IMG/VR virus record: IMGVR_UViG_3300045789_000882
Span: 1 to 37,204 of that record
DNA from: a virus
Length of the DNA: 37,204 nucleotides
Reading direction: 5' to 3' (one strand)
The translations under genes were made by a program, and so were the position numbers. This document shows positions 1 to 37,204 of the stretch, in pieces. Positions within the stretch are counted from its first letter, which is position 1. Each line of letters begins with the position of its first letter. Under the pieces are notes generated by a model. That model was not told the origin of the DNA and searched no databases. It saw only the letters and a list, made by a program, of their open reading frames with translations.

Positions 1-330
1 ATGAATGAATCATTCAATTTTTATGAATTTAGCCGATTTAGATCTGCTCACTTGCGTGCTAATGGTTTTATTGGCGGTGTCTCTCTAACGCTAATGTGTC
101 TTATTGGACTTGTTCGATGGGGCTTAGGGTTTGATACTGACTTATTCAGTGAGGAGTATTTTTATATTTTTGTTATCGTCTTTGGCTTATGTACACTGAT
201 CCCCAGGGCTGGCTATAAACTTTCACGTCATATTTGTGGTAGTTGGTACGACACAAGTTACGGAGAAACATATGCAGAATATAAGAAAAACGAAAAGCTA
301 TTTCAAGCAAAGCAGTTGCTTGAGGAATAA
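1..330 (+). CDS. Small membrane protein, integron cassette gene
   Basis: This 109-residue protein is unrecognised. Two hydrophobic stretches, roughly residues 22-43 and 52-69, suggest two membrane helices. The C-terminal third is charged and probably cytoplasmic (YAEYKKNEK region). The stop at 328-330 abuts the R'' box of the first attC site, the usual compact layout of a cassette gene. The window begins exactly at this ATG, so its ribosome binding site and the left cassette boundary, predicted to read GTTAAAT to match ATTTAAC at 331-337, cannot be seen. Cassette genes in chromosomal integrons are often without homologues of known function, and none is assigned here. Confidence 0.7.
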   Translation: MNESFNFYEFSRFRSAHLRANGFIGGVSLTLMCLIGLVRWGLGFDTDLFSEEYFYIFVIVFGLCTLIPRAGYKLSRHICGSWYDTSYGETYAEYKKNEKLFQAKQLLEE

Positions 331-405
331 ATTTAACAAAAAGTTGGTGGTTCAGCCCCTGCGGGTCTTGGACGCTTTCAGCGCCCCACAACAAAAGCGT
401 TATGA
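331..405 (+). other. attC recombination site 1
   Basis: R'' is ATTTAAC (331-337), L'' is GTTGGTGG (343-350), L' is CCCCACAAC (384-392) and R' is GTTATGA (399-405). GTTG and TGG of L'' pair with CCA and CAAC of L' once one G is left extrahelical, a hallmark of attC sites folded as single strands. Cleavage would fall between G399 and T400. The intervening segment can form a further hairpin (AGCCCCTGCGGG region). Its length, about 75 bases, is in the normal attC range. Confidence 0.85.
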
Positions 406-420
406 ATAGTCGAGAATTGT

Positions 421-816
421 ATGAAAAAGGAATATCACTTAAGTGAACAGCCAATACCTGATGATTTCCAGATATTTGAAGATCGATTAGATATTGCAGG
501 AATTCAGCATAGAAAAATAGATGCTGTTAAATTCATTTCATCTAAAGAACAGTGGCTTGAATTTGAAAGAGATGAAAAGAATAAGTTCGACCTGAATGCT
601 ATTAAAGTTAAAGGTTGTACGAAAGGACTATTTGGAACTAAGAAACGATTTGTTGGTTTTGTTCCGTCAGATGTAGCATCTAGAATAGTATATTTTGGTA
701 TTGAAGAGTGTAAGCCAAGACTATTAAAGACATATTTAGGCGACTCAGGCTTCGTTGAAATAAAATTTCAAGTTATAGGCCCTAAAGGAAAGAAAAAGGA
801 TTACCAAAATTCATAA
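421..816 (+). CDS. HIRAN-domain-like protein, integron cassette gene
   Basis: The 131-residue product resembles a stand-alone HIRAN domain. It has a 'DIAGIQHR' strand near residue 24, an acidic turn with 'NKFDLNAIKV' near residues 57-66 (HIRAN domains usually have an N-x-x-D-x-N-A-[IV]-x-V core), a glycine-rich 'VGFVPSDVA' strand near 78-86, and a basic tail. HIRAN domains in HLTF/Rad5-type proteins bind 3' single-stranded DNA ends; in bacteria they occur alone or fused to nucleases and helicases. A DNA-binding or repair-linked role is therefore inferred, not shown. The gene starts 16 bases after the first attC core and its stop overlaps the R'' box of the second attC. Confidence 0.68.
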   Translation: MKKEYHLSEQPIPDDFQIFEDRLDIAGIQHRKIDAVKFISSKEQWLEFERDEKNKFDLNAIKVKGCTKGLFGTKKRFVGFVPSDVASRIVYFGIEECKPRLLKTYLGDSGFVEIKFQVIGPKGKKKDYQNS

Positions 817-909
817 CAATCAGTTGGTGATCGCACCTGCGGTGCTGGGACGGTTACACTTCACTCGTTCCTCGCTACGTTTCACCGCCCCACAACAAAA
901 GCGTTAGAG
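811..909 (+). other. attC recombination site 2
   Basis: R'' is TCATAAC (811-817), L'' is GTTGGTG (823-829), L' is CCCCACAAC (888-896) and R' is GTTAGAG (903-909). The L boxes pair with one extrahelical G, as in site 1, and L' plus the following AAAAGCG are identical in the two sites, so they belong to the same integron. The central part is longer than in site 1. R'' overlaps the last codons of the preceding gene. Confidence 0.85.
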
Positions 910-929
910 ACACACCAATCAGGTATCTT

Positions 930-1112
930 ATGATTTCACTACCATACATAAAACTTCGATTCGATCGACGATTCAGGAAGAAGAAGTTTGCCAGAATCAT
1001 ATTCAATGGTGTAAAGCTTCAAATACTTAGCTCTCTTAACTACGTAAAATATCACATTGAACACCAAAACAAAGAAATTAAATTTGATAAAGACTTATGG
1101 ACGGAGCATTAG
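930..1112 (+). CDS. Hypothetical small basic protein, possible last cassette gene
   Basis: A 60-residue basic protein (cluster RFDRRFRKKKF near residues 10-20) begins 20 bases after the second attC core, in the position and orientation of a cassette gene. An AGG at about 920 precedes the ATG by a few bases. No homologue is recognised. Its own attC should begin with a CTCTAAC-type box, the complement of GTTAGAG at 903-909; none was found before 1260. It is either the terminal cassette with a lost or degenerate attC, or a small non-cassette frame. It could also be non-coding. Confidence 0.4.
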   Translation: MISLPYIKLRFDRRFRKKKFARIIFNGVKLQILSSLNYVKYHIEHQNKEIKFDKDLWTEH

Positions 1113-1113
1113 G

Positions 1114-1193
1114 CAAGGATCTGTAATAATCTAGCTCTGAGCTAGATCAGTGATAAATCTGTAAGAGCATCTAATAAGGGGCACACATCCTTG
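1114..1193. other. Nested inverted-repeat element, non-coding
   Basis: A 7-base outer arm CAAGGAT (1114-1120) pairs with ATCCTTG (1187-1193). Inside lies a 9+1+9 palindrome, ATCTAGCTC-T-GAGCTAGAT (1129-1147), plus a direct repeat ATCTGTAA (1119-1126 and 1157-1164). There is no T-run that would make it a standard terminator on the + strand. It could be a degenerate terminal attC, a structured leader for the gene at 1263, or part of a recombination site. Confidence 0.45.
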
Positions 1194-1262
1194 AAAAAAT
1201 ATAATTAGCCCACATTGATAAAACTGAAGAATATTACTTACTTAGTAAAAAGGAACTTTATT

Positions 1263-1472
1263 ATGAATACCGCATTGAAAATCTCAAACGGTGAATTTAT
1301 CGTACTCAACCATGTCAAATCATTCTCTCTTGAAGATAACGAGAAATATATATCCCTAGTAGTCGACACTTCAATGCCTAATGTCACAGTCTCTGCCAGA
1401 GAACATGGTGAAGGTGAGTATCATAGAATCAAGAGAGAAATTGAAGCATTTTTCGATTTATACGAGAGCTAA
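1263..1472 (+). CDS. Hypothetical protein, 69 residues
   Basis: The ATG at 1263 is preceded by AAGGA (about 1250-1254) at good spacing. This start is preferred over an in-frame one at 1215, which has no clear ribosome binding site and adds a lysine/asparagine-rich tail. The protein has alternating beta-like segments (FIVLNHVKSFSL, YISLVVDTS, NVTVSAREH) and a C-terminal helix, suggesting a small alpha/beta fold. No family is recognised. It is followed 8 bases later by the nuclease-like gene at 1481, so the two are probably co-transcribed. Whether they belong to the chromosome, the integron or the prophage is not decided by the sequence. Confidence 0.55.
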   Translation: MNTALKISNGEFIVLNHVKSFSLEDNEKYISLVVDTSMPNVTVSAREHGEGEYHRIKREIEAFFDLYES

Positions 1473-1480
1473 GAATCTGA

Positions 1481-1771
1481 ATGGATACAGAAGCCGACTA
1501 TGTTGATCATTATTGCCAGCAGTGGCAAGGCCAGATTGAGCACCGTCTTCCTGATCGTACACGAGTGGATTGCCTAACTGAAACTCAAGCAATTGAATTT
1601 GACTGGTGTAGAAAATGGGCTGAAGGCATCGGCCAAGCACTCTACTACAGCGCTCAAACAGGTAAAGTGCCTACAGTGGCACTTATATGTAGAAAATCAG
1701 AGCAGCGATTTATTGATAGAATTTCAATTGCTGCCCCAGATATCCAGCTAATTATTATTCCCTCTGAATGA
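1481..1771 (+). CDS. Small PD-(D/E)XK nuclease-like protein
   Basis: The 96-residue protein has the pattern D30-C-L-T...E39-F-D41...K45-W-A-E-G-I-G-Q52-A-L-Y-Y. This matches a widespread family of small hypothetical proteins in which an acidic strand, an E-x-D plus lysine, and a 'GQ-x-L-Y-Y' helix recall the PD-(D/E)XK nuclease core. A following strand (VPTVALIC) also fits the fold. Nuclease activity is inferred from the motif pattern. The same family occurs in both prophages and chromosomes. Its 3' end overlaps the convergent minus-strand gene at 1755-1964 by 17 bases. Confidence 0.6.
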   Translation: MDTEADYVDHYCQQWQGQIEHRLPDRTRVDCLTETQAIEFDWCRKWAEGIGQALYYSAQTGKVPTVALICRKSEQRFIDRISIAAPDIQLIIIPSE

Positions 1772-1964
1772 GTGCGGATTTTATTTGCTCAGCAAGCTCA
1801 TCATCAATCCATTCTTTCATTAGTATTAATTTAGGGATTTCTTGAGGTGAAATAATCAAAGCACAAGGCCCAATACGGGTAATAGTTTGCACTTTCCCGT
1901 TAACAATTCCAGTGATCCAGCGCTGATTAACATCGTAAAGGCGTGCAGGCAGATTCGTAGACAT
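1755..1964 (-). CDS. Hypothetical protein, 69 residues
   Basis: The start is well supported: AAAGGA lies about nine bases upstream of the ATG at 1964 on the minus strand. The product begins with a short strand-rich half (RLYDVNQRWITGIVNGKVQTITRIG) and ends with an acidic amphipathic helix (DDELAEQIKSAL). No family is recognised. It has the same orientation as the late phage genes and lies beyond the last tail gene, so it may be the outermost prophage gene or the first chromosomal gene. It converges on the nuclease-like gene at 1481-1771. Confidence 0.55.
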   Translation of the reverse strand: MSTNLPARLYDVNQRWITGIVNGKVQTITRIGPCALIISPQEIPKLILMKEWIDDELAEQIKSALIQRE

Positions 1965-2195
1965 AATAATATTCCTTTAATAGTTTCCGGTGTCCGATAA
2001 AAATCAAGTCAACAAACCAAGCATCACCAAAGTCAGTTAATACAGATGATGAGATAAAAACGCTGACAACATTATAAATAAATCACGATTGATCAGCATG
2101 CAAGAAGCTTTACAGTTCTGTACTTATCTGACAATTCCGTTCGAATTAATCACCAACAAAACTATCAAAACTCACAAATTCCTCACAGACACACA

Positions 2196-2423
2196 TTAGA
2201 CGAAACTAGATTGCACTGGCAACGTAGGGGCCGAACCGATGATTTTCCCGTCTTGGATTAACGCTTTGCTGTTGGCCGGTACACTATCACCCTGCACTCG
2301 CAACGACTGGCCTGATCGCAACGTAACAATTGATGTACCGTCGCTATTTACCGTTGTTACAGTTACTACAGCTTTTGCCCCTGGTGTAGTCAACGCACCA
2401 AATTTAACCCACGGGTTACTCAT
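2196..2423 (-). CDS. Small tail-tip-associated protein
   Basis: This 75-residue protein is the last gene of the tail cluster. ATG at 2423 is chosen because GGGAG lies at proper spacing and the start overlaps the stop of the upstream 618-residue gene. A longer frame to 2474 would run 17 codons into that gene. The protein is strand-rich with a repeated G-x-S/T pattern (NSDGTSIVTLRSG, VPANSKALIQDGKIIG), typical of small beta-structured proteins at the ends of siphophage tail modules. A virion role is inferred from position only. Confidence 0.6.
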   Translation of the reverse strand: MSNPWVKFGALTTPGAKAVVTVTTVNSDGTSIVTLRSGQSLRVQGDSVPANSKALIQDGKIIGSAPTLPVQSSFV

Positions 2424-2425
2424 AT

Positions 2426-4282
2426 TTACGACTCCCAACCCAATGGCTGTTCTATTGTTATTGACTGTCGGCATTTAGACAGACCACGACCAGGCACAGA
2501 CACGACATTGTTTTGCACGTAGCCACGATAGTTTTTTGAAGCGTCGTTGAATTGAACCTCCACAATCATGCCAGGCATAAGCAAGCCAGGCTGTGCTGAA
2601 GATTCAGGGATAGCCAGTTCTAACGAGTGATTAATGCGATCGCCACTGGCTGCAATTTCTGCGCGGCCGCGACTTGTATTGGCTTCTACTGCACTCAGCC
2701 AACCATCAACAACATCTGCACCTATTACATCCCCCGCCGTCCCTTGCCGGCTAACATTTAAACCAACCCCTTCGGATTCACCCGAGACATACACCCCATT
2801 TATTTTCGCATTCGATACCAACACACCGCCTTCGCTGAGTATTTGATTCTCGTGAATTGTTCGATCTACTGTAGCGGTTGCCAAATCCCACGGCGCGACT
2901 TTATATCGTGGCTGCACAGTTAGCACATCGGCATCCATTGCAGGTTGCAGCACTGCGCCAACAGTACTGGCTAGTTTTTTAATGACCGAAAGCACTGCGA
3001 GTTCCTGGTAACTGAATACGCTGTTTGGCATCACCCAATCTGGCAGCTGTGCAATATCCCAAGTTAATGTAAATCCAGTACCCATTAGCTCATCATTAGC
3101 CGCTTGTACTGCTGTGGTATTGCCAATACTACGGGTACGTTTTGGCGCATACGGCAAACCCAAATATTGGGCGCGGCTGTAACCCGTGATCGAGTAGCGT
3201 TTATTCAGAGCATCGCCCGATATGCTGCGACTGCTCGACCATGCCGGCACAAAGAAGGACCAACGATGGCCGTTAATCTCAACCGCCACTTCTTTATTGC
3301 CAGTAGCATCTGGTTTTATTAGATCAATCGATTGCTGATTCAGTACATCCGCTGATAGCTTCCAACTGTATGAATCAAGATCCAGATCCATCTTAATATC
3401 GGCAAAGGCCAGCGGTTCATTCCCTGGCAACGCAAACACATTCACATTATTCACTATGAGATAAACCTCTTTTTTATTTGCATCAGGCACTTCGCCAGGA
3501 ACAATGATTTCTTCTTCAACGGCATACGGCAATTCTGGCGAATACTGCAGCGGGATGCCCACACCCCACGGCAATACCGTCAAATCAGATTTAGCCGGTG
3601 GCTGGTATGCTGATGTTTTTATCGTTGTTGAAAGTGGTGCAGCAGGTAGTCTAGTTAGTTGATAGTTGCCCCAGCTAATATTTGAATTTGGCACATAGGG
3701 TGATTCATTAAAATTAAGCTCGGTGCTTAAGTTTGTGAACAAATCCATTTGGCGCAGATCGTATTCACCATCGCGGATCGAGTACAGATCAACCGCGAAC
3801 TGTGGTGCATCGATCACGCGTGATAATTCAAACAACGTATCGTTAATGCGAATATCCCAGCCAGTATTGATGAAGCGATCACTCGATTCAACATGCAATT
3901 CACTAGCACGATCAACGGGCAATAACTCATCCCATACTAATTCAAAGCGGTTCTCTAACTGAGTAGATGCACAATCAAACGACAACCGCTGCGCTTTATT
4001 GATCGATATCAACTCACCCCACGGCAACGCACACAAAACATCCTTTGCGATAGCTCCATCAAATGAACTAGCATTCACAACAGACAACGGCACAGGCACA
4101 AAATTAGAGAACCCTACCTTGCTAGCTCTGGAAGTAGACAGATCAAACGCGAATACAGCAGACGATACGAATAGATTTTTTTGTATAAATCCAGCCACAT
4201 CGCCTAGCTCAATATCCGCCGACTGTATGTATTTAGGTTGATCTAAATCCAGCGCCAGCGGTAGTATTTCAATCGTATACAT
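2426..4282 (-). CDS. Tail hub / baseplate-like tail-tip protein
   Basis: The 618-residue protein occupies the place of the tail hub in the tail-tip cluster. Its central-to-C-terminal half alternates strands and motifs seen in phage hub proteins of the gp27/gpJ type: 'VLQPAMDADVLTVQPRY' near residues 465-480, then 'WDLATATVD' and 'GVYVSGES', a region that resembles the hub domain where a late helix precedes a beta-barrel. There is no obvious lytic domain or fibre repeat. It lies downstream of two strand-rich tail proteins and overlaps the small gene at 2196-2423. Host-recognition capacity is possible but not visible. The assignment rests on synteny and general motif pattern. Confidence 0.6.
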   Translation of the reverse strand: MYTIEILPLALDLDQPKYIQSADIELGDVAGFIQKNLFVSSAVFAFDLSTSRASKVGFSNFVPVPLSVVNASSFDGAIAKDVLCALPWGELISINKAQRLSFDCASTQLENRFELVWDELLPVDRASELHVESSDRFINTGWDIRINDTLFELSRVIDAPQFAVDLYSIRDGEYDLRQMDLFTNLSTELNFNESPYVPNSNISWGNYQLTRLPAAPLSTTIKTSAYQPPAKSDLTVLPWGVGIPLQYSPELPYAVEEEIIVPGEVPDANKKEVYLIVNNVNVFALPGNEPLAFADIKMDLDLDSYSWKLSADVLNQQSIDLIKPDATGNKEVAVEINGHRWSFFVPAWSSSRSISGDALNKRYSITGYSRAQYLGLPYAPKRTRSIGNTTAVQAANDELMGTGFTLTWDIAQLPDWVMPNSVFSYQELAVLSVIKKLASTVGAVLQPAMDADVLTVQPRYKVAPWDLATATVDRTIHENQILSEGGVLVSNAKINGVYVSGESEGVGLNVSRQGTAGDVIGADVVDGWLSAVEANTSRGRAEIAASGDRINHSLELAIPESSAQPGLLMPGMIVEVQFNDASKNYRGYVQNNVVSVPGRGLSKCRQSITIEQPLGWES

Positions 4283-4314
4283 AACAGCTCTCGCGATATG
4301 AAATTAAGCGATCG

Positions 4315-5052
4315 CTAAACGATCGTGAACGGCCCAGCAGATTTTGGGCGATAGAATGGCTTTGCAACCAGTTGCACTTGTCCACTTGTAACAGATTCAC
4401 CCTCGATGGCAGGCCACGCAGGTTCTTCCAGTCCAAGTGTTCCCGCGCTTGCGGCTTCATAAATGTAGCCGTTTGGAAAAGCAGGGCCCACACGAGCACC
4501 GATGCCGAGCAATCCCTCAGCCGTGAACGGTACGCCATAATCATCTGTGGCAGTCACTAGAATTTGCCCTACATAGCCGTTCCATTGCAGTGAGTAATTC
4601 CCCGCTGCATCTGAAACCGTACTGGTTAGCAGCCTGGGCACATCACCACCGATCGCTAATGCGTAAACCGCCCGTGAAACTGGTTGGCCGTCTTGGCTTA
4701 ATGAGCCGTTGAATGTTTTTAATTCGCCAGATCCGCCTGCTTCGCCTTGCGACTTGAAATCGATGTTGACTACGCCGTCTTGCAAGATGAAATTATCAGC
4801 CCAGAACACACCGTCGGTGTTTAATAATCGCGCGATCAGCTTGACTGGTTTGTTGAATAACTCTTCTTTTTTGAATTTGACGACGGTAGAGCCTGGCAGC
4901 TTTAAGCGAGATAACAGTAACTGAGAACCGTCAACAGAATAGCCGTCAACAAAACCAATAGCGGCTACATCTAAATTCGTATTTAGGGCGGCGACGTACT
5001 GAGAGAGATCAAGCGTGCCATATTTAAAATCAGCACCAATGTCGATAAACAT
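4315..5052 (-). CDS. Tail protein with Ig/carboxypeptidase-regulatory-like domain
   Basis: The 245-residue protein starts directly after the stop of the upstream gene (adjacent at 5052/5053). Residues about 110-175 form a recognisable beta-sandwich pattern: 'FNGSLSQDGQPVSRAVYAL', then 'STVSDAAGNYSLQWNGYVG', then 'ILVTATDDYG'. This is the G-x-V/L...D-x-x-G-x-Y/F signature of carboxypeptidase-regulatory-like or Ig-like add-on domains, common on phage tails, where they may bind surface sugars. The N-terminal part is a distinct strand-rich domain. Exact virion location is not known. Confidence 0.6.
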   Translation of the reverse strand: MFIDIGADFKYGTLDLSQYVAALNTNLDVAAIGFVDGYSVDGSQLLLSRLKLPGSTVVKFKKEELFNKPVKLIARLLNTDGVFWADNFILQDGVVNIDFKSQGEAGGSGELKTFNGSLSQDGQPVSRAVYALAIGGDVPRLLTSTVSDAAGNYSLQWNGYVGQILVTATDDYGVPFTAEGLLGIGARVGPAFPNGYIYEAASAGTLGLEEPAWPAIEGESVTSGQVQLVAKPFYRPKSAGPFTIV

Positions 5053-6084
5053 TTAAGCACCCCACTCAGCAGGATCTAAACTCACTACATTGACAATATC
5101 ATCAACCGCCTTAAACACAACCCACTGAGAACTCAGGTAAGTGAATTCTTTACCGTATTCAAATGAATTACTCATCATAAAATCATTTAAAGTAGAAAAA
5201 TTATACGGGCATAAAAGCAGTTTCTTTACGGCTGGTAATGCCGCCGAAAAATACAGCCTACTAGAAGCATTCCCATCAGGAGCACTAGGCCCGTATTGAT
5301 TATAAACCAAAGGAAATGGCAGCCACGCACTCAACGGAGAATATGTTTTTTCTACTGTATATGGAACATATTTATAATTATGAGAATCAGCCTTACTAAT
5401 ACCCAATATATCAATATTAGATGTTAACAAATTGGAAACAAACCCCCTATTCTGACTAACACTTGTATACGAACCACTACCACCACCGGCTATGTAAAAA
5501 TCACCCTGAATTGGAGATAACAAATCAGCCATAGCACCAAAAACAACAAAACCCGAAGTGCTTACGCCAGGACCTGCGGCAGATCCTAAATTAAAATCTA
5601 CAGCAGAAGTACCAATAGCTAACACAACAGAATTTTCATTTGCCACTACAACCCAGTTATCGCAATTTTGAGCAAAATAAACTCCCGTTTTATGAAAAAC
5701 AGTTCCTGTAGCAGCGCCTCTATTTGAATATTTACAACCAAAACTCCATGCATTAACTGGTGAATCCATATTCGAAACAGATGAACAGGCCCACAATGTA
5801 TTTGCAGACATATTCGTTGCGCCCCCAGAAAACGAACCTCCCTCATACAGCAATGATCCAGTATTAGCCGCATTGGTCAGCACGAACCGACAACTATCAG
5901 ACACAATTTCCTCGAGTGGCATAGTCCAGCCCGCTGCTGATTTTGTACCGTAGCCATCAACTAGGCACGCCTTTAGAATCGTATGGATAAGCAACTTATT
6001 TTTATCAGCACTCGTCGGCATGATCGCATTAAGATCCGGCGCTCCTGGATCATCCCATCTATAAACAGTCGGTGTTCTAGCCAT
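5053..6084 (-). CDS. Tail-tip structural protein
   Basis: A 343-residue glycine/serine/asparagine-rich protein with many short beta segments and few charged helices, consistent with a distal tail structural protein. Its start overlaps the stop of the 1190-residue gene by one base (TAATG), so translation is coupled. The N-terminal segment (YRWDDPGAPDL) and a later 'FYIAGGGSGSY' resemble conserved positions in tail proteins of other siphophages, but no named family is assigned. Its position between the large tail protein and the Ig-like protein supports a virion role. Confidence 0.55.
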   Translation of the reverse strand: MARTPTVYRWDDPGAPDLNAIMPTSADKNKLLIHTILKACLVDGYGTKSAAGWTMPLEEIVSDSCRFVLTNAANTGSLLYEGGSFSGGATNMSANTLWACSSVSNMDSPVNAWSFGCKYSNRGAATGTVFHKTGVYFAQNCDNWVVVANENSVVLAIGTSAVDFNLGSAAGPGVSTSGFVVFGAMADLLSPIQGDFYIAGGGSGSYTSVSQNRGFVSNLLTSNIDILGISKADSHNYKYVPYTVEKTYSPLSAWLPFPLVYNQYGPSAPDGNASSRLYFSAALPAVKKLLLCPYNFSTLNDFMMSNSFEYGKEFTYLSSQWVVFKAVDDIVNVVSLDPAEWGA

Positions 6085-9000
6085 TAGTCTGCATCTCCAC
6101 GAAATTCAATATTAATAAAATCTTTTTCAATTTGTGCCGTGCTAGGTAGCACAGTACGAATTGCCCAAATCGGTTTTGCCGCCGCGTCGGTATTGAATCG
6201 CAATATGTTATTTGTAACCCAGCCAGAGCCCCAGCCCGCTGATTTGATCGTGAAATACGGCGCGTCGGTCATCGGATTAATTGGTGAAAAATCAACAGCG
6301 GTTGAACCCACCGCAATCAACCCAAACGTTTCGCCAATCAGTTCAAAACCTGAGTTGTTGGTGAAGCGGATCTTCCAGCGCTCTTGCACTGCCGATATAT
6401 TATCAATAAGAATTGGATAATTGATATCGTCATAGCTCGACACTGTTGCATCTCCGACTAATACATTTTCAAACAAACCCGATTGATCAATTTTTTGTGT
6501 GAAGTGCGTATGCACTCGCGCCTGCATTGTTGCAAATGAAATAGCGCTTGAGACAAACGAATCACCCGCGCTGTAGTCGTGCACTAGCTGAGTTAATAAA
6601 GACATCGTACCGTCAATATTTACCCGTCCTACTGCACAAATATCTTCAATACGATGCGTTAGTGTGAGAGGCATAGCCAATGATGTTGTATCAGCTGTTT
6701 GTGCAACAAACGGATCTGCCAGCGTAACAATGCCCGTTTTTTTATTCACAGAATATTGCGCAGCATCAAGTTCTAATCCGTTATCATCTTTGATCACCGC
6801 TTGCGCTAATCGAGCACGGCCACAATCAATAATTTGACCAGCCGTTGGAGTTGCATTAGCAATCTGCTTTTCGTTATGAATAACCACTATATACCCAGGC
6901 TGAAAAATCGGCACGCGACCATCGGTTGGCAATTTAACAGGATTAACCCCCAAAATATCAGAGCTAAGAGGAACAGTGCTGTATGCAACCGCATTGTAAG
7001 TGAGTGTGGATAAAATCACTGGTTGAGTGAAGTTAATTTCCACAATACCCGACTGATAATCTGCAGACCCAGACGCCGATCCTCCACCCAGCGACTCAGG
7101 AATAATAGGAATATTGTAACCGCTCCGGATTGTTGGCTGTGGCAATGAACCCAGAACATTATTCGAATCAAAAGCACCCGATATCGTGCCATCATTTATA
7201 GACTCTGCACGTAACAACGCTGTATCTGAAACCCTACGCGCTAAAAACTGCAAACCACTTGGGCGCAGCGGTGACGCTTTTGTTCTGAACACAACGCTAG
7301 TAACGGCAGACGCAGCAACCAAGCCAGATGCCAACGAAACAATATTGCAACTAAATGAACTCATATCAGAACGTAATGAGGAATAGCTCATAACCATTTC
7401 TGCTGTAGAATAATTAATGTCACCACAGCGAACACCCGCACCCGTTTGCTCATTCCAATTTTTATAAAGAGCGCCGTCACCTCTATCGATAACACGCACG
7501 CCACCAAGATCCATCGCTAATGCACCTGGCACTAACAATTCGAAACCCAGCGGTATTTCTATATCTAAATCAGCAACAGGAACAGAGTAGGTTTGCGGCG
7601 TTGGCGAAAACGTATTGTGATACGAAATAGTGACAGCCTGGCTTAATACCGTTTGTGTCTTAACTCGAGTATACGTTAACCGCTCCTTTGTTGATGTGTA
7701 TTCAAAATCACGAACACGCTGCTGCAATGTGTCGCAATCAAGCGTTACAATTCCCGTGGCCTCATCGATAGAACCAACAACAGAATTAACACCTGTACCG
7801 AAACCACTTTTATGAAGCTGGACTAAATCACCATTACTACGCCCCTTAAAAGACAGGGTATTTCTAAATGATGTCAGTGTTTCACTTCCACTTTGAATAG
7901 TGCTAGCACCTACAAAAACGCTTAACGACAGCGCAACAGACGCAGCATCGATATTAGTATCGCCAAGATTCACTGTTAGCAAACCACCATTTTTAACATT
8001 AATTTGCTTATCAACATTAATTGCAGAGGCCGCGCGTTTAGAGTAACTAATATAAATATCAGACGTGGGGAAATCATTGGAATTAGGAGTAAACGATATT
8101 TCATTACCTAGCACTGAACCTGAAGCATCACCTGAAATTTTTTGATCACTGGCTTCGATTGCCGTGCAGCTAGAGGCATTACTATCCCAAGTTAATACAA
8201 CCGTCCCTGCCACTGCATCCGTTGGCAGTGGCAACTTTATAAACGCACTAGAAGGTGACTCTTGCACTGCCCCATCTATCTCATACGGTGAACGCGCCCA
8301 AGTGTAAATCATCTTTGAGCCATCATCTGGCTCAACAGGTAAACTATAAGACAATGAACCCGAATTATTATTAATAACACCCGTGGCACCCTCGCCTGAT
8401 ATAACGCCAGCACCGTTATCTGTTAGCTCATACCAACTACCAAGGTATTGATACTCAATCCGTAAACCGCCGGGCATAGGCGCAGGAGAGAGTTGCTCGA
8501 CATACGTCAATTGTCGATTACCCATATTAATATCGACCGACTCGGTATACGGTATTAACTCAACAGCAACCGCTGGAATATATCGAACAACAACGTTTGA
8601 TGTGCCCGAAATAACTAAATTAATAGTCCCTTCAATACCATTGATAAACGTTAGATCGAGATCCAAACGAGATGTTCCAGAAACCAATTCTAATACTGAA
8701 CCCGCGTCGTGATACACAGTACCCGCAACAACCACCTCTAAAGACCCAGGAGTAAAACAGTTCGAAAGCGTCAACAACACGGAACCACTCAACAAGCCCA
8801 TGCTTTTTTCAATAAACAACTCTGCAGTTGGTTGTAAAACCTGCAAAGATAAACCCGGCTTTTGATCAAGCAGCGCAGATTCTGTTGTGGCCGTAGGAAC
8901 AATAGACTGAAATATTCCATCAGCTTTTACTGTTGCTTCTCCGATCGCAGCATCAGCCGCTAACGGTTTAATACCATAATAATGTGCGCTAGCCGCTGAC

Positions 9001-9656
9001 TGAGTTTTAAAAACCTCCAAATCATGATTAGCCAGCGGTGACGGATCTTTTCCCTCAAAATCTTTTATTAACGGCTGAGTTATACGAATCGTAAATTCAA
9101 CTGCCGCATAAGCTTTCATCTCATTATTTAACACGTATGTGTAATTTTCTTTGCGCGTAGTTACATCCGAAACTTTTATATATTGTTCAGCTGTAGGTGT
9201 TTTAAACACAAGAACATCACCGTTACGAGGGGCGTCTGATTCGCGATCAGCATACATAACAACCGCACTCTGACCCCTGCGCTGAGTACCAACGGGGCGC
9301 AGCGGCGATCGCGTACCCATAACAACAAATTGCTCGACACTGTCCTGGGCAAACTGACGTTCGTCGTAGTGATCACCCGTTGAGAACAGTAACGTGCTTA
9401 CGTTACCAGCCACTGAATCGCTTTGAATAATGGCATGGCCACCTAAGAATTTATCGACATTTGCAGAGCGAATAGCACAGAACAATTTCCGCAGTGAAAC
9501 GCCGCCATAAGCCAGCATTGTGCGCGGAATGTCATCCCATAAATTGTTAACGTCTCCGCTGGCGATTGCTGTGCCCGTCATTTGGCCACCGCCATCGCTG
9601 TTATCGCTCACCCGCTCTGGACGCATGATTTGTACATCTGTTGCATTAATTGCCAT
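6084..9656 (-). CDS. Large tail-tip / tail structural protein, 1190 residues
   Basis: This is the largest protein in the window. Its N-terminus has a run common to a family of large tail proteins from B3/D3112-type and related siphophages: an 'RPERVSDNSDGGGQMTG' stretch near residues 13-28, then 'WDDIPRTMLAYGGVSLRKLF' near 40-59. The remaining thousand residues are almost wholly strand-rich with repeated threonine/serine-valine segments, suggesting tandem beta-sandwich domains. It lies downstream of the tape measure gene and a 123-residue minor tail gene, in the place of the central tip or fibre protein. It is the best candidate for host recognition in the absence of a conventional fibre gene. 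Family memory is qualitative. Confidence 0.62.
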   Translation of the reverse strand: MAINATDVQIMRPERVSDNSDGGGQMTGTAIASGDVNNLWDDIPRTMLAYGGVSLRKLFCAIRSANVDKFLGGHAIIQSDSVAGNVSTLLFSTGDHYDERQFAQDSVEQFVVMGTRSPLRPVGTQRRGQSAVVMYADRESDAPRNGDVLVFKTPTAEQYIKVSDVTTRKENYTYVLNNEMKAYAAVEFTIRITQPLIKDFEGKDPSPLANHDLEVFKTQSAASAHYYGIKPLAADAAIGEATVKADGIFQSIVPTATTESALLDQKPGLSLQVLQPTAELFIEKSMGLLSGSVLLTLSNCFTPGSLEVVVAGTVYHDAGSVLELVSGTSRLDLDLTFINGIEGTINLVISGTSNVVVRYIPAVAVELIPYTESVDINMGNRQLTYVEQLSPAPMPGGLRIEYQYLGSWYELTDNGAGVISGEGATGVINNNSGSLSYSLPVEPDDGSKMIYTWARSPYEIDGAVQESPSSAFIKLPLPTDAVAGTVVLTWDSNASSCTAIEASDQKISGDASGSVLGNEISFTPNSNDFPTSDIYISYSKRAASAINVDKQINVKNGGLLTVNLGDTNIDAASVALSLSVFVGASTIQSGSETLTSFRNTLSFKGRSNGDLVQLHKSGFGTGVNSVVGSIDEATGIVTLDCDTLQQRVRDFEYTSTKERLTYTRVKTQTVLSQAVTISYHNTFSPTPQTYSVPVADLDIEIPLGFELLVPGALAMDLGGVRVIDRGDGALYKNWNEQTGAGVRCGDINYSTAEMVMSYSSLRSDMSSFSCNIVSLASGLVAASAVTSVVFRTKASPLRPSGLQFLARRVSDTALLRAESINDGTISGAFDSNNVLGSLPQPTIRSGYNIPIIPESLGGGSASGSADYQSGIVEINFTQPVILSTLTYNAVAYSTVPLSSDILGVNPVKLPTDGRVPIFQPGYIVVIHNEKQIANATPTAGQIIDCGRARLAQAVIKDDNGLELDAAQYSVNKKTGIVTLADPFVAQTADTTSLAMPLTLTHRIEDICAVGRVNIDGTMSLLTQLVHDYSAGDSFVSSAISFATMQARVHTHFTQKIDQSGLFENVLVGDATVSSYDDINYPILIDNISAVQERWKIRFTNNSGFELIGETFGLIAVGSTAVDFSPINPMTDAPYFTIKSAGWGSGWVTNNILRFNTDAAAKPIWAIRTVLPSTAQIEKDFINIEFRGDAD

Positions 9657-9668
9657 GGTTTAAAATTC

Positions 9669-10040
9669 CTAAAGAACAGGTTCGACTGTTAATAAATTAA
9701 TGGTGAGTTCGTATAACGTGTCAGAAGTTGGCGCAACTTCTGGACTGAGTAAAATTGCTTCAACCCCGCCCGATTCAATATCAAACACAACAGAATAAGT
9801 GCCATTGTTACTGACGAAACTCATAACCGCGTTAGCACTTTCTAATGTTTTTAATACCGTGATTTCTGCACGAGTCGCCCAAGCACCCGTGAGTTTTATT
9901 TTTTGCCCATAGCTGAGCGGTACATGCTCAATAACAGCACCACCCGAGACAGTACGCTCGACGGACTGCGCAAGGGTTTTATGTTCAAATTCGTTTTGCC
10001 AGTATAGATTTTCAGGCAAGTCTAAATTTTCTAAACGCAT
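9669..10040 (-). CDS. Minor tail protein
   Basis: The 123-residue protein directly follows the tape measure gene. Its pattern ('LDLPENLYWQNEFEH' near the N-terminus, then a 'VPLSYGQKIKLTG' strand, a 'WATRAEITVLKTLE' helix and a strand pair ending 'LYELTINLLTV') matches small tail proteins found after the tape measure in many proteobacterial siphophages. A distal-tail-like bridge between tube and tip is plausible. AAGGA precedes the ATG at good spacing. Twelve bases separate it from the 1190-residue gene. Confidence 0.65.
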   Translation of the reverse strand: MRLENLDLPENLYWQNEFEHKTLAQSVERTVSGGAVIEHVPLSYGQKIKLTGAWATRAEITVLKTLESANAVMSFVSNNGTYSVVFDIESGGVEAILLSPEVAPTSDTLYELTINLLTVEPVL

Positions 10041-10071
10041 TGTTTTTTCCTTTTTGCCTTTATCTTTTTAA

Positions 10072-13000
10072 TTACTGAGAGCGCATTCCCGCATCTTCTA
10101 AAACAGCTAATAAATTTGCAACAGACTGTTGATCGCCATTGAGTGTTACCGTTTTATTGCCCGTGGGTGATTGCAGATTAATAGTAGTGCTGGGTGAGTT
10201 AGACGGTGATGAACGCGATGTATTTTTGGTTTCGCGCTCACTTTCACGCGTTTGATTATTTTTTTCTCTGCGCACTTGGTCAAGCACTCGCAACGCTTCG
10301 GTATAAGATGCGATCGCTTCTTTATTTCCGTAGAGTTTCGCATCTTCAATCGCGGCGTTTAATTCTTCACGTTTACGATTGTAATCACGCTGCGCTATTG
10401 CATCTTGATTGCCCTGCAATGAATCTAATTCATTTTGCAAACCGTCTAGCGTATTTTGTGCATTGGCATTCATTTGCAGTAGTTTTTGATTTGCACTGTC
10501 TAGGGCACTACGAAGTTGCGACAGATCTTCTTGGCCTAATAAACTCATATTGCTGATTGAGTTTTCAGCTGAGTTTAGGAATGATTCGTTAATGCCCTCA
10601 CCTGATTTAATGACATCGAGATATTCTAGGAATTTTATTTTCTGCGAGTTGTAGGCGATTTCTACTTCATTCTGAGCATTCAGAACGGCACCCGAGAAAC
10701 GAGCAATACCTGTGGCATCAAACAGCGTCAGATTGTCTCGGCCCAGCGCACTGATCTCGACATGCGCCGAATCAATACCCGCTTTTAATGATTCAATTTC
10801 ATCAAGCACAGGCTGAACATCTATACCCATTTTATTGCTAAACGCCGCACCCGCTGCGTCGCTTAATGCATAGACTTCTGATTTAACACTATTGAAAAAC
10901 TCAGCAAGGCTCGAAGCCGCACCGCGAACATCACGATCACTTTTTTCTGCAGCATCCGCGAGCATTTCAACCTTCTCACTTGCTTGCTCTGCACTTTTTC
11001 CAGCTTGTTCGATGCCCGCTGACATTTGAGCGCCGGCACTTACACCCGCGCCGCCAACCTCAGTTATCTTTTCTTTTAATTGAGCATACTGCGCATACGT
11101 TATTTGCCCTTTCTTTCTAAATTCGTTAATAGAGTCTGATAATGCTAATCCGTCGGCCTCGGTTTTTATGCCTGCGATTGCCTTACCCAACCCCTCGAAA
11201 ACGGCTTTATTATCACCGGCACCATCACCAATACTTGAAAGATTATCACTCAGCGCATTTAGATCTTTTAGCGACTGCTCAACCCCAGAGCTAATGCCGT
11301 TTGTTAATTCAGCCTGTTCTATACCCAGTCTTTTTAGTGATGCTGTAATGCTTGATTCATCAAACTGATTCATTAAGCGCTGCAAGTATTCAATCTTTAC
11401 GCCAGCGCCATCAGCACCTTGCGCAGCTACTGCCATGGCTTCGCGGATCTGTTGACCAAAGCGCAAACGTTCTTCGTCTGATAATTTATCCAATGCGATT
11501 ACTAAGCCATCATCTATTTGCTGGGCTGTAAGACTTCCCATTTGTTGTGCTGATTGCAGCGCCAACACAAACCCGCCAACACCTTCAATACCACCGTTTA
11601 ATGCTTGCAATAATTGATCATTTAAAACGCTGGCCAACTTACTATTATCAGACGCTGCATCTTTTAGCGATTCGGATGTATTGCGCATTGATTGTGTCAA
11701 TAGATCCTGATTAAAAACCGAGCCTTTAACCGACTCTGAAACAGACGATTGACGCTGCGCGAACAATTCAGCCCCTTGCGCTGCATTCAAATACTGATTC
11801 AATTGCTCATCGATCACGATATTGCCTAAACGAATCTGAGCCTCAAGATCAGCCATTGATTGCACGGCAATTCCTGTACTTTCAGCAATTGCAAGTAACC
11901 GTGCATCAACCGCACTTTGTGAATCAGCCTGCTGACGTTGCGCCGCTTCTAGTTTATTAATTTCAATACCCAGCTCTTTATAGGCCGATACCACGTTAAA
12001 GATTTGCTGAATAACAAAGGCACCCATGGCCGCCTTTGCTGCCGTAGCCAGCCTGAGCAACGAGAAACTAGCGCCCTTTGCAGAATTGTCTACTGCAATA
12101 AAACCCAATGCCGCCGCTTTTAATTGACCCGCCCAACTGACAACTTTTAAACCTAGCCACGCTTGGCCTAGCGTTAATAAAGTGCCTGATAATTCATACA
12201 CAGTGGTTGCAAACGACTTAACAGATTCAGCACCCAAGATGAACGTATCTGCAATTTGCTTGGCTATTTTTTCGAGCTGTCCGTTATTGCCTAGCTCCTC
12301 AAACTTGGCGATTAAATCGGTCGCCTGCTGTTTTAAATAATCAAACACGCCCGCATCAGCGATCATGCGAGAGAACTGGGTAAAACGGTCTTGCAGATTT
12401 GAAACCAAACCCGCTAATGTTTCCATTTGCTTTGCTGCAGCGCCGGAGCTTTCTTGCCCCATAGCTTCAATTAGTAGGCTAATTTCGCGACGACCCAACT
12501 GGCCAGCCGTAGACATTTTTTGAAGTTCTTGGGTTGTTTTACCCGTGGCTTTTGATAACAAATCCCACGCGGGCACACCGCGTTCAATCAGCTGCAATAC
12601 TTCTTCTTGCTGTAGTTTTTGCTTACCCCACGCTTGACCAAGCGCCGTTACGATGCCTTTTAATTCCTCTTGGCCACCACCCAATTTTGCTGTTTGATCT
12701 GAGATCGCTTGCAGTGATCCGTTCATAGGATCGATGCCAAACGTTTTTAATTGTGCAAACGCCTCAGCTGTTTCGGCTAATTGAAACGGCACATCACGCG
12801 CAAATTCTTCAATGTAGCCCAACTCTAAATCACTTAACCGCGCGCCGAATTTTTCGAATTGAATACCTGAATCATAAACAGAGCTACCCAATTTAGAGAA
12901 AGAGTTTTGTATTTTGTTTACCAGGGTATACACACCCAAAAAGCCAGCGGCCTTGGTTATAAAGCCACCCATACTGGTTGTTGATTTTTCTGTAGCCGCT

Positions 13001-13503
13001 GAGTATTCGCCTGTTTTTTTACGCAGTGATTCTAGGCGCTGGTTGTTCGCCTGCATTGCGCCTTTTGTATTGTTTAACGATGCGGTTAATTTAATTTGTG
13101 AACCGGCCATGTCGTTAATATCGACACTCGCACGCTCTAATGTTTTTTCTAAGTTTTTAACGGTTTTCTGAGTAGCAGCCCACTCTTTTTTTGCTGCACT
13201 GGATGAGATCTTTGCTTTATCTAATGCTAAAGCAAGCTCGGGTGTCTTCTCTGCTTTAAGCGCCGCCTTTAAACGAATAACTTCTAGCTGTGCCGAATCA
13301 AAAGATTTTTCGGCTTCGGTTGCGGAATCTCGTACATCGTCTAGTGAGTCGATGGCCTTTTGGGCACCTTCAAATTGTGATAACGATTTTTCTAACTCAA
13401 GCGCCCGGTCCTTTGCTTTGTTTAATGATTTGGTTGCGTCATCAACAGGGGGAGACAGTTTGTTTTTTGCTTGCAGAATAAGACTGACAATTTTTGAAGC
13501 CAC
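10072..13503 (-). CDS. Tail tape measure protein
   Basis: The 1143-residue protein has a long alpha-helical, coiled-coil N-terminus (about 20-170), a tape-measure N-terminal domain (TIGR02675-like, about 205-370, with 'FARDVPFQLAETAEAF' and 'QLIERGVPAWDLLSKATG'), a hydrophobic segment around 425-520, and a coiled-coil C-terminus. Tape measure length sets tail length at about 0.15 nm per residue, which predicts a tail near 170 nm. Translation starts at GTG with AGGG seven bases upstream. The gene sits 137 bases downstream of the tail-tube gene, with a terminator but no chaperone genes between them. Confidence 0.92.
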   Translation of the reverse strand: MASKIVSLILQAKNKLSPPVDDATKSLNKAKDRALELEKSLSQFEGAQKAIDSLDDVRDSATEAEKSFDSAQLEVIRLKAALKAEKTPELALALDKAKISSSAAKKEWAATQKTVKNLEKTLERASVDINDMAGSQIKLTASLNNTKGAMQANNQRLESLRKKTGEYSAATEKSTTSMGGFITKAAGFLGVYTLVNKIQNSFSKLGSSVYDSGIQFEKFGARLSDLELGYIEEFARDVPFQLAETAEAFAQLKTFGIDPMNGSLQAISDQTAKLGGGQEELKGIVTALGQAWGKQKLQQEEVLQLIERGVPAWDLLSKATGKTTQELQKMSTAGQLGRREISLLIEAMGQESSGAAAKQMETLAGLVSNLQDRFTQFSRMIADAGVFDYLKQQATDLIAKFEELGNNGQLEKIAKQIADTFILGAESVKSFATTVYELSGTLLTLGQAWLGLKVVSWAGQLKAAALGFIAVDNSAKGASFSLLRLATAAKAAMGAFVIQQIFNVVSAYKELGIEINKLEAAQRQQADSQSAVDARLLAIAESTGIAVQSMADLEAQIRLGNIVIDEQLNQYLNAAQGAELFAQRQSSVSESVKGSVFNQDLLTQSMRNTSESLKDAASDNSKLASVLNDQLLQALNGGIEGVGGFVLALQSAQQMGSLTAQQIDDGLVIALDKLSDEERLRFGQQIREAMAVAAQGADGAGVKIEYLQRLMNQFDESSITASLKRLGIEQAELTNGISSGVEQSLKDLNALSDNLSSIGDGAGDNKAVFEGLGKAIAGIKTEADGLALSDSINEFRKKGQITYAQYAQLKEKITEVGGAGVSAGAQMSAGIEQAGKSAEQASEKVEMLADAAEKSDRDVRGAASSLAEFFNSVKSEVYALSDAAGAAFSNKMGIDVQPVLDEIESLKAGIDSAHVEISALGRDNLTLFDATGIARFSGAVLNAQNEVEIAYNSQKIKFLEYLDVIKSGEGINESFLNSAENSISNMSLLGQEDLSQLRSALDSANQKLLQMNANAQNTLDGLQNELDSLQGNQDAIAQRDYNRKREELNAAIEDAKLYGNKEAIASYTEALRVLDQVRREKNNQTRESERETKNTSRSSPSNSPSTTINLQSPTGNKTVTLNGDQQSVANLLAVLEDAGMRSQ

Positions 13504-13560
13504 GGGAATGCCCTATTAATTAAAAGCTAATATTGAAATAAAAAGAAAAAATATTTACTG

Positions 13561-13609
13561 AAAATAAAAATAAAAAAGGCGCATTAATCGTTTAACCGAT
13601 GCGCCTTTT
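13561..13609 (-). terminator. Intrinsic terminator after the tail-tube gene
   Basis: An 11-base perfect stem, AAAAGGCGCAT (13574-13584) with ATGCGCCTTTT (13599-13609), encloses a 14-base loop. On the minus strand it is followed by a long T-rich tract (complement of 13561-13577). The + strand reading also ends in T's, so it may work in both directions. It stands between the tail-tube stop and the tape measure start, inside the late operon. Confidence 0.85.
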
Positions 13610-13640
13610 ATTTTGCTAATCTACCGCTATGAATACAGCG

Positions 13641-14387
13641 TTAAACCATTTTGATGTTCATGTATTTTGAGATGCCAGCACCCGCTTTTGCTGGATCTTT
13701 TAGCACTGAGCCCGTTAACGACAACACACCAAAATCGTCAGAGATCAAACCAAGGCCAGAGGTTGGATCGAATTTATTGCGAAACAGTTCTGCAATAACT
13801 GGCTTGTCGCTGCGCGCTTCGTTCAAACCTTCAAACACTAGGCGATAGGCATCACCTGAGTTGGTTAGCATTTCTAGCACGTTGTGAGCCTTGGATAAGT
13901 AATCAACCAAGATTGGCGTGGCCGCTGTGATTGATCCACTGGCTTTAATCACGATACCCGCTGGGGATAGGTCGTAATCTGCGCCCAGTACATACGCTGG
14001 CGTGCCACCTGCACCGGTAACTACAACGCCAGCAGGATCGGTTAAATCTGGAACCGCTGTGAACGATACCAATGCACCAGGGTAAGCCGTGTGCGCTTCG
14101 TCGGTAATCGTTTCAGACACTGCAGCGGTCGTTGAACCGTACATGGCCATGGCTAGGTTTTCTGGTGACAATGAATTGATATCCATTGAATAATTCAATG
14201 CACTGATACGCGCAACTGAATCAGCCAAACCACCACCGCCCTGTACGTGGCTTTGCAATGTTTTTTTGTCGGTTTCAATCGACAATTCTAACTTTGACAC
14301 TTCACCAATCGGCAGTAAGCCTTTTGATGCGTTTAGGTTTTCTAAATAAACTTGGCCAGCGCCAATGTAAGTGTATAAATCACTCAT
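13641..14387 (-). CDS. Major tail tube protein
   Basis: The 248-residue protein lies between the tail terminator and the tape measure gene, the invariant tube position. The N-terminal pattern ('YTYIGAGQVYLENLNASKG', then 'IGEVSKLELSIETDKKTLQSHVQGG') is typical of siphophage tube proteins. A second strand-rich region around 95-165 (PGALVSFTAVPDL through 'PAYVLGADYDLSPAG') may be an inserted Ig-like domain displayed on the tail surface. AAAAGGAAAA upstream of the ATG is a strong ribosome binding site, as expected for an abundant protein. A terminator follows the stop. Confidence 0.85.
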   Translation of the reverse strand: MSDLYTYIGAGQVYLENLNASKGLLPIGEVSKLELSIETDKKTLQSHVQGGGGLADSVARISALNYSMDINSLSPENLAMAMYGSTTAAVSETITDEAHTAYPGALVSFTAVPDLTDPAGVVVTGAGGTPAYVLGADYDLSPAGIVIKASGSITAATPILVDYLSKAHNVLEMLTNSGDAYRLVFEGLNEARSDKPVIAELFRNKFDPTSGLGLISDDFGVLSLTGSVLKDPAKAGAGISKYMNIKMV

Positions 14388-14423
14388 GAGTTTTCCTTTT
14401 TACATTTTTGGTTTGGGTTTTTC

Positions 14424-14855
14424 TTAAGAAAGTGTTTCCACATACACAGTGGTGAACTCGATAGAGACAACCGCTCTACCGCTGCCACCGGCTGGGTAAC
14501 TGATTTGAAGTGAGCCTAAAGATTGTTCTTTAACCCCCTCGATTTTTGGCAGCAGTGCTGATGCCAGCTCTACTTTTATTTGGTCTAACAGCTGTTCGGT
14601 TTCGGCTTCCCATTCAACAGGAATATCAACCGCCCATTCTTGCTTCCACATAACCGCACTGGCGTTGCCTGCCTGCGATTGGCCGTCTAATGTCCACAGC
14701 ACTGCATAGCGCCCCACTGTCGGGATGCTGTCTTTTTTACGCGCCTCAATTGGGTTCAATACGGCCTGTATGTTGCTGGCTTTGTTGTTTTCAGCGCGCA
14801 GTGATGCAAGGCGCGACTGTATAGCCAGACGCACTTCATGGGTTTTGGTTGTCAT
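14424..14855 (-). CDS. Tail terminator / tail completion protein
   Basis: The 143-residue protein has the order helix ('HEVRLAIQSRLASL'), strand pair, helix ('ETEQLLDQIKVELASAL') and terminal strands ending 'GRAVVSIEFTTVYVETLS'. This matches the lambda gpU-type tail terminator fold in which a C-terminal strand ends with an aromatic-hydrophobic pair. It lies directly before the tube gene and after the gpZ-like gene, the standard position. The assignment rests on size, predicted fold and synteny; direct motif evidence is weak. Confidence 0.6.
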   Translation of the reverse strand: MTTKTHEVRLAIQSRLASLRAENNKASNIQAVLNPIEARKKDSIPTVGRYAVLWTLDGQSQAGNASAVMWKQEWAVDIPVEWEAETEQLLDQIKVELASALLPKIEGVKEQSLGSLQISYPAGGSGRAVVSIEFTTVYVETLS

Positions 14856-14874
14856 GGGATTCTCGTTAACCGAT

Positions 14875-15453
14875 TTATTTAATCGCTTCGTCTAAAAGAT
14901 AAGTAAGCCGATCGTTAAGCCGCACCTGCGCTTGGTTTTGAACTTCATTTTCTGGCAGATCTAAATAAGCCGTCGCTAGACTTGGCCCCATGGCAGCTGT
15001 CATCTTGCCTTTGCCGTAGGTGTAAGTTTTAGCGCCTTTGCGTTTTTCATTGCGAGTAGATAGCGGGGTTTGTCGTTTGCCGAGTTGGTTGATAAAACCC
15101 GCTGCAACTTTTTGCCCACCCGTTACCCAGTCAACTAATATTTGCGATCGAGTGGCGTTAATACCTGCAGCTTTTTGGCTGTAGTTATATTCTTCAACGG
15201 GAATGCCTGCACTGCTGAAATAGATTTTCGCCCCTGGCCACTTAGTCGATGCTCGAGTAATACGCGCATTTTTACGGATAACACCGCGACCAATTCCGGT
15301 ACCGCCCGAGACTTCACTAATCAACCAAGTATCGCGCAGATCGTTTGCCGCTTCGGTTGATGCTTGGCGCGTTAACGCATCCGCACCTTTGCCTAGTGAA
15401 TCCAACATTTTGATGGTTTCGTCTAAGCCCGATACAATTACGTTGCTTGCCAT
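14875..15453 (-). CDS. Minor tail protein of the HK97 gp10 / gpZ type
   Basis: The 192-residue protein has an amphipathic N-terminal helix ('GLDETIKMLDSLGKGADALTR'), a central basic beta region ('RGVIRKNARITRASTKWPGAKIYFS') and a C-terminal helix, the layout of phage tail-completion proteins of the gpZ and HK97 gp10 group. ATG at 15453 is chosen over an in-frame GTG at 15459 because GAGG is then correctly spaced. The gene belongs to the head-tail joining block and is followed 19 bases later by the tail terminator gene. Confidence 0.65.
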   Translation of the reverse strand: MASNVIVSGLDETIKMLDSLGKGADALTRQASTEAANDLRDTWLISEVSGGTGIGRGVIRKNARITRASTKWPGAKIYFSSAGIPVEEYNYSQKAAGINATRSQILVDWVTGGQKVAAGFINQLGKRQTPLSTRNEKRKGAKTYTYGKGKMTAAMGPSLATAYLDLPENEVQNQAQVRLNDRLTYLLDEAIK

Positions 15454-15474
15454 AAACACCTCAACTAATGAGCA

Positions 15475-16038
15475 CTACTGATAACCTAAAAACTCGACCC
15501 ACGCGGCGCTGACGTGTGAATCTGATGTTTCACTGTCGTGCTCTATAATTCGATATTGAGCACCTGCTAGCGTAAATTCGTGGCCGATCACTGGCCGATA
15601 TTGTGAACTGATAAACTCTGCAGTACGCCGTTCTGTCTCTACACCAGCGCTTAAAAATTCGTGTTCGCCTTGTGGCTTTACGCGGTATTGCGTTAACGCG
15701 CATTTAACTTGCGCACCGTCTTGCGGCTCCCCTAGTGCTAAGATTATAACCATAGCCCCCACAAATTCTGTGCAACTACTGATGGCATCGCGTTGTGATC
15801 CGTCGGGATTACTGACTCCGTTGACAAGAAACACACGTGGTCCAATGTGCCAGTAATTACCTGGAACAAGCGGCGGTTGCCATCGGCTGCGGATTGTTAT
15901 TTTTGCGTTGCTTTTTAAGCCTTCGCTGAATCCGATTCCAGTGTCTTTGTCTTCTAACCCAACTAGCTGAACAGCCCCTACTGGGTAGCCGTTTTGATCG
16001 ACGAGTGTAGCCGCGTCTTTTAATTGCCCTGCTCTCAT
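15475..16038 (-). CDS. Head-tail joining (head closure) protein with duplicated domain
   Basis: The 187-residue protein seems to hold two copies of a head-closure/adaptor domain. The first copy runs through 'KITIRSRWQPPLVPGNYWHI' and 'VFLVNGVSNPD'; the second through 'AEFISSQYRPVIGHEFTLAG' and 'QYRIIEHDSETSD'. The two segments align over about 50 residues without a gap. Proteins of this group (SPP1 gp16-like) plug the head-tail connector. Usual length is 100-120 residues, so the doubling is notable. ATG at 16038 with GAGG at five bases' spacing is chosen over an in-frame GTG two codons upstream. Confidence 0.62.
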   Translation of the reverse strand: MRAGQLKDAATLVDQNGYPVGAVQLVGLEDKDTGIGFSEGLKSNAKITIRSRWQPPLVPGNYWHIGPRVFLVNGVSNPDGSQRDAISSCTEFVGAMVIILALGEPQDGAQVKCALTQYRVKPQGEHEFLSAGVETERRTAEFISSQYRPVIGHEFTLAGAQYRIIEHDSETSDSHVSAAWVEFLGYQ

Positions 16039-16067
16039 GCTCACCTCGATTTACCGTTGTTCGATTT

Positions 16068-16634
16068 TTACCAGAAGCGGCTAATGCGCAATGGGCTCAA
16101 TAAACTGTCGATGTAGCTAACACGGCTAACGACTGAGCCTAAGACCATGGTTTCGCGATGTTCGTACATTGATCCAATCGTGGCCAACATCCATTTTTTA
16201 ACCATTGCCGGTACCGCTGTGGCATTGCCATAACCTGCGCTGTAGGTCACTACTACTCGTTGGCCGATGAATTGTTTTGAGCTGATTACAGAATCATCAC
16301 CGGGTAAAAACTCGAACCCTGTGTGATCAACTGTTTCACCGTTAATTGTTACGCTGTCGATTGATTTAACTGGCCAGCGAATTAAAGGCAATGCGCTGTC
16401 GGCTTGGCCGATATTGCTAAACACTTGCTGCCATTTTTGGTCAATTAACGCGCGGCCTGTTTTTGATTCTGCTGATTCGCGTGCCGCTTGTATGTACATT
16501 GCCAAGTCGTCGTTGTGCAGATCGTGAGTGATGCCACGGTCTGATTTGACCTGATCTAGTGTAAGGGGCTCCAAAGCGGGAGCCTCTACACGGCTTAGAT
16601 GCCAATCCACGTTACGATGCTCGTGTATTAACAA
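16068..16634 (-). CDS. Head-tail connector protein, gp6-like
   Basis: About 188 residues. The opening 'EPLTLDQVKSDRGI' followed by 'DDLAMYIQAARESAESKTGRAL' is the signature of the HK97 gp6 / SPP1 gp15-like head-tail connector, whose helices form the ring below the portal. The C-terminal strand region with 'VTYSAGYG' and the 'VPAMVKKWMLATIGSMYEHRE' helix also fit. Start choice is uncertain. A TTG at 16634 overlaps the upstream gene; a GTG at 16610, just after the upstream stop, would give 180 residues. Neither has a strong ribosome binding site, so translational coupling to the upstream gene is likely. Confidence 0.78.
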   Translation of the reverse strand: MLIHEHRNVDWHLSRVEAPALEPLTLDQVKSDRGITHDLHNDDLAMYIQAARESAESKTGRALIDQKWQQVFSNIGQADSALPLIRWPVKSIDSVTINGETVDHTGFEFLPGDDSVISSKQFIGQRVVVTYSAGYGNATAVPAMVKKWMLATIGSMYEHRETMVLGSVVSRVSYIDSLLSPLRISRFW

Positions 16635-17052
16635 CGGTGCCTGTCATTGGCGTTGCTGGGGCATGACGTGCATCGAAGCCGAGCACTGCAAAACCTGACG
16701 TAATGCTTTCAGTTGTTGCTGTCAATGTGGCGCGTACGAATTGGTAGTCGTTATCAACATCTAATTCGCCTTGGCTTAGATCAAGCACGATGGGTTTATT
16801 TTCTACTAAATCGACAGTATCACGACCCACAATCGACTTTACTTCTGCAAAGTCGTCGGTGGTTGATTGTTCGAATTTAACAGTACCGGTTGCGCCAGCA
16901 CCGAACGCTCCGACGGTTCCAATTAATTGGATGTTGGCAAAGTCGGCCATGTCGATGGCAGCTGTTGAGTGAGAACCCGCAGCGTTGGCAGCGGATGCTA
17001 ATGCTGTGACGATAACTGCACGCATTGATGGATTTAGGCTTGATTGGCTCAT
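16612..17052 (-). CDS. Probable capsid accessory (decoration-like) or connector-adjacent structural protein
   Basis: This 146-residue, alanine/threonine-rich protein lies between the major capsid gene and the gp6-like connector. It has an alanine-rich N-terminal segment, then a series of strands ('NIQLIGTVGAFGAGATGTVKFEQSTTDD', 'FVRATLTATTESITSGFAVLGF' region) that suggest a compact beta-sandwich. The position suits a capsid-decorating or head-neck protein, but it has no motif that proves this. It is translated from a separate GAGCTC-type site after the terminator at 17094-17130. Confidence 0.5.
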   Translation of the reverse strand: MSQSSLNPSMRAVIVTALASAANAAGSHSTAAIDMADFANIQLIGTVGAFGAGATGTVKFEQSTTDDFAEVKSIVGRDTVDLVENKPIVLDLSQGELDVDNDYQFVRATLTATTESITSGFAVLGFDARHAPATPMTGTVVNTRAS

Positions 17053-17092
17053 GTGAGCTCCTTGGTCTTAATTTTTAATCGGATTGTTTTAA

Positions 17093-17132
17093 CTAAAAAA
17101 TGCTTGGTACCGTCACGGATGACAGTACCAGG
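17093..17132 (-). terminator. Intrinsic terminator after the major capsid gene
   Basis: On the minus strand CTGGTACTGTCA pairs with TGACGGTACCAAG around a TCCG loop (one wobble pair), followed by CATTTTTT. It lies 12 bases past the capsid gene stop, inside the late operon. It would lower read-through into the connector and tail genes. Confidence 0.8.
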
Positions 17133-17142
17133 TAATCAAACG

Positions 17143-18426
17143 CTACTTGCGCGCACCCAGTGCAACGAAGTGAGACTTTTCAAGATCGCTTTTCGCTGAC
17201 TTGATCGGCTTGGTTAGGAACGTTTGGCCACCGACTTTGAATCTCCAGCGGAACGATTTAACGGCTTTGTCAAAATGCAGGTGAATAGATTCTGCGAATT
17301 TTTCAGCGTTGGTACGTTTTGGCATGTAGTAGCCGCGCGGATCGATTAGCTGTACGTCGCCAGCATCGCCTTGCTTTTCTGGATGTTCGTTGAAAATCAC
17401 TGGGCGACCCAGAATCGTTCCCGCTGGACCCTTGGTAATCCCCATATCACGCGATGTGAATAACAGGTTCCCATCTTCATCTTTCAATTTAATCAATTCA
17501 GGCAGTAGATCGTGATTGATTTCCCAATGGCAATGAGCAATAGAGCTTGGCAGCATGCGAGTGAACATTTGCGCGAAGTTATCGATCGTTAACGACCCTG
17601 CCGCCTGACCCGATTCTTTCGAAACCGTTACCAAGGCTTTTGATTTTAAAAACCCTTGTGGCTTGCCTACGCCGTTACCCGTGCGAATAGCTTCGTTAAC
17701 CGCCCAGCGCATTGCGCGTGGTGCTGATTGCAATAAGCGAGCGCCTAAGCGTGGCGCGTCTTCTAACAGGTCTTCTTCTACATTTACGAATACGCTAACG
17801 CCGTGAAGCTCTGCCGTGCCTTGGGTTTCTGAGTTGAACTTAACTGGCGTCATGTCGGTTGAATCGCCGTCCCAATGAACAACAATACCCGCTGCATCCC
17901 ATGGCGTTGTCACGTCTTTTAAGTATTTAACCGAATTTGAATTAGTGGTTTCTGACGTTACCATGCTCATCAAATCGCCTTCGTCTTGTTCAAACAAGGT
18001 GAAGATTTGCTGACGCATTGCAGGTGGTAGTTGAAAGCCCACTTCGCCGCCGTCGGTGCCCATTGCGTTGGCATTACCCGCCATTAGGCGCTGGTCGATG
18101 TGGCCTTGTGATGCGCCATAGACTGCTGAGAAGAATTCGCCAGCGGTTGCCCAGCTTTGCATTGTGTCTTCTTCTGCTTTTGGCTGTTGATTGCCTGCAG
18201 TTTCGTTATTGCCAGACTTACGGCCAACACCTGCGCTTACATCTGTTTCGAACGCTTCGAATTCAGCCGCTTCGTCCATTTTTGCCTTGATCGTTTTACA
18301 ATCGGCTAGGATATCGGTGATTTCTGTTTGCTCTTCTGCAGTAAGATCCCGTGCGCCTGCTGCTGCAGTTGCTTCGATTGCTTTTTTACGCGCCAAGTTG
18401 GCTTTCATTCTCTCGAGTAGAGTCAT
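17143..18426 (-). CDS. Major capsid protein, HK97 fold
   Basis: The 427-residue protein starts with a helical, coiled-coil delta domain (about residues 1-75, LLERMKANLARKKAIEA onward), removed by the phage protease in HK97-type heads. The mature domain follows ('MQSWATAGEFFSAVYG', 'LPPAMRQQIFTLFEQD', 'KYLKDVTTPWDAAGIVVHW', 'GTILGRPVIFNEH', 'RSIGNT'-free A-domain). Length and order match the TIGR01554 group. A linker rich in N/E/Q near 72-88 is the likely cleavage area. AAAGGGAAAAACC before the ATG is a strong ribosome binding site. The protease gene lies upstream and a terminator downstream. Confidence 0.93.
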   Translation of the reverse strand: MTLLERMKANLARKKAIEATAAAGARDLTAEEQTEITDILADCKTIKAKMDEAAEFEAFETDVSAGVGRKSGNNETAGNQQPKAEEDTMQSWATAGEFFSAVYGASQGHIDQRLMAGNANAMGTDGGEVGFQLPPAMRQQIFTLFEQDEGDLMSMVTSETTNSNSVKYLKDVTTPWDAAGIVVHWDGDSTDMTPVKFNSETQGTAELHGVSVFVNVEEDLLEDAPRLGARLLQSAPRAMRWAVNEAIRTGNGVGKPQGFLKSKALVTVSKESGQAAGSLTIDNFAQMFTRMLPSSIAHCHWEINHDLLPELIKLKDEDGNLLFTSRDMGITKGPAGTILGRPVIFNEHPEKQGDAGDVQLIDPRGYYMPKRTNAEKFAESIHLHFDKAVKSFRWRFKVGGQTFLTKPIKSAKSDLEKSHFVALGARK

Positions 18427-18549
18427 GGTTTTTCCCTTTAAGGCTTAAGTCTTCTGGTTTGATTCAGGTTTAGCTAGACGTGAGTGATCCCACAGGCTGA
18501 GTTTCAGTCCGTGCAATCGGTTTAAAAATTTGGTTATTTATTCAACTAG

Positions 18550-19467
18550 TCACTCGATGAGTGATTCAAACTCTGCAAAGGCGGCATTGGTTTTTTCCGC
18601 GAAAGCATTGGTTTCTGCGGTGTTATTTACGTTGCGCTTTGCCAGGCTTTGCAGTGTTGTTTCGGTACTTTGTATGCCATCGATCAAACTACTACTGAGC
18701 GCATCCGTTGCGAACCAAGTGCGGCCATCACCCAGAGCTTTTGCATCTTTTTCTGAGATGCCCCGACCTTCGACAATGACGCTGATGAATTCAGCATAGA
18801 GTTCGTCGACCTGACGCTGGATCTCGGCTTTTTGTGCGTCGGTAACGGGTACGCCGTCTTGGCCTGTTGATTTATGTTCGCCTGTGTCGATGGGCATGAT
18901 TTTAATGCCCATATCTTCGTAGTATTTGCTGGTATCAACTAATACTGTGCGTACACCGATGGAGCCGATGACGTTCATTTTATGGTTTGCGATTATGCTA
19001 TTCGCACCAACAGCAACGTGATAACCGGCACTACACAACGATCCTTCAACCTGCACAACAACCTGCTTATTTTCAGTGGCTAGTTTGATTTCATCACCGA
19101 GCTCGTGCATTCCTGAAACGCTGCCACCTGGTGTATCAGCAATAATCAGAATGTGATCAATGCTTTCATCAAGTCGCGCACTGCGAATAGCCAGCTTTAC
19201 GTGCAGTGAACTGCAAACGTAACTGCTACGCCATGGATATGATTTGAGCATAATGCCGCGCAATGGGATGATTGCGACGTTGTCGTAAACCGAGATGGGC
19301 AATTCTGAACGCTCTGCTTCAAGCGCTGGACCTGCTGAGAATGCTAGGCCTTCTGCTAGTGCTTCTGCTGAGAAGTTTTGCTTTTCTGCAGCTAATAGCG
19401 TTGGCAGCTTGGCCAACTGTGGCACTGAGTTAGCATCTACAGCCCAAACCGGTGATTGTTCAATCAT
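18550..19467 (-). CDS. Prohead protease, S49 (SppA/ClpP-like) family
   Basis: The 305-residue protein has the S49 fold: 'IIADTPGGSVSGM' (about 108-120, oxyanion region), the nucleophile Ser146 in 'SLCSAGYHVA', 'GSIGV' at 168-172, and a candidate base Lys199 in 'GEHKSTGQDG'. S49 head proteases degrade scaffold and trim the capsid delta domain during prohead maturation. The C-terminal tail (about 265-305) is charged and helical and could act as an internal scaffold. It overlaps the portal stop by four bases (ATGA). A 123-base gap separates it from the capsid gene. Confidence 0.92.
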   Translation of the reverse strand: MIEQSPVWAVDANSVPQLAKLPTLLAAEKQNFSAEALAEGLAFSAGPALEAERSELPISVYDNVAIIPLRGIMLKSYPWRSSYVCSSLHVKLAIRSARLDESIDHILIIADTPGGSVSGMHELGDEIKLATENKQVVVQVEGSLCSAGYHVAVGANSIIANHKMNVIGSIGVRTVLVDTSKYYEDMGIKIMPIDTGEHKSTGQDGVPVTDAQKAEIQRQVDELYAEFISVIVEGRGISEKDAKALGDGRTWFATDALSSSLIDGIQSTETTLQSLAKRNVNNTAETNAFAEKTNAAFAEFESLIE

Positions 19468-20756
19468 TTATCTGTTCCTTTATCTTGAGCTGCTTTATCT
19501 TTTCCTGTGTTGCCGTTTTTAACAGCTTGTTCCAGGCTAGACATGTTCATAGGCACTAAACGCAAACCGCCTTGGCCGTTGTCCAGTGGGTTCATATCTT
19601 CAAATGCGCGCACTTCGTCGATGGAGTAAACACCACGATCGAGCATGGTTTTGTAAAACTCTTGACGTGCTTTAAGATCACCCCGCAGCAACGCCGACAT
19701 GTTGATTTTGCTGTAACGGCGCGTATCACGACCGTAAAACTTAAAATCAGTTTCTTGTTCTAATCGAGTAACCCAAGGCAATAATGTATCGGTAACGTGT
19801 TCTATGTTTTGTGATTCGATATTACTGTTGGTGCTACGTTCTAAATCCGCGATTTTATGCGGTTTAACATTGAACCAGCGGCACACTTCATTGATGCCGA
19901 ATTTTCGTGATTCTAAAAACTGTGCTTCGTTGGGTGATATTGAGATGGGTTTAAACTTTTGACCCGGTTCTAATATTTCGATGCCGCCGTGCCTTGCTGA
20001 GCCTTGGTGTTTTTTATTCCAAGAGCTTTTCATGTTTTTAGCGGCGTTCGAATCCCAACCATCTGGCTGCTCACCTGAATCATTCCATTCGATAATGCCG
20101 CCTGGCATTGCTCCGTTGCCAAAGAAGGCTGCGCCAAATTGTTCGGTGGCGAGGCCAAGGCTAAAACATTGCTTGGCGTATTCGACAACGCTATAGCCCT
20201 GTAAACCGTCGTAGCCCATGCCTTTTAAGTGGATGACATCTTTTGCATATAACACGGTGTTTGGGCCGTTGTTTTCTGCAATGTCGAAACATAAGCGACC
20301 GCGACGATCACGATCGGGATTAACGCGTTGCCAGTCGATCCCCCAAATGGCTACAGGATCACCGTGGCGAGTTCGTTCGATTTCGGCCAAGCCGTTGCCT
20401 TGCAGTAATGCGCTGAGTATTAGCTGTTGGCGAAAATCGAAGCTGGTCATTTCGTCGTTCGGGGAACGGTAAAGCAGCCCGTCTAATAACGATCCGTCCG
20501 CCACCTGGCGTATGCCGTTTTTCTTCTCAAAAGCGCGCCAGGGCATCATGGCGATGTGTTCTGATATTACTTTTGTGCAGGCCCAAACTGCTGAATAGGT
20601 TAATGCGCTATCGTGGTCGATGGGCACACCCGCGATAGGTCTACGAAATTGTAGGCCGAACATACCGCCGCCTGTTGATGGGTGGACATCATCGATACTT
20701 GAGCGACGTACCGCATCGATTTGCAGCCCGTTACCAAGGCCATCAAATAGGCTCAT
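19464..20756 (-). CDS. Portal protein, HK97 family
   Basis: The 430-residue protein shows the HK97-type portal pattern: 'SALTYSAVWACTKVISEHIAMMPW' near residue 50-72, 'DGLLYRSPNDEMTSFDFRQQLI' near 88-109, 'VIHLKGMGYDGLQGYS' near 172-187, and 'FGINEVCRWFNVKPHKI' near 285-300. The portal dodecamer forms the DNA entry vertex and docks the terminase. Its start overlaps the small membrane gene (ATGA), so the block from terminase to protease is translationally coupled. The tail region past residue 400 is asparagine/lysine-rich and variable, as is usual. Confidence 0.93.
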   Translation of the reverse strand: MSLFDGLGNGLQIDAVRRSSIDDVHPSTGGGMFGLQFRRPIAGVPIDHDSALTYSAVWACTKVISEHIAMMPWRAFEKKNGIRQVADGSLLDGLLYRSPNDEMTSFDFRQQLILSALLQGNGLAEIERTRHGDPVAIWGIDWQRVNPDRDRRGRLCFDIAENNGPNTVLYAKDVIHLKGMGYDGLQGYSVVEYAKQCFSLGLATEQFGAAFFGNGAMPGGIIEWNDSGEQPDGWDSNAAKNMKSSWNKKHQGSARHGGIEILEPGQKFKPISISPNEAQFLESRKFGINEVCRWFNVKPHKIADLERSTNSNIESQNIEHVTDTLLPWVTRLEQETDFKFYGRDTRRYSKINMSALLRGDLKARQEFYKTMLDRGVYSIDEVRAFEDMNPLDNGQGGLRLVPMNMSSLEQAVKNGNTGKDKAAQDKGTDK

Positions 20757-20947
20757 TGTGTGACTCCTTTCGATTTACCACGCGCAATGATCATGGCCAG
20801 CATTAGGATGATTGATCCTGTGCACAGCATGGCTGGACCACGACCCAATATTTCGTTTACGCCTGCACCGATTAAACCCAGTGAGATTAGAACCATGAAA
20901 TCAAGCTGGTCGAGCGGCATGCGTATCTTTGGTAGTTTTAGTTTCAT
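20753..20947 (-). CDS. Small two-helix membrane protein between terminase and portal
   Basis: A 64-residue protein with a basic N-terminus and two hydrophobic segments (about 17-34 and 39-55), ending in a basic tail. Small membrane proteins of this sort often sit between the large terminase and portal genes in HK97-like phages. Their role is not settled. It overlaps both neighbours by four bases, so it is certainly translated with them. A holin role is possible but less likely than for the candidates at 23634-24457. Confidence 0.72.
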   Translation of the reverse strand: MKLKLPKIRMPLDQLDFMVLISLGLIGAGVNEILGRGPAMLCTGSIILMLAMIIARGKSKGVTQ

Positions 20948-22668
20948 ATTTCACCGTCGGCGTAGATTGATTTTGGTTTTTTCTTGGCTGGCATCAAAAT
21001 CATGATTCCAAGTGCCATGATTAACGACACAACCGGATCGATCTTTTCTTTAATTTTGTCTTTTGCTGGCTTTACGTCACCGGCTGGGTTGATGTCTGCA
21101 ACTAAGTTGCTCATTGCCCAATACAAAAGGCCGTTGTTGTATTCAACAGTTTGATTCAGTACACGCACCATCAGCTCCTTCATAGGCGTACTCATGCTGC
21201 CAAAACCTTGGCCAAATTCGATCATTGGCACACCTTCGGCAATCATGTCGTTTACCAGCTGGTTACTGTTCCAGCGGTCAAACGCTACGCCTTGAACACT
21301 GAAATACCCGCACGCTTTGCGAATATCAGCCTTGATATAGTCGTAATCAACTGTTTCACCTGGCGTAAGTATTAAGCAGCCTTCTTGCACGAACTTTTCT
21401 AGTGATTTATCGCCCTTTTTTAGCCGCCTAGTTAGTGCGCCTTGGGGTAGATAACCACGAGAAAAGGTTTTTGTTTTTCCGCTTTTGACTCTGATCGTAA
21501 ATGATAGAGCCGTTATATCCTCAACAGCTGATAGATCCAGACCGCCCCAGGCATCTGCACCGCGATTTTTACCGCTTGGTTCATCAACCCATGGTTCTTG
21601 GTCGCTGTATTCAAGCTTGCATTTAATGAATGACTCTAAGTTCATCCACTTGGCTTCACCGCGCACTTTGATGTTTAACTTTTTAGTTAAAAATTCAATA
21701 CGTTCGGTTGGGATTTCTTTCGCCATTTTGCACTGTTCGCGCATATCGCTAATACTTACCGAAATACCAAGATTAGGATTGGCTTTGATCCACTCTTCTT
21801 CTTGATCCCATTTTTTAGGATCATCAAGCGCAAATATCATCGCAAAATAGCTGTCGTCTTCGATAACACCTTCAAGAACTTTTACTGCATATTCTTGCTG
21901 ATCTGCATCAACACCATCAGGGATGTAACCCTCTGTTGTGATCGTCCAAATCAATGGCTGCTTACGTGCCCCACGCGCAGATTTAATAACGTCCCAAACG
22001 GCTGAGGTTGGATGCGCATGCAGTTCATCGATCAAACCGAAGTGAACGTTTAAACCATCCATACTTTTTGAATCTTTCGACAGCGCCTGCATTCGCCCAC
22101 GGCTTTGTTTTGCAATAAGCCGATCGGAATACTTTTGCACCATCTTCGATAACTTTGGAGACTGGGCAATCATTGCCTCTGCAGCGTCGTAGAGTTCTTT
22201 TGCTTGATCGCGTTTGGTTGCCGCCGAATAAACACGGGGGCCGCCTTCGTTATCAGCTAACAAACCATAACTTGCGATGAACGCTAACTTTGTCGACTTG
22301 CCGTTTTTTCGCGCGACTTTTTCGTAAGCGATACGGAAACGACGTGTGCCATCCGCTCGCATCCAGCCAAAAACATTAGCAATGATGAAACATTGCCAAC
22401 CTTGCAGCTCAAGCGGTAGCCCAGCAAATTCGCCTTCGTACTGCCTGCAGTAGCCTGAAAACCTAAACACACGCGCAGCGGCATTTTCATCAAAGTAAAG
22501 ACCGCGATCACCGCCCGTTTCTAGATCTCGATACCAGCGCTTAACCGATAATTTTACCCAGCGGCAAGTAACGATCGCGCCACTTTCAACATCAGCAGCA
22601 TAATCGTATGCAAGATCTAAATATTTACGGCCAAGGTCAATTGCAGGAACTGCAGTAACCGCGTTCAT
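20944..22668 (-). CDS. terL: Terminase large subunit
   Basis: The 574-residue packaging ATPase-nuclease has a Walker A-like 'ARKNGKST' (residues 119-126), a Walker B 'LIDELHAH' (212-219, Asp214/Glu215), and nuclease acidic residues in 'GGLDLSAVEDITAL' and 'VAFDRWNSNQLV', with a third in 'KEKIDPVVSLIMALG'. Sequence pattern fits the HK97/P27-type group, which often work with an adjacent HNH protein and cut at cos sites. It overlaps the small subunit stop by ATGA. No frameshift or missing motif was seen, which supports an intact packaging machine. Confidence 0.95.
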   Translation of the reverse strand: MNAVTAVPAIDLGRKYLDLAYDYAADVESGAIVTCRWVKLSVKRWYRDLETGGDRGLYFDENAAARVFRFSGYCRQYEGEFAGLPLELQGWQCFIIANVFGWMRADGTRRFRIAYEKVARKNGKSTKLAFIASYGLLADNEGGPRVYSAATKRDQAKELYDAAEAMIAQSPKLSKMVQKYSDRLIAKQSRGRMQALSKDSKSMDGLNVHFGLIDELHAHPTSAVWDVIKSARGARKQPLIWTITTEGYIPDGVDADQQEYAVKVLEGVIEDDSYFAMIFALDDPKKWDQEEEWIKANPNLGISVSISDMREQCKMAKEIPTERIEFLTKKLNIKVRGEAKWMNLESFIKCKLEYSDQEPWVDEPSGKNRGADAWGGLDLSAVEDITALSFTIRVKSGKTKTFSRGYLPQGALTRRLKKGDKSLEKFVQEGCLILTPGETVDYDYIKADIRKACGYFSVQGVAFDRWNSNQLVNDMIAEGVPMIEFGQGFGSMSTPMKELMVRVLNQTVEYNNGLLYWAMSNLVADINPAGDVKPAKDKIKEKIDPVVSLIMALGIMILMPAKKKPKSIYADGEI

Positions 22669-23135
22669 AAATCTAATGAACCCTGATTTGGGTTTTCCAA
22701 TTTAATAGCCTGGCGAGCGCGAGGCGTCATACCCAGTTGCTGCTCTAGCTTTGCCAACAAGTCAGCAGCCTGCTTTCTCAGCACAGCCTCAACAGACATT
22801 TGGCGCGCACCAGTTGCGAAAACCTGAATCGACTTCATGCCTCTTTCTTTCTGACATTCAGTATTCCAGTGTTGCCACTCGACATACGAAATTACATAAC
22901 GATGAAATACAGACAAATCGATTTCAGAAAGAATCCCAAGATCCGCCAACCTCTGACCCATCTCATCCCACAATTCAGATTCTTTTTTCTTCAAGCCCTT
23001 TGGTTTGTTAGGCAAGCCAGAAAGAACACCCTGGTATAAATCATCAACGCCTTGCGCCGCCCCTGAATTTGTCTTTTGTGAAGCTGCAGATCGCGACTCC
23101 AAAGGGATGATCTGAGCGCTTTTATTGTCAGACAT
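22665..23135 (-). CDS. terS: Terminase small subunit, P27 family-like
   Basis: The 156-residue protein carries the P27-type pattern: 'GLPNKPKGLKKKESELWDEMGQRLADLGILSEIDLSVFHRYV' region near the N-terminal third (a proline-lysine turn, the W-D/E helix, L-x-x-x-D), and 'AVLRKQAADLLAKLEQQLGMTPRAR' near the C-terminus. It recognises the packaging site and loads the large subunit. ATG at 23135 with GAGG seven bases upstream is chosen over an in-frame GTG at 23141. It precedes the large subunit and follows the cos-candidate gap. Confidence 0.88.
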   Translation of the reverse strand: MSDNKSAQIIPLESRSAASQKTNSGAAQGVDDLYQGVLSGLPNKPKGLKKKESELWDEMGQRLADLGILSEIDLSVFHRYVISYVEWQHWNTECQKERGMKSIQVFATGARQMSVEAVLRKQAADLLAKLEQQLGMTPRARQAIKLENPNQGSLDL

Positions 23136-23141
23136 AATCAC

Positions 23142-23225
23142 ACCTCATAATGTATGGAAGGCTTAACCCCCCCCCCTAAAAACTCAACATTTCACACGGA
23201 ACATTAACACTTCGTTCGGGACGAT
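23142..23225. other. Candidate cos region with ten-base C/G homopolymer
   Basis: This gap between the HNH gene and the small terminase gene contains an uninterrupted run of ten C's (23167-23176; G's on the sense strand of the operon). In phages of this type the cohesive-end site usually lies near the HNH and small terminase genes. No defined cos sequence can be recognised by eye, so this is a positional inference. The leader of the small terminase gene also starts here. Confidence 0.35.
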
Positions 23226-23630
23226 TTACCCCTCCAAGGATCGAACCCGCCCCTCCCCTTGAGCACTGAGAACCTTCATACCGATCTGGTTGTGGCACTG
23301 CTGGCAGAGCGCACGCAGGTTGCGCCATTCATAAAACAATTCTGGATGGGACTTAGCTGCTTTGATGTGATCGACCAGTGCTGCAGGACGAACCAAACCA
23401 TTAGCATCACAGTTAGCACACAACGGATTACGCTTGCGAAAGGTGATGCTTAGCTTGCGCCACTTCTCAGTTGAGTAGCGGCGATCAGAGTCAGCACGAC
23501 GACTGTTGTAATCAATCTGGCCTTTCTTCTTACGTAGATCAGCAACAGCTTGATGCTCATCACAGTACGCAGACCTAACCAACTGGCCGCAGCCTGAATG
23601 CTTACAGAACGACGGTGCTTTAACTGGCAT
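23226..23630 (-). CDS. HNH endonuclease, packaging-associated
   Basis: The 134-residue protein has two zinc-knuckle halves, C71-x-x-C74 and C109-x-x-C112, around the HNH core: 'LVDHIKAAK' (Asp87, His88), 'WRNLRALC' (Asn104) and 'CHNQ' (His113). An additional N-terminal Cys/His cluster ('CKHSGCGQLVRSAYCDEH', residues 9-26) may bind another zinc ion. In HK97-like phages such proteins partner with the large terminase for cos cleavage. AGGGG upstream of the ATG is well placed. It sits between lysis and terminase genes, the normal position. Confidence 0.92.
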   Translation of the reverse strand: MPVKAPSFCKHSGCGQLVRSAYCDEHQAVADLRKKKGQIDYNSRRADSDRRYSTEKWRKLSITFRKRNPLCANCDANGLVRPAALVDHIKAAKSHPELFYEWRNLRALCQQCHNQIGMKVLSAQGEGRVRSLEG

Positions 23631-23633
23631 GAG

Positions 23634-23942
23634 TTACCCCTTTAGATTCCAAACAATCACACCCACAACAACCGATGCTATTGCAGATACGAACACCGTG
23701 ATCGTACCGGTGTTGTGATGAGTTCTAACCGAAGACTCACCCACCGTAATTTCTAATTGTCGAACTCTATCCTCGACCTTTTCAACACGAACAAACGCAC
23801 GCTTTAAATCAGAGGTTTGATTATTCTGTCGTTCTTCTAACAAAATCAAACGGTCTAACTTTGAGTTCATTGTGCCCAGCAATTTATACACCGCAGTTAC
23901 CTCTGCGCTATTTGCCGCGCCCTCATCCGCATCGCCACTCAT
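23634..23942 (-). CDS. Coiled-coil protein with C-terminal membrane helix, lysis-associated
   Basis: The 102-residue protein has a predicted coiled coil at about 20-70 (many charged heptads, 'LLEERQNNQTSDLKRAF') and one hydrophobic segment at about 80-99 with a short C-terminal tail (NLKG). This layout resembles XhlA-like or antiholin-like phage lysis accessories. It overlaps the upstream three-helix gene by ATGA and lies next to the HNH gene. A spanin is less likely because there is no lipobox or signal peptide at the start. Confidence 0.58.
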   Translation of the reverse strand: MSGDADEGAANSAEVTAVYKLLGTMNSKLDRLILLEERQNNQTSDLKRAFVRVEKVEDRVRQLEITVGESSVRTHHNTGTITVFVSAIASVVVGVIVWNLKG

Positions 23943-24457
23943 AATAATTTACCCGTTATCTGCTTAGCGATCTGACGATCAGAGAACCACCACGAAAGCG
24001 CTGCTGCTGTCATAGCAACAACGGCCCTAGCGATTAATTCCTGCTGTTCACCCAGTGATGTGAAATAGATAGCGCTGGTTAAAAACACCAGAACAAACGT
24101 TAGCGTCGGCCGTGTAATACGACGCATAAACTCAGCAAACATTAATAATTTATTATCGCCGTCATACGCCGTATCAGATTTATACGATGCTTCTAACGCG
24201 CTGTACTCAGAGACAGATAAATCGCGATCGGCTTCGATCTGCAAATGCTGGTTACGATACTGAGCCTCAGCTTTAATCTGCTCCAACGCATAACGATGTT
24301 CCTTTTCACTCGCAAGAATATCGAGCTTACGAAATTCAACAGACTGCTTATGCTCTTGCTTAGATTTAAAATAACTTAAAATGTTAGAACCTAACGATCC
24401 AATCAGGCCAAGCACACCGCCACTCAATAAAGATTCAAGCATTAGCTGACTCCACAA
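23939..24457 (-). CDS. Holin candidate with three membrane helices
   Basis: The 172-residue protein has a hydrophobic N-terminal helix (about 9-30), a long charged helical region (31-100, 'KSKQEHKQSVEFRKL', 'EHRYALEQIKAEAQYRNQH'), then two hydrophobic helices (about 117-134 and 141-158) and a short basic end. This is the layout of the three-transmembrane holin group seen in marine and environmental phages. It is the best holin candidate. It overlaps the DUF5675 gene by 23 bases and the coiled-coil gene by four, forming a lysis cassette. Function is inferred from topology and position. Confidence 0.6.
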   Translation of the reverse strand: MWSQLMLESLLSGGVLGLIGSLGSNILSYFKSKQEHKQSVEFRKLDILASEKEHRYALEQIKAEAQYRNQHLQIEADRDLSVSEYSALEASYKSDTAYDGDNKLLMFAEFMRRITRPTLTFVLVFLTSAIYFTSLGEQQELIARAVVAMTAAALSWWFSDRQIAKQITGKLL

Positions 24458-24863
24458 TAATTAGATCAAAAGGTTTTTTATTCATAACACGAAAGAATTT
24501 ATTCAATGCCAACCGACTGGCTAAGACGGCTGACTGTCCTGCTAACTTTCCACGCCGACTTCCCAGCGCAATACAACCATTCAGATTGCATCGATAACCT
24601 TTGCGGCTATCACCTGCCCAGTTTGCGGCATGAATTAAAATATGAGAACGACCATCAACACCAGTAACCAAATACACCCAACCAAACCGAGGCGACCGAT
24701 GCCACACACAACGATACTTACCCGCTGGTATTCGTGAATAATTTATTTCGTTATTACGATCAGGCAGCTCAATGGAATGACAAAACAATTTCCAACCAAC
24801 AAATAAACGACCCAGTGTTCCCTCATCCGATTCAGTATCACGATGAAGCACAACAGTTCGCAT
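24435..24863 (-). CDS. DUF5675 protein, endolysin candidate
   Basis: The ATG at 24863 (AAAGAG upstream, nine bases) gives 142 residues. A longer frame to 25016 would cross the terminator at 24927-24974 and is rejected. The DUF5675 pattern is clear: 'FCHSIELPDRNNEINYSRIPAGKYR' region (about 27-51), then 'SHILIHAANWAGDS' and 'NGCIALG' (His78, Asn81, Gly96-Cys97). The H-x-x-N...G-C-I arrangement recalls the catalytic His and Cys of YkuD-type L,D-transpeptidases, so a peptidoglycan-directed role is plausible. No lysozyme, amidase or other lytic gene is present, so this protein probably supplies that function. That last step is inference. Confidence 0.72.
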   Translation of the reverse strand: MRTVVLHRDTESDEGTLGRLFVGWKLFCHSIELPDRNNEINYSRIPAGKYRCVWHRSPRFGWVYLVTGVDGRSHILIHAANWAGDSRKGYRCNLNGCIALGSRRGKLAGQSAVLASRLALNKFFRVMNKKPFDLIIVESANA

Positions 24864-24926
24864 AATTAATCTCTTTAAAAAGACCCAGCCGAAACTGGGT
24901 AAAGGCAGACCATAAATCGTAGGCAT

Positions 24927-24974
24927 AAAAAAACCCGCGAACTTTTTAAATGAATAAAAAATAACGCAGGTTTT
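24927..24974 (-). terminator. Intrinsic terminator between Q-like gene and lysis genes
   Basis: On the minus strand AAAACCTGCG pairs with CGCGGGTTT (one mismatch) around an AT-rich loop, followed by a run of seven T's (complement of 24927-24933). It stands directly before the lysis genes. This is the position of lambda tR', the terminator overcome by Q. Confidence 0.72.
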
Positions 24975-25080
24975 AATAAGTTTCTGTTCAAGCAGAGAAC
25001 CAGAACTAGGAAGCATTTTCCATGAATCGGCAACGTTTGCAATGGCTATTTACAAACGTGCGCAAAATAAATTCAATACG

Positions 25081-25425
25081 CTAGGAGACGCAAGAAGACA
25101 CAAGAAAACCCCTAATTTTAAGGTGAGCTTTATCCTTCTTATTTCTCAAAGTTCGAACACTCATGAACAACGCTTTAGCCTTTTGCTCCATCGTAGAATC
25201 AACCCGAACGTAAATTTCTACAACACAATTACGTAAAGTTTCATCCAAAGACTTCACCGCTCGATCAGTTTCTTCAATCTCAACATCCAATAAAATCTTA
25301 TTGCCAAACGTTTCGCCGCCACGATCCTCAATATCAAAACCTGCAGAACACCGGCGACCTCCTTCAATCTCAGCAGCCATCGATTCACCCCAAATAATTA
25401 AACGATTCTCTATCGAATCAATCAT
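25081..25425 (-). CDS. Q-like late antiterminator candidate
   Basis: A 114-residue protein with a C-terminal helix-turn-helix-like run, 'TMEQKAKALFMSVRTLRNKK', that recalls region-4-type helices of phage Q-like and sigma-like regulators. It lies immediately after dnaB and 218 bases before the first lysis gene, with a terminator in between, as lambda Q does. The N-terminal half ('GFDIEDRGGETFGNKILLDVEI' region) is of unknown fold. It overlaps the dnaB stop by ATGA and has AGGAGA upstream. The assignment is mainly positional; direct homology is not certain. Confidence 0.5.
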   Translation of the reverse strand: MIDSIENRLIIWGESMAAEIEGGRRCSAGFDIEDRGGETFGNKILLDVEIEETDRAVKSLDETLRNCVVEIYVRVDSTMEQKAKALFMSVRTLRNKKDKAHLKIRGFLVSSCVS

Positions 25426-26789
25426 ACAAAGCTCTCCTCTTCTTTCGCAGCAGGTCGGAAACCTCCACCCTCTGGCATCCCTTCCAATAAGTTATATTCT
25501 CCACGCCAGCCCAAATAATCAGTCCCTGGTTCACCATCACGGATCTTGCCGCTAATTATTTCTACTTGCCCAGGCGTTAACGAATCCTCGTTATAATATT
25601 CATCGCGATACAGCAATTGAATCCAATCAGCATCTTGCTCAATCGATCCAGACTGACGCAAATCAGAAATCATAGGTCGTTTATTCGCCCTCTGCTCAAC
25701 ACCACGATTTAACTGAGCCAAACCGATCACAACACAACCCAATTCCTTCGCTAGCTTCTTCAATAACCGTGACACCTGTCCCAAACGCAACGTCTCGTTG
25801 TCAGTACTCAGCGACGATTCAACCAAGCCAATATGATCAACCAAGATCACAGCAAGCCCATGCTTACGATGAAAGCGTTTGGCCCTAGCCACCAACTCAG
25901 AAATACCCAAACCTGCAGTATCATCAAAAAATATCTGCCCACCCGACTGACTTAAATTTGTGACTGCAGCACCAAACTTAGTCATCTGTTCTTCAAGCCC
26001 CATCACCTTGCCCGACTTCAACAATCCCAACTTAATCTTGCCCTCGGCTGCGATCATACGTTGCACCAACTGAGTCGTCGGCATTTCTAAACTAAACACC
26101 ATCGCATTTTTATTCTGCTTCAACGCAACATGCTTCATGATATTCATCGAGTAAGCCGTCTTTCCCATTGCAGGCCTACCCGCAATAATTCCTAAATCAC
26201 CAGGTTGCATACCACCCAATCGATAATCAACATGCTCGAAACCTGTTAACAAACCATGAATGCCAGGATTGTTAGCGCGCTCATCAAGCACCTCAAGGTA
26301 TTTCTTGAGCGCTGGTCGTAATTCAACAACCGACGTAGCACTCTCTCGCTTCTCAGCACCCAGCAAAATCTGCTGAATCTTACCCATACGATCATCGTGA
26401 TTAGCGCTATCTGTTCCCATCAGTACCTCAGCAATCTCCTGAGTTGTCCGAAGCCACATACGCTCGTATTCATACTGCGAAACAATCCTCGCATACGCCC
26501 CAGCATTGCGAGTTGACGGCGTACAATCAGCAACCTCGCCCAAATAACCCAGCCCTCCAATTTGCTCTAACTGCCCTATTCCCTCCAAGTACTGTGCCAC
26601 CGTCACCACATCAATTGGCTGACTAGCCTCAACCATCAGCGTCACCGCATCAAAAATAATTCCATTACGCGGATCAAAAAAAGACTTACCCGTTAAACCC
26701 ACCTCAGCAACATCAGAAAAAGCATCCCTATCCAGCAAGATCGCCCCAATCACACTCACTTCACACTCAGAATTAAATAAACTACGCAT
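25422..26789 (-). CDS. dnaB: Phage replicative DNA helicase DnaB
   Basis: ATG at 26789 gives 455 residues, a normal DnaB length, with AAGGGG at good spacing. An upstream in-frame ATG at 26795 lies too near that site. N-terminal domain: 'SECEVSVIGAILLD'. C-terminal RecA fold: Walker A 'GRPAMGKT' (204-211), 'FSLEM' (232-236), Walker B 'VILVDHI' (314-320), 'GLAQLNRGVEQR', and 'SGSIEQDADWI', all classic DnaB motifs. It provides the phage with its own helicase rather than recruiting the host's. The start overlaps the upstream replication protein gene by eight bases. Confidence 0.97.
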   Translation of the reverse strand: MRSLFNSECEVSVIGAILLDRDAFSDVAEVGLTGKSFFDPRNGIIFDAVTLMVEASQPIDVVTVAQYLEGIGQLEQIGGLGYLGEVADCTPSTRNAGAYARIVSQYEYERMWLRTTQEIAEVLMGTDSANHDDRMGKIQQILLGAEKRESATSVVELRPALKKYLEVLDERANNPGIHGLLTGFEHVDYRLGGMQPGDLGIIAGRPAMGKTAYSMNIMKHVALKQNKNAMVFSLEMPTTQLVQRMIAAEGKIKLGLLKSGKVMGLEEQMTKFGAAVTNLSQSGGQIFFDDTAGLGISELVARAKRFHRKHGLAVILVDHIGLVESSLSTDNETLRLGQVSRLLKKLAKELGCVVIGLAQLNRGVEQRANKRPMISDLRQSGSIEQDADWIQLLYRDEYYNEDSLTPGQVEIISGKIRDGEPGTDYLGWRGEYNLLEGMPEGGGFRPAAKEEESFV

Positions 26790-27759
26790 GACCATTCCCC
26801 TTGTTACGATACTTTCCGTCTAAACTTTTTAAGAAATTATCCCGCTTAACCACCCAGCCTAAATCGAAAAAAGCCGCCTCACTGCTCATCAAGAAATTGG
26901 ATTTAGATAAATCAGTGAAAAAGGCACGCCACCACCTCAACCCCTCTTCACGAGTCGAATACAAAGTTCTAGTGCCACTGCTGTGGGGAATGGTCGCAGC
27001 TTCACGCCACATGCTTCGCAAATGCGCAGATGCCTTTTGCTTGCTCCATAAATTTACGTTGGGTTGTGTTTTACCAGGAAGAACGTCTTTCCAAATCTGC
27101 AAAATTGCTTGATGCGGGCAAGCTTTCAAATCACCTACGCCCTGATCAACCGCTTTTGCTTCTAGAGCTTCAGAACAATCAGAATCAGGCGATTCAGAAC
27201 GCGACAACTCGCTAGAGTTTTCGGTATGTTCTTTTATTACTGATATATTGATATTCCGAGGTGTGGGGTTCATGTCTTTTTCTAACGTGGGGGTCATAGC
27301 CTCGCCAGCCCCCGCCAGCGCTGAATCTTGCGGTGTGTGCGCTGCCGTTACTCTCTCGGGCTGCTCCTCCATTACTGGGATTGATCTCCCAATCTGCGCA
27401 AGCGGCAATTTGAACACCATACTTTCAGCAATTGCCTTACCAGTAGATGGTAACTTTTGGACTAAACCAGCGCCCTCCAAGCGCTTTATCGATGCCCGTA
27501 ATTCATCACGCTTAGGGTAATGATCTGGCTTGGTGCTGCCTCTCTGCCGATGAACCTCTAGCAGCTCTTTAAACATTTGGTAACTAACCTTGCGACGAAT
27601 ACCAACCGTACCCGTAGCAAAATCCATATGCCGCCTTAAACCCATCAAATACAGCACTTGGTCGATATGCGGTAAATACAAAAGTGCATCTGCCTCATCT
27701 TCGTTAAATTGCCAAAAGCGCCCAGTATAAGTGCCTCTAATATTCACTATTTCACCCAT
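26782..27759 (-). CDS. O-like replication initiator / helicase loader
   Basis: ATG at 27759 is chosen because AGGGGGAC lies just upstream; a longer frame to 27813 lacks such a site. The 325-residue protein begins 'GEIVNIRGTYTGRFWQFNEDEADALLYLP' (residues 2-30), followed by a winged-helix-like region ('VSYQMFKELLEVHRQ', 'KRDELRASIKRLEGAGLVQKL', about 58-105). A long low-complexity linker rich in S/E/P/T (about 130-215) leads to a C-terminal region with 'HLRSMWREA' and 'GLRWWRAFFTDLSKSNFLM'. This is the usual plan of phage replication proteins next to DnaB. The origin may lie inside the linker-coding region, as in lambda O, but no iterons were recognised. Confidence 0.75.
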   Translation of the reverse strand: MGEIVNIRGTYTGRFWQFNEDEADALLYLPHIDQVLYLMGLRRHMDFATGTVGIRRKVSYQMFKELLEVHRQRGSTKPDHYPKRDELRASIKRLEGAGLVQKLPSTGKAIAESMVFKLPLAQIGRSIPVMEEQPERVTAAHTPQDSALAGAGEAMTPTLEKDMNPTPRNINISVIKEHTENSSELSRSESPDSDCSEALEAKAVDQGVGDLKACPHQAILQIWKDVLPGKTQPNVNLWSKQKASAHLRSMWREAATIPHSSGTRTLYSTREEGLRWWRAFFTDLSKSNFLMSSEAAFFDLGWVVKRDNFLKSLDGKYRNKGNGHA

Positions 27760-27899
27760 AAGTCCCCCTGTAGAGCATCCATTTACGGACTCCACACACA
27801 TAGAAAATGTCACAAAAAAATCGCGAAAATTGCGCCGAAATCATGATCAAAAATCCGCGCAAATTAACTCCATAATTTATCCAATCAACTACTCATCAC

Positions 27900-28373
27900 T
27901 CATTCCCTCATCTGAGCACACAGCGCCACCAAACGATTGGCTGCCGTACTCAACTTGAATTTAGCCGCTCTAATACGGCCCCACTCACCGTTATCGACCG
28001 TGCGATCTGCAATTGCCTCCTTAACCTCAGAAACCAAACCAGACACACTTTCAATGCTAATAATCACTTCACTCAGCACATCAATATTCTCAATGTCTTC
28101 AATACCCATAGGCAAAAACACGCCGCCAGCCATTTCGGCCACCGCCTGAGCAATACACCCACCGCCTGACCACTCGATAATTTTTTCAAACTGATCGAGG
28201 CTCATGGAATGCGTATCACGCTTGGTATTACAGGTGTAATTCGTGATCGTTTGGGGATGCGTCACCCCAATCACCGCACAAGCAGCAGTCATTCCGTGAG
28301 GCTGTCGCTTAATTTCTTCTCGCACAGCATCACGAAGCGATGTTCCTGGCGTAATTTTGTAAAATTCTGACAT
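27900..28373 (-). CDS. CII-like phage regulatory protein (CP76-type)
   Basis: ATG at 28373 with AAGGAG upstream gives 157 residues; the longer frame to 28409 is rejected. 'SLRDAVREEIKRQPHGMTAACAVIGVTHPQTITNYTCN' region (about 11-48) is a helix-turn-helix pattern, followed by 'MSLDQFEKIIEWSGGGCIAQAVAEMAGG', typical of the Phage_CP76 group, CII-like regulators of P2-like and other prophages. It is the second gene leftward from the immunity region, where lambda has cII. It probably acts in the lysis-lysogeny choice. A 140-base gap follows before the replication gene. Confidence 0.75.
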   Translation of the reverse strand: MSEFYKITPGTSLRDAVREEIKRQPHGMTAACAVIGVTHPQTITNYTCNTKRDTHSMSLDQFEKIIEWSGGGCIAQAVAEMAGGVFLPMGIEDIENIDVLSEVIISIESVSGLVSEVKEAIADRTVDNGEWGRIRAAKFKLSTAANRLVALCAQMRE

Positions 28374-28417
28374 CCGTTTACTCCTTAAAAATATTAAACG
28401 CTGAAACAATTGAAAGA

Positions 28418-28660
28418 TCAGGCAGACTGAGTAGATTCAGAACGAGGCCCATACACATCAGGACGTAAATCATGACGATCGATAGAAGAACCCATTGCCA
28501 TCAAAGCTTCTTCAAGTTTCAAAATATGCTCAGCAGGAATACGATTAGATTTAATCCAAAGACAAACTGCTTGCTGCGTGACACCCACAAGAGCTGCAAC
28601 TTTAAGTTGGCTACCTAGAGTTTTTACAGCCCTCCTTGAGAAGGATTCTTTACTTTCCAT
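28418..28660 (-). CDS. Cro/YdaS-like small DNA-binding protein
   Basis: ATG at 28660 with AAGGGGAA upstream gives 80 residues; a longer frame to 28696 has no such site. The protein shows the YdaS/Cro-like pattern: 'TLGSQLKVAALVGVTQQAVCLWIKSNRIPAEHILKLEEAL' region, the 'G-V-T-Q-Q-A-V' turn, 'IPAEH', and 'RHDLRPDVYG' at the end, typical of Rha/YdaS-type regulators. It is divergent from the repressor gene at 28808 and first of the leftward transcript, as Cro is. It likely competes for operators with the repressor. Confidence 0.82.
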   Translation of the reverse strand: MESKESFSRRAVKTLGSQLKVAALVGVTQQAVCLWIKSNRIPAEHILKLEEALMAMGSSIDRHDLRPDVYGPRSESTQSA

Positions 28661-28807
28661 ATCAATTCCCCTTGTTTTATTTACGCAACAATACAAGCTA
28701 GGATTGTTTTAGTCTAGTATTTTAAAAAAAATAACATAACCCAGCATTGTGTGAAGTAAGCAAAGGAAAGCTGTAATATTGTGAAAAACACCATATATGT
28801 GAAATAA
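28661..28807. promoter_or_regulatory. Divergent immunity promoter/operator region
   Basis: This 147-base AT-rich gap separates the Cro-like gene (minus) from the repressor gene (plus). It contains ACAAT (28688-28692) and ATTGT at 28703-28707, 28746-28750 and 28778-28782. The last two belong to TGTGAA repeats (28750, 28780, 28798). ATTGT/ACAAT half-sites also form the two palindromes at the rightward early promoter (30227-30263). No single strong sigma70 promoter was picked out by eye. The shared half-sites suggest that one regulator binds at both places. Confidence 0.6.
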
Positions 28808-29464
28808 ATGAATACATTTGGCGAGCGACTTCGTGCTGCACTTAAAAGCGCAGGCATGACACAAAAGCAGTTAGCAGAAGAGTTGAGCGTTACTCAACAA
28901 AGCATCCAAATAGCCTGCTCACCTAAAGCGAAAGGCAGCAAGCATGCATTCAAGATGGCAGAAATTCTCGGCATCAACCCAGGATGGCTAAGCCATGGCG
29001 TTGGCGAGCTTAAATTAAAGTCACCTAATGCAGCTCAAAGAGCAGAGTGGATTCTCGCGATGGAGGAAGATAAGACCACGAATGACGTATTGTTCTTCCA
29101 AATGGATGAGGTTGCTGAAATGGAGAACAGCACTAGTTCTATATTGATTGCCTGCCCAGCACCACACAGTAAAATGACTTACGCAACAAGAGTTAAAGAT
29201 AACACCATGACGTCTCAATACGGGCGTAGTTATCCAGAGGACTGTATTATTTTTGTTGATCCAGAGCGAGCCAAAGAAGCAAAGAATGGCGACAGAGTCA
29301 TCGCCCTAATAGATGGGGAAAATGGACAAAAAATACCCACGTTCAAACAATATGGTGACGCTGATGGACAACGCTACCTGCAATCAATCAATCCACAATA
29401 TCCAATCATAACAAAGCCTTTTGAAGTAATTGGTCTTGTTATCGGCATGTGGATACCAGAGTAA
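28808..29464 (+). CDS. CI-like prophage repressor with S24-type C-terminal domain
   Basis: The 218-residue repressor has an N-terminal helix-turn-helix ('MTQKQLAEELSVTQQSIQIA', residues 17-36) and a LexA/CI-like C-terminal domain (about 112-216). The usual nucleophile motif G-D-S-M is D131-N132-T133-M134, so the serine is a threonine (ACC at 29204-29206). The general base Lys180 in 'PTFKQY' is conserved. No Ala-Gly cleavage dipeptide is found in the linker (residues 70-115). The lysogen is probably kept by this protein, but RecA-driven self-cleavage looks unlikely. It is divergent from the Cro-like gene and is followed by a weak hairpin. Confidence 0.88.
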   Translation: MNTFGERLRAALKSAGMTQKQLAEELSVTQQSIQIACSPKAKGSKHAFKMAEILGINPGWLSHGVGELKLKSPNAAQRAEWILAMEEDKTTNDVLFFQMDEVAEMENSTSSILIACPAPHSKMTYATRVKDNTMTSQYGRSYPEDCIIFVDPERAKEAKNGDRVIALIDGENGQKIPTFKQYGDADGQRYLQSINPQYPIITKPFEVIGLVIGMWIPE

Positions 29465-29485
29465 CTAAGCAGCTTTATCTCGATA

Positions 29486-29499
29486 CTGAGGTTCCTCAG
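29486..29499. terminator. Short hairpin between convergent genes, weak terminator candidate
   Basis: CTGAGG (29486-29491) and CCTCAG (29494-29499) form a perfect six-base palindrome. It stands between the repressor gene (+) and the BRCT gene (-), where transcription converges. No uninterrupted T-run follows on either strand, so only weak or factor-assisted termination is proposed. Confidence 0.3.
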
Positions 29500-29522
29500 C
29501 ATTCATTACTCTTATTGTTTAA

Positions 29523-30170
29523 TCATACCTGAGCGGCTTTGGCTTTTAATGCAGACCGCATAGAATCGATCCAGTGCTTCTCAGACACTATCCGTAGCGG
29601 CTTTGCCTTCTCATCCCTATATTTCATCGCTTTAATGATTTTATTTCCATAACTTTGACACTTCCAATCTTGCGTCACCTTATGACCAATCACTAAATAA
29701 TCGAGCTTCATTGTAATATTTTTAGACTGCACTCCCCCGAAACGCTGCACCATATCAACACAGTCGCTGCGCGTGCCCATCGAAAACACCCCAGTAAAAC
29801 AAAAAGATTGATCTGCAAAGTCAATATCAGGCATAGGATCACACAAGGGTAAAGTCGTAGCCGCCTGAGCCTGAGCTTTATCTGCTGAAGGACAACCAGT
29901 ATACGTTGAAAGCAACCTCAACAATTGCAACGCCTCAGCACTATCCATTACGCCATCGGCCAAAATATGTTTTAACTTCCAATGAATATCACCAATTAAC
30001 GGGTCATCACTATCAAGCTCCGGTCTAGCGCCTAACCAATCAAGTAAGAATTCAGCCTCAGCCTGATTCACCTCGCCATCAGATAGCATCCCCAGACACA
30101 GCCCAAAAAATGAATCTGCGTCACGCCTCAGCAACCGACGACCGTGAAATTTCACCGTATCAATACCCAT
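29523..30170 (-). CDS. BRCT-domain protein with TerB-like N-terminus
   Basis: The 215-residue protein has a C-terminal BRCT domain (about 119-204): 'SFCFTGVF' at 122-129, the paired glycines G145-G146, 'DYLVIG' at 157-162 and Trp200. The order matches BRCT domains of NAD-dependent DNA ligases. The N-terminal half has 'FFGLCLGMLSDGEVNQAEAEFLLDWL' and 'ILADGVMDSAEALQLLRLL', two acidic D-G-x-x-x-x-x-E helices that recall TerB-like repeats. Such proteins occur in prophages and may bind DNA ends or phosphopeptides; the substrate is unknown. It lies on the opposite strand between the repressor and the early operon, as a likely single-gene accessory unit. Confidence 0.78.
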   Translation of the reverse strand: MGIDTVKFHGRRLLRRDADSFFGLCLGMLSDGEVNQAEAEFLLDWLGARPELDSDDPLIGDIHWKLKHILADGVMDSAEALQLLRLLSTYTGCPSADKAQAQAATTLPLCDPMPDIDFADQSFCFTGVFSMGTRSDCVDMVQRFGGVQSKNITMKLDYLVIGHKVTQDWKCQSYGNKIIKAMKYRDEKAKPLRIVSEKHWIDSMRSALKAKAAQV

Positions 30171-30226
30171 AAAACTTCCTTATTTAGATAAGCCCCAATA
30201 GTAACAAACCAATTTATTCACGAAAA

Positions 30227-30268
30227 ACAATTATTTATTGTTGACGAAACAATATTTAATTGTATTAT
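30227..30268 (+). promoter_or_regulatory. Rightward early promoter with twin operators
   Basis: TTGACG (30241-30246), a 16-base spacer and TATTAT (30263-30268) form a good sigma70-type promoter 36 bases before the first early gene. Two palindromes of the form ACAAT-N5-ATTGT overlap it: 30227-30241 and 30249-30263. Their centres are 22 bases apart, about two helical turns, so two repressor dimers could bind side by side on the same face and block both promoter elements. Confidence 0.78.
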
Positions 30269-30303
30269 TACCTAAACATAAACTTGTATTTTGGTGATGA
30301 AAC

Positions 30304-30654
30304 ATGACAAACACAACAACACCTAGCTCCTCGATTGAGCATTATTTATTACAAATTGCATCACTATCTGAAAAATACGACTTAGTCATTGAGCAAAACA
30401 ACGAGCTGCACGCCTGCAACCAGCAACTACTTAGACAGCACGAAGCTCACGAAACAGAGCTACTGATCATGAAAAAGACCATGCAAATTAATGGCTTTAA
30501 ACCTTTTGAATCAAAGAATTCAAACGAAGTAATAAACGTAGACCAAGTGAAGCCTCAAGCAACAAAACACTATTACAAATCCCTTGATGGCAATACGCCG
30601 TTTAGAAAACTAAGTAATGAGATCGCAGAATCACTCCAAGCACAAAGAACATAG
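30304..30654 (+). CDS. Hypothetical early protein with coiled coil
   Basis: The 116-residue first gene of the rightward early operon is unrecognised. An N-terminal helical segment ('SIEHYLLQIASLSEKYDLVIEQNNELHA', about 10-37) has heptad-like leucine spacing and likely forms a coiled coil. A second conserved-looking portion follows ('TKHYYKSLDGNTPFRKLSNEIAESL', about 85-110). It stands directly behind the repressed early promoter, where lambdoid phages place N- or host-takeover-type genes. A strong terminator follows the stop. Its product may be made early after induction; nothing in the sequence shows function. Confidence 0.6.
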   Translation: MTNTTTPSSSIEHYLLQIASLSEKYDLVIEQNNELHACNQQLLRQHEAHETELLIMKKTMQINGFKPFESKNSNEVINVDQVKPQATKHYYKSLDGNTPFRKLSNEIAESLQAQRT

Positions 30655-30664
30655 CACCCGCTAC

Positions 30665-30690
30665 AAGCCAAGGATGGCTTTTTATTATTT
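30665..30690 (+). terminator. Intrinsic terminator early in the rightward operon
   Basis: AAGCCA (30665-30670) and TGGCTT (30675-30680) form a six-base stem with loop AGGA, followed by TTTATTATTT. It lies 11 bases past the stop of the first early gene. Downstream early genes would then need read-through, antitermination or another promoter. Confidence 0.7.
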
Positions 30691-30702
30691 GAGGAATTGG
30701 AA

Positions 30703-30891
30703 ATGAACAACCCATTTAAAGCAGGCATTTATAACAACAAGCAGACCTACCACACCAGTGGCACAGAACGCTTGCAGCAAGTTAAGAGTTTTAACCTGGA
30801 ACAATGCGAAGCAGGCATTCAGGTTCTAGGCGTACAAAAGTCGGTAGAGAAAGCACTGAACTCACGAATAAAGAAACTGAAGGGAAAATAA
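30703..30891 (+). CDS. Hypothetical small basic early protein
   Basis: ATG at 30703 is chosen because GAGGA (30691-30695) is seven bases upstream; an in-frame TTG at 30697 overlaps that site. The 62-residue product has a polar N-terminus and a basic helical C-terminus ('SVEKALNSRIKKLKGK'), so it may contact nucleic acid. No family is recognised. It is the second gene of the early operon, just after the terminator, and is followed two bases later by the next gene. Confidence 0.6.
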   Translation: MNNPFKAGIYNNKQTYHTSGTERLQQVKSFNLEQCEAGIQVLGVQKSVEKALNSRIKKLKGK

Positions 30892-30893
30892 TC

Positions 30894-31091
30894 ATGCAAT
30901 ACCAACAAGCAGCTACACAACAAACACCTGAAGTATTCAAACTGCAGAAACTTCAACCCGATGAAATCACTGACAACAGCAGTCGAATTTACTGTGACGG
31001 CCATTTTTTCCCGACGTCGATCTCTGGAGTACCTGCAAAAGACTATGGCCAACCGATCTACAGACTGACTGAAGTTGAGACAACACCATGA
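30894..31091 (+). CDS. Hypothetical small early protein
   Basis: ATG at 30894 with AGGGAAA upstream gives 65 residues; the longer frame from 30804 would lie inside the preceding gene and is rejected. The product has a glutamine-rich start followed by a compact region ('RIYCDGHFFPTSISGVPAKDYGQPIYRLTEVE'-type pattern, about 30-62) with aromatic and glycine turns that suggest a small beta fold. No family is recognised. Its stop overlaps the next start (ATGA). Confidence 0.6.
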   Translation: MQYQQAATQQTPEVFKLQKLQPDEITDNSSRIYCDGHFFPTSISGVPAKDYGQPIYRLTEVETTP

Positions 31092-31360
31092 ACAAAATAA
31101 CCATTCCAATGGAAGACCAAACCCTAGCCCAAAAGGTTGGTTCAGCTGCCTTCATCGCCAGCATGGGCGCTGAAAACACTGGCATTAGAACTAAAGCTCA
31201 ATTAATGCATCCCTTGCGTGAATTTTCGGATGAGGATTCACAACGGGAGAGCGGGAATCTTTTGGGTAGCGTCCTGATTGGCTTGCTACAAGCCATGCCT
31301 CCTCAGCAGATTGACACGATTTTGAAAGATCAAGCCGAACGCCTGTCTTTTGATGAGTGA
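31088..31360 (+). CDS. Hypothetical early protein, 90 residues
   Basis: The start overlaps the upstream stop by ATGA, so this gene is translated with its neighbours. The product has an alanine/glycine-rich middle ('KVGSAAFIASMGAENTGI') and a helical end ('LLGSVLIGLLQAMPPQQIDTILKDQAERL'). No family is recognised. Its last 170 bases overlap, tail to tail, a minus-strand frame at 31191-31493 that also looks coding. One of the two may be false, or both may be used. Confidence 0.62.
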   Translation: MNKITIPMEDQTLAQKVGSAAFIASMGAENTGIRTKAQLMHPLREFSDEDSQRESGNLLGSVLIGLLQAMPPQQIDTILKDQAERLSFDE

Positions 31361-31493
31361 TTTCACACACGACATGGTAGTAACCGCATGCCAGCTGAAG
31401 AACATCACCCACACCAACACTTTCAGTGGTTTGGCATTTTTTCCAGTTGGCATCGTCAACATCAGACAGGTAGTAAAGTCGGTATTTATGCAT
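31191..31493 (-). CDS. Antisense gene candidate in the early operon
   Basis: On the minus strand AAGGA lies six bases before ATG at 31493 and a 100-residue frame follows. Its first 75 residues look like a folded protein: 'HKYRLYYLSDVDDANWKKCQ', then 'VGVGDVLQLACGYYHVVCEI', then 'TGVRLDLSKSCQSAEEAWLVA'. The composition is more natural than that of the overlapping + strand frame at 31350-31580, which is rich in F/H/I/V like an antisense shadow. The C-terminal 30 residues overlap the + gene at 31088-31360. If real it converges on the operon and its mRNA is antisense to the early transcript. Confidence 0.45.
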   Translation of the reverse strand: MHKYRLYYLSDVDDANWKKCQTTESVGVGDVLQLACGYYHVVCEITHQKTGVRLDLSKSCQSAEEAWLVASQSGRYPKDSRSPVVNPHPKIHARDALIEL

Positions 31494-31572
31494 TTTCATT
31501 CCTTGGAAATAGCTAAAGCTGAAACATTATCAACCATAAGAGCCAAATTCAACCTTCAGCAAAGGCAGCGGT

Positions 31573-32484
31573 ATGAATAAGATTCTCATAGCAAAAGTTT
31601 GCGGTAGCACCTTTGCCACAATCTCAATCTATTGCAGCGCCCTGCTTTGGTGGTCTTTTGCTGAATCGACCATCGATAAAATCATTGCTGCAGCAATTGG
31701 GGCAGGTTTCGTCGCCTGCCAGTATTTGTTTCATGCAAACCGCAACTACATAGCGACGACCGTATTATTCATCATAAGCGCAGCCGCCACGATTGGCTGG
31801 ATTGAATCACGATATGACGCAATCAAAACTACTGAACTGACCAGCGATTCCAGCTACAGCGAAAAAACCAAAACGCTGACCGAACTCAATAATACCCTGG
31901 CACTGCAAAACCTCAGCGCCAAGAACGACCTAGCCAACACCACCATCAACTTTACAGGTCGAGCTAACCGAACACTGGCCAAAGCCAATCAAACTCAAGA
32001 CGCAATAAAGCAGCTTGAATCTGAAATTGAACACCTTCAAAACGCCAACCCAAGCAACCAGAAATCAGGCTCAGCAATCGCTAATCAATTAGCCGAATGG
32101 CGCTGGTTACTGTGGGTATTACTAGCAGCAATGATCGACATTATTCCGATGATTTGTTTCAAAATTGCAACGACCGAAACGCTTATTGAAACGTTACAGC
32201 CACCGTTGCAAAAATCGCTACAGCCCAGTTCGCAACTGGGTGCAACGGCCGAAACGCAAACCGAAACAACCGACCCACTCCTGCAGATATTGAAGCAAGA
32301 AATCACCAATAACGAATGGGGTGAAACGATCCCAATGAAACGAATCATGGCCAAACACAACGCACGTCACGAACGCCTAAAGCCGATATTTGAGCAGCTA
32401 ATTGAAAGCAAAATAATTGAGCGTCAAGGCAACCGATACATCAACACACAAACACAAACCAAGGTTCAGGAGCAGACAGCATGA
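31573..32484 (+). CDS. Membrane protein with coiled coil and winged-helix-like C-terminus
   Basis: The 303-residue protein has hydrophobic helices at about 8-29, 33-54, 60-77 and 177-198. Residues 80-160 between helices three and four are strongly helical and charged, probably a coiled coil. After helix four a Q/T/S-rich linker (200-234) leads to a domain at 235-290 ('LLQILKQEI', 'IPMKRIMAKHNARHERLKPIFEQLIESKIIERQGNRYI' pattern) resembling a winged helix-turn-helix. With three helices before the coil and one after, coil and C-terminus lie on opposite sides. AAAGG precedes the ATG. Possible roles are membrane-linked regulation or superinfection exclusion; neither is shown. Confidence 0.7.
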   Translation: MNKILIAKVCGSTFATISIYCSALLWWSFAESTIDKIIAAAIGAGFVACQYLFHANRNYIATTVLFIISAAATIGWIESRYDAIKTTELTSDSSYSEKTKTLTELNNTLALQNLSAKNDLANTTINFTGRANRTLAKANQTQDAIKQLESEIEHLQNANPSNQKSGSAIANQLAEWRWLLWVLLAAMIDIIPMICFKIATTETLIETLQPPLQKSLQPSSQLGATAETQTETTDPLLQILKQEITNNEWGETIPMKRIMAKHNARHERLKPIFEQLIESKIIERQGNRYINTQTQTKVQEQTA

Positions 32485-32747
32485 ATACCTTATTCCTAGT
32501 AATGGCTCAGTTTGAATCTGTAGAGATTCCGCTAGATAAGCTATGCGATCAGTTCGGACTTGGCCTACCACAAGCCAAGCGAAAAGCAGCTTTGCATGAA
32601 CTCCCTGTGCCTTTTTATAAGAAAACTTCCAAAGGCGGTTACTTCTGCAGCGCCAAACTCTGGGCCGAATACCTAGACACCAAATCAGCAGCAGCTCAAA
32701 TCGAGTGGCAAAAAATGAACAAATACAATCAAGGAGCTAGAGCATGA
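32481..32747 (+). CDS. PrtN-like pyocin-activator family DNA-binding protein
   Basis: The 88-residue protein matches the PrtN family pattern: 'TLFLVMAQFESVEIPLDKLCDQFGL' near the start, 'AKRKAALHELPVPFYKK' in the middle, then 'LWAEYLDTKSAAAQIEWQKMN'. In Pseudomonas, PrtN activates pyocin genes after the repressor PrtR is removed. Members of this family are also found in early operons of many proteobacterial prophages. Here it probably activates phage promoters or helps excision. It overlaps both neighbours by ATGA-type junctions, so it is coupled to the membrane protein upstream. Confidence 0.82.
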   Translation: MNTLFLVMAQFESVEIPLDKLCDQFGLGLPQAKRKAALHELPVPFYKKTSKGGYFCSAKLWAEYLDTKSAAAQIEWQKMNKYNQGARA

Positions 32748-32962
32748 AATCGTCTAAAAACAAGGAATATACGCCACCTACCGCCGCAAGATGCAAAGAG
32801 GATTCTGATCGTATAAAGCATGACATCGAGGCATTTCTAGCCAAAGGTGGTGCGATTAATACGATACCAGGAGATATAGAAATCACTGACGCATACAAGA
32901 AAATTGAAGCTAAGCGCGATACAGCCAGAAAACGCGGCATGAATAACATGACAGTATCATGA
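32744..32962 (+). CDS. Hypothetical small basic early protein
   Basis: The 72-residue product is basic and mostly helical ('ARCKEDSDRIKHDIEAFLAKGG' at about 14-35 and 'DAYKKIEAKRDTARKRG' at 49-65). An 'F-L-A-K-G-G-x-I-x-x-I-P-G' turn resembles small prophage proteins next to integrase or PrtN-like genes, but no family is named. It could be an excisionase or small regulator. It is coupled by four-base overlaps both to the PrtN-like gene and to the 33-codon gene that follows. Confidence 0.62.
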   Translation: MKSSKNKEYTPPTAARCKEDSDRIKHDIEAFLAKGGAINTIPGDIEITDAYKKIEAKRDTARKRGMNNMTVS

Positions 32963-33060
32963 ATAAAACAGACTTTTTTCTTATGTACGGATACGCGACT
33001 GCTGAGCTAAGGTTAACAAATGGAAGTATGACCCACAAATTGCAAGGAATGCGACGATGA
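32959..33060 (+). CDS. 33-residue coupled small gene
   Basis: ATG at 32959 overlaps the stop of the preceding gene (ATGA), and its TGA at 33058-33060 overlaps the ATG of the next gene in the same way. The product starts 'MNKTDFFLMYGYATAEL' and ends with two arginines. Perfect coupling at both ends is strong positional support for a translated mini-gene. A similar short 'F-L-M-Y-G-Y' opening is remembered from other prophage small proteins. Function is unknown. Confidence 0.6.
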   Translation: MNKTDFFLMYGYATAELRLTNGSMTHKLQGMRR

Positions 33061-33296
33061 ATTCAAATACAAGAACAGCTGAAGAATTGCAGGGAATTAT
33101 TGATGCCCTCCCCGATACTCATGAGCCAGCACTATATGAAGCTGTGATTATTGATAAAACCAGAAAGCCGACCTGCACTAAGTATTTTCACGCTAGCTCT
33201 CCTGAGCAAGCCAGGCTGAAAGCACTGAAGATATGTCGGTTTGATTTTGAGGTGAAGCAAGCAGCTTATGCGGATGTGGAGATGATTAACTGTTGA
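33057..33296 (+). CDS. Hypothetical early protein, 79 residues
   Basis: The last gene of the coupled rightward operon begins in an ATGA overlap with the 33-codon gene. The product has an alpha/beta layout: 'TAEELQGIIDALP' helix, 'ALYEAVIIDKTRKP' strand, 'YFHASSPEQARLKALKICR' helix and 'ADVEMINC' strand. The 'A-S-S-P-E-Q-A-x-x-x-A-L' run resembles phage proteins that process or bind small ligands, but no family is recognised. A 138-base gap with a structured leader follows before the next gene. Confidence 0.6.
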   Translation: MNSNTRTAEELQGIIDALPDTHEPALYEAVIIDKTRKPTCTKYFHASSPEQARLKALKICRFDFEVKQAAYADVEMINC

Positions 33297-33366
33297 AGGA
33301 CGTGACCTTATCTCATAATAAATTCGTATTTTAAGAGCTTACTATTGAATAATAAATAACCACCCC

Positions 33367-33422
33367 CAGTTATTATCGTGTAGCCAATGGATGGCCACTC
33401 AAAAACACCCTAAAAATAACTG
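33367..33422 (+). other. Structured leader upstream of the DUF2188 gene
   Basis: CAGTTATT (33367-33374) pairs with AATAACTG (33415-33422), and a smaller hairpin (GCCA with TGGC, about 33383-33395) lies in the loop. The outer stem ends 12 bases before the DUF2188 start, so folding could affect ribosome access. There is no T-run, so it is not a standard terminator. Confidence 0.45.
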
Positions 33423-33434
33423 AGAATACTCACC

Positions 33435-33665
33435 ATGTCCGATAAAGATTATAACGTTTACCAGGATAGTGATGGCAGCTGGAAAGGCAAGCGCCAAGAT
33501 GCTAGCCGAGCTAGTGTCAGCGCGCCCACTCAACAAGAAGCATTTGAAAAAACTAGAGAGCTAGCTAAAAAGGCTCAATCTGAGGTTTCTATTCATCGAG
33601 GTGATAATGGAAAGATCAGAGATAAGCACAGTTATGGGAATGATCCGAAAGGGACAAAAGGCTAA
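33435..33665 (+). CDS. DUF2188 protein
   Basis: The 76-residue protein fits DUF2188: 'YNVYQDSDGSWKGKRQDASRAS' region, then 'SAPTQQEAFEKTRELAKKAQSEVSIHRGDNGKI' pattern, ending in a charged G-N-D-P tail. These small proteins have conserved W, G and H-x-x-D-G-K-I positions and unknown function; they occur widely in bacteria and mobile elements. The ribosome binding site is weak (GAGAAT), and the gene stands apart from the early operon behind a structured leader, so it may be a separately controlled accessory gene. Confidence 0.78.
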   Translation: MSDKDYNVYQDSDGSWKGKRQDASRASVSAPTQQEAFEKTRELAKKAQSEVSIHRGDNGKIRDKHSYGNDPKGTKG

Positions 33666-33728
33666 TCAAGAAGGCCAAGGAAGGCTTGATTCAAACCATT
33701 TATGAATATGAATAATAAAAGTCTTAAA

Positions 33729-34331
33729 CTATACGGGCATCCTTCGTATATCTTTTTGAAAGCACTCCACCAACAACTCTCTCCGTAAACTATTAAGATT
33801 CTTCTTTCTTATCTTATTATGATATCTATCATCAAATCCTGAAATCACACATGCATCCGCGTGATAAGTGGCACTAGGTATTGCTGAATCATACACACCC
33901 GCAAACTGAACATCGGGCAAGTCTTGCCCATCCCTCAGCGACCTCAACTCTCCGACATTTGCTACAGCAAAGCCAATATATTCTCTTTCTTTGCCTTTAT
34001 TATTAAGATCACTTTTCCAGTCGTCATACATTTTCCTCACAAGCTGAAACACATACTCATCAGAATCTAGAAACTTTAATCGATTTACTGACAACCCCTT
34101 ATTAAGCACATCATCCACCGCCATCGATGTAAGCTCATTCCCGTCTAGATTATACATGTACGGTGAATGTAGCACTCTAGCGATTAACTCATCACTCTCA
34201 ACAACACCAGGAGACAGCTCAGGGGACATTGATTCGCACTCTGCCTTTAGAGCTTTATCGTGATCTTTCGTTAACTCTTCTACTTTATTATTAACATCTT
34301 CCGACTGAAAGAGTTGCTTTAATACTTCCAT
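33729..34331 (-). CDS. Third gene of a three-gene accessory module, unknown
   Basis: The 200-residue protein is unrecognised. The N-terminal half is acidic and helical (about 1-60). The C-terminal half shows a repeating strand-helix pattern, with 'YIGFAVANVGELRSLRDG' (about 118-135), 'VQFAGVYDSAIPSATYHADACVI' segment (141-163) and 'KKNLNSLRRELLVECF' near the end. The Y-D-S...Y-H-A-D run is the most conserved-looking part and could be a ligand or catalytic site. AGGAA precedes the ATG. It lies 12 bases after the WDG-motif gene and ends the transcript. Its place suggests it works with the two upstream gene products. Confidence 0.68.
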   Translation of the reverse strand: MEVLKQLFQSEDVNNKVEELTKDHDKALKAECESMSPELSPGVVESDELIARVLHSPYMYNLDGNELTSMAVDDVLNKGLSVNRLKFLDSDEYVFQLVRKMYDDWKSDLNNKGKEREYIGFAVANVGELRSLRDGQDLPDVQFAGVYDSAIPSATYHADACVISGFDDRYHNKIRKKNLNSLRRELLVECFQKDIRRMPV

Positions 34332-34343
34332 GTAAATAAGTTC

Positions 34344-35051
34344 CTATCGACAGGCCAAACCCGGCGAATACATTTCCATATCCAAAAACAATCCTCCGTC
34401 GAAAAAACTACCAGAACCCTCCCTCTCCGGAAAAGTCTTGTCGTCTAAAAAACTATCCAAAGCAGCGCGCTTTTTAACCACACCAACTTGGGTTTTTTGC
34501 TTCCTAGGGCTTAGCCTATCTATTAACGATTTTAAATCTTGATGAATACCAGAAGCTACTGTTAATTCTTCAGCAAAAAAATTCCTACCATCTTTAGTTT
34601 TTGCAAAGTAGCTGTACTCACCAGGCCCATCAATCGTTACTTCAGCAAAAATACCGTTTTTTCGCCAATAAAGACCAATCTCACCATCAGATGAAATTGC
34701 CGGATCAGGAACAGCAAAACCAGATAAAACAATCTCTTCGAACAAAACAGATAAGTTATCAATCAAAACTAGATCAGGCACAGCTCCAACCTCCCCATCC
34801 CACCCAGCCTGCAATGTTTTATACTCACCCAATCTCGCACGAAAGGCCGCTATTTTTTTTCTATCTCGACTAGCTACCTTCTGCGATTCTGCCAAAACTG
34901 TATCAATATAATGGTCAACCACATCTGCACTCTTCGCATGCAGTTGCGAATCTCGATTTAAATAGGAAATTTGAATTGACGAAGCAGCTTGCACTGGCAC
35001 ACCAGAAGCGACACACGCTGAAAATATCACAGAAATAGCCTTTACTGACAT
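34344..35051 (-). CDS. Second gene of the module: WDG-motif protein with signal-like N-terminus
   Basis: The 235-residue protein starts with a hydrophobic run ending in 'VQAASS' (residues 1-25) that could be a signal peptide or a buried helix. The core has 'EYKTLQAGWDGEVGAVPDLVL' segments with W84-D85-G86, then 'SGFAVPDPAISSDGEIGLYWR' and 'YSYFAKTKDG', a pattern known from uncharacterised proteins that occur beside TIGR04255-type genes. The C-terminus is basic then acidic. The start overlaps the upstream stop by one base (TAATG) with GGAGG ideally placed, so the two are strongly coupled. Confidence 0.68.
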   Translation of the reverse strand: MSVKAISVIFSACVASGVPVQAASSIQISYLNRDSQLHAKSADVVDHYIDTVLAESQKVASRDRKKIAAFRARLGEYKTLQAGWDGEVGAVPDLVLIDNLSVLFEEIVLSGFAVPDPAISSDGEIGLYWRKNGIFAEVTIDGPGEYSYFAKTKDGRNFFAEELTVASGIHQDLKSLIDRLSPRKQKTQVGVVKKRAALDSFLDDKTFPEREGSGSFFDGGLFLDMEMYSPGLACR

Positions 35052-35836
35052 TACTTAGCCTCCATATTAATATCTTTGAGAACCTCTAAAGTTAAGATAT
35101 CTCTAATCAACTCCACATTCTCAGAATGCATCCTATCCATCACATCACGTACACTACTGAGAACACCATCACCACCTAAAGATAAGTCACTTTCTTCAGG
35201 AAGATTAAGACGATGTTGCATCGCGACAACTTGCAAATATTTTTTTTCTGTATTTTGAATACAATCCATCCGTACGCGGTTTAGAATATTTCCAGCATAA
35301 AACCCTGTATGAGCATGCCATAATCCACTCTGAGAGAATATATAGCCAGGCAGGTACTTTGAGTCCTTATTAAACAATGCCTCGACCCAATTAGTATTTA
35401 TATCCTTAATATAAAATTCATCTAGATACTCTAAACCCAGAGCTTTGATTTTCAGAGGCTCTGCAGTTTTCTCAAGAAAAGAAATAAAGAATGCCCATGC
35501 GCTCATCACAAAACCAATAGATTCATCCCAACCTATATAATCGGTACATTGTAGAACCAGGATATTATCTTTAAATGATAGAGTCCAACCGCTGTCGTTC
35601 TTTAGAACGACACCATGAACCTCTTGACTTCTAGACATAGACTCAGCGGATTCATTAGTATTAATTTGAATACTAAAACCTTCCAGAAGCTCACTAGCAG
35701 TAAATAATTCGTTTTTTTCTGCATTCACATACGCATTGAATGATCTAAATACATCAGGGGAACAAACAGTAGCAAATTCAACCGCAAAAGCAGCCACTTT
35801 GATCGCATTATTCTGATTACATTTCTCTACGAGCAC
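35051..35836 (-). CDS. First gene of the module: TIGR04255-like protein
   Basis: GTG at 35836 with AAAGGA seven bases upstream is chosen over an in-frame TTG at 35842 that lies too near that site. The product is 261 residues. It follows the TIGR04255 plan: a strand-rich opening, 'GWTLSFKDNILVLQCTDYIGW' region (about 85-105), a helix, then 'IKALGLEYLDEFYI' (about 133-146), comparable to the family's R-x-G-L-R-Y-x-N run, and a C-terminal 'MHSENVELIRDILTLEVLK'. TIGR04255 proteins are patchily distributed and of unknown function, often with two small partners. It heads a three-gene operon next to the integrase. Confidence 0.7.
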   Translation of the reverse strand: MLVEKCNQNNAIKVAAFAVEFATVCSPDVFRSFNAYVNAEKNELFTASELLEGFSIQINTNESAESMSRSQEVHGVVLKNDSGWTLSFKDNILVLQCTDYIGWDESIGFVMSAWAFFISFLEKTAEPLKIKALGLEYLDEFYIKDINTNWVEALFNKDSKYLPGYIFSQSGLWHAHTGFYAGNILNRVRMDCIQNTEKKYLQVVAMQHRLNLPEESDLSLGGDGVLSSVRDVMDRMHSENVELIRDILTLEVLKDINMEAK

Positions 35837-35970
35837 TATCAATTCCTTTATCCAATACGATCAGCACAACAGTTAACATCCCTACCACCGCTAGATGTAA
35901 AATGACAGGTGAGTCAAGGCAAGTCAACTACGAAGATTACGACCCAATACAATTATATTAGTTCAATATT

Positions 35971-36004
35971 CTATGCGTGCACAGCTAGTTTTGAGCGCGC
36001 ATAG
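35971..36004. repeat. Inverted repeat downstream of the integrase gene
   Basis: CTATGCGTGC (35971-35980) and GCGCGCATAG (35995-36004) pair with one mismatch around a 14-base loop. A third related copy, TATGCACG, follows at about 36013-36020. The element lies in the 207-base gap between the integrase stop and the three-gene module. It may be a terminator without a T-run, an arm-type integrase or excisionase site, or part of the attachment region. Confidence 0.5.
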
Positions 36005-36043
36005 TATATAGGTATGCACGATTTTAGCAAACCGACGTCAAAC

Positions 36044-37204
36044 TCACCTACACACTTTATCAGCCCACGCCCAACTCGCCCACTTATTATTAGGCTCAAT
36101 ATTCTCAATCTGCGTATATCTTTTCAATGACTCCCAAGACTGATGTCCCGTCACAGCAGCCACTCGCGCAACATCCCAACGCTCACCATTCAACCCATCT
36201 CGCTCAAACAGCCAAGATGGGCATTCATGGCGAAGATCATGAAAACGTACATTATCACCATCTGGATTGTAATTACCGCATTCTTTCCATAGCTGTCTAA
36301 AGCGATCACCCAAAGTTTTATGAAAGTACGGAAACCAGTTATCTGGCATATCTTCATTCACCGGCATTGATAGCATTACGTCCCAGGCTTCATCAGGTAT
36401 CAGTACCCAAACATCATTCCCTATCTTCTTAGTTGGGTGCTTCATGTCAGGAATAAGAACACGCTTACGCTCGTAATCGGTATTCGATCGCAGCATACGG
36501 CTAAACTCGCCCTGCCTTCTAGAAGAGAACATCGCAAACACAATGATCTTATCCATTGGGATAATGTCTTTACGTGACTTGTTTGATTCTGCCCACTTTA
36601 ACCGGCGACTGTGTGCCAGGGAAACAACCTTAGTCATTTGCTCTACCGTGGGCCGAAGATCACGACTACCTGCCTTCGATATTATGCCCAGCTTCGACAT
36701 CGTGCGTTGTGCAATATCAATCTGAGAGTAATCAACCTCACAGCGTAACAATTCAGTGGCCACGCCAAACACACCTTTTATATAGATATAGTGCTGCATG
36801 GTTGTTGAAGACGAGCTGCGTTCATTCCATTTACGGCAATGAGTAATAATATCCGACGCCTTAACTGTAGACGCAGCTAACTGACCAAATTCTGAATTTT
36901 TGATCTGCTTTAGCGTATCTGTTTTAGATCGTCCCCAGGGCTTCAAGGGGAATACCTCGGCAAAATAACGATCAATCAATTCACCAACCGTCATGCTATT
37001 TGATTCTAATCCCGAAATGGCTCGTTCTAGCGCACCCAGCTCAGACAGCTGCGCCTCACGCCTAGCTGCCCAAACCTCAGCCAGTTTCTTCTTTGGGAAT
37101 GTTTCACTTTCGGTATAAACCATCTTACCTTTACGCTTGTAGCGTAAATAAGCTGTATAACTGAACGAGCCATCCGCCCTCTCTCTTTTTCTAAAGCTCG
37201 CCAT
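36044..37204 (-). CDS. int: Tyrosine recombinase integrase
   Basis: The 386-residue enzyme has a basic N-terminal arm-binding region ('SFRKRERADGSFSYTAYLRYKRKGK' segment), a core-binding domain (about 70-165) and a catalytic domain with Arg230 in 'SSRRQGEFSRML', a beta-hairpin Lys255, His322-x-x-Arg325 in 'FHDLRHE', His354 in 'TGHQSW' and the nucleophile Tyr363 in 'KRYTQI'. All catalytic residues are present. The window ends exactly at its ATG, so its promoter cannot be seen. The gene reads leftward toward the three-gene module. It catalyses phage integration and, with an excisionase, excision. Confidence 0.96.
   Translation of the reverse strand: MASFRKRERADGSFSYTAYLRYKRKGKMVYTESETFPKKKLAEVWAARREAQLSELGALERAISGLESNSMTVGELIDRYFAEVFPLKPWGRSKTDTLKQIKNSEFGQLAASTVKASDIITHCRKWNERSSSSTTMQHYIYIKGVFGVATELLRCEVDYSQIDIAQRTMSKLGIISKAGSRDLRPTVEQMTKVVSLAHSRRLKWAESNKSRKDIIPMDKIIVFAMFSSRRQGEFSRMLRSNTDYERKRVLIPDMKHPTKKIGNDVWVLIPDEAWDVMLSMPVNEDMPDNWFPYFHKTLGDRFRQLWKECGNYNPDGDNVRFHDLRHECPSWLFERDGLNGERWDVARVAAVTGHQSWESLKRYTQIENIEPNNKWASWAWADKVCR

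Follow-up and report, generated by a model that had tools for sequence, protein, structure and literature searches.

The question raised by this locus is whether three small, tightly coupled genes lodged beside the integrase of a prophage-like virus form a functional unit and, if so, what such a unit would do for the phage that carries it. The virus record analysed, 37,204 bases long and referred to here as the window, has a prophage-like gene content, in which terminase, portal, protease, capsid and tail genes were recognised by eye on the minus strand, together with a CI-like repressor gene (positions 28808-29464).

Layout of the locus and its phage relatives

The trio is bracketed by a DUF2188 gene (33435-33665, plus strand; PF09954, E 2.5e-19) and a tyrosine integrase gene (36044-37204, minus strand; PF00589, E 5.6e-8), a placement already proposed by a first-pass annotation of the sequence and borne out by these matches. 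All three genes lie on the minus strand: gene 1 (35051-35842) encodes a TIGR04255 family protein, gene 2 (34344-35051) a GWDG protein of 235 aa, and gene 3 (33729-34331) a protein of 200 aa named here the R-S-H protein. As previously described, and as confirmed by the open reading frame coordinates, genes 1 and 2 have one base in common (TAATG) and genes 2 and 3 are separated by a 12-base spacer (34332-34343). The longest frame of gene 1 opens at TTG 35842 and gives 263 aa, but the GTG at 35836, which gives the 261 codons originally assigned, is a reasonable start because AAAGGA lies 7 nt upstream. The leader between the integrase gene and gene 1 (35843-36043, minus strand) shows in a two-phage alignment long blocks identical to those of the phage relative L003, such as GAACTAATATAATTGTATTGGGTC, and could contain an attachment site or a promoter; a search of this leader found no strong sigma-70 consensus, with a promoter scan that hardly exceeded shuffled sequence, and the promoter and terminator scans of the locus were uninformative.

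Other genes of the window deserve a brief mention. A 131-aa protein encoded at 421-816 (plus strand) has a C-terminal half that looks HIRAN-like by eye (NAIKV...GFVPSDVA), a Pyocin activator PrtN family protein is encoded at 32481-32747 (plus strand; PF11112, E 4.9e-8; PHROG excisionase 1300, E 4.4e-14; 74% identical to its relative in L003), and a BRCT-domain protein, unusual for a phage, sits beside the repressor at 29523-30170 (minus strand; PF00533, E 5.3e-6; phrog_3989, E 8e-52).

The first gene had been assigned to TIGR04255 from the sequence alone, and residues 11-177 of its product do match that NCBIfam model with 49.4 bits (E 5.2e-13), above the curated cut-off of 30. The family is recorded as sporadically distributed and of unknown role; its entry is silent on partners, whereas in units of the window type it is tied to genes 2 and 3, and a full-text literature search for TIGR04255 found no paper. 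In Pfam, gene 1 also scored weakly (E 8e-4) against the receptor-binding domain of a clostridial neurotoxin, under the cut-off of that model; this match had no other support and was dismissed as chance. On the other hand, genes 2 and 3 gave no convincing match in Pfam, NCBIfam or PHROG, profiles of Pfam and of solved structures returned nothing credible for the trio proteins, and none of the three genes reached the cut-off of a toxin or antitoxin domain in Pfam, NCBIfam, PHROG or PADLOC. Neither the proteins of genes 1 and 3 nor gene 2 of one relative found a match among annotated phages and plasmids, and viral contigs scanned with gene 2 or gene 3 as single proteins likewise gave nothing.

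When viral contigs were searched with gene 1, they yielded the phage relative L003, which keeps the order integrase, gene 1, gene 2, gene 3. Identity between the two phages amounts to 90% for the integrase, 70% for gene 1, 43% for gene 2, 49% for gene 3 and about 74% for two flanking genes on the far side, so genes 2 and 3 diverge much faster than their surroundings. No DUF2188 gene stands between gene 3 and the flanking genes of L003, and this gene is therefore not considered part of the unit. The last viral scan found genes 2 and 3 behind a TIGR04255 relative in four out of four cases, and the unit is now seen in seven phage contigs including the window, at sites as different as the vicinity of integrases, the inside of tail clusters and the neighbourhood of a terminase. 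With neighbours judged by eye, the trio lies near a terminase-like gene in L241, with an NlpC-like tail gene on one side and a tail-tip-like one on the other in L242, near a serine recombinase gene in L244 (where the gene 2 frame is possibly disturbed at its 5′ end) and within tail-fibre and holin-like genes in L245; L246 is a further phage contig with the trio. These varied sites lie in several unrelated phages.

The W-D-G motif noticed at first sight in gene 2 holds as part of a GWDG motif (W84-D85), and the hydrophobic N-terminus noticed with it is only borderline in the window (mean Kyte-Doolittle value 1.69) and in L003 (1.46); the segment is missing in the phage relatives L241, L242, L245 and L246. 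This segment could act as a membrane anchor if the unit served an envelope function, either lysogenic conversion or superinfection exclusion, as its prophage location would allow; with the segment absent from four phage relatives and the unit widespread outside prophages, such a function has little probability.

Recurrence across bacterial genomes

A search for TIGR04255 was positive in 34 of 369 gammaproteobacterial, 26 of 250 burkholderialean, 16 of 240 alphaproteobacterial and 3 of 12 other genomes; the family is present in 7-10% of the proteobacterial genomes sampled. Hidden Markov models for genes 2 and 3, seeded from the window and L003 only, were iterated over the 721 open reading frames of 83 TIGR04255 loci with a threshold of 1e-3 for gene 2 and a looser one of 0.02 for gene 3, so that the position of a match offers an independent check. 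The models converged on 34 gene 2 and 33 gene 3 matches among the 721 frames, every one of them directly downstream of gene 1. Co-occurrence, on which the first-pass annotation had made its case for a unit depend, was found in 32 of the 83 loci, distributed over Gamma-, Beta- and Alphaproteobacteria, Bacteroidota and Cyanobacteria, and the trio is also present in two TIGR04255 loci outside the training set (L186 and L210). Comparing window gene 3 with the subfamilies through thin profiles of two sequences proved uninformative, and hold-out models built without the window and L003 were used instead; these retrieved gene 2 (E 4.2e-18) and gene 3 (E 2.2e-8) among 171 open reading frames.

The reverse test, carried out on the 369 Gammaproteobacteria, gave 19 matches to the gene 2 model, 13 of which adjoin TIGR04255, and 15 matches to the gene 3 model, of which 14 adjoin a gene 2 domain. 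The fifteenth (L257/L262, genome G230) is a bacterial gene close to window gene 3, with integrase fragments alongside; the contig ends there and leaves its upstream gene unreadable. It represents a phage unit of this same sort in a different host. Where TIGR04255 is absent, the first partners include a fused PDC-M32A protein in L234, one of 219 aa in L235 and, in the phage contig L240, a 247-aa protein. Since profile comparisons of these three alternatives with TIGR04255 demonstrated no relationship, they are not claimed to be homologous to it. Genes 2 and 3 are a core pair, almost always found together, with an exchangeable first component, which is TIGR04255 in the window and in most of the loci sampled and, elsewhere, the M32A N-terminal half or another protein. 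The order integrase, gene 1, gene 2, gene 3 kept in L003 and the wide recurrence of the trio place it beyond a chance arrangement.

The three genes also appear to travel as one. Across 39 units, the protein distances of genes 1, 2 and 3 are correlated (Spearman 0.32-0.37; the best of 1000 permutations reached 0.20), and close units span bacterial classes, as in the case of the gammaproteobacterial L118 with the alphaproteobacterial L162 and L164, which together imply joint transfer. The unit is sporadic, with a presence in about 4-5% of the sampled genomes. In 6 of 40 chromosomal regions (L174, L175, L176, L202, L204 and L209) a tRNA gene was found within 1 kb, in four of them no more than 300 bases away on the upstream side of gene 1, a placement in keeping with insertion next to tRNA genes. 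The original proposal of a mobile functional unit is well supported by its recurrence in many genomes and at unrelated positions of the phage contigs.

The surroundings of the chromosomal copies bear on what the unit might be. Tyrosine integrases within 10 kb accompany at least 2 of about 38 chromosomal copies, as compared to some 1.6 expected by our own estimate, and so no enrichment of integrases is apparent among the matches listed. A function of the phage itself, such as an integration step or the control of lysogeny, spreading by happenstance, would suit the integrase that adjoins the trio in the window and L003, the serine recombinase near it in L244 and the integrase found 0.8 kb away in genome G111; it fits poorly with most copies being chromosomal with no integrase near among the matches listed, and with the location inside tail clusters in the phages L242 and L245, and we regard it as very improbable. 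The 130 neighbours of chromosomal copies include few defence-like genes and are mostly ordinary metabolic genes. Hence the defence-island context looked for after the first inspection did not materialise, and a defence-island reading was rejected on the few defence neighbours and the lack of integrase enrichment among the matches listed. The metabolic neighbours could instead be taken as a sign of a housekeeping or metabolic enzyme unit outside any conflict; however, sporadic presence, transfer across classes, carriage by phages and the rapid divergence of genes 2 and 3 make this very improbable.

Kinship with PDC-M32 and the R-S-H protein

The closest described relative of the unit is PDC-M32, an entry of PADLOC that is itself only a candidate defence system and for which the literature searched contained no functional test. 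Window gene 2 gives a weak match to PDC-M32A (model positions 255-368, E 3.8e-5), which falls on the C-terminal GWDG domain of that protein, and 21 of 36 gene 2 proteins match it, the best with E 4.7e-12. Four of 34 gene 3 proteins match PDC-M32B (PDLC04579; best E 9.4e-5), with no direct match from window gene 3. The link is made by L234, a true pair of PDC-M32A and B (E 2.0e-49 and 1.9e-31) whose parts match, in turn, our gene 2 model (C-terminal domain, 1.8e-13) and our gene 3 model (partner, 1.3e-11). Gene 2 is equivalent to that C-terminal domain, and the gene 3 family appears to include PDC-M32B, with an equal gene order. As with the window unit, PDC-M32 occurs in prophages: L234 lies beside phage tail-like genes, and PDC-M32 has been reported in the Sinorhizobium (S. 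meliloti) prophage phiUSDA1157-039 (PMC12429752). In contrast to PDC-M32, where the A protein is whole, the window unit is split into three, a TIGR04255 protein replacing the N-terminal half of M32A (positions 1-250), which is absent from it. Gene 1 and 36 relatives did not match PDC-M32A, and a profile comparison of gene 1 with L234 recovered no relationship. Judging by these profile matches, the window unit is related to candidate PDC-M32 and split over three genes; it is not given that name because it fails the strict definition of M32A.

Among 43 gene 3 proteins that are only about 16% identical, the sole polar positions kept are an Arg (40/43), a Ser (41/43) and a His (43/43), which correspond to R52, S81 and H157 in window gene 3. 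The Y-D-S...Y-H-A-D region, which had looked conserved in the single sequence, is real and contains H157, a residue present in every family member. Three near-invariant polar residues across proteins so dissimilar suggest an active site, and gene 3 is proposed to encode a toxic enzyme.

Since the structure model of window gene 3 was poor (pLDDT 39), it was set aside and the relative from L241 was modelled instead, giving a confident prediction (pLDDT 91.9). Foldseek found no significant structural match for this model (TM-scores of 0.35-0.40, E about 0.5-3.5). Among the non-significant hits, RNA 2′-phosphotransferases appear at ranks 42 and 47 of the viral structure list, and these enzymes share the ADP-ribosyltransferase fold. 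The top PDB match, equally non-significant (PDB 1s21, E 0.55, TM 0.40), is the effector HopF2/AvrPphF ORF2, for which ADP-ribosyltransferase activity has been reported (PMC4263708). Like the ADP-ribosyltransferases of the R-S-E type, gene 3 has an Arg and a Ser preceding a later invariant residue; unlike the enzymes with R-S-E or H-Y-E triads, that third residue is a His and not a Glu, and there is no sequence similarity to them. An ADP-ribosyltransferase-like fold is a rather doubtful hint from predicted structures.

Sister operons and the proposed role

Other TIGR04255 operons carry different genes behind gene 1, with known toxins in third place: a Zeta_toxin in L147 and L148 (2.1e-10 and 4.4e-10) and a PIN protein in L097 and L108 (1.4e-8 and 1.1e-5), the one of L108 lying directly downstream of gene 1. 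These four loci have what is apparently an exchangeable toxin slot. They resemble toxin-antitoxin operons whose toxin is of the zeta (PF06414) or PIN (PF01850) family. The window unit differs from these in that gene 3 belongs to neither family and the trio holds no known antitoxin family. A second common operon (L091, L095, L096, L098, L106, L109 and others) combines a helix-turn-helix or hydrophobic middle protein with a WRQGD...CDI protein that lacks a Pfam family. In a third context (L092, L094, L125, L131 and L150), the downstream gene encodes a protein of about 220 aa with HIGI(L/A)Y-like motifs, perhaps papain-like, and two of these proteins that were scanned had no Pfam match. Many middle proteins, namely gene 2 of L129, L099, L102 and L246, as well as the middle proteins of L091, L096 and L148, also share in their N-terminal part a short (S/N)TG-S-like motif, noticed by eye, at which gene 1 might dock.

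By analogy with these sister operons, gene 3 may be regarded as the effector, gene 2 as a proposed adaptor or restraining subunit and gene 1 as a proposed recognition subunit, exchangeable among related units; the assignment of toxicity to one component and of restraint to another is a guess from that analogy. The reading we favour, at about even chances, is that the trio is one conserved mobile accessory operon composed of a recogniser, an adaptor or restraint and a toxic enzyme, serving the prophage as a defence or addiction unit. Gene 2 would keep gene 3 inactive and connect it to gene 1, which would free gene 3 on sensing a trigger such as part of an infecting phage. Once freed, gene 3, a toxic enzyme that would act through Arg52, Ser81 and His157 and perhaps have an ADP-ribosyltransferase-like fold, would halt the cell, and the prophage would benefit either from the protection of its lysogen or from its own retention.

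A conflict role, be it defence or addiction, seems likely from sequence and genomic context. The anti-phage or toxin-antidote nature put forward in the first-pass annotation is consistent with the kinship to PDC-M32, the zeta and PIN sister operons and the R-S-H triad, the activity as such being a prediction. A narrower version would make the trio a three-component toxin-antitoxin unit that retains the prophage, with gene 3 as toxin, gene 2 as antitoxin, gene 1 as regulator or chaperone, and any effect on phages secondary. The zeta-toxin and PIN families behind gene 1, the overlapping and tightly coupled genes of the trio and the helix-turn-helix in the middle gene of some sister operons all speak for addiction of this kind, but the many chromosomal sites of the unit need none, gene 2 has no known DNA-binding domain and no antitoxin-like family was found, which leaves it unlikely, if well short of negligible.

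Seen beyond the window, TIGR04255 proteins could provide recognition in a general sensor-adaptor-effector chassis. Its third slot would take a zeta, PIN or RQGD/CDI protein or an enzyme of the new R-S-H family, its R-S-H pair would also work with other sensors (the N-terminal half of PDC-M32A and others), and phages would carry it as cargo, a generalisation that we hold at somewhat under even chances. Three families without an assigned function, TIGR04255 and its two partners, would gain one testable role with the residues named, and a mobile unit would be tied to the listed candidate PDC-M32, with known toxins in its sister operons. Such a role would also account for the cargo found in the tail clusters and beside the integrases of unrelated phages.
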